Shown here piece by piece: positions 1 to 55,005 of a stretch of 55,005 bases of DNA. The notes beneath the pieces were generated by a model that made no database searches, had not been told where the DNA came from, and saw nothing but the letters and a program-made list of their open reading frames with translations. Source of the DNA: a virus; the IMG/VR virus record IMGVR_UViG_3300020021_000016, positions 1 through 55,005 of that record; one strand, given 5' to 3'. A program made the translations under genes and the position numbers. Position 1 is the stretch's first letter. Each line of letters opens with the position of its first letter.

Positions 1-405
1 GTCCGCGGCGCGAACCTCGACGGCGCGTACCTCCGCGGCGCGTACCTCGGCGGCGCGAACCTCCGCGGCGCGAACCTCGGCGGCGCGAACCTCCGCGGCG
101 CGAACCTCGGCGGCGCGAACCTCCGCGGCGCGAACCTCGACGGCGCGTACCTCGGCGGCGCGAACCTCCGCGGCGCGTACCTCGGCGGCGCGAACCTCCG
201 CGGCGCGAACCTCGACGGCGCGTACCTCGGCGGCGCGAACCTCCGCGGCGCGTACCTCGTCGGCGCGAACCTCGACGGCGCGTACCTCGGCGGCGCGAAC
301 CTCCGCGGCGCGAACCTCGACGGCGCGAACCTCGACGGCGCGTACCTCGGCGGCGCGAACCTCCGCGGCGCGAACCTCGACGGCGCGTACCTCCGCGGCG
401 CGAAC
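1..405 (+). repeat. 15-bp tandem repeat array coding for pentapeptide repeats
   Basis: There are 27 consecutive 15-bp units, mostly ctccgcggcgcgaac with substitutions that change R/G/D and N/Y. The array runs off the left edge and stops abruptly at 405, where non-repeat coding sequence begins. Units differ by only a few bases, so the array should be prone to slippage and to assembly collapse. Confidence 0.95.
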
Positions 406-804
406 AACGTCCCCGAGATCCCGACGCTGACCGACGAAGAACAAGAGCAGCAACGCGTCAAGCACATGCTTGCGTTTCGCGAGCGTCACCCTGGCGTGCC
501 GGTGATCGAGAATCTCGACGCAAAGATCCTCGCTGCGGTCTCTGTCGATGGCGGTGGAACGCTCGACATGAAGGACTGGCACAGCTGCGAAACCACGCAT
601 TGCCGCGCGGGGTGGGCGATCCATCTCGCTGGCGCAGCAGGCTACGAGCTCGAACGCAAGTCGAACCCCGAGTTCGCCGGGATGCAGATCTACCGCGCGA
701 GCACCGGCCGCATCCCGGACTTCTACGCCGAGACCGAGGAGGTACTTGCCGATATCAAGGCTTCCGCCGAGCGCGAACAAGGAAAGGCACCGGTGCCGGC
801 GTGA
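1..804 (+). CDS. Pentapeptide-repeat protein, 5' end outside window
   Basis: Frame 1 is open from the first base. Positions 1-405 encode 27 five-residue units of the type A(N/Y)L(R/G/D)G, the signature of pentapeptide-repeat beta-helices. About 130 residues follow, including a [13 protein letters not shown] motif that I associate with phage pentapeptide-repeat proteins. Pentapeptide helices often act as rigid scaffolds or DNA mimics; the role here is unknown. The repeats are almost identical at DNA level, which suggests recent expansion. The stop (802-804) overlaps the next GTG start. The true start lies before the window. Confidence 0.85.
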
Positions 805-1124
805 ACGCCATCACCGCTTACCTGTTCTCGATGACGCTCTTCGTCGTCGCGGCGATCACGCGGCCAACGTCGGCGGAGTGTCCGCACGGCTGGTGGCTCG
901 ACGGCATTCGCACGAGCGGCGACCGCGTCGGCGAGTTCGGCTGTCGCCCGGTGCCGCGCGCCGTCGAGAATCAACGACCGTACCGGCCCGTGCTCGAGCT
1001 CGACGCCGACGAGGATGTCGAGATCTATTCGCGACTGTGGTGTGAGGGCGAGACCCAACCGCGCGCGCTCGACGATGGTCGAGGTGTCATGTGTTGGCCA
1101 ACCGCACCGAGGAGGAACCGATGA
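801..1124 (+). CDS. Small putative secreted protein
   Basis: A 107-residue product starting at a GTG that overlaps the previous stop by 4 bp. The N-terminus is a hydrophobic signal-like segment ([16 protein letters not shown]) followed by a plausible TSA|E cleavage site. The mature part has three Cys residues and no recognised domain. It is probably exported to the periplasm or envelope. The start rests on the GTGA overlap; upstream in-frame ATG codons would overlap the previous gene heavily. Function unknown. Confidence 0.6.
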
Positions 1125-1540
1125 GCGAAGACATGAAGACCATCGTCGATGACGAAGTGCGCAGGGCGCTCGGTGAAGCGACGGCGGACCTACAACGCCG
1201 GTTCGCTGACGGCATGATCGCCATGCGCGACAAATACAACGCGAGCGCGGAAGAGACGCGCCGCGCTCAAGTGGCGGCCGGAGCCTTCCATGAAGGCATC
1301 TACTTCGTGCAGCGCGAAGGCGGTGGTCCGATCAAGATCGGCTTCTCAACGAACATTGAGAAGCGGGTGCGCATGCTGCAGATCGCTTCGCCCGAGCTCC
1401 TGCACGTCATCGCGCACGGGCCAGGAACGCTCGCCGAGGAAAATCTCCTCCAACGACGACTCGCAGCCTTTCGTGTTCGTGGTGAGTGGTATCGCGACTG
1501 CGACGAGATTCGCGCAGCGATCAGGGCGGTGTGCTCATGA
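1121..1540 (+). CDS. GIY-YIG nuclease family protein (T5orf172/MUG113-like)
   Basis: 139 residues starting at ATG 1121, preceded by a ggagga ribosome site and overlapping the previous stop (ATGA). A helical N-terminal half leads into a GIY-YIG-type domain: GIYFV at about residue 59, IKIG at about 71, then Arg in KRVRMLQ, a conserved E in LAEENLLQRRL and GEWY near the end. Families of this kind cut or nick DNA, and phages often carry them as free-standing homing or DNA-processing enzymes. The substrate is not evident. It sits ahead of a DNA methylase in the same operon. Confidence 0.8.
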   Translation: MSEDMKTIVDDEVRRALGEATADLQRRFADGMIAMRDKYNASAEETRRAQVAAGAFHEGIYFVQREGGGPIKIGFSTNIEKRVRMLQIASPELLHVIAHGPGTLAEENLLQRRLAAFRVRGEWYRDCDEIRAAIRAVCS

Positions 1541-2565
1541 CCTCTGTCGCAGCTCTCGTGGAACCTCACATCGACGAACTCGAGGTCGGTATCCGAACGG
1601 CACTAGATGCCAGTCACGCGGCCGATGCCGATGAGGCTAAAGCGAGCGAGACCTTCACCAAAGCGAGCGAGACCTTCACCAAAGCCGAGACGATACTCGG
1701 CACATCGCGAACCGAGGCCTTGCAGCGTCGAATCGAGGTGGGACGGCTGTTGGTTATCGCGCGTACCGCCTATCCGGCGAAGGGACCCAGGTCGAAGGGT
1801 TGGGGCGATCTTCTCGAACGCGTTGGCCTGACGCAGTCGACGGCGTGGCGCTACATGGAGTTTGCCGGCGCGACCGCAGAGCAATCATGCACAGACGGGA
1901 ATGTGCATGATTCCCCGAAGAGCTACGCCGACGCCGGCATCGACAAGCGCCCTCGTGCGAGCGATGCGACGGACAATCGCCCCGCGTACGGCGGCGATCG
2001 GCAGCGCACGTACGTTTCGCCGGACGACGGCGACGCACCCGACGATCGCGACGCGGCGTCCGACAACGTCATCCCGCTCGAGCTCGACGACCCGCAAGAG
2101 AAGGCACCTGACCGCAACACGTGGTGCACGCCGAAGTGGATCGCCGATGCGATCGGCGAGGTGGACCTCGACCCGTGCTCGAACGACCGTTCGCATATCC
2201 ACGCGAAGGAGACCTACGTCCTTGAGCGCGGCGAGAACGGGTTGATGCTCGCGCCCGACGTGCCGCGCGAGTCGCTCTGCTACATCAACCCGCCGTACGG
2301 TCGCGGTCTCGTGATCCAGTGGGTCCGAGCATACGGCGAGAAGCGATTCATCTTTCTGCTCAAATTCGATCCCAGCACGCTGTGGTTTGCCGAGCTGATG
2401 AGCCACACGAAGCTCGTGCTGTTTCCGAAGCAAGAGCGGGTCGAGTTCGAGCCACCGCCCGACGTGAAGGCGAGCAGCGTCCAGTTTCCGCACGCGTTGT
2501 TCTTCTCCAATCCCGAAGACGCGCGACTTGAAATTCTCAACCGTTGTTACGACTGGGAGGTTTGA
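1537..2565 (+). CDS. Phage DNA N-6-adenine methyltransferase (Dam family) with DUF3102-like N-terminus
   Basis: 342 residues, ATG overlapping the previous stop. Residues 60-110 look like the DUF3102-type helical region (RRIEVGRLLVIARTAYP, then a WRYMEFA stretch). An acidic low-complexity linker covers about 110-190. The C-terminal half matches the phage Dam family: NTWCTPKWI, VDLDPCSN at about 209-216 and the catalytic NPPYG at 251-255. Phage Dam proteins methylate adenine, probably to protect phage DNA from restriction or to regulate it. A 21-bp in-frame tandem duplication (1639-1680) repeats KASETFT near the N-terminus. Confidence 0.88.
   Translation: MTSVAALVEPHIDELEVGIRTALDASHAADADEAKASETFTKASETFTKAETILGTSRTEALQRRIEVGRLLVIARTAYPAKGPRSKGWGDLLERVGLTQSTAWRYMEFAGATAEQSCTDGNVHDSPKSYADAGIDKRPRASDATDNRPAYGGDRQRTYVSPDDGDAPDDRDAASDNVIPLELDDPQEKAPDRNTWCTPKWIADAIGEVDLDPCSNDRSHIHAKETYVLERGENGLMLAPDVPRESLCYINPPYGRGLVIQWVRAYGEKRFIFLLKFDPSTLWFAELMSHTKLVLFPKQERVEFEPPPDVKASSVQFPHALFFSNPEDARLEILNRCYDWEV
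1639..1680 (+). repeat. 21-bp tandem duplication inside the Dam-like gene
   Basis: Two perfect copies of aaagcgagcgagaccttcac plus c, followed by the first bases of a third unit (aaagc). The duplication keeps the frame and doubles the peptide KASETFT. Confidence 0.95.
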
Positions 2566-2569
2566 TCCG

Positions 2570-2902
2570 ATGAGCAAGAAAGCGAACACGAAGAACGGCG
2601 CCAAGCCGAAGAAGTCCAAGCCCGAGCAGCTGAAGATCAAGGGCACGGGCCGAACCGACGCCATCGAGGCGATCGAAGAGCAGGCGGAGAAGTACGTCGC
2701 CGCGCGCGATGCTCGCATGGAGATGCAGGTCGAGGAGGACGCCGAGCAAGAGGTGCTCGCGGCGCTGCTCAAGGACCACAAGCTCACCGAGTACATCTTC
2801 GTCGACGCGGAAGGCGTGAAGCGTCGTGCGTATCTCGGCGGCGAGGTGCGGGCGAAGGTCCAGAAGGTGCCCGCCAAGAAGAGCGCAGAGGTCGAAGCGT
2901 AG
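2570..2902 (+). CDS. Hypothetical lysine-rich phage protein
   Basis: 110 residues starting at ATG 2570, four bases after the Dam stop, with gggagg upstream. The N-terminus is very basic (MSKKANTKNGAKPKKSKP). The middle is an acidic helical stretch rich in Glu and Ala, and the C-terminus is again basic. No catalytic motif is visible. The composition and position among DNA-processing genes suggest a DNA- or protein-binding accessory factor; this is inference only. Confidence 0.6.
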   Translation: MSKKANTKNGAKPKKSKPEQLKIKGTGRTDAIEAIEEQAEKYVAARDARMEMQVEEDAEQEVLAALLKDHKLTEYIFVDAEGVKRRAYLGGEVRAKVQKVPAKKSAEVEA

Positions 2903-2904
2903 AT

Positions 2905-3191
<287 letters not shown>

Positions 3192-3195
<4 letters not shown>

Positions 3196-3674
3196 TCATT
3201 CTCGCGATCGATCCCGGGTCGGCGCTGTCGGCGCTCGTCTTCTTCGACACCGTCGGCCAGTGCGTCGTCGAGAAGATGAAGATCGGAAACGAAGCCGCGC
3301 TGCTCTACCTCGAGCACAACCGCGGCACGGCCGATCACCTCGCGATCGAGATGGCCGAGAGCTTCGGCGCGAAGGTCTGGGGTCAGGTCTTCACGACCGT
3401 GCTGTGGACGGGCCGGCTCGTGCAGGCGTGGCGGAAGGACTTCACGCTCGTCACGCGGCGCGAGGTCAAGATGCAGCTCTGCAACAGCGGTCGCGCGAAG
3501 GATGCGCAGATCCGCAACTGCCTCATCGAGCGGTGGGGTGGCAAGGACGTCGCGATCGGCAATCGCAAGGAGCCCGGCCCGCTCTTCGGGATCACGGCTG
3601 ACATGTGGCAAGCGCTCGCGATCGGCGTGACGTGGAGCGACGCGCGGCCGCACACGAAACAGAGGGCCGCCTAG
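3192..3674 (+). CDS. RuvC-like Holliday junction resolvase / RNase H-fold nuclease
   Basis: 160 residues. The N-terminal beta-strand ends in LAIDPG with the first catalytic Asp at residue 7. The second acidic residue is E53 in AIEMAES. A later acidic candidate is D137 in ITADMWQAL. This spacing and the SFGAKVWGQ / LWTGR pattern fit phage RuvC-like crossover junction endonucleases, which resolve branched DNA before packaging. The ATG overlaps the previous stop. A degenerate relative lies at 4341. Confidence 0.82.
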
Positions 3675-3872
3675 ATGGCGTCACCGACCGGCTGCTACGT
3701 GCGATACCGCGGTGACAGCTTCGATCTGGTCATCGACGCGGCGACGGTCGCGACTGGCAAAGCGACCGTCGGGACAGAGCTTCGCGGCGTCGTGGAGATC
3801 AGCCGCGACGAGGCCGAGCGCCTCCTCGCGTTGTTGGTCCACGCGGACCCATCGTGGAAGGCCGGTTGGTGA
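3675..3872 (+). CDS. Hypothetical small protein
   Basis: 65 residues starting at the ATG immediately after the resolvase stop. It reads as a small beta-rich protein ending in a helix (RDEAERLLALLVHADPSW). No known motif. The tight spacing supports it being a real member of the operon. Confidence 0.5.
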   Translation: MASPTGCYVRYRGDSFDLVIDAATVATGKATVGTELRGVVEISRDEAERLLALLVHADPSWKAGW

Positions 3873-4003
3873 ACCGCGACGCCACGCTCGACACCATCGT
3901 CGCGCTCCTCATCGGGATCGTGATCGGCGTGGTCGTCGTGCTCGCGGCTGCGGATATCGCGATCGAGGACCTTCAGCGCGCGCAGTCGACGGAGGAGCGA
4001 TGA
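3869..4003 (+). CDS. 44-residue single-pass membrane peptide
   Basis: A GTG start at 3869 overlaps the previous stop (GTGA), and the frame closes at 4003, again overlapping the next ATG. The product has one strongly hydrophobic segment (IVALLIGIVIGVVVVLAAA) flanked by a short charged N-terminus and a C-terminal helix rich in Gln/Glu. The double stop-start overlap is the main evidence. It may pair with the next, also membrane-anchored, protein. Confidence 0.55.
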   Translation: MNRDATLDTIVALLIGIVIGVVVVLAAADIAIEDLQRAQSTEER

Positions 4004-4344
4004 GCATCTTCGAGAACGTCGCGTGGACGGTCGCGATGGGCATCGGCATGCTGTCGACGTATTTGCTCGGTCAGCGCGACGAGCGGCGAGAACGCGAAGC
4101 GCAGTCGGTGGTGCTGGCGATGCTCGCGCAGCGACCGGCATACGCGCGTGATCTACTCGCAGGTCTCGACAAGAAGCTGCGGCCGCGATCCATCTACACC
4201 CTCCTGGCGCGCATGGAGGACCGCGAGATGATCTTCGGCTCGACGTACAAGCCGCCAGAAGACCCGATCGAGTTTCTTAGGGCGCCGGCTCGGCGGCTCT
4301 ATAGCATCACCGATTACGGGCGGCGGAGGCTCGACGCAGAATGA
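4000..4344 (+). CDS. Membrane-anchored PadR-like winged-helix regulator
   Basis: 114 residues with a ggaggag ribosome site before the ATG. Residues 5-25 form a hydrophobic segment (AWTVAMGIGMLSTYLLG). The rest resembles the PadR winged helix: VLAMLAQRPAYARDLL, SIYTLLARMEDR (recognition-helix region), then RRLYSITDYGRRRL as the wing and terminal helix. PadR proteins are normally soluble repressors, so an N-terminal membrane segment is unusual. Target unknown; it could regulate early genes or a host promoter. Confidence 0.65.
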   Translation: MSIFENVAWTVAMGIGMLSTYLLGQRDERREREAQSVVLAMLAQRPAYARDLLAGLDKKLRPRSIYTLLARMEDREMIFGSTYKPPEDPIEFLRAPARRLYSITDYGRRRLDAE

Positions 4345-4823
4345 TCCTCGGCCTCGAAGCTCGTGCAGACGTGTGCGGTTGGGCGTTGCTCGATACCGCC
4401 GCGCGGAGCTTCGTCGACCTGGGCGTCGTCACGGCCCTGGGCGCGGACGTCGCCGGCATGGCGGGCGCGCGCGAGGGTCACGCGGCGGCCGAGAAGCTTC
4501 GCGGCGCCTTGGGTGCGATCGCGATCGAAGCGGTGGCCGTGTCCCACGCACCGACCCTTGGCTTCGCGTGGGGCGTCGTTGTCGGGCTGGCGCTCTACTA
4601 CCGGCCCGAGCTCGCCGAAGTCCCTCCAGCGAGATGGCATCGTGTGCTACTGCCCAACGTGCACGCGCGTCCCGAACCGGAGGCGGCGCGGTCGGTCGCG
4701 GTGCACCTCTTGTCGAAGCATGCGGCAGCCGTGACGGCGATGCGGCGCGTGCCCGAGCAACACCAGGACCTCGCTCTCGTGGCGGCCATGATGGCGCTCG
4801 CTGTTGCCGTGAGGCCGCGATGA
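4341..4823 (+). CDS. Degenerate RuvC/RNase H-fold protein
   Basis: 160 residues, ATG overlapping the previous stop. The layout parallels the RuvC-like protein at 3192: MILGLEARADVCGWALLD aligns with the first strand but has Glu instead of the catalytic Asp and lacks the DPG turn. AIEAVAVSH aligns with the second acidic site (E63), and HQDLALVAAMMAL with the last acidic site (D143). The two proteins have equal length and lie about 0.7 kb apart, which suggests an ancient duplication. Activity is doubtful; it might bind junctions or form a heterodimer. Confidence 0.55.
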   Translation: MILGLEARADVCGWALLDTAARSFVDLGVVTALGADVAGMAGAREGHAAAEKLRGALGAIAIEAVAVSHAPTLGFAWGVVVGLALYYRPELAEVPPARWHRVLLPNVHARPEPEAARSVAVHLLSKHAAAVTAMRRVPEQHQDLALVAAMMALAVAVRPR

Positions 4824-5023
4824 GGCCTGCGAAGCCCACCACGCCCGCGAGCGATATCCGGTTGCTCGCGCGGCACCTGCGCCATAAGGCCATCGACGTG
4901 GCAGAGGAGTCGCTGCTGTGGCGTGACCGGATCGCCGAGATCCCGGGCGCGATGGCGCTCGTCGGAAAGATCATTGACTACGAGGCCGCCGTGGAGGCCT
5001 ATCGAAAGGCGCACGAACCATGA
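4820..5023 (+). CDS. Hypothetical small helical protein
   Basis: 67 residues. The ATG overlaps the previous stop and the stop overlaps the next ATG. The sequence is largely helical and charged (LARHLRHKAIDVAEESLLW). No recognisable domain or motif. Real by its position in the overlapping operon. Confidence 0.5.
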   Translation: MRPAKPTTPASDIRLLARHLRHKAIDVAEESLLWRDRIAEIPGAMALVGKIIDYEAAVEAYRKAHEP

Positions 5024-5211
5024 CCCTTGCAGACGTCGCATTCTTTGCTGTTGTCCTGTTGTGGGCCGCGAGTTGGGCGTTCGGCACGCGCGCTGACCTC
5101 GCGAGGAACGGCGTCGAGCACCTGCTCTGGCAGCTGATCGCGTTCGTCTGCGCGGCTGGCGGGTTGACGTGTCTCGTGACCGCAATCCTCACCGTCGTGG
5201 AGCGCGCGTGA
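5020..5211 (+). CDS. Two-segment small membrane protein
   Basis: 63 residues with two hydrophobic stretches (ADVAFFAVVLLWAASWAF and LIAFVCAAGGLTCLVTAIL) separated by a charged loop, so probably a two-pass inner-membrane protein. It overlaps both neighbours by 4 bp. It is far from the lysis genes, so a holin role is less likely; possibly a superinfection-exclusion or membrane adaptor protein, by inference. Confidence 0.55.
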   Translation: MTLADVAFFAVVLLWAASWAFGTRADLARNGVEHLLWQLIAFVCAAGGLTCLVTAILTVVERA

Positions 5212-5555
5212 CCGACACGCTCGACACCGGCACTGCGCCGACCATCACGCCCAATCCCGACCAGCTCGTCGGCGACTACGACGCGCGCTCGGTCAAGCTG
5301 CTACGCGTGAGGCGTCGCATCGGCGCGGGCAGCGTTGACGATCCTGTGAGGATCGCGGTATCGCTGTGGACCGAGGGCGGCGACCTCATCCACGAGATCG
5401 ATCCGGCGCGGGCGAAGACCGAACGCGAGGAGTTGCTCGAGGAAGGGCTTCGAGAGGTTCTCGGGCTTCTCGAGTCGATGTGCGCCGGGCACGACGACCC
5501 GGCGGCCATATCGCTCTTGAAGCGGTGCCGCAAGCTTGGGACGCTCGTCACGTGA
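5208..5555 (+). CDS. Hypothetical phage protein
   Basis: 115 residues starting at the GTG that overlaps the previous stop. Acidic, with a predicted helix TEREELLEEGLREVLGLLESM near the middle and one Cys pair (C in MCAGHD and C in LKRCRKL). No family recognised. The GTGA overlap at both ends supports the call. Confidence 0.5.
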   Translation: MTDTLDTGTAPTITPNPDQLVGDYDARSVKLLRVRRRIGAGSVDDPVRIAVSLWTEGGDLIHEIDPARAKTEREELLEEGLREVLGLLESMCAGHDDPAAISLLKRCRKLGTLVT

Positions 5556-5839
5556 CCTATCTCCCCGAGATGACGTCGGATGAGATCGCCGCAGCCTGCG
5601 ACTCCTTGCTAGCGCGCGACACCCAGCCGACGGTGCCCGAGGTCAGGCCGTTGACGCGGGCGTTCTACGAGCTGCACCCTACCGGCGGCAGCCTGCACAT
5701 CGTTCTCGACGACGGAAACGTCAAGGACTCGGATGTGCAGTCCTGCGTCGACTACGCGATCCAGGGTGGCGACAAGACCGGCGAGAAGTTGGGACGCGTG
5801 CTCCTCCTCATGAGCCCGACGCAGAGGAACAAGTTGTGA
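5552..5839 (+). CDS. Small conserved-looking phage protein
   Basis: 95 residues, GTG start overlapping the previous stop. It contains YELHPTGGSLHIVLDDGNV followed by VQSCVDYAI and a C-terminal GRVLLLMSPTQRNKL. I recall similar small proteins from other GC-rich phages and plasmids, but no function is known to me. The stop overlaps the next GTG. Confidence 0.55.
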   Translation: MTYLPEMTSDEIAAACDSLLARDTQPTVPEVRPLTRAFYELHPTGGSLHIVLDDGNVKDSDVQSCVDYAIQGGDKTGEKLGRVLLLMSPTQRNKL

Positions 5840-6243
5840 GCCAGCCCGCGAACACCAATCATCGGCCGGTCGTCCGGCTGAAGCTGATCGGCGGCGGCGT
5901 GTTCGCGCCCGACAACTTCGTGCCCGAGACGCGCGCGGACTGCCCGGTCGAGCGCCCGTGCCCGCACGTCCGCTGCACGCACCACCTGTGGGTCATCGAC
6001 GGCGATCACCGCCCGGGCCGGCGCCCGAAGGCCGGATCGATGGCGCCCGAGCTCCTGCCGCGGTGGCTCGAGTGGCCCGTGCCGCCGAGCTGCGTGCTCG
6101 ATGAGGCGCAGTACCAGGCGGACATCAATGCACTGCCGGCCCGCATCGGCATCCGCAAGTCGAGCTTCTTCGACATCTTGCGATCGGCGCTGCGCAAGCT
6201 GAAGCGGAACAACATCGACATCGACGGATTGATCGAGCACTGA
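5836..6243 (+). CDS. Sigma-factor-like / HTH protein with CxxxxxCPHVRCTHH element
   Basis: 135 residues. The N-terminal half contains a Cys/His cluster (CPVERPCPHVRCTHHLW) and the C-terminal half ends in a helix-turn-helix-like stretch (ARIGIRKSSFFDILRSALRKLKR). The combination resembles small sigma-70-like phage or mobile-element proteins in which RPCPxVxCxHH precedes a region-4-like HTH. If so, it could direct or modulate transcription of the late genes that follow. Assignment is by motif memory only. Confidence 0.45.
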   Translation: MSQPANTNHRPVVRLKLIGGGVFAPDNFVPETRADCPVERPCPHVRCTHHLWVIDGDHRPGRRPKAGSMAPELLPRWLEWPVPPSCVLDEAQYQADINALPARIGIRKSSFFDILRSALRKLKRNNIDIDGLIEH

Positions 6244-6545
6244 TGTCGAAGCGCTACCTCATCCTCCACGGCAAACACGTGCGCTTCCAGTCGCGGCTGT
6301 ACCTCGGATCGCCGTGGCCGTGCTTGGTGAACATGATCGCGCTGCAGTGGTTCGGGCTGCGACTGCGCTACGAGGTGCGAGAGCGATTCGCGGTCGCGAG
6401 AGTCGCCGTCACCGGGATCGAGTTCGCGTGGCCGCTGACCGGTTGGCACTGGAGCTGGCGGCGAGAGATTCTGATCCCGTATGCGATTGCCTTGGTGCTC
6501 TGGTCGCTCGTCGCGTGGTGGGTCATCGGATTGACGGAGCGATAG
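6243..6545 (+). CDS. Membrane protein of unknown function
   Basis: 100 residues, ATG overlapping the previous stop by one base. The N-terminal part is basic and aromatic (RRYEVRERF type, several Trp). A hydrophobic C-terminal segment (IPYAIALVLWSLVAWWVIGL) probably anchors it. No domain recognised. Confidence 0.5.
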   Translation: MSKRYLILHGKHVRFQSRLYLGSPWPCLVNMIALQWFGLRLRYEVRERFAVARVAVTGIEFAWPLTGWHWSWRREILIPYAIALVLWSLVAWWVIGLTER

Positions 6546-6574
6546 CGCGCTCCGCGTGGAACGTCGTCGCTGCG

Positions 6575-6931
6575 ATGAGGTTCCAGCCTGGCCAGAGTGG
6601 CAATCCGAGCGGACGGCCCAAGGCGTCCAAGGTCATGGCCCAGCTGATCCGCACGTCCACCAAGGACGGCGCCGAGCTCGTCGAGTACGCGCTCTCCGTG
6701 TTCCGCGACGTCGAGATGAGCGACGCCAATCGCCAATGGGCGCTGCAATGGCTCTCCGATCGCGGCTTCGGCAAGGCGCCGCTTGTGCTCGACGTCAGCT
6801 TCAACGACCAGGACGACAGCGGAATCGATCGCGAGGCCACCGACCTCGAAGAGATGACGGAAGAGCAGGTCGCCGCGCTGGCCGTGCTCGATGCGGTACG
6901 CGGCACGACGCCGAGTGCAACCGAGCACTGA
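6575..6931 (+). CDS. DUF5681-type protein, putative terminase small subunit
   Basis: 118 residues starting at ATG 6575 with FQPGQSGNPSGRPKASK at the N-terminus, the hallmark of DUF5681. These proteins commonly precede phage TerL genes and are taken as small terminase subunits that recognise DNA for packaging. The C-terminal half is acidic. The stop overlaps the TerL ATG by one base, which supports the role. Confidence 0.7.
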   Translation: MRFQPGQSGNPSGRPKASKVMAQLIRTSTKDGAELVEYALSVFRDVEMSDANRQWALQWLSDRGFGKAPLVLDVSFNDQDDSGIDREATDLEEMTEEQVAALAVLDAVRGTTPSATEH

Positions 6932-8682
6932 TGGCGACTGCGGTCCGTGCGGGCATGCTGGGCCCGATCTCCGCGGAAAGCCGGCGACGGATCGCCGCGA
7001 GCGCTCGCACCGAACAGGCGCTCCGGTCGTTCGCCGCGTTCGTAAAGCAGGCTTGGCATGTGATCGAGGGCGTCCCGCTCGAGTGGACGCCGTTCCTGCA
7101 AGCGCTCTGCGATCACATCCAGTTCATTCTCGAGAGCTGGCTCGTCGCGAACCGCAAGGCCAACAAGCGCCAGCGCGAGAACGTAAAGCGCGCGTGGGCG
7201 CTGATGGGCGTGCCGTTTCGCGAAGGTCGGCTCCTGGTTCAGAACTTCATCATCAACGCTCCACCGAGCTCGTTGAAGTCGCGCCTACTGATGGTGTTCG
7301 GGCCGGCGTGGATGTGGCTGCACGATGCGCGGTGGTCGGTCGCGTGCACCTGTGCGAACGACGAGATCGTCAAGCGCGATTCGGACGCACACCGCGAGCT
7401 CGTCGAGAGTCCCTGGTATCGCGAGACGTTCGGCATCCGGTGGAAGCTCGACCCGAAAGTCGACGCCGTTCAGAAATGGGCGAACACGGCGGGCGGCGTG
7501 CGTCTCAGCCGGACGTTTCTGTCGACATGGATCGGCGTGCACGTCGACGCGATCCTGGTCGATGACCCCGACGACGCGATGACGGTGTTCGACGAGCCGC
7601 AGCGGCTTCGCGTGCACAACAAGTGGACGCGGTCGCTCGAGAATCGCTACAACAGCGCGCTTCGGTCGATCCGGATCGTTGCGCAACAGCGCGTGCACGT
7701 CGACGATCTGACGGCGTACCTGCTCGCGCTGAAATCGTGGTCGCCGAGGAACCTGGCCGGCTGGTTCCGGCTCGCGATCGCGATGGAGTTTGGGATGGGA
7801 CCGGAGGATCTGCCGAGCTCGCCACTCGGATGGGTCGACCCGCGGACCGAACGCGGTGAGCTGATGCACCCGGAGCGGTTCCCACCCGACGTGCTCGAGG
7901 ACCACCGAACCAGCGCGGGGCCGCACGGCTTCGAGGCGCAGTACAACCAGAACCCCGAGCCGATGACGGGCGGGATGTTCGCGCGCGACTGGTTTCAGTT
8001 CTTCCGCTTGGAGGACATGCTGGCCGACCTTCCGCGGCCCGAGCTCACGTCGAAAGAGCCCGCGTACCTGCTCGAGTCGAACCAGCACACCGGCGTGCTC
8101 GAGCTCGACGACCTCGTGATCACGGTGGACGCGACGTTCGGCTCGCTCGATACGAAGACCGCAAGTGCCGTCGGAATGCTCGTGGTCGGGATCAGGGAGA
8201 TGCGGCGGTTCGTCTTCGACGACAAGACGGAGCTGATGACGTTCCTCGACACGGTAAAAGCCATCAAGGCCATCATCCGCAACCCGATCGCGATCGCAGA
8301 TCCGACGAATCGCTTCCGTGTGCACGTGCGCCGCGTGCTGATCGAGCTGAAGGCTAACGGCAAGGCGGTGGTGGAATCGCTCACGAAGGAGCTGGGCGAC
8401 GGCACGGTGATCGGGCCCGAGGGCGATCCGGTGACCGTCATCGTTGAGGGCTGCGAGACCGGCAAGCTCGGCAAGGTCGCACGCGCGAATGCGATGGTTC
8501 CGGCGATCGCGGCCGGCATGGTGTTCCTGCTGCTCGGCGCGCCGTGGCTACGAGCGTTCCTTGGCGAGGTCTGCTTGTTCCCGAAGGGCCGGCGTGATGA
8601 CCGTGTCGACGCGCTGTCCCAACTGATGGCGTTCTTCTTCGTGGTCGACAAGTTGCGCGCGAAACGCCGGGCGAAGTGGTAA
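6931..8682 (+). CDS. terL: Terminase large subunit
   Basis: 583 residues. The ATPase part has a Walker A-like NAPPSSLKS at 109-117 (Ser where many families have Gly), Walker B AILVDDPDD at about 207-215, and a motif FEAQYNQNP at about 334-342. The nuclease part begins ITVDATFG with D400, and the last acidic cluster is GRRDDRVDAL near residue 554. It packages DNA into the prohead with the upstream small subunit and the portal. The start follows directly on the DUF5681 stop. Confidence 0.93.
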   Translation: MATAVRAGMLGPISAESRRRIAASARTEQALRSFAAFVKQAWHVIEGVPLEWTPFLQALCDHIQFILESWLVANRKANKRQRENVKRAWALMGVPFREGRLLVQNFIINAPPSSLKSRLLMVFGPAWMWLHDARWSVACTCANDEIVKRDSDAHRELVESPWYRETFGIRWKLDPKVDAVQKWANTAGGVRLSRTFLSTWIGVHVDAILVDDPDDAMTVFDEPQRLRVHNKWTRSLENRYNSALRSIRIVAQQRVHVDDLTAYLLALKSWSPRNLAGWFRLAIAMEFGMGPEDLPSSPLGWVDPRTERGELMHPERFPPDVLEDHRTSAGPHGFEAQYNQNPEPMTGGMFARDWFQFFRLEDMLADLPRPELTSKEPAYLLESNQHTGVLELDDLVITVDATFGSLDTKTASAVGMLVVGIREMRRFVFDDKTELMTFLDTVKAIKAIIRNPIAIADPTNRFRVHVRRVLIELKANGKAVVESLTKELGDGTVIGPEGDPVTVIVEGCETGKLGKVARANAMVPAIAAGMVFLLLGAPWLRAFLGEVCLFPKGRRDDRVDALSQLMAFFFVVDKLRAKRRAKW

Positions 8683-8722
8683 CGCGGACTGCCACGGGAG
8701 GTGGGCGCGAGGGTGTCGCAGC

Positions 8723-10387
8723 ATGTCGTGGCTCGGCCGCGTGTTTCGTCGGGACTCAGCTCAGCGGGAGCTAAAGCAGCTCAGGGCAGCGCCCGAGCTC
8801 AGCGCAGCGCTCGCGCAGGTGAAGCAGCTCGCCTCGCGGATGGACGGCTACCGCAACCTGATCAGCGGACTCGGCACGATGCTCGACAAGAGCCGCGGTG
8901 GATGGACCGAGGTCGATGTCGTCAACGATCAGGAAGCCAAGGACCTCTGGCTTGGCAGCGACATGGCCGCACGGATCATCGAGACCTATCCGGTCGAGGC
9001 GATGCGGCGCGGGTACCGCATCAAGATCGCGACCGACGACACGGAATCGACCGACGAAGCGGACGAGGCCCGCGAGAAGGCGGAGGCGATCGTCGCGCGC
9101 GGTGAAGAGCTGCGGCTGAACGAGCACATCACGCGTGCGATGCAGTACCGCCGCGCGTACGGCGGCGCCGCGCTGTTCCCAGTGATCGACGGCGCGCAGG
9201 GTTCGCTCGCCCAGCCCCTCGCCGAGAACCGCATCTCGAAGATCCTGGCGCTGCACCTGCTCGAGCCGCGCGAGCTCCAGCCGTACAGCTGGTACAACGA
9301 CCTCAACGATCCGAAGTTCGGCAAGCCCAAGCACTACGTGGTGATGCCGATCGTCGCCGGCGGGATGTCGATTCCGCTGCAGCTGATCCACGAAAGCCGG
9401 CTGATCATCTTCCAGGGCAAGAAGATCACGCGGCTTCATCAGGCCGGCACACGTCTGGGCTGGGGCGACAGCGTGCTCACACCGGTGAAGCAGGTGCTGC
9501 TCGACTTCGATGCGGCGTGGAGCTCGGCGGCCGCTCTGATGCAGGACTTCGCGCAGGCCGTGCTGAAGCTTGATGGCTTCGACGAGCTGATGGCGCAAGA
9601 CCAAGACGCTGTCGCTCGCGATCGCATCGCGCAGATCGACATGATCCGGTCGCTGCTACGGATGGTCGTCATCGGCACGAAGGACGAGTTCGAGCGCAAG
9701 CAGACGCCGCTCTCGCAGCTACCAGAGCTTCTCGATCGGTTTGCAGTTCGACTCGCCGCCGCCGGCGACATGCCGGTCACGCGCTTGATGGGCCAGAGCC
9801 CGGCGGGCCTGAACGCGACCGGCGAGAGCGATCGCGCGTTCATGTACGACCGCGTGGCGCACGAGCAGAACAGCGTCGAGCCCGAGGTCGATCATGGCCT
9901 CCGCCTGATCATGTTGGAAATAGAGGGCCCGTGCGAAGGCAAGGAGCCCGACAACTGGTGCATCGACTGGCTGCCGGTGTGGCAGCCGAGCGAGAAGGAC
10001 CAGGCGCAGACGCGGTTCTTCATCGCGCAAGCCGACGACCTGTGGATCAACAACCAGACGGTCACGCCCGAGGAAGCGGCGTCGCACTGGCACGGCGACA
10101 CGTTCTCGCCGGAAATCCAGCTCGACTGGAAAGCTCGCGCACAGATGAAGGCGCTCAACGAGGCAACGCCCGAGCAGGTCGCGCCGACGCCCCTCCTCGG
10201 TCCCGACGGACAGCCCGTGCTCGGGCCAGACGGCAAGCCGATCATGCAACCGCCGCCGCAGCCCAAGAAGCCGCCGAGCGAGACGATGCCGAAGGCGCAA
10301 GGCACTTCGCCCGTGTCACCGCCGCCGGTGAACGGCACCCCACCGAACGGCGCGGCCAAGCAGCGTCAGGTGAACGGTGGCGGGTAG
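8723..10387 (+). CDS. Portal protein (DUF1073 / phage_portal_3-like)
   Basis: 554 residues, ATG at 8723 forty bases after terL. The N-terminus has GWTEVDVVNDQEAKDLW, and AARIIETYPVEAMRRGYRI is typical of the DUF1073 portal family. The central region has PVTRLMGQSPAGLNATGESD, a motif conserved in that family. The C-terminus is Pro-rich and flexible. It forms the dodecameric ring at the head vertex. The last 11 bp overlap the next gene. Confidence 0.9.
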   Translation: MSWLGRVFRRDSAQRELKQLRAAPELSAALAQVKQLASRMDGYRNLISGLGTMLDKSRGGWTEVDVVNDQEAKDLWLGSDMAARIIETYPVEAMRRGYRIKIATDDTESTDEADEAREKAEAIVARGEELRLNEHITRAMQYRRAYGGAALFPVIDGAQGSLAQPLAENRISKILALHLLEPRELQPYSWYNDLNDPKFGKPKHYVVMPIVAGGMSIPLQLIHESRLIIFQGKKITRLHQAGTRLGWGDSVLTPVKQVLLDFDAAWSSAAALMQDFAQAVLKLDGFDELMAQDQDAVARDRIAQIDMIRSLLRMVVIGTKDEFERKQTPLSQLPELLDRFAVRLAAAGDMPVTRLMGQSPAGLNATGESDRAFMYDRVAHEQNSVEPEVDHGLRLIMLEIEGPCEGKEPDNWCIDWLPVWQPSEKDQAQTRFFIAQADDLWINNQTVTPEEAASHWHGDTFSPEIQLDWKARAQMKALNEATPEQVAPTPLLGPDGQPVLGPDGKPIMQPPPQPKKPPSETMPKAQGTSPVSPPPVNGTPPNGAAKQRQVNGGG

Positions 10388-11732
10388 GCTCGCAGCGCTT
10401 CCACCAGCAGCACAGCACGTGGTCGCGATGCTGCGGATGCATCGTACGATCGGGACGGCGAAGCGACGATCGCGAATCCCGCGGTCGCGTCACCCGGCCG
10501 CGGTCGAGCTCGCCTACGGGACCGCGCTCGTGAACCTCGTCAAGATGGCGCGCGCAGCTGCGGCGCCGGCCGTCGCCGAGCTCGCGAACGTCCTGGCATC
10601 GGCCAAGGTGGCGCGCGGTGACGCCTACACGACGCCCGAGCAGACACTGGCGCCGCTCGAGGTAGAGCGCTTCGCCGGCTTCTGGATCGTGATCGAGAAC
10701 CCCGTCGGCTCGGTGCGGAACTGGCGGCAGCCAGATGGCTCGACCGGCACGACGGTGATGCTCCACCCGTACGGCTACATCGATGGCGCGATCGGCGCGG
10801 ACGGCGAAGAAGTCGACGTCTACCTCGGTCCCGACGAGAGCGCGCCATGGGTCTACATCGTTCACCAACAGAAGGCGCCAGCGTTCGACACGTACGACGA
10901 AGACAAGGTGATGCTCGGCTTCGCGAGCGCCGACGACGCGAAGAACGCCTATCTCGGTCAGTACAGCGACCCCCGGTTCTTTGGCGGCATGACCATGATG
11001 TCCGTCGACAACTTCCGCACCGCGATCGCGCACGCCACCGAGGGCCGGAAGATCACGCACGCCGATCGCGTCGACGCCGGCGAGGGCGCACGAGCTCGGC
11101 AGCTCGTCGACCGCGCTCGTCAACAGTTCCAGACGGCCGTGCACCCGAACGCGATCGATACGCTCGCAGGCAAGTTCGGCAAGCGCACGTCCGACGTCCA
11201 GCTCGCATTGTTCAAACGACAGGCCCGTGCAGCGCTGGGCATCGACATCTCGACGCTCGACAAAGGGTTGCCAACCCTGATCGGACATTTCGCCGCCGAG
11301 AACGTGTCGTTGATCAAGTCGCTCGGCAACAAGACCTTCGACGACATCGAGAAGCTCGCCACACGCGCGGTTACCAGCGGTACGCGGCATGAGGAGATGG
11401 CGGCCGATATGGAGGAGCGATTCGGGATCGCGGAGCGGCACGCGCGCCTCATCGCGCGCGATCAGATCGGAAAGCTGAACGGTCAGGTCACGAGGGCTCG
11501 ACACAAGGAGGTCGGGATCAACAAGTTCACGTGGCGAACCGCCGGCGACGAACGCGTTCGACCGGAGCACGATGATCTCGACGGGCAAGAGTTCAGTTAC
11601 GACGACCCGCCCTCCGAAGGGCTACCAGGCGAACCCGTATGCTGCCGGTGCGGTGAGGATCCGGTCTTCGACGATTTGCTCGGCGCCGCGGATGACGACG
11701 AGGACGACGACTCGGACTCCGAGGACAACTAG
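10377..11732 (+). CDS. MuF-like head morphogenesis protein fused to an InPase-like domain
   Basis: 451 residues from a GTG start with cagg six bases upstream. Residues about 95-222 match the inorganic-pyrophosphatase-like domain known from phage polyvalent proteins: ENPVGSVRNW, PYGYIDGAIGADGEEVDVYL, VYIVHQ, FDTYDEDKVMLGF. Residues about 320-440 are the SPP1 gp7/Mu F region, with EEMAADMEERFGI, RARLIARDQIGKLNG-like sequence and TWRTAGDERVRPEHDDLDG. The C-terminus is very acidic. The MuF part probably sits in the head near the portal; the extra domain may be delivered with DNA. Confidence 0.85.
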   Translation: MAGRLAALPPAAQHVVAMLRMHRTIGTAKRRSRIPRSRHPAAVELAYGTALVNLVKMARAAAAPAVAELANVLASAKVARGDAYTTPEQTLAPLEVERFAGFWIVIENPVGSVRNWRQPDGSTGTTVMLHPYGYIDGAIGADGEEVDVYLGPDESAPWVYIVHQQKAPAFDTYDEDKVMLGFASADDAKNAYLGQYSDPRFFGGMTMMSVDNFRTAIAHATEGRKITHADRVDAGEGARARQLVDRARQQFQTAVHPNAIDTLAGKFGKRTSDVQLALFKRQARAALGIDISTLDKGLPTLIGHFAAENVSLIKSLGNKTFDDIEKLATRAVTSGTRHEEMAADMEERFGIAERHARLIARDQIGKLNGQVTRARHKEVGINKFTWRTAGDERVRPEHDDLDGQEFSYDDPPSEGLPGEPVCCRCGEDPVFDDLLGAADDDEDDDSDSEDN

Positions 11733-11777
11733 CGAAACGGCGGACCATCGCTCGCCGCCGCGTGCAGCCTCGCGGGT

Positions 11778-12044
11778 ATGACGAACGACCCGCCCAAAGC
11801 CTCTGGCACGATCCCGCCACCGAACCAGATCAAGCCGCCGGCGCAGTCGGCGCCGCCGCCCGAGCCGCCGCCCGAGCCGAGCGTGGTCGTGCAGCCCTCG
11901 GTGGCCGCCAAGCCAGCGGAGCCCGAGTCCGAGCGCCGCGTGACCCAAGCACCGCCGACGCGGAAGGCGAAGGCATCGGGCGACCCGCGGCCGTGGATCA
12001 ACCCGAACGCGCGGTGGCAGGACTTCAAGCCGTGGCGATCGTGA
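11778..12044 (+). CDS. Proline-rich hypothetical protein
   Basis: 88 residues, ATG at 11778. Mostly Pro/Ala/Glu low-complexity sequence, ending in DPRPWINPNARWQDFKPW. Probably disordered, maybe a small head-associated linker or scaffolding-like peptide. It overlaps the GroES-like start. Real by position and spacing; no family known to me. Confidence 0.5.
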   Translation: MTNDPPKASGTIPPPNQIKPPAQSAPPPEPPPEPSVVVQPSVAAKPAEPESERRVTQAPPTRKAKASGDPRPWINPNARWQDFKPWRS

Positions 12045-12439
12045 ACGCATTGACGCCACAGCTCGCCTACCGACGTGAGATCGATGCGCGCGAGGTCCTC
12101 GATCCGCACACCATCGTCGAGGCATCGCCGGGCCGGTTCATCCCCTGCGATGACCGCCTGGTCGTCCAGCTCGACCCGCTCTCGAAGACGACCGCGAGCG
12201 GGCTCGTGCAGCTGCCGGATCGGATCGCCGAGTGGACGGCATATGGCACCGTGATCGCCGTCGGTCCCGGTGCCCGCGATCGTCACGGCAACCGCGTCCC
12301 GCTCGACCTGGTTGTCGGCGATCGGGTCGTGTTCGACTGGCGCCCGTCGCACGAGGAGCTGGCGATGGCGAAGTACTTCGGCCCGCGCACCATCCTGCTC
12401 AAAGAAGACGAGATCGTCGGCGTGATCGAAGACGACTAA
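12032..12439 (+). CDS. GroES-like cochaperonin (Cpn10 family)
   Basis: About 135 residues. The core matches Cpn10: IPCDDRLVVQLDPL at the start, TASGLVQLPD as the mobile-loop region, GTVIAVGPG, NRVPLDLVVGDRVVFDW, and a C-terminal ILLKEDEIVGVIE. GroES caps GroEL during folding, and phages such as T4 (gp31) encode their own version for capsid folding. Its place between MuF and the protease/capsid genes suggests a role in head-protein folding. GTG 12032 has a better-spaced cagga than GTG 12041; either is possible. Confidence 0.87.
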   Translation: MAIVNALTPQLAYRREIDAREVLDPHTIVEASPGRFIPCDDRLVVQLDPLSKTTASGLVQLPDRIAEWTAYGTVIAVGPGARDRHGNRVPLDLVVGDRVVFDWRPSHEELAMAKYFGPRTILLKEDEIVGVIEDD

Positions 12440-12500
12440 ATGCGGAGTGACGTGGTGGCTCGCCATCACGTTGCGTCGCGTGATACAGCCGGGTCAACGG

Positions 12501-13793
12501 ATGGACGAGGCGACGATGCGCACTGGCGGCGCGACGTCGTTCGGCTTCCGAACGGACATCGGCACCCTTCGCCCGCCGCGGCGGATGGATGACGGTCGGC
12601 TCGTCGCCGACGCCCACATCACGAAGCCCGGCATCTTCGAGTACCCCGATGCCTCGATGCCTGGTGGCATCCGGCGCGAGCTCCGCGAGCCGAAGGAAGT
12701 CTTCGACCAAGCCTCGCTCGACAGCTTCTCGATGGTGCCGATCACGAACAAGCACCCGCCCGTGATGCTCAACAGCGACAACGCGAAGTCGTACATGGTT
12801 GGCTCGACCGGCGAGCGGATCACGCGCGACGACGATCACGTCAAGGCGCCGGTGATGGTCACCGATGCGAAGACGATCGCCGAGCTCGAAAAGGGCGACG
12901 TCGAGGTCAGTTGCGGCTACGCGTGCGAGGTCGAGGAGACCCCTGGCGTGCATCCGGTGTACGGCAAGTACGACGCAGTCCAGCGGAACATCCGCGGCAA
13001 CCACCTCGCGGTCGCGGTCGGAGCTGCTCGCGCCGGCCGCACGGCTCGTGTCCGCATGGACGCCGAGCTGAGCGCGGATGAACGCGCCATCAAGGCACGA
13101 GGCGACAAGGAAAAGATCACCGCGGCTCGAAACCCGCTCGGAGGAACCATGGACCCGAAGCAGCAAGAGAAATACGACTCGGACCTCCGAGCGCTCGGCG
13201 TGTCGCGCGACAGCGAGAAGCAGCGCGCCGATGCAGCCGAGACCGAGGCCAAGACCCTCAAGGGTCGCGCCGAAGAAGCCGAATCGTCGGTGAAGGCGCT
13301 CAAGTCTCGCATCGATCAGCTCAACGCCGAGCTCGCAGAGAGCCGGACGGCGTCCGAGACCGTCGAGATCAAGAAGCTCAAGGACCGCGTCGACACGGCC
13401 GAAGCGGCGGTCTCGCGCTTCGACGAGACCCTCAAGACCAAGGTGCGCGCGCGCGCCAAGCTCGAGCGCGAAGCGTCCATCGTCCTCGGACCCGACTTCC
13501 GGATGGACGACCTCGACAACCGTCAGGTCCGAGTCGCCGCGATCAAGCGCATGGACTCGTCGATGGACGTCTCCGAGTCGGTGTCGAAGGACGGCGTCAA
13601 GGGCATCTTCAACACGCTCATCGAGCAGAAGATTCGCCACGCCGACTCGATGGCCGCGACCGCGCAGGTGCTCTCGGAGACTCACCGCGAGAAGCCGCGT
13701 CAGGACCAGCACGACGAGCTCGAGGACATCTCGCGCAACGCGTGGAAGCACCCGCTCAAGATCACCCGCTACTCCGACGCGAAGAGGAGCTGA
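12501..13793 (+). CDS. DUF2213 protein, putative prohead protease with C-terminal scaffold
   Basis: About 430 residues from ATG 12501; an in-frame GTG at 12447 would add 18 residues that look non-conserved. The N-terminal half has the DUF2213 pattern: ITKPGIFEYPDASMPGGI, ELREPKEVFD, FSMVPITNKHPP, VEVSCGYACEVEETPG and HLAVAVGAARAGRTARV. DUF2213 proteins are thought to be prohead proteases. The second half (about 210-340) is a long Glu/Lys/Ala coiled coil, as in a fused scaffold. It sits just upstream of the cement and capsid genes. Confidence 0.82.
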   Translation: MDEATMRTGGATSFGFRTDIGTLRPPRRMDDGRLVADAHITKPGIFEYPDASMPGGIRRELREPKEVFDQASLDSFSMVPITNKHPPVMLNSDNAKSYMVGSTGERITRDDDHVKAPVMVTDAKTIAELEKGDVEVSCGYACEVEETPGVHPVYGKYDAVQRNIRGNHLAVAVGAARAGRTARVRMDAELSADERAIKARGDKEKITAARNPLGGTMDPKQQEKYDSDLRALGVSRDSEKQRADAAETEAKTLKGRAEEAESSVKALKSRIDQLNAELAESRTASETVEIKKLKDRVDTAEAAVSRFDETLKTKVRARAKLEREASIVLGPDFRMDDLDNRQVRVAAIKRMDSSMDVSESVSKDGVKGIFNTLIEQKIRHADSMAATAQVLSETHREKPRQDQHDELEDISRNAWKHPLKITRYSDAKRS

Positions 13794-13796
13794 TCC

Positions 13797-14336
13797 ATGA
13801 CGATGACCATTCCCCAGACCACGGTGAACATCAACCAGTCGATCGGCATCGTCGGCCAGCTCTCCGACTTCCGCACGGCGGCGAACGGCGGCGTCGACAC
13901 CGCGATCAACACCGACGTCGTCGATATCGGCTTCGGCATCTTCGTGGTCCGCGATGCGGCGCACGAGCCGAAGGGCGCCAAGCTGCCCTCCGCGGCGAAC
14001 CAGGTGCTCAAGGGCATCGCGGTCCACTCGCACAGCTTCGAGCGCAAGACGGAGCTCTTCTCCGACGGGCTCACGCCAACCACCGTGTTCGGCGTGCTTC
14101 GTCGCGGTCGAGCGTTCGTCAACGTCACCGAGGCAGTCGCGCCGACCGATCACGTTCGCGTCCAGATGGTCGCCGAGTCCGGCCACGCGGTCGGCACGCT
14201 CCGCAAGACCGCGTCGGCGGGCAAGACGATCGATATCACCGGCTTCGCCTCGTGGTCGATCGGCAACACCGGCGTCAACACCACGGCCGAGATCGACGTC
14301 GATCTGAACAACGTCTCGCTCGCCACCGCGGACTGA
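13797..14336 (+). CDS. Structural cement / capsid decoration protein
   Basis: 179 residues with a gaggag site before ATG 13797. It has a beta-rich sequence with FRTAANGGVDTAIN, GIFVVRD, VFGVLRRGRAFVNV and many Thr/Val/Gly residues, typical of small capsid-cement proteins encoded between the protease and major capsid genes. It should stabilise capsomers on the head surface. Assigned mainly from composition and gene order. Confidence 0.7.
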   Translation: MTMTIPQTTVNINQSIGIVGQLSDFRTAANGGVDTAINTDVVDIGFGIFVVRDAAHEPKGAKLPSAANQVLKGIAVHSHSFERKTELFSDGLTPTTVFGVLRRGRAFVNVTEAVAPTDHVRVQMVAESGHAVGTLRKTASAGKTIDITGFASWSIGNTGVNTTAEIDVDLNNVSLATAD

Positions 14337-14362
14337 CCCGGAACCGGAGAGGACCAAGCGCC

Positions 14363-15349
14363 ATGAAGATTTCCCCAAAGCGCCTCCGCTTCGATTCGCG
14401 GAAGGCCCAGCTCATTCTGAGTCAGCACCTCGATGCCGACGACACCGTCTTCGTGCTGCGCGACCTCGAGTCGCGCGACACGACGCAGTACGACATCTTG
14501 TTCTCGGGCAACCTCGCCCGGCAGTACATCCCGGATCAGCCCGGCGTCGACCCCACGGCCAACGTCTACACGTACAAGATGTACGAGAAGACCGGCAACG
14601 CGAAGGTCGTCGGCCCAAACGCGAACGACCTTCCGCGCGCCGGCGTGCAGGCGGGCGAGCGCTCGATCAACGTCAAGCAGATTCCGGCCGAGTTCGGCTG
14701 GACGGTTCGTGAGATCCAGCAAGCGCGCAAGGTCGGCGTGCCGCTCGACGACATGTCACAGCAGGCCGCGAAGCGGATGATCGACTTCGAGCAGGACGAC
14801 ATGCTCGCGAACGGCGATTCGACGCTCGGCATCGTCGGGCTCTACAACATCGCCGGCGTCAACTCGTTCGTCGCGACCGACAAGGGCGGCGGTGCGAAGG
14901 ACTGGACGACGGCCGCCGATCCGAAGCTGATGCTCGCCGACATCAACACGCTCGTGAAGAGCACGCGCGCGCAGCTCAAGCAGGCCGGCGACCAGAGCGT
15001 AATGTTCCCGAAGTTCCGGGTCATCCTGTCGAGCAACGACTACGGCGTTGGCATCGACACGCCGCGATCGGACAACTCCGACACGACGATCCTGACCTAC
15101 GCGAAGCAGAACAACCCGTGGATCGAAGACATCTACGAGTGGTGGCGCGGCGACACGGCCATCGCAGGTGCGAGCGCGATGGTCTGCTTCCCGCCTGACC
15201 CGGCGGCGCTCGCCGGCATCGTGCCGGTCGAGATGCAGATGCTGCCTCCGCAGTTCTCAGGGATGAACATCAACATCCCCTGCTACGGATCGTGCGGCGG
15301 CATCGTCTGCCGCTACGCCGTGGCAGTCGGATACATGGCGACGCACTGA
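14363..15349 (+). CDS. Major capsid protein (DUF2184 family)
   Basis: 328 residues, ATG at 14363 with gagagga upstream. Key segments are QYIPDQPGVDP, EFGWTVREIQQARKVGVPLDD, AAKRMIDFEQDDMLANGD, GLYNIAGV and the C-terminal QFSGMNINIPCYGSCGGIVC. These fit the DUF2184 family of HK97-fold capsids. A noncoding hairpin and a tRNA follow directly. Confidence 0.88.
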   Translation: MKISPKRLRFDSRKAQLILSQHLDADDTVFVLRDLESRDTTQYDILFSGNLARQYIPDQPGVDPTANVYTYKMYEKTGNAKVVGPNANDLPRAGVQAGERSINVKQIPAEFGWTVREIQQARKVGVPLDDMSQQAAKRMIDFEQDDMLANGDSTLGIVGLYNIAGVNSFVATDKGGGAKDWTTAADPKLMLADINTLVKSTRAQLKQAGDQSVMFPKFRVILSSNDYGVGIDTPRSDNSDTTILTYAKQNNPWIEDIYEWWRGDTAIAGASAMVCFPPDPAALAGIVPVEMQMLPPQFSGMNINIPCYGSCGGIVCRYAVAVGYMATH

Positions 15350-15383
15350 GCGCCGCCGCTGTCGACGACGAGACGTGAGACCG

Positions 15384-15401
15384 CGCCGCTGATCGGCGGC
15401 G
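15384..15401 (+). terminator. Hairpin after the capsid gene
   Basis: A 6-bp perfect stem (cgccgc / gcggcg) with loop tgatcg, followed by ttatt. It lies 35 bp past the capsid stop and just before the tRNA. It could attenuate transcription or mark an RNA processing site; the U tract is weak. Confidence 0.4.
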
Positions 15402-15405
15402 TTAT

Positions 15406-15477
15406 TGCGCGCTAGGGAAGCGGTACCCCGCTTGGTTCATACCCAAGAGACGCCCGGTTCGACTCCGGGGTGCGCTA
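15406..15477 (+). tRNA. tRNA with CAU anticodon (Met-like)
   Basis: The anticodon arm is cttgg-ttcatac-ccaag, with CAT at 15438-15440. The T arm is cccgg-ttcgact-ccggg. A D arm has a ggg/ccc stem and an aagcggta-type loop. The acceptor tgcgcgc pairs with gtgcgct at six of seven positions (T-T at 1:72, one G-U). CCA is not encoded. The anticodon stem lacks the three G-C pairs of initiators, so it is elongator Met or an Ile2-type tRNA read after lysidine modification. No protein gene covers 15350-15521. Confidence 0.75.
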
Positions 15478-15521
15478 CGACTTCAATGCAGCACCTGGCC
15501 GACATCGGGCGGAGCTGACGC

Positions 15522-15893
15522 GTGGCCGCGATCGTGTGGGCCGACGTCACCGCGATCGCGCCCGAGCTCGTGTCGATCAAGCCGGCGGCGCAGGGCATCA
15601 TCCTCGCAGAGGTCAACACCGCGCTCGACGTGACGGTGTTCGGCAAGCTCGGCGAGGATTCGCCGAAGCTCAAGCTCGCGCGCATCTACCTCGCCGCGCA
15701 TCTCGCTTCGGTCGGCCCGGTCCTTGGCATCGTCAGCAAGGAGGTCGAGGGCGGCCTCGAGATCGACTACATGTTGCCGCCGATACCGGTCGGCGACGAC
15801 CCCTTCTACTACCGCACCGGATACGGCGCCGGATATCGCTCGATCATTCGGTCGACGAGGGCGCGATTGCCGTACGTGCCGGGGCTGCGCTGA
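15522..15893 (+). CDS. Head-tail connector (DUF4054-like)
   Basis: 123 residues from GTG 15522. It has IYLAAHLASVGPVLGIVSKEVEGGLEIDYM, a pattern seen in DUF4054/gp6-like adaptor proteins that bind beneath the portal, and ends YRTGYGAGYRSIIR. Its place right after the capsid (and tRNA) and before the HK97 gp10-like gene fits a head-completion role. Confidence 0.72.
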   Translation: MAAIVWADVTAIAPELVSIKPAAQGIILAEVNTALDVTVFGKLGEDSPKLKLARIYLAAHLASVGPVLGIVSKEVEGGLEIDYMLPPIPVGDDPFYYRTGYGAGYRSIIRSTRARLPYVPGLR

Positions 15894-15947
15894 TGTCGCA
15901 CGCGGTATCGACGGAGTGCACCCGGCCGCCAACAGCAGTCTGCGCGC

Positions 15948-16406
15948 GTGACCAAGGAGCTGGGTGCAGCGCTCGACGACCGCGTGTGGCGAACGCTGCG
16001 CGCGAAGGTCGCCGACATCGCGAACCACAAGGTCAAGGTCGGCTGGCTCGACGATGGGCAGGAGCACGACGGGATCACGCTGGCCGAGCTCGCCGTGATC
16101 CACGAGTTCGGCACCGAGAACATCCCGGCGCGCGAACCGATGCGGCGTACCTTCACCGAGCCCGAGGGTGTCGAAGAGAACGCGAAGATCTGCACGCGGC
16201 TCGCGCGCTCGCTGATCAACGACAAGCTCGAGGTCGAGCAAGCGCTCGGGCTGCTCGGTGCGTGGGGCGTCAGCGCGGTGCAGCGCCGAATCAAGATGGG
16301 GTTGTGGCCGCCGCTTCAGCCGGCGACGGTCGCGGCGAAGGGCAGCAGCACGCCTTTGATCGACACCGCGGCTCTAGTCAATGGACTTACGTGGGTGGTG
16401 GCCTGA
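15948..16406 (+). CDS. Head/tail completion protein (HK97 gp10 / Mu virion morphogenesis-like)
   Basis: 152 residues from a GTG after a 54-bp gap. KVKVGWLDDGQEHDGITLAELAVIHEFGTENIPAREPMRRTF is the recognisable HK97-gp10-type core (the HEFGT...IPARPF motif). The C-terminal part contains LWPPLQPATVAAKGSSTPLIDTAALV, also typical. It links head and tail. The stop overlaps the next ATG by one base. Confidence 0.78.
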   Translation: MTKELGAALDDRVWRTLRAKVADIANHKVKVGWLDDGQEHDGITLAELAVIHEFGTENIPAREPMRRTFTEPEGVEENAKICTRLARSLINDKLEVEQALGLLGAWGVSAVQRRIKMGLWPPLQPATVAAKGSSTPLIDTAALVNGLTWVVA

Positions 16407-17038
16407 TGGGCTTCGCGTCGATGATCACTTCGACGTTCAAGACCGGCGACTACGTCGTGCGCCGATACGCCACCGGCGCGCTCGATTCGAGCGGGCGCTA
16501 TCTGCCCAGCGCGGACACGGATCTCGATGTGACCGCGGTCGATGTGGTCGCGGACACGCTGACGATCGTCGGTCACGACCTCGCCACCGGCGATGGCCCG
16601 CTCTGGTTCTCGGTCCCGGACCCGACGGTCGACGTCCTGCCGACGCCGCTGGATGCGAGCTTGCCGAACTGGGCGATCTTCGTCGACGTCGACACGATCC
16701 AGGTCGCGGCCTCGAAAGCCGACGCGATCGCGCTGATCCCGATCGACCTGACCGACATCGGCCTCGGCGCGTTCCCGCACCTGTCCAACTCGTTCATCGC
16801 TCCGGGCTCGGTGCAGGCGCTCGGCGACGACGAGCTCCGCGATCTGCCCGAGGGCCAGAGCACCGAAGACATGCGGCAGCTCTTCACCATCGTCGAGCTC
16901 CGCGAGCGGACCAACGACAACGACCCCGACGTCGTGCTCGTCGACGGCAAGCACTTCCGCGTCAACAAGGTGCGCCACTACGGCACGCTGAGCGGCGGCC
17001 ACTACGTCTCGACGATCGAGAAGCTGGAGATCCTGTGA
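16406..17038 (+). CDS. Neck/tail protein with inserted beta-module
   Basis: 210 residues. The ends (FKTGDYVVRRYATGALDSSGRY and DDPDVVLVDGKHFRVNKV-like sequence with SGGHYVSTIEKL) look like a small phage head-tail joining protein. Between residues 50 and 122 lies an insertion (DTLTIVGHDLATGDGPLWF ... PNWAIFVDVDTIQVAASKADAIAL) homologous to insertions in the next two genes. The ATG overlaps the previous stop; the stop overlaps the next GTG. Confidence 0.65.
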   Translation: MGFASMITSTFKTGDYVVRRYATGALDSSGRYLPSADTDLDVTAVDVVADTLTIVGHDLATGDGPLWFSVPDPTVDVLPTPLDASLPNWAIFVDVDTIQVAASKADAIALIPIDLTDIGLGAFPHLSNSFIAPGSVQALGDDELRDLPEGQSTEDMRQLFTIVELRERTNDNDPDVVLVDGKHFRVNKVRHYGTLSGGHYVSTIEKLEIL

Positions 17039-17922
17039 CGGACGCGATCTCCTGGGGCACGATCCTGCCCGCGGTCCGCGCGTGGGTCGCGGACGGGTCC
17101 GGCCTCGATCCGTCGAAGTGCATCCTCGCGAGGACGGGTGCAGGTCGGCCAACGCCACCGCACATCGAGATCGACTGTGACGACGTTCGCTCCGTGGCGC
17201 ACGACTGGTCGACACGCGAAGCGAACCAGCTCGTGTTCGCACCGCAGGTCGTCACGCTCGTCGACCCGGCGACGGACCGGCTGACGATCATCGGCCACGC
17301 GCTCGAGCTCGGCGACGGCGCCGTCCATATCTCCACGGGCGGCGTTGCTCCGGGCGGGCTCGCGATCGACACCGACTACTGGGTGGTAGTCGTCGACGCG
17401 AACCACGTCCAGCTCGCGGAGACCTTCCTCGATGCGATGGCCACGCCGCCCGTTGTCATCGACATCACGAGCGCCGGCAGCGGCGGGCTCAGCGTGATCA
17501 CGACGACCGTCGCCGAGCGCGTCGGTGAAGAGGTCAACCACATCGTCCAGGGCATCCGCGAGATGAACGTCACGCTGACGTGCTTCGGAGAGAAGGGCAC
17601 GGACGTCACGCCGATGCGGATCTTGACGAACGTGCTCGCGGTGATTCCGTTCCACGTCGAGGACCTCAACAACGCGGGGTTCGGCGTCTCCGACCTCGGC
17701 GCCGGCTTCGCCCAGGGCGTGGTGCAGTCCATCCCCGGATCCCGCGGCGGCATCCTCGAGCCCCGCGCGCGCGTCCAGATCACCGGATACGTCAGCTCGT
17801 CGCTGACCCGGCTGGACAACTACATCGCGACCGTCGAGGCGACGGTCCACGCGCAGTCGGAGACCGGCGTCGATCTCGCAACCACGCCGGTCGTGTTCCA
17901 GCTCGAGCAAGGAGATGCCTGA
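17035..17922 (+). CDS. Tail terminator-like protein (LIC_12616 family) with inserted beta-module
   Basis: 295 residues. The N-terminus (WGTILPAVRAWVADGSGL) and C-terminus (IPFHVEDLNNAGFGVSDLGAG, VEATVHAQSE) match the LIC_12616-type tail protein found before sheath genes. Residues 80-150 are an insertion (DRLTIIGHALELGDGAVHI ... DTDYWVVVVDANHVQLAET) homologous to those in the neighbouring genes; it interrupts a protein that normally lacks it. Probably caps the tail tube. Confidence 0.7.
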   Translation: MTDAISWGTILPAVRAWVADGSGLDPSKCILARTGAGRPTPPHIEIDCDDVRSVAHDWSTREANQLVFAPQVVTLVDPATDRLTIIGHALELGDGAVHISTGGVAPGGLAIDTDYWVVVVDANHVQLAETFLDAMATPPVVIDITSAGSGGLSVITTTVAERVGEEVNHIVQGIREMNVTLTCFGEKGTDVTPMRILTNVLAVIPFHVEDLNNAGFGVSDLGAGFAQGVVQSIPGSRGGILEPRARVQITGYVSSSLTRLDNYIATVEATVHAQSETGVDLATTPVVFQLEQGDA

Positions 17923-19604
17923 TGGGTCGCTTCGTAAATCTGCAAGTCGCGATCGTCGCCGGCGGTCCCACGCGCGAGGGCTTCGGGCTCGATCTGTTCC
18001 TGTCCCATCGCGCCAACAGCCACAGCGATTTTCACGAGCGCGCGCGGCTCTACAACGAGACCTCTGACGCTGTCGCGGATGGCTTCGCGGAGGACTCGCC
18101 CGAGGTGCGCTGGCTCGACGCGCTGTTCTCGCAGACGCCGCGTCCACCGCAGGCTGCGATCGGCCGCTGCGAATCGGCGGTCACGCAGAAGTACACGATC
18201 AGCCAGCGCGCCTTGCGTGCGCTCAGCAAGTACAAGCTCAACGTCGACGGCGAAGGCGTGGCGAGCGGGCAGGTCGTCTATACCTCCCTCGCGTCGCCAA
18301 CGGCCGAGGCGATTCACGCGGGGCTCGTCACGGGATTGAACGCCGTTGTCGGCGCGAACTACACGGCCGCGCTCGACGTGCTTGCCGCCTTCGTCGACTT
18401 CGTCTACACGGCGGACAGCGCCAGCGATCAGCTGCACGCGGTCGCGCACGGTCTGAAGAACGGTGACGGCCCGGTCGAGACATCGAACGCTGGAGGTGGT
18501 CTGCCGACCGGCCTCGCGGTCGCGACTCCGTACTGGGTCATCCTCGTCGATGCCGACCACTTCAAGCTCGCCACGTCGCAGGCGAACGCGATCGCGGGCG
18601 TGAACATCGACATCACCACGAACGGCACGGGCGTCCAGACGCTGCTGCACCAGCCGAACATGACGAGCCCGTCGGTTGGCTTCACGGTCACCGCCAACGC
18701 GGCTGGCAACTGGTTCTCGATCGGCGCGACCGACATCGGCGCGATCAACATTGCGCAGACACATGCCGACCCCGGCATCGCGGCGGACCTCGACGCGATC
18801 GCGCAGGAGATTGGCCAGAACGTCTCGACCGACTTCTACCGGGTCGACTCGGCCTACAACAGCAAGGCCTACGTCCAGGGCGTCTCCACGTGGGTCGAGG
18901 CGAATGCGCGCACGTACATCGTCGACTCGCAGGACTCGGACAGCGCGAACACCGCCTACGATCCGAACGCATCGACCGACACGCTCGCGGTGCTGAAGAT
19001 CGCGAGCCTGAAGCGCACGATGCCGCTGTACCACCCACGCCCGGCGGCATTCTTGTCGGCCGCCCTCAACGGCATCTTGCTGCCGATGAACCCCGGCCTT
19101 TGGACCGCGGCGTTCAAGCAACCCGTCGGGCCCGAGACCGTGCCGCTGACGCCCACGCAGATCGCGAACCTCGAAGCCCGAAGCGCTGGTTCGTTCACGC
19201 GCGAAGGCTCGCTCAACCTGACGTGGAACGGCGCCGTTCCGAACGCCCAATACGGGTTCTTCGACAACACGGTGTCGATCGACTGGTTCCTCAACGCGCT
19301 GTACACGAACCTGCTCGGCGTGCTCGCGTCCAAGCCGAAGTCGGGCTTCGACGACAAGGACATCGACGACATCGCCGCGTCGGCTCGCTCGGTCGTGCTC
19401 GAGGGCATCTCCGACGCGCACAAGATGATCGCAGCGGGCACGCCGGGTGATCCGCTCGACCCGGTGCCACAGGTCATCTGGCCCAAGGTGCGCGACATCG
19501 ATCCGACGACCCGCGCACTGCGCAAGCTTCCCAACGGAACCATCAAGGTTCGCTTTCTCGGTGCCATTCAAGAGATCGACGGCACCGTCACCGTCTCGTT
19601 CTGA
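17922..19604 (+). CDS. Tail sheath protein (DUF3383 family) with inserted beta-module
   Basis: 560 residues, ggag upstream of ATG 17922. DUF3383-type features are RAL.ALSKYK-like repeats, NWFSIGATDIGAINIAQTHADPGIAADLDAI, MNPGLWTAAFKQPVGP and YGFFDNTVSIDWFLNALYTNLL near the C-terminus. Residues 167-238 hold the third copy of the inserted module (SDQLHAVAHGLKNGDGPVE ... TPYWVILVDADHFKLATSQ). The sheath contracts on infection. The insertion should project from the sheath surface. Confidence 0.85.
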   Translation: MGRFVNLQVAIVAGGPTREGFGLDLFLSHRANSHSDFHERARLYNETSDAVADGFAEDSPEVRWLDALFSQTPRPPQAAIGRCESAVTQKYTISQRALRALSKYKLNVDGEGVASGQVVYTSLASPTAEAIHAGLVTGLNAVVGANYTAALDVLAAFVDFVYTADSASDQLHAVAHGLKNGDGPVETSNAGGGLPTGLAVATPYWVILVDADHFKLATSQANAIAGVNIDITTNGTGVQTLLHQPNMTSPSVGFTVTANAAGNWFSIGATDIGAINIAQTHADPGIAADLDAIAQEIGQNVSTDFYRVDSAYNSKAYVQGVSTWVEANARTYIVDSQDSDSANTAYDPNASTDTLAVLKIASLKRTMPLYHPRPAAFLSAALNGILLPMNPGLWTAAFKQPVGPETVPLTPTQIANLEARSAGSFTREGSLNLTWNGAVPNAQYGFFDNTVSIDWFLNALYTNLLGVLASKPKSGFDDKDIDDIAASARSVVLEGISDAHKMIAAGTPGDPLDPVPQVIWPKVRDIDPTTRALRKLPNGTIKVRFLGAIQEIDGTVTVSF

Positions 19605-19616
19605 GGAGGACCCCCG

Positions 19617-20057
19617 ATGCCGCCCTTGCGATACAACCCGAAGCGCATCAACAACTCGTGGGTCCCCGACGGGGAGACGATCAACTTCCAAGGGTTCATG
19701 GACGGGACCTTCGTCGAGGTCGAATTCGACGAGGCCCAGGTCACCACGCACAACGGCGCGGACGGCACGACGACGTTCATTTTGAACGCGAACGAGACCG
19801 CGACGGCGACCGTCACGATCGTCCAGGGCTCTCCGACCAACGACGACTTCTCGGAGAACCTGCCGAGCGCGCGGTTCGATCGGATGCCCGGCGGACCTTG
19901 GAATCTGGCCGACCTCAACGGCTTCTCGTTGGTGACGAGCGAGTTCGCCGTCATCGAGAAGGTGGCGAAGGTCGACTTCGGCAAGGGCGTGGTCGGGCGC
20001 GCGTGGAAGTTCAAGCTCCACCAGGCGCAGATCATCGCGGGCGGTGACGACTCGTGA
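19617..20057 (+). CDS. Tail tube protein (DUF3277-like)
   Basis: 146 residues with ctgaggagg upstream of ATG 19617. It has a beta-rich sequence with NPKRINNSWVPDGETINFQGFMDGTFVEVEFDE and NLADLNGFSLVTSEFAVIEKV, as in tube proteins that follow sheath genes in this phage type. Hexameric rings of it form the inner tube. It overlaps the chaperone GTG by 4 bp. Confidence 0.75.
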   Translation: MPPLRYNPKRINNSWVPDGETINFQGFMDGTFVEVEFDEAQVTTHNGADGTTTFILNANETATATVTIVQGSPTNDDFSENLPSARFDRMPGGPWNLADLNGFSLVTSEFAVIEKVAKVDFGKGVVGRAWKFKLHQAQIIAGGDDS

Positions 20058-20593
20058 CACGCAAGTCGACACGCACGCCGGTCGAGACCGAGATCCTCGG
20101 CGTCCAGTTCACGACGACCCCGCTCGCGTACAAGATCGCCGAGGACCACCTGGCGGAGGTCGCGCTGATCACCACGAAGGTGTTCGACCGCGCGATGCAG
20201 GAGGTCGACCCGTCGATCGCTGCGTCGCTGGTCAACAAGAAGCCCGAGGACATCACGCCGGCCGAGCTGCTGAAGCTGCTCCCAGCGATCGCGCCGATCG
20301 CGATGGCCGTGTTCGGCGAGCTCGGCAACGGCGTGCTCAAGCGCCTCGCCCCGGTCATCTTCTCGACCACGGTCGCGATCGTGACCGACGAGCAGGGCAC
20401 TTTCGAGAAGCGCGAGCTGCTCAAGGAGAGCGACCGGGCGCTGCTCTTCGACGAGCATCCCGAGACCTACTTCGCGGCGCTGTTCTTCGCTGGGAGGGTG
20501 ACCTACGGCCGTTTTTTTCCCGTAGCCGACCTGCTCGCGAAAGTGAAGGCGAAGAACCCGGCGCCAGCAGCAGCGCCGCCGACGACCAGCTAA
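20054..20593 (+). CDS. Tail assembly chaperone, upstream frame
   Basis: 179 residues from GTG 20054, overlapping the tube stop. It is helical, with EDITPAELLKLLPAIAPIAMAVFGELG and a Pro/Ala tail. Position between tube and tape measure is where gpG/gpGT-type chaperones occur. Codons at 20513-20518 are TTT TTT within a run of seven T, and a shift of -1 there leads into the open frame ending at 20778. Confidence 0.8.
   Translation: MTRKSTRTPVETEILGVQFTTTPLAYKIAEDHLAEVALITTKVFDRAMQEVDPSIAASLVNKKPEDITPAELLKLLPAIAPIAMAVFGELGNGVLKRLAPVIFSTTVAIVTDEQGTFEKRELLKESDRALLFDEHPETYFAALFFAGRVTYGRFFPVADLLAKVKAKNPAPAAAPPTTS
20512..20518 (+). promoter_or_regulatory. Programmed -1 ribosomal frameshift site (T TTT TTT)
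   Basis: Seven T residues in an otherwise GC-rich gene, phased so that two tRNA-Phe can slip from TTT TTT to the -1 TTT TTT. The shift joins the two chaperone frames just before the tape measure gene, matching the G-GT arrangement of many tailed phages. Confidence 0.78.
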
Positions 20594-20778
20594 ATCGCGA
20601 GCTCCAGCCCGAGCACAAACGCTACTGGAGAGGCTATCGGCTGTGGCTGCGGCAGCTGGCGACCTGGGAAGAGATCCAAGACATGTCGCTCGATGACGTC
20701 GACCTCCACAACCTGATGCTCGACGCGATGGACGCGGCACGAGAGCGCGAACGTGCGCGGGAACGGGCGAACCGATGA
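20518..20778 (+). CDS. Tail assembly chaperone, -1 frameshift extension
   Basis: 86 codons in the -1 frame with no plausible start of their own, continuing from the T7 slip site to a TGA at 20776-20778 that overlaps the tape-measure ATG. The part downstream of the first frame's stop reads as real protein (YWRGYRLWLRQLATWEEIQDM, then DLHNLMLDAMDAARERERAR), typical of the T domain of GT fusions. The predicted fusion is about 241 residues: 155 from the first frame plus 86. Confidence 0.75.
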   Translation, partial: SRSRPARESEGEEPGASSSAADDQLNRELQPEHKRYWRGYRLWLRQLATWEEIQDMSLDDVDLHNLMLDAMDAARERERARERANR

Positions 20779-22331
20779 TCATTGCCGAGCTTGTGGCCAC
20801 GCTCGGGCTCCTTCCTCGCGAAGCCGAGTGGGCGAAGGGCGACAAGCTCATCGAGGGCATGCACAAGGCGCTCGAGGTGTTCCTGGGCGTCGAAGCGCTC
20901 AAGGGCGTCTACGAGATGATCTCGGGCGTGGTCGAGCTCGGGCGCTCGCTCGATGAGACCGCGCAGAAGACCGGCCTCTCCGTCGAGGGCCTGCAGTTCC
21001 TCGGCTTCGCGGCGAAGCAGAACTCCAACACGATGGAGGACATGGCGCACGCGGTCGAGAAGTACTCGCGCGGGCTCGACGAAGCGAACACGAAGGGCTC
21101 GGGCCCGGCGGCCGAAGCGCTCACCCGGCTCGGGATCAACTTCCACGACGCGGGCTTCAAGGCGAACTCGCTCGACGAGCAGGTCCAGCTCATCAGCGAC
21201 AAGCTCGCGAAGCTTCCGGACGGCACGAAGAAGACCGCGCTCGCGATGGACCTGTTCGGCCGGTCGGGCGCGAACATCATCCCGACGCTCAACGACCTCG
21301 GCAAGCACGGCGACGAGCTGCGCATCAAGTTCCGCGAGCTCGGCGGCGGGCTCTCGGGCGCGCAGGTCAAGGAGCTCGACGAGTTCGGGCGCGAGGTCGA
21401 CCAGGCGAAGTTCTCGCTCGGCGCGCTCAAGAACCAGGTCGTCGCCGAGATGGTGCCGGCGCTGCGCGAGATGATCCAAGGCTTCCTCCAGTGGATCAAA
21501 ACCAACAAGGAGATGATCGCGTCGACGCTGACGTCCGTGCTCCACGGCTTGATCGAAGTCGTGAAGCTCGTCGGTCAGGCGTTCCTCGTCGCCACCGACA
21601 TCCTCCAGTTCTTCGCCGACCACGCTGACCTGACGAAGGTGGTTCTGCTCGCGCTCGGCCTGATCATCGCAGCGTTCGCGATCGACGCTGCCATCTCGTG
21701 GCTGATCGCGTTCTGGCCGCTGGTCCTCGCCGTCGCGATCATTGCCGCGGTCACCTACGCCGTGATCAAGCTGTGGGATTGGATCAAGAACGGCGACGAC
21801 CTGGCCGCTCGGACGATCCGCCGCATCATCGGCGCCTTCAAGAGCCTCGTCGACAACGTCGTGGAGGTCGCGAAGGACATCAGGGACGGGCTCGAGGCGG
21901 CGTTCAATTGGGTCGCGAACCTGCCGGTCATCAAGCAGATCATCGGCGCGCTCGAAGACATCAAGGAAGTCGGCGAGTGGTTCGGCAAGAAGGCCAAGGC
22001 GGCCGTCGAAACGACGAGGTCGGTGATCGACAACACGTCCAACAAGGTCGAGGCCGGCACCAAGCTCGACGAGAACTCGAGGGGTCGCTTCGGTGGGCTC
22101 GAGCAATTTGTCCTGCACCCCGAGCTGGCCGCCAACCCGAGCGCCGCGTTCGGCGACCGGCCCAGCGGCGCCGGCAGCGTCAGCATCACGCATGGCGATA
22201 TCAACCTGACGATCAACGGCGCCGATATGAGCAAAGACGACCTGAAGGCGGCCGCCAAGGAAGCGATCAGCGAGTCCCGCACCGAGGAATACCAATCCGC
22301 GTGGGACGCGCTGAAGGGAGGGCACAGCTAA
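20775..22331 (+). CDS. Tape measure protein
   Basis: 518 residues. Helical, with LSVEGLQFLGFAAKQNSNTMEDM and GLSVEGLQ-type sequence common in tape measures, then TALAMDLFGRSGANIIPTLNDL. A hydrophobic block (about residues 295-340) may insert in the host membrane during ejection. At about 0.15 nm per residue this would give a tail near 78 nm; this is an estimate by family rule, not measured. The ATG overlaps the chaperone -1 frame stop. Confidence 0.88.
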   Translation: MIIAELVATLGLLPREAEWAKGDKLIEGMHKALEVFLGVEALKGVYEMISGVVELGRSLDETAQKTGLSVEGLQFLGFAAKQNSNTMEDMAHAVEKYSRGLDEANTKGSGPAAEALTRLGINFHDAGFKANSLDEQVQLISDKLAKLPDGTKKTALAMDLFGRSGANIIPTLNDLGKHGDELRIKFRELGGGLSGAQVKELDEFGREVDQAKFSLGALKNQVVAEMVPALREMIQGFLQWIKTNKEMIASTLTSVLHGLIEVVKLVGQAFLVATDILQFFADHADLTKVVLLALGLIIAAFAIDAAISWLIAFWPLVLAVAIIAAVTYAVIKLWDWIKNGDDLAARTIRRIIGAFKSLVDNVVEVAKDIRDGLEAAFNWVANLPVIKQIIGALEDIKEVGEWFGKKAKAAVETTRSVIDNTSNKVEAGTKLDENSRGRFGGLEQFVLHPELAANPSAAFGDRPSGAGSVSITHGDINLTINGADMSKDDLKAAAKEAISESRTEEYQSAWDALKGGHS

Positions 22332-23323
22332 TGGCGTTCGTTAGCGTGGGCGATTATCCGTGCGACGTCTTCGAAAAAGAGGTCCACAAGTTCGACAACG
22401 AGGTCTCGAACTACGCGGTCGAGACCGGCTCGGACGTCACCGACAACGTGCGCTCGCTGCCGGATGCGCTGACGATAGAGGCCGCGGTCAGTGACACACC
22501 GTTCGGTGCGATCGCGCAGGATCCGACGCGCGTCGGCGTTGGCGACCTCTCGATCTCACAGGACGCATTCAACCGCATCAAGAAGATGCGGGACGACAAG
22601 CAGCCGCTCTCCGTCGTGACGTCGCTCGGGACGTACACGTCGATGGAGATCCAAAGCTTCCAGGTGACGCGCGAGCCGAAGTCGTTCAAGGGGCTCGTCT
22701 TCACGATTCAGTTCCAGAAGGTCGTCATCGTCGAGAACAAGCGGGTCACGGTTGCGAATCCAAACCTTGCCGGCAAGGGCTCCGTCGGCAACCTCGACTC
22801 GAGCGTCTATCGTCGAGTGAGCTTGTTCCCTGGACAGACGATTCCGGTCGTGACGTTGACCGATCGGAAGGCGGTTCCGGCGTGGACGAAGATCTACGGC
22901 AAGCCGATCGCAACCGCCGCGGAGGTCGTGCTGGTTGACGGCATCACACCCAAGACCATCGAGCCGGACGGCAGCGGCTTCCATTTCGACATCACCGGAT
23001 CTGCGACGAACAACCACGACGGCTACGTCAAGGGCGGAAGCATCACGAGCGTGAACGGGTCCAGCGACATCACCTACGAAGCGCTCAGTCCGCGCTCGGT
23101 GAAGAGCACGAACCAGGTCGTGCAGGACCTGATCTCGCAGCAGCAGACAGCGCGCGCGACCCAAGACTTCGCGAACTCGCACGGCCAGCACTACGACCCG
23201 CAAGCGGGTCAGTGGAAGGACGCGAGCGGCAACCCGGTGACGCGCTCACCCAATGGCGGCGCCGATGCGTTCAAGCAGCGCGTGCGCGACACGCCGGACC
23301 ACACGCTCAGTGGGAACCAGTAG
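22331..23323 (+). CDS. Dit-like distal tail protein
   Basis: 330 residues. The N-terminal region has SVGDYPCDVFEKEVHKFDNEVSNYAVETGSDVTDNVRSLPDALTIEA, the pattern of Dit_like proteins in Pam3-type myoviruses, and YTSMEIQSFQVTREPKSFKGLVFTIQFQ. The C-terminus is Gln-rich and probably disordered. It should form the hub ring at the distal tube end. Confidence 0.75.
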   Translation: MAFVSVGDYPCDVFEKEVHKFDNEVSNYAVETGSDVTDNVRSLPDALTIEAAVSDTPFGAIAQDPTRVGVGDLSISQDAFNRIKKMRDDKQPLSVVTSLGTYTSMEIQSFQVTREPKSFKGLVFTIQFQKVVIVENKRVTVANPNLAGKGSVGNLDSSVYRRVSLFPGQTIPVVTLTDRKAVPAWTKIYGKPIATAAEVVLVDGITPKTIEPDGSGFHFDITGSATNNHDGYVKGGSITSVNGSSDITYEALSPRSVKSTNQVVQDLISQQQTARATQDFANSHGQHYDPQAGQWKDASGNPVTRSPNGGADAFKQRVRDTPDHTLSGNQ

Positions 23324-23326
23324 CCG

Positions 23327-23716
23327 ATGGCGAACGCGAACGATCCGCTCGAGCTGCCGTTCAAGGGCGGCATCGGCTACTACCGACTCGGCACATCGAT
23401 CGGCAGCACGCACTACCTGATCGACGTGCGGTGGAACGCGAGCGCGAACCTCGACAAGAACGGAGCGCCGCAAGGCGCGTGGTATCTCGACTTCTTCGAG
23501 CAGGACGAGACCCCGATCATCCTCGGCGTCAAGCTCGTGCTCGGCGCCTACCTCGGCCGGCGCTCGAACCACCCGCTCTTCACCAACGGCGTGTTTGTGG
23601 CGATCGACATGTCGAACCAAGGGCGCGAGGCCTCGTTCGACGATCTGGGAGGGCGGGTGATCGTGCAGTACATCCCGGTCGTCGAGCTCATCCGCCGCAT
23701 TCAGGACCACGGGTAG
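23327..23716 (+). CDS. Baseplate plug-like protein (Pam3 gp18-like)
   Basis: 129 residues, three bases after the Dit-like stop. ELPFKGGIGYYRLGTSIGSTHYLIDVRWN and LDFFEQDETPIILGVKLVLGAYLGRRS match the small beta-rich proteins after Dit in Pam3-like phages. Probably plugs or lines the tube end before ejection. Confidence 0.7.
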   Translation: MANANDPLELPFKGGIGYYRLGTSIGSTHYLIDVRWNASANLDKNGAPQGAWYLDFFEQDETPIILGVKLVLGAYLGRRSNHPLFTNGVFVAIDMSNQGREASFDDLGGRVIVQYIPVVELIRRIQDHG

Positions 23717-23719
23717 TGA

Positions 23720-24625
23720 ATGGCGCTGAAGAACTTCCAGCGGATCTGCCAGGTCACGATCGCGCGGCAGCCGACCGGCTTCGTCGGTAACAACCCGACG
23801 TTCTTCGACCAGCTGCCGAACGCGACGCTCATCGAGTACGACGAGCGCAATCCGGTGGCCGGGCTGCGCATCCAGTTCGAGGCCAAGCGCGACCTCGGCA
23901 AGACCCCCAACAGCTGCAAGATCACGATCACAAACCTCGCGCCTGCGAGTCGGATCGAGGCGGAGCGGAAGCCGTCGTACGTGATCCTCAGCGCGGGCCA
24001 TGACGGTGTCGCGCGGCTGCTGTTCACCGGCAACGTGCGCGTCGCGTGGTCGGAGCTGAAGGGCACCGACTGGGAGACGTATCTGATCCTCGGCGATGGC
24101 GCGGACGCGTACGCGAACGCGCGGCTCAACAAGTCGTACAAGGAACCGATCGACGTCCACCGCGTGCTCACCGATTGCGCGGGTTCGCTGGGGCAGCAGC
24201 TGCCACCCGAGATCGAACAGAGCGCCGACCTTCGCCAGGCGCTGAAGACCGGCATCTCAGTGCAGGGGCCGACGCGCGACACGCTGACTCGCTTGCTCGC
24301 GCCCTACGGCTACGGCTGGTCGTTCCAGAGCGGCAAGCTGCAGATCCTCCGCTCCAAGGACACGCTCGGGCAGGACACGCTGATCAGCCAGGACACCGGC
24401 CTGCAGGGATCACCGACACGAACCACGCCGAGCAAAAAGGGCGGCATCTCGGAGGTCACCTTCGACGTCGTGCTTAACCCGGACTTGGCACCGGGCACGA
24501 CCGTCAAGCTCGACTCGAAAGCGATGAGTGGACGCTTCAAGATCACCGACGCAACGTCGAAGGGCGACACGCACGGCAGCGCTGGCACCGACTGGTCGAC
24601 CGGCATCAAGGCGGTGCCGTTGTGA
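23720..24625 (+). CDS. Baseplate hub protein (gp27 / protein D-like)
   Basis: 301 residues. It has GLRIQFEAKRDLGKTPNSCKITITNLAPASR near the start and ISVQGPTRDTLTRLLAPYGYGWSFQSGKLQILR in the second half, characteristic of gp27-like hub proteins in phages of this order. It joins the tube to the spike. The end overlaps the spike GTG start by 4 bp. Confidence 0.8.
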   Translation: MALKNFQRICQVTIARQPTGFVGNNPTFFDQLPNATLIEYDERNPVAGLRIQFEAKRDLGKTPNSCKITITNLAPASRIEAERKPSYVILSAGHDGVARLLFTGNVRVAWSELKGTDWETYLILGDGADAYANARLNKSYKEPIDVHRVLTDCAGSLGQQLPPEIEQSADLRQALKTGISVQGPTRDTLTRLLAPYGYGWSFQSGKLQILRSKDTLGQDTLISQDTGLQGSPTRTTPSKKGGISEVTFDVVLNPDLAPGTTVKLDSKAMSGRFKITDATSKGDTHGSAGTDWSTGIKAVPL

Positions 24626-25302
24626 GCGACGCCGACATCCCTGACGTTCCGCGCGAGCCCTCGCTCGAGGAGCTGCTCTCTCTCCACGGCAAGGCGACGC
24701 TCGACGGCGTTCGTACGTCGTTGCCGGCGCGCATCGTCGAGTACGACGCCGACTCTCAGCGCGCGAGCATCCAGCCGCTCATCCAGCACGGCTACATCGA
24801 CGCGACGCAGGTCCGCCAGGTGGAGACGCTGCCGATCATCCACGACGTGCCGGTCAAGTTCGGCGCGGGCGGCGGAGCACGACGGACGTATCCCGTCGCC
24901 ATCGGTGACATCGGCATGGCGTGGTTCACGTCGAGCTCGATCGCACGCTGGGTGCTGACCGGCAAGATCGTCGATCCGGGTGACGACCGTCGTCACGACC
25001 TCAACGATGCGGTGATCGAGGTCGGCCTCCACAGCTTCAACGCGGTGCCGACCGACGCGCCGACAGATGCAGTCGTCGATCACATCCCCGACGGGATGAC
25101 GCTGAAGATCGGCAGCTCGGGCGCGAGCCAAAAGATCGTCGGCCAGCTCGCCCTCAACGACTTCATGAATGCGCTGCAGTCTGCGATCGCGGATAACCCG
25201 GGGCCCATCGCGGCAGCGCTCGCCGCTCTACAGCTCAAGCTCCAACTGCTCAACTTCGGCGACGGTTGGCTCGCTCGCACGACGAAGGGCCTGATCGAAT
25301 GA
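24622..25302 (+). CDS. Central spike protein (Gp138 N-terminal domain)
   Basis: 226 residues from GTG 24622. SLPARIVEYDADSQRASIQPLIQHGYI and LPIIHDVPVKFGAGGGARRTYPVAIGDIGMAWFTSSSI are the OB-fold signature of gp138-type spikes. The C-terminal part is short, with Asp-rich turns. It probably pierces the outer membrane on contraction, which would fit a Gram-negative host. Confidence 0.82.
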   Translation: MSDADIPDVPREPSLEELLSLHGKATLDGVRTSLPARIVEYDADSQRASIQPLIQHGYIDATQVRQVETLPIIHDVPVKFGAGGGARRTYPVAIGDIGMAWFTSSSIARWVLTGKIVDPGDDRRHDLNDAVIEVGLHSFNAVPTDAPTDAVVDHIPDGMTLKIGSSGASQKIVGQLALNDFMNALQSAIADNPGPIAAALAALQLKLQLLNFGDGWLARTTKGLIE

Positions 25303-25676
25303 CACTCGAATCGGAGTTCGTCGATCTCGAAGTCGGCGACGACGGCGTGCTCGTGTTCTACGACGATGGCCCGCGCTTCGTGAGCGGCATCGCCGGCGTC
25401 GCTCAGCGGATTCGCATCGCGCTTCGGCTGCTCTTCGGCGAGTGGTCGATGGACCAGACGATCGGGATGAAATGGTACACCGAGCTGCTCGGCGATCCGT
25501 CGAAGGGCAGCGACCGAAACGCGAAGCTCCGTTCGGCGATCACGACGGAGATCCTGTCGATCGAGGACGTCATTGCCGTGACGTCGATGTCGTTCACGCC
25601 GACGCCGACCAAGCGCAAGATCACCGTCACCACCACGGTAAAGACGGCGTTTGGCACCACCACCGTGGCCGTGTAG
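25299..25676 (+). CDS. Baseplate wedge protein (gp25/GP46-like)
   Basis: 125 residues, ATG overlapping the spike stop. The core FVSGIAGVAQRIRIALRLLFGEWSMDQTIGMKWYTELLG, followed by a beta-rich C-terminus (VIAVTSMSFTPTPTKRKITVTTT), is typical of the small gp25/GP46-like wedge gene that precedes baseplate J. Confidence 0.8.
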   Translation: MTLESEFVDLEVGDDGVLVFYDDGPRFVSGIAGVAQRIRIALRLLFGEWSMDQTIGMKWYTELLGDPSKGSDRNAKLRSAITTEILSIEDVIAVTSMSFTPTPTKRKITVTTTVKTAFGTTTVAV

Positions 25677-25680
25677 CCCG

Positions 25681-27195
25681 ATGCCGAGCCCTGGCCTGAA
25701 TCCCGAAGGCTTCGAGATCGAGACGATTCCGGACCTCGTCACGGACCAGACTCAGCAGCTGCAGCTCGAATTCGGTCAGAGCATCCTCAAGCCGAAGACG
25801 TTCCTGACGTTCATGGTCGGCATCGTCGCGACGATCGCCGGCAAGGTGTGGGAGCAGCTCGAGGTGCTCTACGACGCGTGGAACCCCGACAAGGCGAACG
25901 GCGTGGCGCTCGAGGACCTCTCGCTCGTCACGGGCACGTTCAAGAAGTTTGCGGCGCCGTCGAAGGCGACCGTGACGTTCTGCGGCGACGACGGCTTCGT
26001 GGTCACCACCGGCACGCTCGTCGCGACCAGCGGGGGTCCGCGCTTCCAGACAATCAGCAACGTCATCGTCACCGCGCTCGACGCGTGGACGATCAGCTCG
26101 GCGTACTCGAAAGGCGACCGCGTGACGAACGCGAGCCGCTGCTACCAATGCATCACGGCAGGTGTGAGCGCGGGATCGGGTGGACCGACGACCACAACGG
26201 ACGACATCACCGATGGCACAGCGCACTGGATCTACCTCGGCGAGGGCACGGCGGCCGTTGACGCGACCATGCTGTCGCTCGACAATGGACCGATCGTCGC
26301 GGTCGCCGGCGACCTGACCGACATCGTCACGCCCGTCGGCGGCCTCAACAGCGCGCGCAACATCGCGGACGCCGCGCTCGGCAACCTCGACCAGACCGAC
26401 GAGGAGCTTCGGCTGACGCGCGAGGCCGAGCTTCGGGGCCAATCGAAGAGCCCGGCCGACGCGGTGCGCGCGGCGCTCCTCAAGCTCGACAGCGTCACGA
26501 GCGTGACCGTGTTCACCAACCTGACGAACGTCGTGAACGTCGACGGCATGCCGCCGCACAGCCTCGAAGCGCTCGTGCTCGGCGGCGACGACCAGGACAT
26601 CTGGGATGCGCTGTGGGCGAACGTGGCGGGCGGCATCACGACAACCGGCACCGAAGTCGGTACGACGCTCGACAGTCAGGGCACGTCGCAGCCCGAGGCG
26701 TTCTCGCGCCCCGACGCGAAGCCCATCTTCGTCGACCTCACGCTGATCAAAGATCCGGCGTTCTACCCGGTCAACGGTGACGACCAGGTCTCGGTGGACG
26801 TCGTCGCGTTTGGCCGGCTCGGTGGCACCGGCAAGGACGCGGTCCCCTCGGCGCTCGGCGCGCAGGCGTTCCAGGTCAGCGGCGTTCTCGAGGTCCCGCA
26901 GGTCCTCATCTACACGGACGTCATCGGCGTGGCGGCCGCGTGGATTGCGACGCATGCGTACGTCGCCACGGTGGGTGCTCGCTCGGTCGTGACCAACGAT
27001 GGCGGTCGCGCGTACATCTGCATCACCGCGGGCGTGAGCGCGGGCGCTGGCGGACCCACGGGTGTCGGCCAGGACATCACGGACGGTGCCGCGCACTGGG
27101 CCTTCATCGGCGCGACGTTCGCGATCGGCACGCGCGAGCGCGCGACCTACGACATCGCGAACGTGAACATCCACAGCTCGGACGGTTTGCCATGA
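25681..27195 (+). CDS. Baseplate J-like protein with two inserted CBM-like modules
   Basis: 504 residues from ATG 25681. J-type features are LEDLSLVTG, a region TPVGGLNSARNIADAALGNLDQTDEELRLTREAEL, and ADAVRAALLKLDSVTSVTVFTN. Two homologous 50-60 residue modules are inserted: about 135-188 (WTISSAYSKGDRVTNASR, CITAGVSAGSGGPT, GTAHWIYLG) and near the C-terminus (WIATHAYVATVGARSVV, CITAGVSAGAGGPT, GAAHWAFIG). They resemble small carbohydrate-binding (CBM5/12-like) folds, which may help the baseplate grip host surface glycans. Confidence 0.85.
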   Translation: MPSPGLNPEGFEIETIPDLVTDQTQQLQLEFGQSILKPKTFLTFMVGIVATIAGKVWEQLEVLYDAWNPDKANGVALEDLSLVTGTFKKFAAPSKATVTFCGDDGFVVTTGTLVATSGGPRFQTISNVIVTALDAWTISSAYSKGDRVTNASRCYQCITAGVSAGSGGPTTTTDDITDGTAHWIYLGEGTAAVDATMLSLDNGPIVAVAGDLTDIVTPVGGLNSARNIADAALGNLDQTDEELRLTREAELRGQSKSPADAVRAALLKLDSVTSVTVFTNLTNVVNVDGMPPHSLEALVLGGDDQDIWDALWANVAGGITTTGTEVGTTLDSQGTSQPEAFSRPDAKPIFVDLTLIKDPAFYPVNGDDQVSVDVVAFGRLGGTGKDAVPSALGAQAFQVSGVLEVPQVLIYTDVIGVAAAWIATHAYVATVGARSVVTNDGGRAYICITAGVSAGAGGPTGVGQDITDGAAHWAFIGATFAIGTRERATYDIANVNIHSSDGLP

Positions 27196-28766
27196 CCTCG
27201 ACGCGCGCGCGACGGCTCTTCCACGCGGGCCTCGTCGTGCTCGTCGCCAGCGTGGCGGCCGGCGGCTACGTCGCCTGCGGCAGCGGCAACAGTCCGTCGA
27301 GCACCGACGGTGGCGTCGACCTGATGCATCGGTCGTCGGGACAGATCATCACGCCGCCTGGGCTCGGCCGCGTCGTCACGAGCGGCGGCATCCTCGCAGG
27401 CTCGGGCACGACGAGCAACCCGCTGACGGCGACGCTCTCGGTCTCGGGCTCGATCAGCGGCACGGGCTCTGCGGGCTCGCCGCTGACGAGCTCGAGCACG
27501 GTGACCACGACGAGCCCGGTCACGGGAACCGGGTCGGCGGGCGCGCCGGTCACGACGTCGTTCACGGAGACCGCACCGTTTGGCGGCACGGGCAGCGCCG
27601 GATCGCCGTTCGCGATCTCGACCAACGGCATCTCGAACACGCTGATCCGGCAGAGCACTGGCGTCTCGGTCATCGGTCGAAGCGCGAACTCGACCGGCAA
27701 CGTCGCCGACATCACCGCGTCATCAGACGGCCAGGTGCTCACGCGCGCGAGCGGCGCTCTGACGTGGGCCGACCCCGCGACGATCGTTCCATCGGTCGTC
27801 CCGTACATGGGGATCTTCGGGGACGGCTCCGACGGAGCTTGCAACTTCGACGGCTCCACGACTGTCGTCGGGTTCGCGCCGTCCGGATCCTCGCCGACGA
27901 TATACACGGTCAACAAAGATCTCAACTGCACGACCGCGACGGTGAGTAGCGGCGTCAAGGTCAGCTTCCAGGCGAACCCCGAGACGACCGGAGGCACGCA
28001 AGCCCATCGCCTGTTCGTGACCGGACTGCTGACCGTCAACGGCACGATCTCATCGAGTGGTGGAGCGGGCGCATCGCCGGGAACGGGCGGAGTTTCACAA
28101 CCGCCCAACCTTCAGGGCACGAACCCAGCGGGCGCTGGTCAAGGTGGTTCCAACGGGGCCGGCGGCGTTGGCAACCCGAACGGGTCGCACTGGTTTACGA
28201 CGCAAGCGGGTGGCACGGCTGGAGCCGTTGCGACTATCGGCGGCGCAGGCGCAGGCGGCACTGGTTTCTATGCCGGCGGTGGCGGAGGAGGTGGCAGTGG
28301 CTTCGCTGGCGGAGCCGGCGGAGGCATCACGAATTGCGGCAACTCGTGCGGCAATGGTCGTGATTTCCGAGCCGCGACAACAACCACCGGGATCGCAGTA
28401 GGTGGTGTTGGAGTATTTCTGTTTGGCGGTTCCGGGGGCGGTGGGGGTGGCGGTGATGGCTCTCTTGGTCCGACGCATCAAGGCGGTGGCGGTGGCGGTC
28501 AAGGCGGCTACGTGGGTTTGCTCGCGCATGATATCGGCGGAGGCGGTTCGATCAATGCGACTGGTGGAACAGGAGGAGGCGGCGCGACATCGTGCTCGCC
28601 AGGTTGTGGCGGCGGCGGTGGCGGCGGTGGCGGTACGATCGTCCTCGTCTACGCGACCGGCACGCCACCGACGACAAGCGTTGCTGGCGGTACCGGCGGA
28701 AGCGGTCACGGCACTGGCGGCAACGGCGGCGCGGGCGCACCCGGAAAAGTGATCCTCCTCCACTAG
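27192..28766 (+). CDS. Glycine-rich tail fibre with lipoprotein-like leader
   Basis: 524 residues, ATG overlapping the J stop. Residues 1-29 look like an export signal ending in YVAC (possible lipobox, C29) followed by GSGNSPSSTDGG. Thr/Ser-rich repeats (about 70-160) contain recurring GTGSAGSP. Then GIFGDGSDGACNFDG, VNKDLNCTTATV and FVTGLLTVNGTISSSGGAG match glycine-rich tail-fibre tips, ending in poly-Gly blocks and GTIVLVY. Likely host adhesin. The leader is odd for a virion protein; the first Met may not be used. Confidence 0.75.
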   Translation: MTSTRARRLFHAGLVVLVASVAAGGYVACGSGNSPSSTDGGVDLMHRSSGQIITPPGLGRVVTSGGILAGSGTTSNPLTATLSVSGSISGTGSAGSPLTSSSTVTTTSPVTGTGSAGAPVTTSFTETAPFGGTGSAGSPFAISTNGISNTLIRQSTGVSVIGRSANSTGNVADITASSDGQVLTRASGALTWADPATIVPSVVPYMGIFGDGSDGACNFDGSTTVVGFAPSGSSPTIYTVNKDLNCTTATVSSGVKVSFQANPETTGGTQAHRLFVTGLLTVNGTISSSGGAGASPGTGGVSQPPNLQGTNPAGAGQGGSNGAGGVGNPNGSHWFTTQAGGTAGAVATIGGAGAGGTGFYAGGGGGGGSGFAGGAGGGITNCGNSCGNGRDFRAATTTTGIAVGGVGVFLFGGSGGGGGGGDGSLGPTHQGGGGGGQGGYVGLLAHDIGGGGSINATGGTGGGGATSCSPGCGGGGGGGGGTIVLVYATGTPPTTSVAGGTGGSGHGTGGNGGAGAPGKVILLH

Positions 28767-28774
28767 GAGCGCGC

Positions 28775-29308
28775 ATGTTCATCAACGAGCAAAACGCGAA
28801 CCTCCGCCGGATCCCGATCATCGTGTACGACCTCGACGGTCTACCGAAGACGGGGCTGACGTACACGAACGCGGGCTCAGCGCATCAGATCCAGATCTCG
28901 ATCAACGGGGCAGCGCCCGTCGACGCAGCCGGTGCGATCGTCGAGAGCGGGCTCGGGCTCTACTACTACACGATGGATGCGAGCGAGATGACGTTGCTCG
29001 GCTTCATCGTCATCGTGCTCGCCGCGAAGGCTGGGACGTCACAGGCCGCGTTCGGTACGGACACGATCACGCTGCCCGATGGCTTGCACCGCGCGCCGAA
29101 CTCGATCCTCGACAACGCGACGTACAACACTCGGAAGTTCCTGACCGGCGCTCGCGTGCGCATCTTTGCCAGCCACACGGCGCTGGCTGCCGCAGTGGTC
29201 GGCCACGCCGACGGAGCTGACGGTGAGATCTATCGCTTCACGTACGTCGGCACGGACCGCGGCGATGGCGTGGCCGCAGACTTCACGATCGGGCAAGTCC
29301 TGCCGTGA
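28775..29308 (+). CDS. Tail-tip beta-sandwich protein
   Basis: 177 residues with taggag before ATG 28775. The start RRIPIIVYDLDGLPKTGLTYTNAGSAHQIQISINGAAPVDA and AAGAIVESGLGLYYYTMDASEM resemble Ig-like or BppU-like receptor-binding accessories. It lies right after the fibre. Function inferred from position only. Confidence 0.55.
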   Translation: MFINEQNANLRRIPIIVYDLDGLPKTGLTYTNAGSAHQIQISINGAAPVDAAGAIVESGLGLYYYTMDASEMTLLGFIVIVLAAKAGTSQAAFGTDTITLPDGLHRAPNSILDNATYNTRKFLTGARVRIFASHTALAAAVVGHADGADGEIYRFTYVGTDRGDGVAADFTIGQVLP

Positions 29309-29865
29309 GCTTGGGCCTCGCCACCGATGGCGTCTACTCGGGGACGGCGACAGCCACCGACGACACCGGTCCGCCGATGATCGCGATCATCTCGCCGACG
29401 TCAGGCGTGGCGCCCGGATCACCCGGCGGGTTCGCGGCCGACTTCCCGACGGCGTCGACGACGCCGATCGTCGTGCAGATCACCGACGACACCGGCATCG
29501 ACGTCGCGCTCATCACCGAGCTGGGCTCCCCGGACGAGGTGGTCGTGTTCCGCGAGAGCAACTTCCGCGGCCGCTTCACGATCGGCTCGACGCAGGTCCC
29601 GATCATCGGTGGCGCGGAGCTGCAGGTGAAGGAGACCGGCGGTTGGGCCGCTGCCACCGACCCGACGATGCAGCGCGTGATCACGCTGACGTTCGCGGTG
29701 GTCGACACCGTGGGCAACGCCGTTCTCGAGACGCACTCGTGGACGCTGCCGGCGAAGAACACGTCACCACCGCAGCCCGGCGGAGCGACGGACACGGACG
29801 AGCTCGAGCTCGCGACCGACGCGATCAATCTTCTGCCGTCGCAGTTCAGGAGCTTTGATCCGTGA
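29305..29865 (+). CDS. Hypothetical Ig-like tail protein
   Basis: 186 residues from GTG 29305. It has a beta-rich sequence with PPMIAIISPTSGVAPGSPGGFAADFP and a later TLTFAVVDTVGNAVLETHSW, resembling Ig-like/cadherin-like folds. The C-terminus is acidic. It sits between fibre and DUF2612-like genes and is probably a baseplate or fibre-attachment part. Confidence 0.5.
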   Translation: MSLGLATDGVYSGTATATDDTGPPMIAIISPTSGVAPGSPGGFAADFPTASTTPIVVQITDDTGIDVALITELGSPDEVVVFRESNFRGRFTIGSTQVPIIGGAELQVKETGGWAAATDPTMQRVITLTFAVVDTVGNAVLETHSWTLPAKNTSPPQPGGATDTDELELATDAINLLPSQFRSFDP

Positions 29866-30371
29866 GCAACGCCAACGAAAGATTGCTCGCGATCCTCGTC
29901 TCGCCGTTCCAGAAGCTGCAGGCCGTGATCAATGACTTCCGCACCAAGCGGAGCGTGCGCACGTCGGTCGGGCAGCAGCTCGAGATCGTCGGCTCGTACG
30001 TGAAGCAGGCGCGCGGCGCGATCGCGGACGATGACACCTACCGCCGGTACATCCAGGCCCGCGCGGCGGTCGATCGGTCGAGCGGCGTACCCGAGGACCT
30101 CATCCGAGTCGCGCAGCTCGTGCTTGGTGATGGCACCGCGGTGATCAAGGTGGCCTCGCCGGGGATCGCGACATTCACCGTCGACGTCACGAGCACGACG
30201 ATCGATCAGGCCACGGCGGACGCGCTGCTCGATTTGCTCGGCCAAGCGGTCAGCGGCGGAGTGCGGCTGGAACTAACGTATGCACTCGTCGCTCCGACGG
30301 CGGTGTTTCGCTACGACACCGGACCCGGATACGACGTCGGGCACTACGCCGGCGCAGGAGACAACACGTGA
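29862..30371 (+). CDS. Baseplate protein (DUF2612-like)
   Basis: 169 residues from GTG 29862. The start NERLLAILVSPFQKLQAVINDFRTKRSVRTSVGQQLEIVGSYVKQ and the DDTYRRYIQARAAVD motif fit DUF2612, a baseplate protein family (gpI/YmfQ-like) that closes the baseplate and holds fibres. Overlaps both neighbours by 4 bp. Confidence 0.68.
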   Translation: MSNANERLLAILVSPFQKLQAVINDFRTKRSVRTSVGQQLEIVGSYVKQARGAIADDDTYRRYIQARAAVDRSSGVPEDLIRVAQLVLGDGTAVIKVASPGIATFTVDVTSTTIDQATADALLDLLGQAVSGGVRLELTYALVAPTAVFRYDTGPGYDVGHYAGAGDNT

Positions 30372-30943
30372 GCACCAAACCATCCGAGTTGGTCAATTTC
30401 GATATCAACAACGTCAACGTGACGCGGCCTTCCGACGGCACGAAAGACAACGGCTACGCGACCAACGCCGTCCCGCCATCGGCCGAGCACAACTGGATCT
30501 TCCAGATGCTGTCGGCGTGGGTCGCGTGGCTGCAGCAGGGCCAGCACAACTACATCCCGGTCTTCACGTTCAACGATGCGACGCATCCGTGGGCGTACAC
30601 GATCGGCGCATCGATCAAGTCGAGCGGCAACGGTCATTGCTACGTCCCGATCGCCGCACGCGAGGGCGACACGCTCGAGTCGATCGTCATCGACCGGAAG
30701 GGCGACGCATCGGTGTCGTGCAACATCACGATCTTCGTCCAGTCGCACGATGGCTCGGCCGACGTCAGCGGCGGCGTCAACGATGTCACGCCGGCGGCGG
30801 CGCGCGTTGACCTGACCGCGAACGCGGGCAACACGGCCGGCTTCCTGCCGATCGTGATCCCGGCCGGCGGCACGCTCATGCTCGAGTTCGGCCCGACGGC
30901 AGCAAACTACGAAGTCTTCAACGTGCGCCCGGTCTGGGGCTAG
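30368..30943 (+). CDS. Tail fibre or tip protein
   Basis: 191 residues from GTG 30368. The start NVTRPSDGTKDNGYATNAVPPSAEHNWIFQMLSAWVAWLQQG is typical of short tail-fibre attachment segments. The second half is a beta-rich domain. This is the last + strand tail gene; its stop overlaps that of the opposite-strand lipoprotein (convergent). Confidence 0.6.
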   Translation: MSTKPSELVNFDINNVNVTRPSDGTKDNGYATNAVPPSAEHNWIFQMLSAWVAWLQQGQHNYIPVFTFNDATHPWAYTIGASIKSSGNGHCYVPIAAREGDTLESIVIDRKGDASVSCNITIFVQSHDGSADVSGGVNDVTPAAARVDLTANAGNTAGFLPIVIPAGGTLMLEFGPTAANYEVFNVRPVWG

Positions 30944-31233
30944 CGCGTCGGGTCTTCGTCGATGCAGTAGCAGATCGACGGGTGCTCGCGGTTCGGATCG
31001 CTGGGCCATGCGTACGTCCACGACCAGCAGAAGTGCTGCAGCTCGTCGCACGCGACTGCACACGTGTGGATCTCGGGCGAGCAGTAGCCGTCGCGGCCAT
31101 CGTGCATCGCGCACGAGTCGTAGTCGGCGCCGCAGCTCTCCGTGCCGGTCTCTTCGGCAAGCTGCGACTCACGCTCTGCACCGCCAACCATACAGCCCGC
31201 CATGCAGGTCGCGAGTAGGAACGCCGTCTTCAT
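30940..31233 (-). CDS. Cysteine-rich lipoprotein, moron candidate
   Basis: 97 residues starting at the Met of MKTAFLLATCMAGC, a signal with lipobox MAGC. The mature part has eight further Cys (SCGADYDSCAMHDGRDGYC, HTCAVACDE, HFCWSW, ICYC), suggesting a disulfide-bonded outer-membrane or periplasmic protein. It is the only minus-strand gene in the + arm, a classic position for lysogenic-conversion genes. A Met eight codons upstream is a less likely start. Confidence 0.65.
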   Translation of the reverse strand: MKTAFLLATCMAGCMVGGAERESQLAEETGTESCGADYDSCAMHDGRDGYCSPEIHTCAVACDELQHFCWSWTYAWPSDPNREHPSICYCIDEDPTR

Positions 31234-31367
31234 GCAGAACACCATCGGCACTCCCATCGTCGATGTCGGCTATCGGTGGGGTAGTCGACCTGACGCGAAT
31301 CGCTGCACCCGTTGGCATCAGAGATTCCCGGAGCCACCGGGTGAGCGAGCCCTAGCGTCGTCGCGCA
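31234..31367. promoter_or_regulatory. Divergent intergenic region
   Basis: A 134-bp gap between the starts of the - strand lipoprotein and the + strand coiled-coil gene; it should hold promoters for both. I see a small hairpin cccgg-agcca-ccggg at 31327-31341 but no clear -35/-10 pair on either strand. Confidence 0.3.
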
Positions 31368-32075
31368 GTGCCCGACGACAAGCGTCCACCCAAGCCCGGG
31401 TTCACACGCGACGACCGCGACCGGCATCCGCACAAGACGCCCCCCAAGGTCATCGCGGATCAGCTCGCGCGCTCGGGCGTGATCGATCCGGTCGTGCCGG
31501 CGAAGGCCGACGAAGCCCCGGAGTCGTGGGACTCGAGCTCGGCGCCGACGACGGCGGTCATGCCGAAGCCTCCCGTGACCGAGACGGTCATCGACGCGAT
31601 CAACCGCCGCACGCAAGAAACCAAGAACACCATCGCCTCGACCCTCTACGGCGTCGCGGCGCTGCGCACGGAGACACGCGCGGACAACCAGCACCTCACA
31701 GCTCGCGTCGATGCGCTCGTCACCGAGCTTGCCAACACCCGCGCCGAGCTCGCAGGGAGCATCGGGCAGAACGAAGCGATCATCAAACTGATCGAAGGTC
31801 AGAACGAGGCACGCGCCGCGCGCGAGCGCGAGAACCTCGAAGCGCGCACGCGCAGCGGCATGATGAAGTTGGCCGGCTTCACCGCAGAGACCGAGGTCAA
31901 GAAGGCCGACCAGCTCGCAGCGATCGAGGTCGCGAAGGCAGCCCGGCTGCTGACGCTGGGTGACGTCGCCGACGCGAAGAAGACCAAGCGTCAAGCGTTC
32001 CTTCAGCTCCTCGGCGCGTGCACCGGCACGGCGGTCATCACCGCGCTGATCACGTTCCTCTCGGGGCACTGCTGA
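31368..32075 (+). CDS. Coiled-coil protein with C-terminal membrane segment
   Basis: 235 residues from GTG 31368. The charged N-terminal part is basic and Pro-rich, followed by about 120 residues of heptad-like helix (INRRTQETKNTIASTLYGVAALRTE, LTARVDALVTELANTRAEL) and a hydrophobic C-terminal helix (LLGACTGTAVITALITFL). A tail-anchored membrane coiled coil, perhaps a spanin-like or receptor-linked lysis factor; no family recognised. Confidence 0.5.
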   Translation: MPDDKRPPKPGFTRDDRDRHPHKTPPKVIADQLARSGVIDPVVPAKADEAPESWDSSSAPTTAVMPKPPVTETVIDAINRRTQETKNTIASTLYGVAALRTETRADNQHLTARVDALVTELANTRAELAGSIGQNEAIIKLIEGQNEARAARERENLEARTRSGMMKLAGFTAETEVKKADQLAAIEVAKAARLLTLGDVADAKKTKRQAFLQLLGACTGTAVITALITFLSGHC

Positions 32076-32082
32076 TTGACCG

Positions 32083-32754
32083 ATGGCGAACTCCGACGAT
32101 GGGCGACCAGAAAAACCATCGCGACCACCGCCGCGATCGTCGCAGCCGTTGCGACGGCCGTCGTCGCCCCAATCCGTTGTCGAGATCCCCAAGGCGATCG
32201 CTATTCGCGGCGGCCAAACCGTCGGCGCGAGTCGAAACGCGGCGCCGAGGCCGGCGGCAGATCCGCAAGATGGGACCTACGCCGTCTACCCTCGATCGCG
32301 AGAGCTGATCGGCCAGCGCAAAGACAAGCTCGTCGCGTTTATCGATCATCCGCTCGGCGAGCGTGATGATCATGTGCTGCACGCGCAGAACATGGAGAAC
32401 GCCGGGAAGTGGGCTCGGTGGATCTTCCTTCAGACGCCGTTCGTCGTCCTGATCCCGTGGTGGCCGATGGCGGTGTTCATCACCGAGTCCGAGTACCAAG
32501 CGCGGATCCTGGGCGACCAGCTCTTGCTGATCCGTAAGGTCGCAAACGTGCTCGTCCAGTGCGGCGGTTACGTGTCGCCCCACATGCGCGAGCACGAGGA
32601 GCACGCGCGTCGCGTCGGCGTTCCGGTCGCGGCGTTGACGCAGTACGCGATCCCCGGGCCCTACGGTCCGTTGCCGCCCGAGTCGAGCGATCGAAGCTAT
32701 CACCGCGCGATCAAGGAGCTCTCGAAGGCGATGGACAACTCGCGGCCAACCTGA
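32083..32754 (+). CDS. Hypothetical protein with hydrophobic segment
   Basis: 223 residues. A Pro/Arg/Ser-rich disordered N-terminus (first 60 residues) is followed by RELIGQRKDKLVAFIDHPL and a strongly hydrophobic aromatic stretch (WIFLQTPFVVLIPWWPMAVF). No family recognised. It starts 7 bp after the previous stop. Confidence 0.45.
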   Translation: MANSDDGRPEKPSRPPPRSSQPLRRPSSPQSVVEIPKAIAIRGGQTVGASRNAAPRPAADPQDGTYAVYPRSRELIGQRKDKLVAFIDHPLGERDDHVLHAQNMENAGKWARWIFLQTPFVVLIPWWPMAVFITESEYQARILGDQLLLIRKVANVLVQCGGYVSPHMREHEEHARRVGVPVAALTQYAIPGPYGPLPPESSDRSYHRAIKELSKAMDNSRPT

Positions 32755-32793
32755 TTTTGGACTCGCCACGCTGCGAACCGCGAAAGGATCACC

Positions 32794-33081
32794 ATGCCCG
32801 ACCCGACTCCAGCGACGACGACCACGACCGATGCGACGAGCACGGCACCCGATGCCGGCGCGTCGACGGTCACAACGACCACCACGGTCAAGCCTGGATG
32901 GTCAACATCGGAACACGCGCTCACCGTGCTGGTCGCGTTCCTCGGCGCGTTCACGACGGCTGGCATCGTCGGCGATGGCTCGATCTACCTGCGCGTCGCC
33001 GGCATGATCCTCGTTGCGCTCACGACGCTCGGCTACCAGCAAAGCCGGGCCTCGGTGAAAAAGGCGGCCTCGAAGGCATGA
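32794..33081 (+). CDS. Holin-like membrane protein
   Basis: 95 residues with gaaagg before ATG 32794. The Thr-rich N-terminus is followed by two hydrophobic helices (ALTVLVAFLGAFTTAGIVG and LRVAGMILVALTTLGYQ) and a basic C-terminus. Size and topology fit a class II holin or a small membrane partner of lysis proteins. A second candidate is at 36307, nearer the endolysin. Confidence 0.5.
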   Translation: MPDPTPATTTTTDATSTAPDAGASTVTTTTTVKPGWSTSEHALTVLVAFLGAFTTAGIVGDGSIYLRVAGMILVALTTLGYQQSRASVKKAASKA

Positions 33082-33260
33082 AACGCCACGGCGAAGGCGC
33101 CGAGCTGCTCGTCGGTGGCTGGTTGACGCAGCGAGCCGCAGCTGACGCGCTCGGGATCAGCGTCCGCCAGCTCCATCTCCGGGCGGACGACGGGAAGATC
33201 GAATCGAAACACGTCGGGCCGGGCGTGCGGCTCTACAACGTCGGTCGGCGGGCAGCGTGA
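33078..33260 (+). CDS. Small HTH DNA-binding protein
   Basis: 60 residues, ATG overlapping the previous stop. LTQRAAADALGISVRQLHLRADDGKIESKHVGPGVRLY reads as a helix-turn-helix of the MerR/excisionase (HTH_17) type with a short wing. Possibly a late-gene regulator or a second directionality-type factor. Confidence 0.55.
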   Translation: MKRHGEGAELLVGGWLTQRAAADALGISVRQLHLRADDGKIESKHVGPGVRLYNVGRRAA

Positions 33261-33352
33261 TCCGCGGAGTCTTCCGAGGTCTCGCGATGACCCTGTTCGC
33301 TGTGCTGGCGCTCGCGTGGCTCGTGACACCTCGGCGCCGTCCTCCCCGCTGA
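33257..33352 (+). CDS. 31-residue hydrophobic peptide
   Basis: GTG 33257 overlaps the HTH stop, and the frame ends at 33352. The product has one hydrophobic segment (MTLFAVLALAWLVT) followed by a basic tail (PRRRPPR). The stop-start overlap is the only support; could be an antiholin-like or membrane micropeptide. Confidence 0.35.
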   Translation: MIRGVFRGLAMTLFAVLALAWLVTPRRRPPR

Positions 33353-33363
33353 AAGGTCTGTCC

Positions 33364-33738
33364 ATGCGTCTGCTCGCCCTCGTGTCGTGCGTGCTCCTCA
33401 CTTCCTCCGGTTGCTCGTGGTTCGAATCGAACGCGAAGACCGTCGAGCAATCGGCGTTCGACTGCGCCAAGGCCGACATCGGCCAGCTCGTCGGCGACCA
33501 GGGCCTGACACTGCTCGGTGACGTCGCGCAGATCGTCGCCGCGGGCGGTGACGGTTGGCAGGACGCTCTCACCAAGCTCGGCACCACCGTCGGCGAGGAG
33601 GCGCTCGCGTGTGCGGTCAAGGCGGTGTCGACCGTCTTCGCGTCGAAGCCGACCGGGCAGCAGAGCACAGCGGAATCCGCACAGGCGACGCGCGCGAGCG
33701 CGTCCATCGCGGCGCATCACTGGAAGTACGTCAAGTGA
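33364..33738 (+). CDS. Small lipoprotein
   Basis: 124 residues from ATG 33364 after gaaagg. The signal MRLLALVSCVLLTSSGC ends in an SSGC lipobox-like site (Cys 17), followed by a helical Ala-rich domain. It lies in the lysis-region neighbourhood but lacks the Pro-rich short form of Rz1, so it may be a lysogenic-conversion or envelope-modifying lipoprotein. The stop overlaps the next GTG. Confidence 0.6.
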   Translation: MRLLALVSCVLLTSSGCSWFESNAKTVEQSAFDCAKADIGQLVGDQGLTLLGDVAQIVAAGGDGWQDALTKLGTTVGEEALACAVKAVSTVFASKPTGQQSTAESAQATRASASIAAHHWKYVK

Positions 33739-34427
33739 ACCCCCGCATGCTCGCGCCGTCGATCGTCATCGTCGACGTTGACGCACACCTCGATCACGCC
33801 GAAGTCGTTCGCGCGGCCGGCGCGTTGACCCGCCAGTGCCTCGAACACTTCGCACTCGCGTGGGGCGTCATGGCCTCGGTGCGCGCGGCCAGTCCCAACG
33901 ATCCGCCGCGCCCGACCGAGTGGCGCCTCGAGCTCCGCACAGTGCCGACGATGCAGGACGCGCTCGGTTGCCACGACGAGACCGACGACGGGATTCCGAT
34001 CTTGTACGTGTTCCCGGCGCTGTGCCTGTCGGACGGCACCACGTGGACGTCGTGTGCGTCGCACGAGATCCTCGAAGCACTCGCCGATCCGTATGGTCGC
34101 CGCTGCGTCCAGGCCGACGACGGGACCGTGTGGGACGCCGAGGTGGCCGACCGATGCGAAGCTGACACGTACACCATCGACGGCGTCACCGTCTCGAATT
34201 TCAACCTGCCAGCGTGCTTCGAGCCTCCGAAGAATCGGACTGGCGTGACGTACGACTACATGGGGCTGTCGACGCGCCCGAACGAAGTCCGACCCGGTGG
34301 CTACGCGCAGAAGCTGGACCCAGCCAAAGGCTGGGTCCAGATCGGAACGCAGCGCAGCTATCGCGCGAAGCTCGCCGAGCTGAAGCTCAGCCGAGGCGCG
34401 AAGCGAATCATGCGAGGTCGCGCGTGA
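33735..34427 (+). CDS. HExxxE putative metalloprotease-like protein
   Basis: 230 residues from GTG 33735. The key motif is SHEILEALADPYGRRC near residue 113, similar in form to HExxxL..DP proteins of phages and actinobacteria whose function is uncertain; it is not a textbook HExxH site. FSFP-type secondary structure surrounds it, and an AHFALAWGVMASVRA segment lies near the N-terminus. A 12-bp perfect hairpin is embedded near the 3' end (34314-34340). Confidence 0.5.
   Translation: MNPRMLAPSIVIVDVDAHLDHAEVVRAAGALTRQCLEHFALAWGVMASVRAASPNDPPRPTEWRLELRTVPTMQDALGCHDETDDGIPILYVFPALCLSDGTTWTSCASHEILEALADPYGRRCVQADDGTVWDAEVADRCEADTYTIDGVTVSNFNLPACFEPPKNRTGVTYDYMGLSTRPNEVRPGGYAQKLDPAKGWVQIGTQRSYRAKLAELKLSRGAKRIMRGRA
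34314..34340 (+). repeat. Perfect 12-bp hairpin inside coding sequence
   Basis: ctggacccagcc - aaa - ggctgggtccag, a GC-rich stem with a 3-nt loop, lies within the HExxxE gene about 90 bp before its stop. No T run follows. A structure this stable could affect translation or mRNA decay, or may be a chance codon effect. Confidence 0.85.
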
Positions 34428-34615
34428 GCCCGCGCGCCGTCGTCGAGACCCGCCGCTACGTCGATGGCGACACGACGGTGATCGCCGAGGTCTACGACGA
34501 CGGCTGCGTGCGGTTCATCGTGCATCCCATCGACCGGTCGTTCTCGCTGGGAGCGGCCGTACTCGAGCAGCTCGCGACGCTCGCACACAAGCACACGACG
34601 GTGCCCTCGACGTGA
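34424..34615 (+). CDS. Hypothetical small protein
   Basis: 63 residues from GTG 34424 overlapping the previous stop. It has beta-strand-like VVETRRYVDGDTTVIAEVYDDGCVRF, then a helix. No family recognised. The overlap with both neighbours supports it. Confidence 0.45.
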   Translation: MSPRAVVETRRYVDGDTTVIAEVYDDGCVRFIVHPIDRSFSLGAAVLEQLATLAHKHTTVPST

Positions 34616-34809
34616 AGCCTCACGGCCGCGACTGCCCGGATCGATGTTCCCAGTGTCTTGGGGCAACGGTGCGACTGGTCGCGATCGGCGCGAACGGGCT
34701 CGCAGTCGACGGCGAAAGCAGCGGCCGCGCGGTCGATCCCACGGGCGGTCGCAACAGCTACTACGCACGCCGCGGCGGCCGAGCTCGCGGATCGAAGGTG
34801 CCGCGATGA
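34612..34809 (+). CDS. Small Cys-containing protein
   Basis: 65 residues from GTG 34612. CPDRCSQCLGATV near the N-terminus is a possible zinc-binding knuckle; the C-terminus is basic (YYARRGGRARGSKVPR). Possibly nucleic-acid binding. Overlaps both neighbours. Confidence 0.45.
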   Translation: MKPHGRDCPDRCSQCLGATVRLVAIGANGLAVDGESSGRAVDPTGGRNSYYARRGGRARGSKVPR

Positions 34810-35177
34810 CGACGCGGAGGAAGCATCGGCTCGGCGACTGCAACCCGCGGTGGGTCGAAGCGCCCGACGGCGGTCCGCGTTGCTACGTGCGGTTCGAGTG
34901 CCCCGAGGGGCATCCCGAGTGCTGGCACACCGTGCCGTTCTCGCCGTCGCTCGGCGGCGCGGTGGTCGTGCACGCCGGCGCGAAGTGGGACCGCACGGGT
35001 GACACCTTCGAGACGCTGACGTTGACGCCAAGCATCCGGCGCATCCCCTTCCACGCCTCGCGTGAGGCTGCGATCGCGGCGGGCTGCATCCCGAAGTACA
35101 TCAGCGAGTCGCTGCTGTGCGCGTTCCACGGCTACATCAAGAACGGCGCGATCGAGTTCTGCAAGGACTCGAAGTGA
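34806..35177 (+). CDS. DUF6527-type protein 1
   Basis: 123 residues. FECPEGHPECWHTVPFSPSL, WDRTGDTFETLTLTPSIRRI and the closing CAFHGYIKNGAIEFCKDS fit a phage family I know as DUF6527: cysteine/histidine-rich, about 100-130 residues, function unknown. The next gene ends with the same layout, suggesting a tandem pair. Confidence 0.6.
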   Translation: MTTRRKHRLGDCNPRWVEAPDGGPRCYVRFECPEGHPECWHTVPFSPSLGGAVVVHAGAKWDRTGDTFETLTLTPSIRRIPFHASREAAIAAGCIPKYISESLLCAFHGYIKNGAIEFCKDSK

Positions 35178-35446
35178 AGAACGCGTGGCCGATCAACGAA
35201 CCTGGCATCGTCGATCTCGGGCACGAGGTCTACCTCCGCTGGTACTCCGACGGTCGGGGCTTCATCTGGCACCACCCGACGTGTCGAGCGTGGTCGTCCC
35301 TAAAGTTCGATTTGATGGGCACCGGGCACGTGTTGACGAGCGGTGGCCCGGACGATCCGAAGATCACGATACAGGGCTCGCTGCTCTGTCCGATGGGCTG
35401 CGGCTTCCACGGCTTCATCCGTGATGGCAAGTGGGTGCCGGCATGA
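35174..35446 (+). CDS. DUF6527-type protein 2
   Basis: 90 residues from GTG 35174, overlapping the previous stop. Second half GPDDPKITIQGSLLCPMGCGFHGFIRDGKW parallels LTLTPSI ... CAFHGYIKNGAIEF in the neighbouring protein: a hydrophobic strand, Cys pair, then HG(F/Y)I and a short final strand. A diverged tandem paralogue. Confidence 0.5.
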   Translation: MKNAWPINEPGIVDLGHEVYLRWYSDGRGFIWHHPTCRAWSSLKFDLMGTGHVLTSGGPDDPKITIQGSLLCPMGCGFHGFIRDGKWVPA

Positions 35447-35477
35447 CGGCCGAACTCGAAGCAGAGGAGTCATCACG

Positions 35478-36284
35478 ATGAGCGGTTTGTTGATTCGCGG
35501 TGTCCTGGTCCAGGTCCCTGGCGTCGTCGTCATCGGCACGCACGAAGAGAAGTGGGCGTTCATGTCGCCGGGCGATGGCATGGGGCGCACGAACACCCCG
35601 ACGCAGATCACGCTCCACAAGACGCTCGCCGACGATCCCGAGAAGGTCGTCTCTGGCGCCGGGCCGAGCGGACACTCGCAACGAGTCGCTGAGTACTGGC
35701 AGGGCGATCCGCAGCACTCCGGTGCTCACATCGTCACGGGCGACGACGGCGTGGTCGCGTCCCTCGCCGACTGCGTGACGTGGATGGCCTACCACGCGCG
35801 CTCGGTCAATCCCTTCAGCGTCGGCATTGAGACCTGTGAGCAGCTCGGCGGCATCGTCTACCAAGCTGCGCTCGACGCGACGGTCGCCGTGGTGGCCGTG
35901 CTCGCCGAGACCATCGGCATCCAGCTGCAGTTCCCTCGCATCGGCACGTACAAGAACGCGCCGCTCCGTAGGATGCGCGAGAACCCCGCGGCGATGTGCG
36001 GCGTATTCGGGCACCGCGACAACGACGACGCGCGGGGGCGCTGGGATCCAGGCGACATCCTGTTCGCGCTGATCAAGCAGCGGCTCGGCGCCGAGGCGTT
36101 CGACTTCGACGCCGGCGAGGACCTCTCGACGTGGAAGGAGCGCCAGGCCGAGCTCGTGCGGCTCGGCCACAAGCTCGTGATCGACGGCATCCCCGGCCCG
36201 GCGACGACAGCGGCGCTCAAGATCGAGGGCTACCGCGGCGGAGTTTGGGCTCTCGGCAAGGTCGACGCGGCGCCGGCAGCTTGA
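35478..36284 (+). CDS. Endolysin: N-acetylmuramoyl-L-alanine amidase (Amidase_2) with C-terminal binding segment
   Basis: 268 residues with gaggag before ATG 35478. The amidase core has TQITLHKT (H47), AYHARSVNPFSVGIETCEQ, FGHRDNDD (H179) and GRWDPGD (D190) as likely zinc and catalytic residues. C-terminal QAELVRLGHKLVIDGIPGPATTAALKIEGYRGG resembles a peptidoglycan-binding-1 repeat. It cleaves the amide bond between muramic acid and the stem peptide. A holin-like gene follows 22 bp downstream. Confidence 0.88.
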   Translation: MSGLLIRGVLVQVPGVVVIGTHEEKWAFMSPGDGMGRTNTPTQITLHKTLADDPEKVVSGAGPSGHSQRVAEYWQGDPQHSGAHIVTGDDGVVASLADCVTWMAYHARSVNPFSVGIETCEQLGGIVYQAALDATVAVVAVLAETIGIQLQFPRIGTYKNAPLRRMRENPAAMCGVFGHRDNDDARGRWDPGDILFALIKQRLGAEAFDFDAGEDLSTWKERQAELVRLGHKLVIDGIPGPATTAALKIEGYRGGVWALGKVDAAPAA

Positions 36285-36306
36285 CGAACACGAAAGGACA
36301 ACAGCC

Positions 36307-36477
36307 ATGTTCGAAGTTTGGATTCCGTTCATCGTCTGCGTCTTCGGTTTGTTGATCTGGGCCGTCTCCTCCAGGAGCACGCCTGCGAATCCGATCCTCG
36401 TCGAGGGCGGGAAGATCGCATTCGCCTTTGGGTTGCTCGTCACGCTGTACGAGTGCGCCGTCCATGTCTTTCGCTGA
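36307..36477 (+). CDS. Holin-like two-helix membrane peptide
   Basis: 56 residues with aaggaca before ATG 36307. MFEVWIPFIVCVFGLLIWAV is one hydrophobic helix and KIAFAFGLLVTLYECAVHVF a second, with a short basic linker (SSRSTPAN). Small two-helix proteins next to endolysins are typical holins, and this one starts right behind the amidase. Class II topology likely. Confidence 0.65.
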   Translation: MFEVWIPFIVCVFGLLIWAVSSRSTPANPILVEGGKIAFAFGLLVTLYECAVHVFR

Positions 36478-36489
36478 ACGGAGGCCGCG

Positions 36490-36762
36490 ATGGACGACGA
36501 CGAGACGCACGTCGAAGACGAAGACGAGGACATCGAGCTCGACAAGCGCCCGACGCGCGAGCTGATCACGGTCGTGCGCGGTGGCGTGCGGATCCACCGC
36601 GAGCGCAGCGGGAACATCCTGATCCACTGCCGCGGCGACGGAAGCGCGCATTGCCAGGCGGCCGACATCCCCGACCTGATCGCGGCGATCGCCGAGATCC
36701 TTCGCACGGATCTCGCGGGCAAGACTTCGGCGTCATCGACGGAGCCGACCGAGGAGCCGTGA
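36490..36762 (+). CDS. Acidic hypothetical protein
   Basis: 90 residues from ATG 36490 with ggaggcc upstream. The N-terminus is highly acidic (MDDDETHVEDEDEDIELD), followed by ELITVVRGGVRIHRERSGNILIHC and CQAADIPDLIAAIAEIL. No domain recognised; Asp/Glu-rich leaders occur in DNA-mimic proteins, but this is not shown. Confidence 0.45.
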   Translation: MDDDETHVEDEDEDIELDKRPTRELITVVRGGVRIHRERSGNILIHCRGDGSAHCQAADIPDLIAAIAEILRTDLAGKTSASSTEPTEEP

Positions 36763-36986
36763 GCGACGAGCGCGACAAGATCGTCACCGATCCGATCGAG
36801 CCGCTCGATCCGCTCGAACCGCGCACGTCGACGCGGAAGACGACGGCCGAGATGGAGCTCTATCTCGATGAGATCGACCACATGGCCGAGTTTCACGAAT
36901 GGTTCGCGGCGAGCCTTCGCAAGGCCAAGGCGACGAAGGCAGACGACGAGCCGATTCGCGTACGGCTGAGGATCACGGTCGAGTAG
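36759..36986 (+). CDS. Hypothetical protein, end of + arm
   Basis: 75 residues from GTG 36759. Charged helical sequence (MELYLDEIDHMAEFHEWFAASLRKAK) with a short C-terminal strand. The last 14 bp overlap the convergent - strand gene, so no terminator fits between the two arms. Confidence 0.45.
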   Translation: MSDERDKIVTDPIEPLDPLEPRTSTRKTTAEMELYLDEIDHMAEFHEWFAASLRKAKATKADDEPIRVRLRITVE

Positions 36987-37170
36987 CTGCAGGCCTCAAC
37001 AGCGGACCGCCGATGCCAACTTGATCGGCTCGGTTTCTCCAGCGCCTGAGATGCTCGTTATATCGCTTCGTCCACTCGGACTTGTCGTAGCCAGGAGTGC
37101 CGACCGCGGCCGTCCATTGCCGGTGAAACTCGGCCTCGTCGATCTCGAATTGTTCGTAGAAGTCACCCAT
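36973..37170 (-). CDS. Hypothetical protein, end of leftward operon
   Basis: 65 residues. MGDFYEQFEIDEAEFHRQWTAAVGTPGYDKSEW, then a basic RYNEHLRRWRNRADQ segment. It is the distal gene of the four-gene operon starting at 37993 and overlaps the convergent + gene. Confidence 0.45.
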   Translation of the reverse strand: MGDFYEQFEIDEAEFHRQWTAAVGTPGYDKSEWTKRYNEHLRRWRNRADQVGIGGPLLRPAATRP

Positions 37171-37172
37171 AA

Positions 37173-37400
37173 CTATGACTCTCGCATCGAATCCTCGACG
37201 GCCGCGTGCAGCTCGGCGAGGAGGGCGATTTCGCGCTGGATTGCGCGGTAGGTGTCCATCGTCGCGACCGATGCTGCTGAACCGCCGCCCAGCGCGCGCC
37301 TGACATCGGTGACGTCAGCGCCGGCTGCCTCGAGTGCCATCTCCCTGTCCCGCCGCATCCGGACGAGGTGCTCCTTGAACCGAACGGGGTCGAGGATCAT
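37173..37400 (-). CDS. Hypothetical helical protein
   Basis: 75 residues from ATG 37400, which overlaps the upstream gene's stop (ATGA). Helix-rich (FKEHLVRMRRDREMALEAAG, TYRAIQREIALLAELHAAVEDS) with a glycine-rich break in the middle. No domain recognised. Confidence 0.5.
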   Translation of the reverse strand: MILDPVRFKEHLVRMRRDREMALEAAGADVTDVRRALGGGSAASVATMDTYRAIQREIALLAELHAAVEDSMRES

Positions 37401-37756
37401 GGCGATCCCTTCGCGAGCTTCTCTTCGGCCGCGACGCGCAACCACTCGGATAACGACAGCTCGATTGCGGCTGCCGCTTGCTCCCAGCGGAAGCGCTCCT
37501 CCTTGGTCGCGCGCAGCGTGACCGGCTTGCCCGCCGATTCCGCGCGCGGTTTGCGACCGTCGAGACGCCGAGCGAAGTTATTTCGCGCGGCCGCTTCGGA
37601 CCGATAGAACTCAGTCGCGCGCGGGATCCCATTGCAGAGCGCTCGCGTGATCGTCCACTGGCGCTCGCCGGTCTGGTGAAGCTGGTCGACGATCGGCCAG
37701 TCCGTTCCCGACTTCGTGGACTTGCCGATTTCGATCTCGTCGAGAAGTTTGCGCAC
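37397..37756 (-). CDS. Ribbon-helix-helix-like DNA-binding protein
   Basis: 119 residues. The C-terminal VTLRATKEERFRWEQAAAAIELSLSEWLRVAAEEKL has the strand-helix-helix layout of CopG/Arc-type proteins. N-terminal part contains basic RSEAAARNNFARRLDG. Such proteins bind palindromes as dimers, so it may repress its own operon through the inverted repeat at 38012-38044. Could also act with integrase as an accessory. Confidence 0.6.
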   Translation of the reverse strand: MRKLLDEIEIGKSTKSGTDWPIVDQLHQTGERQWTITRALCNGIPRATEFYRSEAAARNNFARRLDGRKPRAESAGKPVTLRATKEERFRWEQAAAAIELSLSEWLRVAAEEKLAKGSP

Positions 37757-37759
37757 GGC

Positions 37760-37993
37760 TTACTCGTGTCCGTCGCGGTTCATGACCGACGATACCGACG
37801 CGCGACCCGTGCGAACGGCTTCGACGTCGGCGTTGGTGTTCGCGCCGAAGAACTCGCAACCGAACACGTGGCGGATATCTTTCTCGGTCCGAACGTCCCA
37901 CGGCTGCGAACGAGCGCAACGGCTGCAACCCTTGCAGCGGATCTTGGTGACCTGGCCCGGCATCTCGGTAACTTCGAATTTCGAATCGTCCAT
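37760..37993 (-). CDS. Small Cys-rich protein, first gene of leftward operon
   Basis: 77 residues. CKGCSRCARSQPWD (Cys at three close positions) and a later GCEF suggest a zinc-binding knuckle. Acidic N-terminus. ATG at 37993 follows an AT-richer promoter region. Function unknown. Confidence 0.5.
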   Translation of the reverse strand: MDDSKFEVTEMPGQVTKIRCKGCSRCARSQPWDVRTEKDIRHVFGCEFFGANTNADVEAVRTGRASVSSVMNRDGHE

Positions 37994-38011
37994 GTCTTCA
38001 CTCTAGCGATT

Positions 38012-38044
38012 CGTCGTACGCAACGCAATATGATTCGTACGACG
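38012..38044. promoter_or_regulatory. Promoter/operator of the leftward small operon
   Basis: A perfect inverted repeat cgtcgtacg (38012-38020) / cgtacgacg (38036-38044) with a 15-bp spacer, in the most AT-rich stretch near here. On the - strand, ttgcgt then 17 bases then tagagt is a possible -35/-10 pair ahead of ATG 37993. The repeat overlaps or precedes it, as an operator for the RHH protein would. Confidence 0.5.
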
Positions 38045-38207
38045 TAACTAAGATCGTGGGGTACGGATCGGGTAGCCGGTCACGCGGCGAGCTCGAGGCG
38101 AAGGGCTCTGAAACCGGGCGCGAGCAACTGAGCCTCGGCTGAAGTCTTGACGCTCACCGGTTGCACACGTAGCGTCTAAGTGCGCGCAGTCATTGACTCC
38201 GCCGAGC

Positions 38208-38250
38208 ACTGAAAATCCGCGTGTCGGCGGTTCAACTCCGTCCCTGGGCA
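38208..38250 (+). other. attP: Putative attP core: 3' half of tRNA-Phe (GAA)
   Basis: The 43 bases read as positions 32-73 of a tRNA-Phe: loop ctgaaaa with anticodon GAA at 38211-38213, then tccgc, variable bases, the T arm ggcgg-ttcaact-ccgtc and acceptor cctgggc plus A73, with cg instead of CCA after it. The bases before it (gagca) do not pair with tccgc, so the 5' half is absent. Such a copy beside int is the usual crossover core, restoring the host tRNA after integration. Confidence 0.78.
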
Positions 38251-38273
38251 CGTAACCACGCGAGATCACCGAC

Positions 38274-38304
38274 GACGAAGCCTGCGACACCTGCAGGCTT
38301 CGTC
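38274..38304 (-). terminator. 12-bp perfect hairpin downstream of int
   Basis: gacgaagcctgc / gcaggcttcgtc with a 7-nt loop, 54 bp past the int stop on the - strand. It could terminate int transcription. No T tract follows on either strand, so an intrinsic terminator is not certain; it could also be part of the att structure. Confidence 0.5.
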
Positions 38305-38358
38305 TCATTGGTGGCACCCATTGCCACTGGCGTTGCACACCGGTTGCTCAACCGGCAC

Positions 38359-39408
38359 TTACGCGGCGCGGATCCTGGGCAGCTTGGCGATCGCGGCCTC
38401 GAACGTGCGGTCATCGAGCTTGCCGTACACGAGCTCGACCATCTTCGTGCTCGAGTGCCCGAGCAGCCTGGCCACCGTGTAAGAGTCGAGGCCTCGCTGC
38501 TTGAGCCAGCTCGCGAACGTCCGGCGCAGGTCGTTCGGCGAGACGACCGGCATCGGCTCAGGCGGCTTGCGCCTCGCCTTCGTGGCCTTCTCCGTGGCGC
38601 GTCGATTCGCGCGGACCACCGCCGCCCGCAGATCGCGCCGAACGTTCGGCCAGCGCGAAACCACGGCGTCCGTCGGGCCGCTCTTGCCGCGATGCCTCCG
38701 GAGCCGCGCTGCGAGGTCCGGATCGATCGGCACGATCCGATATCGGCTCTCGCGCTTCGTCCCCGGCACGCGAAGACGGCGCGCCTTCAGATCGACGTGC
38801 GCCCAGAGCAGGCCCTCGATCTCGGACAGCGACAGCCCGGCCATGATCGCGATCGCGGCCCACAGCGCCTTCCCGTCCGCGAGCTCGGCCAGGAGCGCGA
38901 AGGCTTGCGCCGGCGTGAGCCAGCGTTCTCGCGGCCGGTAGCGAACCTTGATGGTCGGCACGAGCGATCGAGCGTCGCCGCGCCAAAGCCCTCGCGTGCT
39001 CGCCTCGGCTAGCGAGCGCCGAAGGACCACGAGCTCCTTGTGCAACGTGTGGTCGCCGATGGCGAGCTTTCGCAGCCGGCAGTACGCAAGGATCGAATCG
39101 CGCGTGATCGACGCGAGCTCGACGTCGCCCATGCCCTCGAGGAGCGCCGCACCCTTCTGCTTGTACGATCGCCACGTCCCGTCGGCGTTCGATTGCTCGA
39201 CGACGTTGAGCAGGTCGCCGATCGCGCGCCTCAACGTGTGGTGCGCGTGCGAGGCCGCGTCGGTCGATACCAGCTCGTGTTGTCGGAGCCGCTGCCTCGC
39301 GACGACGGGGTCGCGCGTGCGGAGCGTCCGCCGGTGGTGCCGGTTCTTCGCGTCGGTCCAGTAGCCGTAGTACGTGCCGCCGGGCTTGCGCTGGTAGATG
39401 GTTCCCAT
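38359..39408 (-). CDS. int: Tyrosine recombinase integrase with atypical active site
   Basis: 349 residues if started at the Met of MGTIYQRKPGGTYYGYWTD, the usual arm-binding beginning. The catalytic domain has a Lys in GTKRESRYR, NDLRRTF (Asn for the first His of HxLR, Arg present), LLGHSSTKM (His) and the nucleophile Tyr in VYGKL. The first catalytic Arg is missing: the box reads MAGLSLSEIEGL, Ser where GxRxxE is expected. Likely integrates at tRNA-Phe. Upstream it overlaps the xis-like gene; the att core is just downstream. Confidence 0.85.
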   Translation of the reverse strand: MGTIYQRKPGGTYYGYWTDAKNRHHRRTLRTRDPVVARQRLRQHELVSTDAASHAHHTLRRAIGDLLNVVEQSNADGTWRSYKQKGAALLEGMGDVELASITRDSILAYCRLRKLAIGDHTLHKELVVLRRSLAEASTRGLWRGDARSLVPTIKVRYRPRERWLTPAQAFALLAELADGKALWAAIAIMAGLSLSEIEGLLWAHVDLKARRLRVPGTKRESRYRIVPIDPDLAARLRRHRGKSGPTDAVVSRWPNVRRDLRAAVVRANRRATEKATKARRKPPEPMPVVSPNDLRRTFASWLKQRGLDSYTVARLLGHSSTKMVELVYGKLDDRTFEAAIAKLPRIRAA

Positions 39409-39569
39409 GGGAGCTCGGTTCGGGTCGCAAGGTATCGCGAGAGAGCTTCCTCGGGCACGCGGATCAGGCGACCGACGCGAACGTGCACGCACTCCCGCGC
39501 GATCCGATATGCGGTCGCCCGCGAGACGCCGACGCGATCGGCGATCTGATCGGGCGAGAGATAGTTCAT
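39231..39569 (-). CDS. Excisionase-like HTH protein, overlapping int
   Basis: 112 residues from ATG 39569 (overlapping the upstream stop). YLSPDQIADRVGVSRATAYRIARECVHVRVGRLIRVPEEAL is a clear HTH_17/excisionase-type domain. The C-terminal half (Thr/Arg/Ser-rich) is read through the 5' part of int in another frame, 178 bp of overlap if int starts at 39408. Probably a recombination directionality factor. Confidence 0.65.
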   Translation of the reverse strand: MNYLSPDQIADRVGVSRATAYRIARECVHVRVGRLIRVPEEALSRYLATRTELPWEPSTSASPAARTTATGPTRRTGTTGGRSARATPSSRGSGSDNTSWYRPTRPRTRTTR

Positions 39570-39838
39570 CCTTGATCCAAGTCGTCGTGGGTGTCTGCGT
39601 ACTGACGTCGGTAGTCCTCGTGCTGCCGGCGGCCTCGCGCGGTTTGCTCCTCGATCTCGTAGATCGCCAACGCCAGCTTGTCGATGACGCCTTGCGCGCC
39701 GGTCACCGACAGCTCGACGTCGATCCAGCGCATCTCGCCATCGACGCGACCCTGCGCCGAGAGCTTGATCGTGGCGCCGTCGCTCGCGACCCAAACGGAT
39801 CGCTTGCGCTTCCCGCGTGCGGCGCAGGTGGACTTCAC
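39566..39838 (-). CDS. Hypothetical protein
   Basis: 90 residues from GTG 39838, overlapping the previous stop. RSVWVASDGATIKLSAQGRVDGEMRWIDVELSVTGAQGV (beta-like), then a helix (IDKLALAIYEIEEQTARGRR). No family recognised. Confidence 0.45.
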   Translation of the reverse strand: MKSTCAARGKRKRSVWVASDGATIKLSAQGRVDGEMRWIDVELSVTGAQGVIDKLALAIYEIEEQTARGRRQHEDYRRQYADTHDDLDQG

Positions 39839-40068
39839 CCGAGCCTCCGCATCATTCGCGTGCACACCCGCCACGGCGGCGTGCCGTTCATCGGATCGAA
39901 CATATACGTCCCGCCGCAGACCTCGCGCTCCGCTGGCAGCGACGGCAGCCACTGGCCATTGTCGAGCGCGCAGCCGCAGAACGCGCACCTCTGGATGAGG
40001 CGCGGTCGCCGGAACAGTCGAGCGAGGCGACGCCAGAAGCTGGCGACGGTGCGAGCGGTGGGGATCAC
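39835..40068 (-). CDS. Small Cys-pair protein
   Basis: 77 residues from GTG 40068. A basic helix (SFWRRLARLFRRPRLIQR) is followed by CAFCGCALDNGQW and a later C in VCGGTY and VCTRMM: likely a zinc-binding unit. Function unknown. Overlaps both neighbours. Confidence 0.5.
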   Translation of the reverse strand: MIPTARTVASFWRRLARLFRRPRLIQRCAFCGCALDNGQWLPSLPAEREVCGGTYMFDPMNGTPPWRVCTRMMRRLG

Positions 40069-40649
40069 GGCGCGACCTCGAGGCTCGCGGTGCCGAGCGA
40101 TTCGTTGCCCCAGTAGCTCCATCCGATCCGTGGCTGCTTCTCTCGGCTGAACAGCTCCACGTACGGGCCAGGTGAGACGTGCTCGATCAGCGAGTAGCAT
40201 TCGTGCGGCTTCGCGCTGTGCTTCGGGTGCCCGTCCTCGTAGCGGCGTTTCCAGTTGAACCACGTGCCGGTCAGCCGGTTGCGCTGCTGCAGACGACCGC
40301 GGCGCGCGAAGAGCAGGAACTCCGTCGTGATCCCGAACGACGCGCCGAGACCGCCGCCCATCGCGTTCTTCGCCCAGACGAGTGCAGTCGAATACTCGAA
40401 CCGCCACGCGCGGACGATCGCGAATGCATCCTCGAGATAGCCGTTCGTCGTCCAGCAGTAGAGGTGAGCGTCATCGGCCGCGAGCTCGGCGATCGGCAGC
40501 GCTGCAATCTCGGCGATCGACATCGTGCTGTAAGGGAGCGGCTTGTTCGGAGCGCCGTCGTAGCTGTCGCCAAAGCCAGCCCGACCGACCGACCGACCGA
40601 TGTGATGGTATGGCCATGGTGAATCGACGAGCAGCGTCGAGAACTTCAC
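40065..40649 (-). CDS. MT-A70 family adenine methyltransferase
   Basis: 194 residues. The catalytic motif reads LLVDSPWPYH, i.e. DSPW in place of DPPW. MSIAEIAALPI, HLYCWTTNGYLEDAF, ALVWAKNAMGGGLGASFGITTEFLLFARRG and SAKPHECYSLIEHVSPGPYVELFSR are the other MT-A70 landmarks. Probably methylates N6-adenine in phage DNA; it follows a C5 methylase in the same operon. Confidence 0.85.
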   Translation of the reverse strand: MKFSTLLVDSPWPYHHIGRSVGRAGFGDSYDGAPNKPLPYSTMSIAEIAALPIAELAADDAHLYCWTTNGYLEDAFAIVRAWRFEYSTALVWAKNAMGGGLGASFGITTEFLLFARRGRLQQRNRLTGTWFNWKRRYEDGHPKHSAKPHECYSLIEHVSPGPYVELFSREKQPRIGWSYWGNESLGTASLEVAP

Positions 40650-42307
40650 GCCGCCCTCGGCGGATTCGCGCGGATCAACGCCTCAGCTGGATCCGGCGGC
40701 ACCGCGTTGCCGCACATGCGGACCTGCGCCGTTCGCGTCAGCGGCTCGCCTTCGAAGATCGGATCGATCAGATAGTCGTCGTAGAAGCCGGTCGCGCGGA
40801 ACAGCTCGCGAGGTTCGAGCATCCGCATCAGGATGTCGGCGATGAAGTAGGGGCCATCGTCGAGCATGACCGTCACCAGGCTGAAGCGGTCTCTCGTGTC
40901 GACGGTTCCAAGCGGAGCCGATAGATGCTGCGCGACGCTGGCGCCGTTGTAGCGAATCAGGAACGCCGCGACCTGGGCGAGCTTCCAGCCTTCACCGGTA
41001 ATCGTCGGCACTGGCTCTTCCATCGAGCTCGCGCACGACGCCAGATGCCCGGCGCTCGTGCCGGCGAACTTGACCAGGTGCGCCGCGATCACCGCCTTCT
41101 GTCGCTGCGCCGTGATGGTCGCCATCGGCTCGTCGAGCGGACCGCCGATGTTCCACCCACCGCTCGCGCGCACGGAGTTGTTGTTGGTGATGAAGGGAGC
41201 GAGGAGCGCTGACGCGAGCGCGTGCCGTTGACCACAGGCGACCACGGTTCCGAGTGGTTCGTGGATGTTGAGGTAGCGCGGCCGCTGGCCTTCGCGCTCG
41301 CCCTGGCCGGACTGGATGAGGATCGGCGTGATCAACGCGTGCCGACCGCGGCCGTGCGCCGTGATCGTCGAGATGGGCTCGTCGATGCTGTAGACGCGTC
41401 GGTCTGGCGCGTCACCCTTGCTGCCGTAGCTCACCGGGATCAGGAACGGCCGCTTCTCGTCGATCACGTACCGCTTCGTCCCGGCCGCAATCCTCGTCAG
41501 CGTGGCGGTCTCGAGCGGACGCTTGATCTGGATCCCGGTCGCGCTCTTGTACTCGCGGGCTTCCTCGCGCGTCATGAAGATCGACGCGCCGAACCCGAAC
41601 TTCTCGAAGTCGATGCACTCGGCCGCGGTGCGATGCGGCTTCGACAGCATCGGTCCGTGCGTCGGCAATGGCCACGTCAACGCACGGTCGGACGCCATCA
41701 GGAAGAAGCGCTTGCGCTTCGTCGGCGAGCCGTAGTCGCAAGCCCGAAGGATTCGCCACTCGACGTTCTTGTAGAACTTGCGCAGGCGCGACACGAACCG
41801 TCGGAATGTTTGACCCTTCCGCTTCGGATCGCGCTTCATCTCGCCGTCGATCTCGATGCACGGGCCCCACTCGCGGAACTCGGGAACGTTCTCGATGAAG
41901 ATGATGGCCGGCTTGACGTCATGCGCCCATCGGACCGCGGTCCACGCGAGCGCACGGATCTTCTTGTCGATCGGCTTGCCGCCCTTCGCCGAGCTGTGGT
42001 CCTTGCAGTCGGGCGAGAACCAGGCGGCCGCCACGTCGACATCGCCGACGAGCTCGCGCGGCTTGTAGTCCCAGATATTGCCGCAGTGGTGCTGCGTCTC
42101 CGGGTGGTTGGCGGCGTGCATCGCCAGCGCTTCGGGATCGTGATTGATCGCGTGGTGCGGCGCGCGGCCGAGCGCTCGCGCGAATGCCTCGGAGACGCCA
42201 CCGCCGCCGGCGAAGTTGTCGACGATGACGTCATCGCCGGTCCAGGCGCGAAGGAGCGGCGGGCGCTGATCGTCGCTCACGCGGCGCTCCTTGACCATGT
42301 TCGGCAC
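40646..42307 (-). CDS. DNA cytosine-5 methyltransferase
   Basis: 553 residues counted from the upstream Met; Met 4 is an alternative. Motif I is DNFAGGGGVSEAF, motif IV is WFSPDCKDHSSAKGG with the catalytic Cys (about residue 101; Pro of PC replaced by Asp, as in many phage C5 enzymes), and motif VI is IIFIENVPEF. SPTKRKRFFLMASDR corresponds to motif VIII. The large middle section with several EPLGTV/DEPISTI-type repeats is a target-recognition region. Likely protects phage DNA. Confidence 0.9.
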   Translation of the reverse strand: MPNMVKERRVSDDQRPPLLRAWTGDDVIVDNFAGGGGVSEAFARALGRAPHHAINHDPEALAMHAANHPETQHHCGNIWDYKPRELVGDVDVAAAWFSPDCKDHSSAKGGKPIDKKIRALAWTAVRWAHDVKPAIIFIENVPEFREWGPCIEIDGEMKRDPKRKGQTFRRFVSRLRKFYKNVEWRILRACDYGSPTKRKRFFLMASDRALTWPLPTHGPMLSKPHRTAAECIDFEKFGFGASIFMTREEAREYKSATGIQIKRPLETATLTRIAAGTKRYVIDEKRPFLIPVSYGSKGDAPDRRVYSIDEPISTITAHGRGRHALITPILIQSGQGEREGQRPRYLNIHEPLGTVVACGQRHALASALLAPFITNNNSVRASGGWNIGGPLDEPMATITAQRQKAVIAAHLVKFAGTSAGHLASCASSMEEPVPTITGEGWKLAQVAAFLIRYNGASVAQHLSAPLGTVDTRDRFSLVTVMLDDGPYFIADILMRMLEPRELFRATGFYDDYLIDPIFEGEPLTRTAQVRMCGNAVPPDPAEALIRANPPRAA

Positions 42308-43011
42308 TCACACATCGAACATGCGTCGTCGAGGTCGTGACTCTCGCGTGCATGTCCGCACTCGCATGACGCGCGCGAATCAACGCGTCGAAACGAAAGT
42401 GCCCACACGAACGGATTCGCGTCCCAGCTCTCCACGCCGTTGATCGAGCGCCACAGGTCCGCGAAGTGCGCGCGGTAGCCGATGCTGCCGGCGAGACCTT
42501 GGAAGGCGCCAGAGAGGTCACCGCCCGGCGCGATCCGGTACGCGGCGCCCTCGGCCTTCGCGTCTTCCTCGGTGATGTCCTGCAGCCGCTCGACGCGGAC
42601 GTTCGTGATGTCGAGCGTGATGCGCGATGCATCGCGAGAACAGAAGATCGCGGGCGTCCACTTCACCGGATGGCGGTCGTACAGATGTGCACCGTCGGCG
42701 CGATAGACATATCCGCTCGGCGGATCATTCGGCGCGAACGTCTCCTTGACCCACAGCCGATCGCCGGCAATGCCGTATCGGCAGAGCTGCGCGAGCTCGC
42801 GCCTACCATCCTCGAAGTCGATCAGGTTCTCGAAGTGGTGCTGCTTCCACCACCAGATGCGGTGCTCCGCGTCGTACAGGACCTTTCCCTTCCACTCGTG
42901 ACGCTGGAGGTGCTCGGGCTGTGGAGTGAGGATGCGGCGAGTTTGGGACTTGGCACCGGCGAGCAGCGCCTTGATCATCCTCGACGAGAACAGCACCGGG
43001 CGCTCCTTCAC
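42277..43011 (-). CDS. ASCH-like domain protein with C-terminal zinc knuckle
   Basis: 244 residues. VLFSSRMIKALLAGAKSQTRRIL at the start and GIAGDRLWVKETF, WTPAIFCSRDASRITLDITNVRVERLQDITEEDAKAEGA fit the ASCH-domain phage proteins (RNA-binding-like beta-barrel) found in modification regions. The end carries CECGHARESHDLDDACSMCEC, a zinc-binding cluster. The last 31 bp overlap the C5 methylase start. Confidence 0.75.
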   Translation of the reverse strand: MKERPVLFSSRMIKALLAGAKSQTRRILTPQPEHLQRHEWKGKVLYDAEHRIWWWKQHHFENLIDFEDGRRELAQLCRYGIAGDRLWVKETFAPNDPPSGYVYRADGAHLYDRHPVKWTPAIFCSRDASRITLDITNVRVERLQDITEEDAKAEGAAYRIAPGGDLSGAFQGLAGSIGYRAHFADLWRSINGVESWDANPFVWALSFRRVDSRASCECGHARESHDLDDACSMCECRTWSRSAA

Positions 43012-43241
43012 GACTTCGTTCCGTTCACGCGCTCTTCGATAACGTCGCGGGCAGTTGCCAACGAGCGCATCGCCGTATCGAAGTTCACGAGCGGGTCAGG
43101 AGTGCCATCGGCGAGGATCGGCAACAGGCCGACGATCGCTTGCATCGCGCGAGCAGCCGACCAACCGCGCTTGTCGCAGAACGCGATCAGCGCGCGCATG
43201 TCGCCCTCCATCTGGCGGTAGCTCGAGCTGTCTGCGTCCAT
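43008..43241 (-). CDS. Hypothetical helical protein
   Basis: 77 residues from ATG 43241 (aaggag nine bases upstream); an earlier Met ten codons upstream overlaps the next gene. SYRQMEGDMRALIAFCDKRGWSAARAMQAIVGLL is helical. No family recognised. Confidence 0.5.
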   Translation of the reverse strand: MDADSSSYRQMEGDMRALIAFCDKRGWSAARAMQAIVGLLPILADGTPDPLVNFDTAMRSLATARDVIEERVNGTKS

Positions 43242-43255
43242 GATCTGCCGCTCCT

Positions 43256-43492
43256 TCACGGCCTCCTCCATGCACCGGCTCGGATATCCGCGGCGACGCG
43301 AAGGGCAGCAGCGTCCCTGAGCTTGCTACTCGGTTCGCTGGCATTCTGCTCGAGCCACACCGCGACGGACTCAGCCGTGCTCCCCTCGATGGCATTCACG
43401 AGCCCATCGAGATGCTCGACGCAGCGACGCAGCTTGCGCTCGACGGGATAGTCGAGGGTGCGGGAACAGGTTTCGATCGAACAGAAGCTCAC
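43256..43492 (-). CDS. Hypothetical small protein
   Basis: 78 residues. MSFCSIETCSRTLDYPVERKLRRCVEHLDGLVNAIEG: three Cys near the start, then a helical body. ATG overlaps the upstream stop. Function unknown. Confidence 0.45.
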   Translation of the reverse strand: MSFCSIETCSRTLDYPVERKLRRCVEHLDGLVNAIEGSTAESVAVWLEQNASEPSSKLRDAAALRVAADIRAGAWRRP

Positions 43493-43974
43493 GCGCTCGG
43501 CCTTTCCGGGCAGCCCTCACCGCAGATCCAGTTGAGGTCACCGTCGTCGCTGATGAGCAGCCCAAGCCGACCAGCCTCGATGTACTTGCCGCAGTTCCAG
43601 CAGTTGAAATCGTGGGGCGCCGGCACTGGCTCCGGCTCGGGGTCGGTGCATTCGTCTTCGTGCTGGCGAGCGTTCGGGTGCTGGTCGCACAGGTGCGAGC
43701 ACTGCATCTGACCGCGGTGGACGAGGCACCAGATCCACTGATGTGGGTTTTGAATGCAGTCGTCGACGACGGTGAACTCGACGCCGCACGCAGTACAGCG
43801 ATAGAACCGCTGGACGACGTCGCCGACCATGCGCTGTTGCATCGCGGTGTGGATCGGGACCGTGTCGCACGACGAGCAGGGCTTCGGCACGCACACGCGA
43901 CATGGCTGCTCGGCGCGGTGGACGATGCCGTGGCGCGCGCACTGGACGACGCCGTCGGGGAGCGCGGAGGCCAT
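43489..43974 (-). CDS. Multi-zinc-knuckle protein
   Basis: 161 residues with at least four Cys/His pairs: CARHGIVHRAEQPCRVC, CSSCDTV, CTACGVEF, CNHLC-type SHLCDQH and CWNCGKYI, ending WICGEGC. Such treble-clef/zinc-ribbon proteins usually bind nucleic acid or act as structural hubs. No named family. Acidic linker near residue 110. Confidence 0.55.
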   Translation of the reverse strand: MASALPDGVVQCARHGIVHRAEQPCRVCVPKPCSSCDTVPIHTAMQQRMVGDVVQRFYRCTACGVEFTVVDDCIQNPHQWIWCLVHRGQMQCSHLCDQHPNARQHEDECTDPEPEPVPAPHDFNCWNCGKYIEAGRLGLLISDDGDLNWICGEGCPERPSA

Positions 43975-44162
43975 CAGAGACCACCCATCAGCAGCGCGTT
44001 ACCGTACTGCAGACACAACGCCTGCAGCTCGCGCGAGCACCAGTGGTCGCCGCGGACCGGGCGTTGCTCCGCGTACGCCATGCACGCGCGTTCGAGCGCG
44101 CCGTGGGTTTCACCAACGGCGAGAGCGCGGGCGGTACGCTTGTCGGGCGCCGGTGCGGTCAT
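43974..44162 (-). CDS. Hypothetical small protein
   Basis: 62 residues from ATG 44162. A Lys/Arg-rich start (PDKRTARAL), then ERACMAYAEQRPVRGDHWCSRELQALCLQYGNALL with three Cys. It shares the DKRT-A motif with the next gene upstream, suggesting a partial duplication of the leader. Confidence 0.45.
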   Translation of the reverse strand: MTAPAPDKRTARALAVGETHGALERACMAYAEQRPVRGDHWCSRELQALCLQYGNALLMGGL

Positions 44163-44368
44163 GGTCGGAACCCCACCGACATGCCGGCCAGCACTCCGAT
44201 GGAGAACGCCGCCTGCAGACCGAGGATCCATGTCGTGCGCTCGATCGACTCGACGTCGAGCAGCCACGTCGCGAGGTTCGCGGCGATCGAAATGGCGAAC
44301 GCGCCCCACAGCCATGCACGTTCGGTGCGCTTGTCGGGGGCGGCGTGCTTGTCGGTGGCGGCGTTCAT
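44159..44368 (-). CDS. Two-helix membrane protein
   Basis: 69 residues. APDKRTERAWLWG leads into two hydrophobic segments (AFAISIAANLATWLL and WILGLQAAFSIGVLAGMSVGF). A small membrane protein inside the DNA-metabolism operon; it might localise a neighbouring complex at the membrane. Confidence 0.5.
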   Translation of the reverse strand: MNAATDKHAAPDKRTERAWLWGAFAISIAANLATWLLDVESIERTTWILGLQAAFSIGVLAGMSVGFRP

Positions 44369-44589
44369 CCGTTACCTCCGAGCCGACCAATCTCTCGATC
44401 GAGATACCAGCGCGCCTTCTTCAGGTCTTCTACTGTGCGCGTCAGGTCTTTCTTGCCAGCACGCGAGATGTACTTCACCGCGTTGCCGAGGTTGAAGTTC
44501 AGCTGCCATGCCTCGATGACCTTGATGGCTTCGTACAGCGTGTCTCCACCGTAGTGCTGCGGGTGGTCGATGGGTCCCTTCACCTCCAC
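44365..44589 (-). CDS. DUF3310 protein
   Basis: 74 residues. DHPQHYGGDTLYEAIKVIEAWQLNFNLGNAVKYISRAGKKDL ... EDLKKARWYLDREIGRL is the DUF3310 consensus, common in phages in nucleotide- and DNA-metabolism clusters. Molecular function is not known to me; a link to nucleotide metabolism is suggested only by its usual neighbours. Confidence 0.85.
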   Translation of the reverse strand: MEVKGPIDHPQHYGGDTLYEAIKVIEAWQLNFNLGNAVKYISRAGKKDLTRTVEDLKKARWYLDREIGRLGGNG

Positions 44590-44774
44590 CTCAGATCGAT
44601 CGCGATGTCACGCCCGACCCACACCGCACGCCGGCTCGAGTCGATGGCGCGAACGTGGAACATCATCTCCTTCAGCCACGCGGCCTCGCTGGAAGCGTCC
44701 TCGCATACCTGCGCAGTGATCTTGAGGTGGTCGCCGCAGTCTTCGACGGCCGTGATTTGTCCGCTGATCTTCAT
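44580..44774 (-). CDS. Hypothetical small protein
   Basis: 64 residues. MKISGQITAVEDCGDHLKITAQVCEDASSEAAWLKEMMFHV suggests a small beta-barrel with one helix (OB-like by eye). ATG overlaps the HerA-like stop; the end overlaps the DUF3310 start by 10 bp. Confidence 0.4.
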   Translation of the reverse strand: MKISGQITAVEDCGDHLKITAQVCEDASSEAAWLKEMMFHVRAIDSSRRAVWVGRDIAIDLRWR

Positions 44775-46786
44775 TGCGCACCGTCCTGCGGAAACACGTC
44801 CGTCGGTTTGATCGGCCAGCCGATCGTCAGCATCCCGCGACTGCGAAGAAGGCCGAGATCGGTGAGCAGGGCCTTCGTCCTCGGATGAACGCCGAGAATC
44901 GCGGCGAGATCGGTGATGTTGTTGACGCCACCGCGCCGGATCACCGTCGCGGCGATTCGTTGCTGCGACTCCTCCAGCGGTTCAAGAATGTCCGCGACCG
45001 TCTTCTCTGTGAACCGCGGTGTCGCGGCATGCCGACCGAGCGCCGTCAGGTCGTTGTCGTTGAGAAACCCCTTGCTGCGAAGTCCACCGAGGTCTTCGAG
45101 TATTGCCTTCGTTCGCGGATGCGCTCCCAGCCAAGCGGACAGAGTTGCGTGTGACTTCGAACGATCGAGATCGTCAAGCGACGCGATCGTGTCGAGGATT
45201 CGGATCTGCAGCTCCGATAGCGCCGAGGTGAAGGCCGCGCGGCGTTGGTCAGGATTGTGTGGCTGCACGTGCGCCGCCGCGCGCCCCACATCTGTGAGAT
45301 CGAGGTCCTCAATCAGCCCTTCGCTCCGCAAGACGCCGATGTTTGTCAGCAGCGCCTTCGTGCGTGGGTGGACTCCGAGCCACGCTGCCAACGTCTTCAC
45401 ACTCGCCGGTAGCTCGATCGCCTTCAGCGTCGCGAGCGCGTCGAGGATCGCTTGACGCTGTTCGACGGTCGTCTCGCTCGGCGCTGGGCGTGGCTGGGCG
45501 GGAATAATTTCGGGCGCAGTTGATGCGTCGGCCTGCTTCGGCGCCCGCTTTGCCTTGGGTTGTCGTGGCGATGCGGTCTCCGGGGCGGCGAGAATAATCC
45601 TCGGTGGCAGCTGGCCGGAGAGGTGGATCGCGGCCTCGAAGTCCCGCATCACTCCGCCGACGGTCGTGATCTCTTCGGCGATCTGATTGCTCTCGCACTC
45701 GAACCGATCGAAGGCGGCCGTGAAGATCTTGACCGCAGCTTCGAGCCGACGAATCTCGACATCGCTCAGGATCGGCCGGTCGACGTGGACGATCTTCTCG
45801 ACCACGCGTTCGGTGACCGTGCCAGGCTTGCCGCCGGGCTGCTTCTCGAGCTCGGCGATGCGCGCGCGCAGGGCCTTCGGGTCGTTCGCCTTCGCACGTT
45901 CGACGGTCTCTCGGATGCTCTCGCCGAGTCGGTCGAGGTCGACCTTCGCCAGCACCTTCGGGGGCGTGACGTGCTCGCCGACCTTCGGGGTGCGGCCGCT
46001 GTCGTAGGTCTCTTTCCGCGCGACCGTGATCCGCTGAAACGTCTTGTGCTCGGGATCGAGGAACCACGCCTCGCCCACCGGCAGCGACGACAGCGACGCG
46101 AGGATCTCCTTGATGAGCTTCGGTTCGGCGTGGTTCGAGAGCCAGTCCTCGGTGGCGTCAATGTCCTTCGGGTGGTTCATGCGAAGCACCGCGAGCGTGT
46201 CGACCTGCGAGAGCACGTTCTTGTTCAGCACCTGCGCGCGTTGGCTGATCATCGTCACGCCGATGCCGCCGATCCCACCGCGCCGCACGAGCTCGTCGGC
46301 CGCGCCGAGTGCGCGAGCTTCCTCGGGCGAGAACGACCGCTGAGGGATGTACGCGTCGGCCTCGTCCATGAAGAGGTGCATTGCCTCGGTGTTCTTGTCG
46401 TAGAGCGCTTCGAGGAAATCCGCGATGAACCGGATGCGCGCACCCTTCTTCAACAGCCGGACATCGAGCACGGCGGAGAACCGATCCGCGACGATCGCTT
46501 CCGCGAGCAGCTCGCCGCTGGTCGCCTCCAGCGGTAGGTCGCCGTGCTTGCCGCCGAAGATCGTGATCGGATATCCGGGCGACGCTCCATCCGCCGACGA
46601 GCGAAGGCCCCACCACGCGGAGGTCAGGTCGATCACGACGACCTGTTGCTTCGCCGCGAGCATGCCCTCGGCGATCTTCTGCGCGAGGTACGTCTTGCCG
46701 GATCGCTTCTTCGCGAGGATCGCCGACGTCGACGTCACGAAGTCGAGCGGCAGCGACAGCGTGTCGGAGATGTGCAGCTTCGTCAC
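44771..46786 (-). CDS. HerA-like ATPase with three tandem winged-helix repeats
   Basis: 671 residues from GTG 46786. The N-terminal domain has Walker A AKKRSGKT at 25-32, Walker B MHLFMDEADAY at 135-145 (D140, E141), a GVTMISQRAQ sensor and VDTLAVLRMNHPKDI, all HerA/DUF87-type. A coiled-coil and Ala-rich linker follow (about 300-440). The C-terminus holds three units of about 65-80 residues, each with LG(V/A)HPRTKA(L/I)L..(L/I)G.LRS.G(L/F/M). HerA-type motors translocate DNA, usually with NurA; no NurA is seen here. Overlaps both neighbours by 4 bp. Confidence 0.75.
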   Translation of the reverse strand: MTKLHISDTLSLPLDFVTSTSAILAKKRSGKTYLAQKIAEGMLAAKQQVVVIDLTSAWWGLRSSADGASPGYPITIFGGKHGDLPLEATSGELLAEAIVADRFSAVLDVRLLKKGARIRFIADFLEALYDKNTEAMHLFMDEADAYIPQRSFSPEEARALGAADELVRRGGIGGIGVTMISQRAQVLNKNVLSQVDTLAVLRMNHPKDIDATEDWLSNHAEPKLIKEILASLSSLPVGEAWFLDPEHKTFQRITVARKETYDSGRTPKVGEHVTPPKVLAKVDLDRLGESIRETVERAKANDPKALRARIAELEKQPGGKPGTVTERVVEKIVHVDRPILSDVEIRRLEAAVKIFTAAFDRFECESNQIAEEITTVGGVMRDFEAAIHLSGQLPPRIILAAPETASPRQPKAKRAPKQADASTAPEIIPAQPRPAPSETTVEQRQAILDALATLKAIELPASVKTLAAWLGVHPRTKALLTNIGVLRSEGLIEDLDLTDVGRAAAHVQPHNPDQRRAAFTSALSELQIRILDTIASLDDLDRSKSHATLSAWLGAHPRTKAILEDLGGLRSKGFLNDNDLTALGRHAATPRFTEKTVADILEPLEESQQRIAATVIRRGGVNNITDLAAILGVHPRTKALLTDLGLLRSRGMLTIGWPIKPTDVFPQDGAQ
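44790..45460 (-). repeat. Three in-gene winged-helix repeats
   Basis: Approximate extents 45258-45460, 45018-45225 and 44790-44970 on the - strand. All carry HPRTKALL or HPRTKAIL followed by a T/D-rich turn and LRS. The spacing is about 240-250 bp. The repeats differ at about half of residues, so the duplication is old. Confidence 0.75.
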
Positions 46787-47076
46787 TTCAGCAACTCCTC
46801 GGCCTGGCGCTGCCACTGCTCGAACGCATCGCGCAGCCACATCGTCGGCGCGGTCTCGAAGTGGACCTTGATGCGGCAGATCGCGTCGTCTTCGTGGGCG
46901 CCGGTCACGCCGTGCGAGAGATCGAACGCCAGCTTCATCATCGCGCGCATCTCCTGGTGCTGCCGGATGAGGATGCGCACGTCGCGCGCCGCGGTCCACG
47001 GATAGGGACCCCGGCCGGTGAACGTCGCCTCGAGCTCGCCGAGGTCGATCGGCTTGTCGATGTCGAGGACGCTCAC
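46783..47076 (-). CDS. Hypothetical protein upstream of the HerA-like gene
   Basis: 97 residues from GTG 47076. DLGELEATFTGRGPYPWTAARDVRILIRQHQEMRAMMKLAFDL and FETAPTMWLRDAFEQWQRQAEELL: helical, no motif. The GTGA overlap with the HerA-like gene points to co-translation and possible partnership. Confidence 0.5.
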   Translation of the reverse strand: MSVLDIDKPIDLGELEATFTGRGPYPWTAARDVRILIRQHQEMRAMMKLAFDLSHGVTGAHEDDAICRIKVHFETAPTMWLRDAFEQWQRQAEELLK

Positions 47077-47297
47077 AGCTTCTCTGTCCCTTCGTACAGC
47101 CGCCATGCTCGCGCCTTGATGCGGGCCAGGCCGCGCTGTCCGAACTTCGCGATGAGCGCGTTGTTGATGCGCTTCCAGTCGACCTTCCCCGACGAGCGGA
47201 GCCCGAACGCGTAGGTGAGCGCGATCGACTTCTGCGGGATGCCCAGCTTGATCTCGTTCTCGATGACGCCCTCGACGTCCAACATCTCGATGATCAC
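47073..47297 (-). CDS. Hypothetical small protein
   Basis: 74 residues from GTG 47297. MLDVEGVIENEIKLGIPQKSIALTYAFGLRSSGKVDWKRINNALIAKFG: helical with a possible HTH-like core; no family recognised. Overlaps both neighbours. Confidence 0.45.
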   Translation of the reverse strand: MIIEMLDVEGVIENEIKLGIPQKSIALTYAFGLRSSGKVDWKRINNALIAKFGQRGLARIKARAWRLYEGTEKL

Positions 47298-47530
47298 AGG
47301 CTCAGCTCCTTGCACGCGTGGCGCTTGTACATGGCGACCTTCGAAGGCGCCGGCAGCTTGCCGAGGAAGTGCGCGACGCCGTTCTCGATGGCCCATCCTC
47401 CGTGGCCGTCGCGTTCGAACGGTGCGAGCGAGCCGGTCACGGTCTTCGCGAACACGATCCGCGCCTTGCACGACTTGCACTTCGTGGCGCCGCCGACACC
47501 GAGGTGGAGCACGGGTGCGTCGTCGGTCAC
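47294..47530 (-). CDS. Small zinc-ribbon-like protein
   Basis: 78 residues from GTG 47530. CKSCKARIVFAKTVTGSLAPFERDGHGGWAIENG: a CxxC knuckle followed by a beta-like region, then KRHACKELSL. Common small phage protein type; function unknown. Confidence 0.5.
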   Translation of the reverse strand: MTDDAPVLHLGVGGATKCKSCKARIVFAKTVTGSLAPFERDGHGGWAIENGVAHFLGKLPAPSKVAMYKRHACKELSL

Positions 47531-48318
47531 GCGCGCTCCGCGATGTCGACGGGCCGTTCCTCGCAAGGACAACCGATGCAGATATGTCCGACGTCGGCTC
47601 CTGCGTGCCGGTGACCGCAGGAGGAGCACTCGGCTCCCATCGCGAATTGACCGGTGCGGACGACGCTCGCTTCAAGGACTGGCGCGTTCTCCGATATCCG
47701 TCGGTTCGCGTGATACAGCCCGGCCGCCTCGACGAGCCTCACCTCAGCCTGCCAGCAAGCGCTCGGCGCCAAGCAGTAGCCGACCGCCGCATCGACCACT
47801 GGCCGCATGGCCTCGACCTCGGCCCGGAGCTGCTTGATGACCTCAGCCGCGCGGTCGGCGCAGGCGACGAGCGACGTGGAGTGTCCGCCGTCTATCACCA
47901 CGAGCGCGTCGGCCAAGATGTTGCGCGAGGCCATCGCTTCGCGGTCTTCCAGGTTGAGCCGATGGACCTCTGCCCGAGCCTCGTCACGGGCGCTCGTGAT
48001 CATGTCGATACCCTCGGCGAACGTGACCGCGCAGTGGATGCCGGCGCGGTTGATGGCGTCGTTGACGCTTGTCTCGACGCCGCGAATGAGCGCCACCTCG
48101 GCGCGAAGCTTCTCGATTTCCATCAAGGCCGCCGGCCACCGAGTCCGCGCCGCGGCGATTGCCTTGGCGCTCTTCTCGTCGTTGCCGCAGTCGGCGACCC
48201 ACAGGCCGTTGCCGTCGACAACAAGCCAGCGATGCTCGCTCTCCTGTGTGGCCATCCACGGCGCGGTGATGGCAGCGTTGATGAACGCCTTGTCTTGCTT
48301 CAGCTCGTCGTCCGTCAT
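47527..48318 (-). CDS. Coiled-coil protein with C-terminal zinc knuckle
   Basis: 263 residues from ATG 48318. EHRWLVVDGNGLWVADCGNDEKSAKAIAAAR near the start and then two long helices (LMEIEKLRAEVALIRGVETS, AADRAAEVIKQLRAEVEAMRP). The end has CSSCGHRHAGADVGHICIGCPC. Function unknown; the composition would suit a DNA-binding adaptor. Confidence 0.5.
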   Translation of the reverse strand: MTDDELKQDKAFINAAITAPWMATQESEHRWLVVDGNGLWVADCGNDEKSAKAIAAARTRWPAALMEIEKLRAEVALIRGVETSVNDAINRAGIHCAVTFAEGIDMITSARDEARAEVHRLNLEDREAMASRNILADALVVIDGGHSTSLVACADRAAEVIKQLRAEVEAMRPVVDAAVGYCLAPSACWQAEVRLVEAAGLYHANRRISENAPVLEASVVRTGQFAMGAECSSCGHRHAGADVGHICIGCPCEERPVDIAERA

Positions 48319-48860
48319 GGGCCTCTGTATTCGTCCGGAAACAAATCCAACGCCTTCTTCAGCGCGTCGATGCGGCACTTGTCGTCGTTCTTGAACGGCC
48401 TCGTGCACATGAACGTGGTGCTCGGGATGCTTCCCCACGACGACTCGGGGAAACAGGGCCGGATCTGATTCAAATCCGGCAGCGACAGGTTGTTGTCGAT
48501 GCCGACGATGGTCGCGCCGGTCATCGTCTCGCCGCGATTCGGCGTCTCGATGTCCTTCAGCAGATAGGCGAGCTCGCCGTGCTTGAGCTGACAGTAGCGA
48601 ACGAGCGCGGTGGCCTTGGTGCGGCTCGACGTCAGGTCCGAGGGCTCACCGCGGAGCACGTAGCCGAGCAGGATGCCGGCCCCGAGCAGAACGACCGCAG
48701 CGATCGCGAGCGTGATCTTCTTCTTCATGGGCAGAACGTACGTGATCGGGTCGAGCGAGAGCGACTTCGGCTGCATGCCGGCCGCTTCGCGAAGGAACGC
48801 CATCTGTTTGGGCGTCGGGTTGCCTGAGATACGAATGCGTTTGATTTCGTTCTTCCACAT
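48315..48860 (-). CDS. Single-pass membrane protein
   Basis: 181 residues. A cytoplasmic N-terminus (MWKNEIKRIRISGNPTPKQMAFLREAAG) precedes one membrane helix (ITLAIAAVVLLGAGILLGYVL, about 47-67). The outer domain has Cys at CQLKHGE, RPCFPESS, MCTRPF and KCRID, as in an exported disulfide protein. A start at the internal Met (MKKKITLA) would make it a signal-peptide protein. It is first of three adjacent genes with membrane or export signals. Confidence 0.55.
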   Translation of the reverse strand: MWKNEIKRIRISGNPTPKQMAFLREAAGMQPKSLSLDPITYVLPMKKKITLAIAAVVLLGAGILLGYVLRGEPSDLTSSRTKATALVRYCQLKHGELAYLLKDIETPNRGETMTGATIVGIDNNLSLPDLNQIRPCFPESSWGSIPSTTFMCTRPFKNDDKCRIDALKKALDLFPDEYRGP

Positions 48861-50125
48861 CACAGCGCGCCTCCGCTCGCCGGCGTGAGCTTGAACACGT
48901 CCGGGATGTCGACGGGCTCGTCCTTCGACGGCGTCAGGTCGAGCTTCGACTTGTTCGCGCGATCGGCGACCTGCACCGACGACTTCTGCGTCTGTCGCTT
49001 CCGTTGGTGTGCAGCCGCAGCGCGAGCCGGCTCCCAGTACCACGTCGAGTCGTCGATATCGACGAAGCCTGGCACGCCGCCCCACTGCGCGATGTGCCGC
49101 TGCAGGGCGATCTCAGCGAATTCATCCGGCACGAAGTGCGCGCCGGCTTCGGCCGCGATCTTCTCACCGGGTAGGCCGGCCTTCGTCTCGCCGGCACCCC
49201 CGAATTGCTTTGGATCGGGGTCGCCGATGTCGCGCGAGTCGGCGTGCTGGTAGACGAGCCGAGCCGGGTAGCCCGACGCGAACCGGGCATATGCGACGCG
49301 GGTGTCGACCGACGCGTAGGGGTCGGCCTCCTCCTTGGAGCTGACCGTCTTCTTCGACGTGTCCGCTTGTCGACCGATACTGGTCACGCCGCTCGCGAGG
49401 TACCGATCGATCTTCCGGTTGATCGCGTCCTGGTAGGCGTCTTGCGGGTGGTACTTGATGTCGAACGCCTCGTGCAGTGCGAGGAGCTCGACGTCGGTCG
49501 CGGTCGCTGGCACGCTCTCGCGCAGGGCCTGGAATCCGATCGCCGCGCCGTTCTTCAGCGCGCTGATGAACGACTGCGCCAATGCTGGGTTGCTCGACCC
49601 GGCGGCCTGCACGGCGATCGTCTTGACCTTCGCCACCGCCGTCGAGAGCTTCGCGTTGATGGTCGCGGCTTCCAGCTTCATGATGCCGGACAGCTCGACC
49701 TCCATCGCGGTCGCGGTCTGCACCGCAGCTGCGCGGACCGCTGCGAAGTGCTCGACAATCCCGCCGGTCCATCGGCCAAGCGCGATGTCGAAGAGAAGCC
49801 CGATGACGAAATTGGGCTGGGTCGCGGGCGTCATCAGGCGCTCGAGTCGGACGACGTCACAGGCGCGTTGGTAGACCTGGTCGACGGCGAAGATGCGCAG
49901 GGTGACCTGGTCGCTGTAGGGCTTCCGAACCTCCGCCGGCATGAAGCAGCCATCGGCGCCCGGTTGCTTCGCGCAGACCGCGCCGTGGTCGGCGTACGCG
50001 CTGCCGGTGTAGTTCGGTCCCTGCGTCGCGGTTCGCTTGCCCGGATCCGGACCAGCGGACGACGGGCCGCTCTGCACGATGCCGCCTGGTTCCGCCGCGA
50101 ACTTCTTATCCGCGCCCCACGTCAC
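48860..50125 (-). CDS. Large protein of unknown function
   Basis: 421 residues from GTG 50125. The N-terminus (to about 75) is Gly/Ser/Pro-rich with two Cys (CAKQPGADGCF). A helical block AAVQTATAMEVELSGIMKLEAATINAKLSTAVAKVKTI lies in the middle. The C-terminal half contains ADPYASVDTRVAYARFASGYPARLVYQHADSRDIGDPDPKQFGGAGETKAGLPGEKIAAE, no known family. It is flanked by a secreted protein and a membrane protein, both translationally coupled, so it may act at the envelope. Not assigned. Confidence 0.5.
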   Translation of the reverse strand: MTWGADKKFAAEPGGIVQSGPSSAGPDPGKRTATQGPNYTGSAYADHGAVCAKQPGADGCFMPAEVRKPYSDQVTLRIFAVDQVYQRACDVVRLERLMTPATQPNFVIGLLFDIALGRWTGGIVEHFAAVRAAAVQTATAMEVELSGIMKLEAATINAKLSTAVAKVKTIAVQAAGSSNPALAQSFISALKNGAAIGFQALRESVPATATDVELLALHEAFDIKYHPQDAYQDAINRKIDRYLASGVTSIGRQADTSKKTVSSKEEADPYASVDTRVAYARFASGYPARLVYQHADSRDIGDPDPKQFGGAGETKAGLPGEKIAAEAGAHFVPDEFAEIALQRHIAQWGGVPGFVDIDDSTWYWEPARAAAAHQRKRQTQKSSVQVADRANKSKLDLTPSKDEPVDIPDVFKLTPASGGAL

Positions 50126-50523
50126 GGTTGTGGCCTCTGCCAGCCCCAGCCGATCCACTTCTCGAAGCACGTCGAGTCGCCAATCTGCTCGATCACCGCA
50201 ATCTGGACCTCGACCTCGGCATGCGCTCCCTTCGGGCGAACGCAGATCGACATCCGGTGTTCCGGGTCGAGCTCCCACCAGCCGTAGTCGCCGTCGATGT
50301 GATCCGCCGGCACCGTCGTCTTGCCGATCGTGATCGACATGCGGTCGATCCCGACCGTGATCGTCGCGTCCCGGTCCGTGACCTTCTGGATCGCGTGGAG
50401 TGCTCGCAGCTCCGAGCAACGTGCTGCGTGGATCTGGATCTTGCCGTCCGGCCTCAGGCCGTACGCGGTATCGGCGGCGGCGGTGCCGCCCAGCGCTACG
50501 AGGAGCGCTATCGATTTCCACAT
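50122..50523 (-). CDS. Putative secreted protein
   Basis: 133 residues. MWKSIALLVALGGTAAADTAYGLRPD is a classical signal peptide with AAA|D cleavage. The mature part is beta-rich with DYGWWELDPEHRMSICVRPKG and two Cys late. The next gene's GTG overlaps its stop. Probably periplasmic. Confidence 0.6.
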   Translation of the reverse strand: MWKSIALLVALGGTAAADTAYGLRPDGKIQIHAARCSELRALHAIQKVTDRDATITVGIDRMSITIGKTTVPADHIDGDYGWWELDPEHRMSICVRPKGAHAEVEVQIAVIEQIGDSTCFEKWIGWGWQRPQP

Positions 50524-50555
50524 CGGATCCTCCGTGCCGCGCGAACGCGGCGTTG

Positions 50556-50780
50556 TTAGTTGGCCCGCTCAATGAACTCGCGCCGGCGAGTCGCCTCGCG
50601 GATGTTGAGGAAGTCGAGCGCGTCGAAGATGGCGCGCCGGTGCTGCTCGCTGCCGGGCATCGTGCGGAGCAGGAGCCAGATCTCGTCACGCACGCGCTTG
50701 GGCAAAGCGAACCAGTGCGAGCGACAGAATGCCTGGTCGTCGTTGTGCGCGCGGATGCAGTTGTCGACGCGGCACTTCAT
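50556..50780 (-). CDS. Small Cys/His phage protein
   Basis: 74 residues. MKCRVDNCIRAHNDDQAFCRSHWFALPKRVRDEIWLLLR, the CxxxxC...C..HW pattern that often occurs in short phage proteins; zinc binding likely. C-terminal helix REATRRREFIERAN. Role unknown. Confidence 0.6.
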   Translation of the reverse strand: MKCRVDNCIRAHNDDQAFCRSHWFALPKRVRDEIWLLLRTMPGSEQHRRAIFDALDFLNIREATRRREFIERAN

Positions 50781-50962
50781 TGCGGCCGCTCGCGTAGCTG
50801 CTTGACGCAGTGGTCAATCGTCTTGTCACGCGACTCGTCTCCGGCAGTCAGGATCGCGTCGATGACCCATTCGTGCGGCGTGAACGGCTCGGCGTAGTAG
50901 CTCGGTCGAGCCTTCCGAGCCGCCTCGATCGCGATCTCGACAGCGCGGCGTCGAGTGATCAC
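50777..50962 (-). CDS. Hypothetical small protein
   Basis: 61 residues. TRRRAVEIAIEAARKARPSYYAEPFTPHEWVIDAILTAG: helical, acidic C-terminus. ATG overlaps the parB-like stop. Possibly a small partner of it; not recognised. Confidence 0.45.
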   Translation of the reverse strand: MITRRRAVEIAIEAARKARPSYYAEPFTPHEWVIDAILTAGDESRDKTIDHCVKQLRERPQ

Positions 50963-52635
50963 TTCGCGCCCGCCTTCTTCGGCGTGGTCTTCTTCGCCGC
51001 GTCCGACTTCTTCTCGGCGTCAGCGGCCGCCTTTGCGAGCGCCTGCGCCTTGTCCCAGTCCGCGCCGAAGAGCTTGCAGCCGTCGACGAACAGGTCTTTC
51101 TTCCCGCTGCTGTGGACGAAGGGGTCCGCGTGTTCGGAGACCAACATCTCGGCGAGTAGCGAGAGCGAGAAGGCCAAGGTCGGCGCCTTGTCGATCAGCT
51201 TGGGGAGGTTCTCGTCGCGGCGTTCCTCGACGGCGTCACACGCGTCGACGCTGATGAGCGGCTGGACGGCGCGGAGCAGCCACCGCACGAACGCGAGCTG
51301 CTGCTTCGGCGTGTCGAGCACGTCGACCGCGCCATCGGCCACCATCGCGAGCACGCGGGATAGCGCCGACTCCTTGAGCTCGAGCTTCGCCTTTTCCTTC
51401 GCGCGCACCTCGGGGCTGGGCTTGGCCGACGTCGAGCTCGGTGCTGCGCCCGGCTTTGCCGCCTTCGTCGGCTTCTCGATCTTGCCGGCCTCGGTGAGGG
51501 CGAGGATCGCTGCGGCGCGGTCGAGGTACTCGCGCGGGGCCCCCGTGGGGTCCTGCACCAGGACCGTGGCGACCTCGTGCTTCTTGCCGAGCAGCTTGCC
51601 CCACGTCGGTACCTTAGACGTCACCGGCATTCCGATGCGCAGGTCGTAGGGCAGCTCGGCCGACGGGTCGACCCACGGCGCCGTCGAGACGAGTGTGTTG
51701 CCGTGGCCGAAGTAGACCGCGGACTCCATGCTCGTGACGACGCGGTGGCCGAAATCGAAGGCGCGATCCTCCGCGCGCTTCCACACCGCGGCGGTCTTCT
51801 CGGCGTGACACGTCGGCTTCGTGCAGACGTCGGCCGGGCGCGAGAGGTCGGGAAACAGCTCGGGCTGATTGCCGCTGCGGTGCGGACACACCGTGCACGC
51901 GCCGGCGGACGCAAGGAGGTCGGCATCCCCGAGCTCGAAGCTCGCCAGCTCGAGGCGGAGCGAATATTTTCGGTGCACCAGCGCCTGGACGGCGCGGTGA
52001 CTCAGCGGCGCGCGCTCGCGGTCGAGCCCGGGCGTGATCGTCTCGCGCTGGATATTCGCGTCGTAGTCGCCGTCGGTCGTGCCGAAGATGTCGGCGAGCA
52101 ACGCCTCCTGCAGCGAGTCGGTCGGCTGACGCGCGACCATCTCTGCGATCGAGCTCGAGATGCGGCCATCGAGCAACGCCTGGCGCGGCCCGGCGGCGAG
52201 CGACGTCAGCTTCCGTCGGCCGTAGATGTGCGATTTCGATCGCCCGATGCGCGAGCACAGGTCGTCGATGGAGATGCCGTGCTCGTCGAGCAGTCGCTGG
52301 TAGGTGGCGCCCTCTTCGAGCGCGTTGAGGTCCTCACGTGCGGCGTTCTCGACGAGCTGGCGCTCTTCGACCTGCCGATCGGAAAGCTCCTCGACGATCG
52401 CCGGGATGTCGACAACGCCGGCGAGGTAGCTTGCGCGGAGTCGACGCTCGCCGATGACCAGCTGCCACGCGTGACCGTTCTGCGCGGGATGCGGACGCAC
52501 GGTGACGGGCGTGATGACGCCGTGGATCGCGATCGTCGCCGCGAGCTCGCGAAGCTTGGCCTCGTCGAAGTGCTTGCGCGGGTTCGTGGTGGACGGCTCG
52601 ATCAGATCGAGCGATGGGCGGATGAATTCGGTCAT
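50959..52635 (-). CDS. ParB/Spo0J-family partition-like protein
   Basis: 558 residues from ATG 52635 (gaggaaaaac ahead). The N-terminal ParB box is NPRKHFDEAKLRELAATIAIHGVITPVTVRP, with GERRLRASYLAGV and VENAAREDLNALEEGATYQRLL next, then an HTH (ISIDDLCSRIGRSKSHIYGRRKL). The long middle has a Cys cluster (CTVCPHRS, CTKPTCHAEK) and the C-terminus is Lys/Ala-rich. ParB proteins bind centromere sites; phages may use them for partition of plasmid prophage or as nuclease/regulators. No ParA is visible in this window. Confidence 0.82.
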   Translation of the reverse strand: MTEFIRPSLDLIEPSTTNPRKHFDEAKLRELAATIAIHGVITPVTVRPHPAQNGHAWQLVIGERRLRASYLAGVVDIPAIVEELSDRQVEERQLVENAAREDLNALEEGATYQRLLDEHGISIDDLCSRIGRSKSHIYGRRKLTSLAAGPRQALLDGRISSSIAEMVARQPTDSLQEALLADIFGTTDGDYDANIQRETITPGLDRERAPLSHRAVQALVHRKYSLRLELASFELGDADLLASAGACTVCPHRSGNQPELFPDLSRPADVCTKPTCHAEKTAAVWKRAEDRAFDFGHRVVTSMESAVYFGHGNTLVSTAPWVDPSAELPYDLRIGMPVTSKVPTWGKLLGKKHEVATVLVQDPTGAPREYLDRAAAILALTEAGKIEKPTKAAKPGAAPSSTSAKPSPEVRAKEKAKLELKESALSRVLAMVADGAVDVLDTPKQQLAFVRWLLRAVQPLISVDACDAVEERRDENLPKLIDKAPTLAFSLSLLAEMLVSEHADPFVHSSGKKDLFVDGCKLFGADWDKAQALAKAAADAEKKSDAAKKTTPKKAGAK

Positions 52636-52846
52636 GTTTTTCCTCGGTCCCGCCGCCTGGATTCGAACCAGGTCCGTCATCGCGAGTGGTGCGGGCGTTC
52701 CCACGCTTCGCTCGCCCTGTGTGGCGATGGCGTCCATCCTGTTTGGTCGACGAGAGACCGCTACCCACCCGGGCAACGGTTGTTCACGTGGTGCCGGCAT
52801 TGCCGGTGCGCCGGGTGGGCGCGGGTCGCTAGTGCATCAGTTCCTC
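52636..52846 (-). other. Leader of parB with tRNA-3'-end-like element
   Basis: A 211-bp gap upstream of parB. On the - strand it contains cctgg-ttcgaat-ccagg followed by cggcggg and ACC (T arm 52656-52672, acceptor-like 52649-52655), i.e. a tRNA 3' end, within 25 bp of the parB start. A 5-bp hairpin gggcg/cgccc lies upstream. I find no credible D arm, anticodon arm or matching 5' acceptor, so it is not called as tRNA. The frame is also open through it. Confidence 0.5.
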
Positions 52847-53347
52847 CTAGATCGTCGCCGGTGCGAACGTGCCGTCGGATAACCGAGGTCGCTCGCGTCG
52901 ATTGCGGGCCTGTGTGCTGCCGGTGGCCCAGATGCAGTTCGCCGGGCTGTAGCCCCGAGCGTTGTCGACGCGCTCGATCGTCATTCCATGCGGTCGACGT
53001 CCCATGTCTGCGAGAAAGTGTTCGAACAGCGACCAGCGATCACAGACGAAGATCCCGCGACCGCCGTAGTCGGGATAAGACTTGTGGTTCGGGTCTTCAC
53101 AGCGCTGGTGCATCGATCGCCACGTGCGCCACTCGGGCGATGGCTTGTGCCCGACGGTCTCGCCGTGCCTGTAGTTCCGTGTCGTCATCCGCTCGGAAGC
53201 CCAGCACCCACACGACTTTGTAGTTCCGTTGCGGACATCGCCAGCGCGAAGAACCTTCGTCACGCCGCAGTCGCAAAGGCAGAGCACGCGACCGCGACCC
53301 GGAACGCGCGCAAGCACGACGAGTCTATGGAACCGCTGGCCGATCAC
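52847..53347 (-). CDS. HNH homing-type endonuclease
   Basis: 166 residues. N-terminal zinc part CLCDCGVTKVL ... KSCGCW, then EWRTWRSMHQRCEDPNHKSYPDYGGRGIFVCDRW and MTIERVDNARGYSPANCIWAT, matching the free-standing phage HNH family with the ERxDN.GY.P.NC signature. Probably cuts related phage DNA and moves itself. Its ATG overlaps the SbcC-like stop (ATGA), in a position where such genes often insert. Confidence 0.88.
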   Translation of the reverse strand: MIGQRFHRLVVLARVPGRGRVLCLCDCGVTKVLRAGDVRNGTTKSCGCWASERMTTRNYRHGETVGHKPSPEWRTWRSMHQRCEDPNHKSYPDYGGRGIFVCDRWSLFEHFLADMGRRPHGMTIERVDNARGYSPANCIWATGSTQARNRRERPRLSDGTFAPATI

Positions 53348-54660
53348 GCCGACTTCGCCAACTTCTTCTCACGAATCCGACCGTCCTCGATGATGATCGC
53401 GCCGGGATCGCGGTCACCGACGCGCTCGATCCAGAGCTTCACACCGGCCGCCTCGGCTTCGGCGGCGAGCGTGGCGAGCGACTCCTCGTCGAGGAGCGAC
53501 CCATCACGCACCCACACGTCGCGGAGATTCGGCGACGCCGCGATCGCGAGAGCGAGAGCCACGCGAAGCTGCTCGGCGCCGCTCGCCTGCGAGAACGGGA
53601 CGCCGTTGAATTTCACGCCGCTGACGTCGACGTCGAGCCCTTTGACGGGTAGCGCTGTGGACGTGAGGAACGCGACCTTCTCGGTGTCGATCTTCTCGAT
53701 CTCGGCGGTCAGGGTGGCAACACTGCCGGCGAGACGCTCCGCATCCGCCGCGACGTTAGCGCGGTGCTTTGCGCGTTCGCGATCGGCCGCGACCTGGGCG
53801 TTGTGGTTGGCCGCCCTGTCGAGCTCGGCGCGGAGCTTGGACCGACGCTCGTCGGCATCGTCTCCGGTTGCCGCGACCCCGGCCCACGTGGCGCGCGCTT
53901 CCTCGGCGCGGCCGCGCTGGGCGTTGCGATGACTCTCGGCCTGGTCGAGCTGCTCGGCGATGTCGGCCAGCTGGAGTTCTAGTCGCTGGACGGAGCGCTC
54001 CGCCAGCTCGAGCTCGCGGTCGGCGGCAACGCTCTCGTGCTTGGCGGTCTGAACCTCGGCGCGCTGGGCGTCGATGGCCTTCTCCAGCCCGCGCAGCTCT
54101 GCGATGTCGATCGTCTCTGCCACGGTGACCTCGGGCAGTCGCTCGAGCTCGACAGCCGCCTTCTTCGCGTCGCGGCCGATCTCGGTGCGCCGGTCGAACA
54201 CGCGGACCCGGCGGACGTCGAGTGCTGCGATCTTCCCGTCGCGATCGATCACGGACAGCAGCGTCTTGCGCTGGTCCGCGGCCGACATCGACAGGAACTC
54301 GAGCGGGTCGAGGAACCGCGCGGCGACGATCTTGTCGAGCATCGCCTGGGGCGAGCGGACCTTGCCCTCGCCGTCGCGGACCTCGAGCACGCTCTCGCCG
54401 TTGCTCTGGATGGTGCGGCGCACGACGAAGGCGCCACCATCGAGCTCGACGCGGATCTCCGCGGCCTCGGCGCCGTGCCTGACGGCATCGGTGGGGAGCG
54501 CGTTCTTGCCGCCGAACGCAGCAGTGAGCGCGTCGAGGAGCGAACTCTTTCCGGCGGCGTTCTTACCGCCGATCAAGATGAGAACACGGTCCGCATCCGG
54601 CGCGATCTCGACGTGCGAGATGCGCTTGAAGTTGTCGACGACTACCGCTGAAATTTTCAC
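53344..54660 (-). CDS. SbcC/RecF-like AAA ATPase
   Basis: 438 residues from GTG 54660. The N-terminal head has Walker A GKNAAGKSSLLDAL (about 32-45). A long coiled coil spans about 185-330 (LEKAIDAQRAEVQTAKHESVAADRELELAERSVQRLELQ). The C-terminal head has SGAEQLRVALALAIA (signature-like) and DVWVRDGSLLDEESL, where Walker B reads as charged rather than hydrophobic, and then DRDPGAIIIEDGRI. It is shorter than SbcC/Rad50 and resembles phage RecF/SbcC-like proteins. Probably acts in DNA repair or recombination; no SbcD-type nuclease is in the window. Confidence 0.8.
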   Translation of the reverse strand: MKISAVVVDNFKRISHVEIAPDADRVLILIGGKNAAGKSSLLDALTAAFGGKNALPTDAVRHGAEAAEIRVELDGGAFVVRRTIQSNGESVLEVRDGEGKVRSPQAMLDKIVAARFLDPLEFLSMSAADQRKTLLSVIDRDGKIAALDVRRVRVFDRRTEIGRDAKKAAVELERLPEVTVAETIDIAELRGLEKAIDAQRAEVQTAKHESVAADRELELAERSVQRLELQLADIAEQLDQAESHRNAQRGRAEEARATWAGVAATGDDADERRSKLRAELDRAANHNAQVAADRERAKHRANVAADAERLAGSVATLTAEIEKIDTEKVAFLTSTALPVKGLDVDVSGVKFNGVPFSQASGAEQLRVALALAIAASPNLRDVWVRDGSLLDEESLATLAAEAEAAGVKLWIERVGDRDPGAIIIEDGRIREKKLAKSA

Positions 54661-54851
54661 GAGGCACGCTCGAGTAACTGACCGCCGAAGGCGACCGGAA
54701 CGAGGTGGGGAGCGCACAGCAAACACGGAAGCGACCGATCGCGAGCTACGCGGCCATGACAGCGCGGGCATCTCCTCCCGGTCGCCGGCACCGCCACGCG
54801 CGAAAGCGGATCGGGTCCCTTCGCGAGCGCATCAAGATCGCGCGTCTTCAT
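54657..54851 (-). CDS. Small zinc-ribbon protein
   Basis: 64 residues. GRRCPRCHGRVARDRSLPCLLCAPH has CPRC and CLLC pairs, a zinc ribbon. Its end overlaps the SbcC-like GTG start, and its ATG overlaps the upstream gene's stop. Possibly a DNA-binding partner of the ATPase. Confidence 0.55.
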   Translation of the reverse strand: MKTRDLDALAKGPDPLSRVAVPATGRRCPRCHGRVARDRSLPCLLCAPHLVPVAFGGQLLERAS

Positions 54852-55005
54852 CGGCCTTGCTCCTTGGCCTCGCGCTCTTTGATCTCGCGCTTCTCTTCCT
54901 CGGTGGGTTCACCAGAGGCCGCCGGCGAGGTTGCGGCTGCCGTGCCCGTCGCCGGCGTCTTGCCAGCCTTGGCCGCCGCCTTCGCGCGCGCGTCGTCGAT
55001 CCGAT
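54848..55005 (-). CDS. C-terminal end of a gene that starts beyond the window
   Basis: An open frame runs in from the right edge and stops at 54848. The visible 51 residues are Ala/Lys/Thr-rich, then EEEKREIKEREAKEQ. Low complexity with a charged helical tail; function cannot be read. It overlaps the ATG of the next gene, so it belongs to the same operon. Confidence 0.6.
   Translation of the reverse strand, partial: RIDDARAKAAAKAGKTPATGTAAATSPAASGEPTEEEKREIKEREAKEQGR

Follow-up and report, generated by a model that had tools for sequence, protein, structure and literature searches.

The locus described here raises the question of why three consecutive genes for the neck and tail sheath of one phage should each carry a copy of the same small module, and how the copies came to lie side by side. 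The window, by which we mean the whole stretch of DNA analysed, is the 55,005-base IMG/VR virus record IMGVR_UViG_3300020021_000016, from a metagenomic tailed phage, and a sequence-only reading of it had proposed that three neighbouring proteins share a related segment. Pairwise BLASTP bears this out: the modules of the head-closure protein P0001 and the putative terminator P0002 are 39% identical over 84 aa (E 4e-10), those of P0002 and the sheath protein P0003 47% over 79 aa (E 3e-15), and those of P0001 and P0003 41% over 80 aa (E 3e-12), and chance likeness of beta-rich sequence was rejected as the source of the similarity. Repeats that are 69-72% identical over 42-69 bases can also be found among the three copies at the DNA level. 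The positions first proposed for the module, which is about 85 residues in size, were right, with bounds that an HMM widens slightly (Table 1). A six-frame search of the window with an HMM built from the three copies brought out no fourth one, the next best match having E = 2.

Table 1. Features of the neck, sheath and baseplate region of the window
Feature	Position	Strand	Evidence and remarks
Neck1 / tail-completion protein	15948..16406	+	phrog_222, E 8e-36; directly upstream of head closure; without module
Head-closure (head-tail connector) protein P0001, 210 aa	16406..17038	+	phrog_939, E 1.1e-9
Module copy 1, in head closure, about residues 41-127	16526..16786	+	module HMM, E 2e-35
Tail terminator (neck terminator; putative) P0002, 295 aa, GTG start	17035..17922	+	weak family matches and gene order
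Module copy 2, in tail terminator, about residues 72-156, before 'VGEEVNHIVQGIRE'	17248..17502	+	module HMM, E 1e-35
Contractile tail sheath protein P0003 (DUF3383-like), 560 aa	17922..19604	+	phrog_205, E 7.4e-58
Module copy 3, in sheath accessory domain ('site 2'), residues 160-243, after 'GLNAVVGANYTAA'	18399..18650	+	module HMM, E 9e-40
Tail tube protein P0004	19617..20057	+	phrog_280, E 2.8e-20; tube HMM, 3e-68; directly downstream of sheath; without module
Baseplate J-like protein, two CBM5/12-like repeats	25651..27195	+	phrog_6, E 1.5e-32; phrog_20658 in two stretches

The host proteins had been described as unrelated to one another, and their separate family matches, to head closure, tail terminator and tail sheath, agree with this. 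P0003 is a contractile tail sheath of the DUF3383-like type. Its N- and C-terminal core matches phrog_205, it matches a PDB sheath at 3e-21, and its model has the sheath fold, matching the Bas63 and Sf14 sheaths in Foldseek with E of about 1e-21 to 6e-22; the family profile matches six distinct solved sheath sequences (9zdk_S at 6.5e-80, Sf14, Bas63, PhiTE, Pam3 and Phi92). P0001 is the head-closure protein, with a family profile that matches solved head-closure and connector chains (9mt4_E at 1.9e-9 and the Pam3 connector 8hdr_A at 1e-8) and a gene that lies between neck1 and the terminator. The likeliest identity of P0002 is tail terminator, on weaker evidence than that for the other two. 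It matches Pfam PF23961 (Phage_tail_terminator_9) with E 0.0029 and 17.8 bits, below the cut-off of 27, its relatives match the tail terminator family phrog_7975 at 4e-6 to 6e-4, a terminator profile search of the PDB returned weak matches of 0.11 and 0.51, and the position of the gene between head closure and sheath fits this role.

The insertions can be read against 15 related IMG/VR contigs, some of them partial, which were collected by a scan for the DNA pattern of YWV[I/V].VDA[N/D] and by a sheath-alignment scan, and which share the order capsid, DUF4054, neck1, head closure, terminator, sheath, tube. Direct IMG/VR scans with the sheath or capsid protein alone gave no close relative, named phages yielded no tblastn match to the parent parts of the head-closure and terminator proteins, seven aligned modules shared no segment conserved well enough to scan with, and the first sheath-alignment scan reached distant phages only, of about 84-91 kb. 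A comparison of the parent families with and without the insertion had been suggested as a check, and each of the three proves to have module-free members; Caudoviricetes sp. ctsHD2 and Hafnia phage SarahDanielle have module-free forms of all three genes in unchanged order. The idea that the parents normally contain these stretches was accordingly rejected.

Among head-closure proteins the module is found only in the window, being missing from 13 related genes and from the two reference phages. It lies between 'TDLDVTA' and '..IAPGSVQAL', where alignment with all module-free relatives leaves a clean insertion gap, and the module-free homologs are 121-132 aa long as against 210 aa in the window. 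The same point is occupied in the relative L057 by a different insert of about 140 residues with a CBM_5_12 match (E 1.4e-5), and in L056 by a short extra loop. The other two genes carry the module far more widely, in 11 of the 15 relatives for the terminator and likewise 11 of 15 for the sheath, which are biased frequencies because the scans partly used the module sequence. In the terminator there is one site, filled in the window, G001, L055, L056, L058, G014, L060, G005, L063, L066, L067 and L068 and empty in L057, L064, L065, a G007 candidate, ctsHD2 and SarahDanielle (module-free homologs about 184-196 aa, against 295 aa in the window). The sheath has two sites, each used by six genomes including, for the second, the window: site 1, after 'SYT..AD' and before 'QLV..LNAV', in G014, L060, G005, L063, L068 and G007, and site 2, after 'GLNAVVG.NYTA', in the window, G001, L055, L056, L057 and L058. 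Sheaths of L064, L065, L066 and L067 lack the module, and module-free sheath homologs measure about 440-456 aa, against 560 aa in the window.

Both sheath sites fall within the accessory region, and the Pam3 sheath, from which this region is missing, aligns with the parts that flank it. The DUF3383-like sheaths of Sf14, Bas63 and PhiTE (PDB 9c39, 9mt4, 9cb9) share both the parent and the accessory region with the window sheath and, unlike it, have no inserted module; across the six distinct solved sheath sequences, five of them with the accessory region, nothing lies opposite the module.

The adjacency of the three copies might suggest that one module recently spread among the genes of this phage by intragenomic copying, and the head-closure copy, which scores best with terminator-type modules (73.3 bits, against at most 57.8), would fit such an event. 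For the other two copies, however, a recent triplication is contradicted. The window sheath module is 67% identical to the sheath module of L056 and 41-47% identical to its own siblings, the terminator copy groups with other terminators, and the same terminator and sheath insertions occur in relatives, so that recent copying within this genome appears improbable. More generally, modules are closer to copies in the same gene and site of other phages than to each other. On a tree of 61 modules, which has only 82 columns and many unresolved forks, parent labels change 16 times over six groups against a shuffled mean of 29.5, and the syntenic modules require 9 changes by gene and site as against 26 by genome. 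Leave-one-genome-out class HMMs correctly assigned 23 of the 24 modules from terminators and sheaths, the window sheath module being a near tie with a mixed class.

A terminator gene is the likeliest source of the head-closure copy, because this copy scores so clearly best with terminator-type modules. For the sheath, a parent tree of seven concatenated proteins joins the window to L056, G001 and L055, all with site 2, at 100/99, and sets L058 (site 2) beside G005 and L068 (site 1), also at 100/99; since sites 1 and 2 thus interleave, at least two insertions, or a shift between the sites, are needed. The pattern as a whole, read from these alignments and trees, points to repeated insertion plus inheritance and not to one recent burst. 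The proposal that the module had moved or been copied between genes is therefore upheld for the family, in which module-free parents and two sheath sites attest to insertion and movement, and not as recent spread among these three genes, given that the terminator and sheath copies are nearest to the same gene and site elsewhere.

The module itself is predicted to be a small beta barrel with a fold like that of the E1 FCCH domain. An AlphaFold2 model made with 32 modules has six strands and one short helix (pLDDT 93.4, pTM 0.84), and the same elements reappear at residues 160-242 of the full sheath model with pLDDT of 81-89. Low-confidence linkers border them on both sides (148-153 and about 241-250), which is what an autonomous insert would be expected to show. 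Nearly all of the best 50 Foldseek matches in the PDB were ubiquitin-E1 structures and fell on their FCCH domains, with probability mostly 0.9-1.0, TM of about 0.5-0.65 and E of only 0.07-0.6; a module profile matched no PDB sequence. Two modules match E1_FCCH (PF16190) weakly, at best 14.0 bits where the cut-off is 29.5. The FCCH domain of UBA1 and UBA6 is hence the nearest solved fold, and the likeness is one of fold and not of function. The E1 FCCH domain is not a lectin.

A second and remote tie is to the endosialidase beta barrel (PF12195), which four of the 32 modules match weakly (best E 1.2e-5); the best score, 25.6 bits against a gathering cut-off of 35, belongs to a module of a relative, and none of the three window copies matches. 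The endosialidase domain resembles the module in being a small beta barrel and belongs to a phage adhesin, but the proteins that host the module are not enzymes and all of the matches lie below the curated cut-off. An Ig-like identity was rejected, as no Ig-like Pfam family (Big_1/Big_2, I-set, FN3) matched any of the 32 modules and no Ig-like chain was among the best 50 Foldseek matches. Membership of CBM5/12 was rejected as well: PF02839 matched none of the 32 modules and has matches only elsewhere, namely in the different insert of the L057 head closure and, below the cut-off (E 0.0067), in the window's baseplate J-like protein. That similar modules occur in tail fibres had been anticipated, and two lines of evidence agree on it, PHROG profiles of tail fibres matching 27 of the 32 modules (baseplate profiles match 22 of 32) and BFVD yielding 46 viral models at E<=1e-3, which include baseplate wedge initiators, a tail spike and tail fibres. 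The module is also present in a gene found in two Sphingomonas phages, in one of which it is annotated as tail tube, and a relative of the module occurs in a Kofleriaceae MAG, L089.

There is reason to think that the module serves in adhesion, and weak, many-copy glycan binding from the outside of the neck and tail would most likely be its function. The reading that we consider probable, with some reserve, is that the module is a beta-barrel domain belonging to phage adhesion proteins, mobile and able to fold by itself, E1-FCCH-like and remotely tied to the endosialidase barrel, and that within a single lineage of contractile-tailed environmental phages it has entered the surface loops of neck and tail components again and again. 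Judging from the parent structures and the literature, the copies would point outward, away from the tube, and so form the extra decorated surface first proposed. The neck would gain two six-membered rings in this way, and the sheath many copies over its length; weak multivalent binding of cell-surface or environmental glycans could then precede engagement of the true receptor-binding proteins. Additional sheath domains, which lie away from the tube, have been proposed to aid adhesion (PMC9230969), and there is a polysialic-acid site in the endosialidase beta barrel, with an effect on host discrimination (PMC12632334).

The main rival to adhesion is virion cementing, in which the modules would clamp neck-ring and sheath subunits together and so stabilise the particle without binding cells. 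Within the particle the three decorated proteins follow directly on one another, and the review that links extra sheath domains with adhesion names stabilisation as the alternative, citing domain II of the phage 812 sheath as stabilising the sheath disk (PMC9230969). The head-closure and terminator loops, moreover, could pack against neighbouring neck rings instead of facing solvent. Yet the module occupies one or other of two sheath positions in related phages, and L064, L065 and ctsHD2 do altogether without it, both of which would be expected of a free appendage more than of a fixed contact; its relatives in fibres, spikes and baseplates, and the low-confidence linkers of the sheath model, likewise speak against a clamp. 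We regard cementing as unlikely on balance.

It might also be supposed that the module is a neutral mobile insert, tolerated in permissive loops and with no selected role, as its patchy presence, its several sites and the occupation of that head-closure point in L057 by a module of unrelated type would allow. Against this stand the strong conservation of the modules (mean column identity 47%), the keeping of the terminator copy among the relatives, insertions that are always in frame, and sheath-related matches that all fall in virion proteins. A module free of any selected role is therefore quite improbable, and adhesion continues to be the preferred reading.

Promiscuous beta domains on virions, extra sheath domains included, are already known, and the module has the marks of such decorations: homologous copies lie in virion proteins that are unrelated to one another, the parents also exist in module-free form, and insertion has taken place more than once. 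The nearest parallel is that of Ig-like domains (Fraser et al. 2006; reviewed in PMC9022992 and PMC9230969), which are also small autonomous beta domains of one family, set in unrelated virion proteins and patchy among relatives, and for which weak binding of surface carbohydrate has been proposed; they differ from the window module, to which neither Pfam nor Foldseek gives an Ig-like identity. Their five host classes are fibre, baseplate, tail tube, capsid and Hoc, with neither head closure nor terminator among them (PMC9022992), and Ig-like extra domains in sheaths have been described (PMC9230969). Lactococcal 936 phages bear CBMs on the neck, the major tail protein and Dit, two of which were shown to bind host cells, and only 1 of 113 such phages has all three decorations (PMC6669499). 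They resemble the window in placing adhesion modules on several neck and tail proteins of one virion; there, however, different module types are added to siphophage proteins, whereas here one homologous module is internal to the proteins of a contractile phage. In the literature searched, whose coverage was incomplete and whose silence is weak evidence, no phage was found to combine copies of one module in its head closure, its terminator and its sheath, and no socket for modules in head closure was found described.

Neck proteins are usually considered tightly constrained. The locus and its relatives amount to a natural insertion experiment, in which one module sits in three genes, the parents also occur free of it, the sheath offers two sites and the head-closure socket has taken a second type of module, and loops of neck proteins that tolerate 85-140 extra residues are thereby marked. 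The role of neck and sheath decorations in adsorption becomes directly testable as a result. The best indication in these data of sockets for binding modules is that a CBM5/12-like insert replaces the barrel at the head-closure point of L057, and a bolder and more doubtful extension, which we put forward tentatively, is that a standard set of insertion hot-spots on successive rings of the neck and tail (capsid-adjacent proteins, head closure, terminator and sheath) may be interchangeable sockets for glycan-binding modules such as the barrel and the CBM5/12-like repeats. If so, neck and tail would form a continuous, swappable adhesive coat, and adhesion would extend beyond the tail tip.

As a separate observation, the repeat type of the window's baseplate J-like protein is the one that also fills the head-closure site in L057.

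The small gene directly 5' of the capsid gene is an additional parent family for insertion of the module, encoding 219-230 aa with it in three related loci (L046, L055 and L068) versus 133-135 aa without it in the related contigs G014 and G005. On the 3' side of the capsid gene lies a gene of ~325-349 aa whose module is itself interrupted, at the GDG loop, by a second insert of ~140 residues in G014 (loci L043 and L048), G001 (L046) and L055; the 212-aa homolog in L056 carries the module uninterrupted, and the arrangement in the former three is a nested insertion.

In L057, another related contig, head closure holds a CBM5/12-like insert at a position identical to that of the window's module, and the terminator ends in a C-terminal CBM5/12-like repeat. 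The window's baseplate J-like protein contains two such repeats (pattern AYSKGDRVTN..CITAGVSAG.GGPT...ITDG..HW).

The module is also internal to a ~610-aa protein of Sphingomonas phages Kimi and MMDA13, annotated as tail tube in MMDA13. It recurs in a Kofleriaceae MAG, sharing 43% identity with that in the window, a sequence match that may hint at the host group or may reflect a prophage.

Coordinates of module-bearing and CBM5/12-like features (locus:start-end)
Feature	Coordinates
CBM5/12-like repeat, baseplate J-like protein	window 26074-26232
CBM5/12-like repeat, baseplate J-like protein	window about 26959-27150
Pre-capsid small gene with module	L046:2888-3544
Pre-capsid small gene with module	L055:2799-3488
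Pre-capsid small gene with module	L068:2207-2890
Head-closure gene with CBM5/12-like insert	L057:1567-2223
Module-encoding frame, 348 aa, Kofleriaceae MAG	L089:6884-7927
Module-bearing gene, Kimi and MMDA13	L003:4674-6497 and L004:4671-6512
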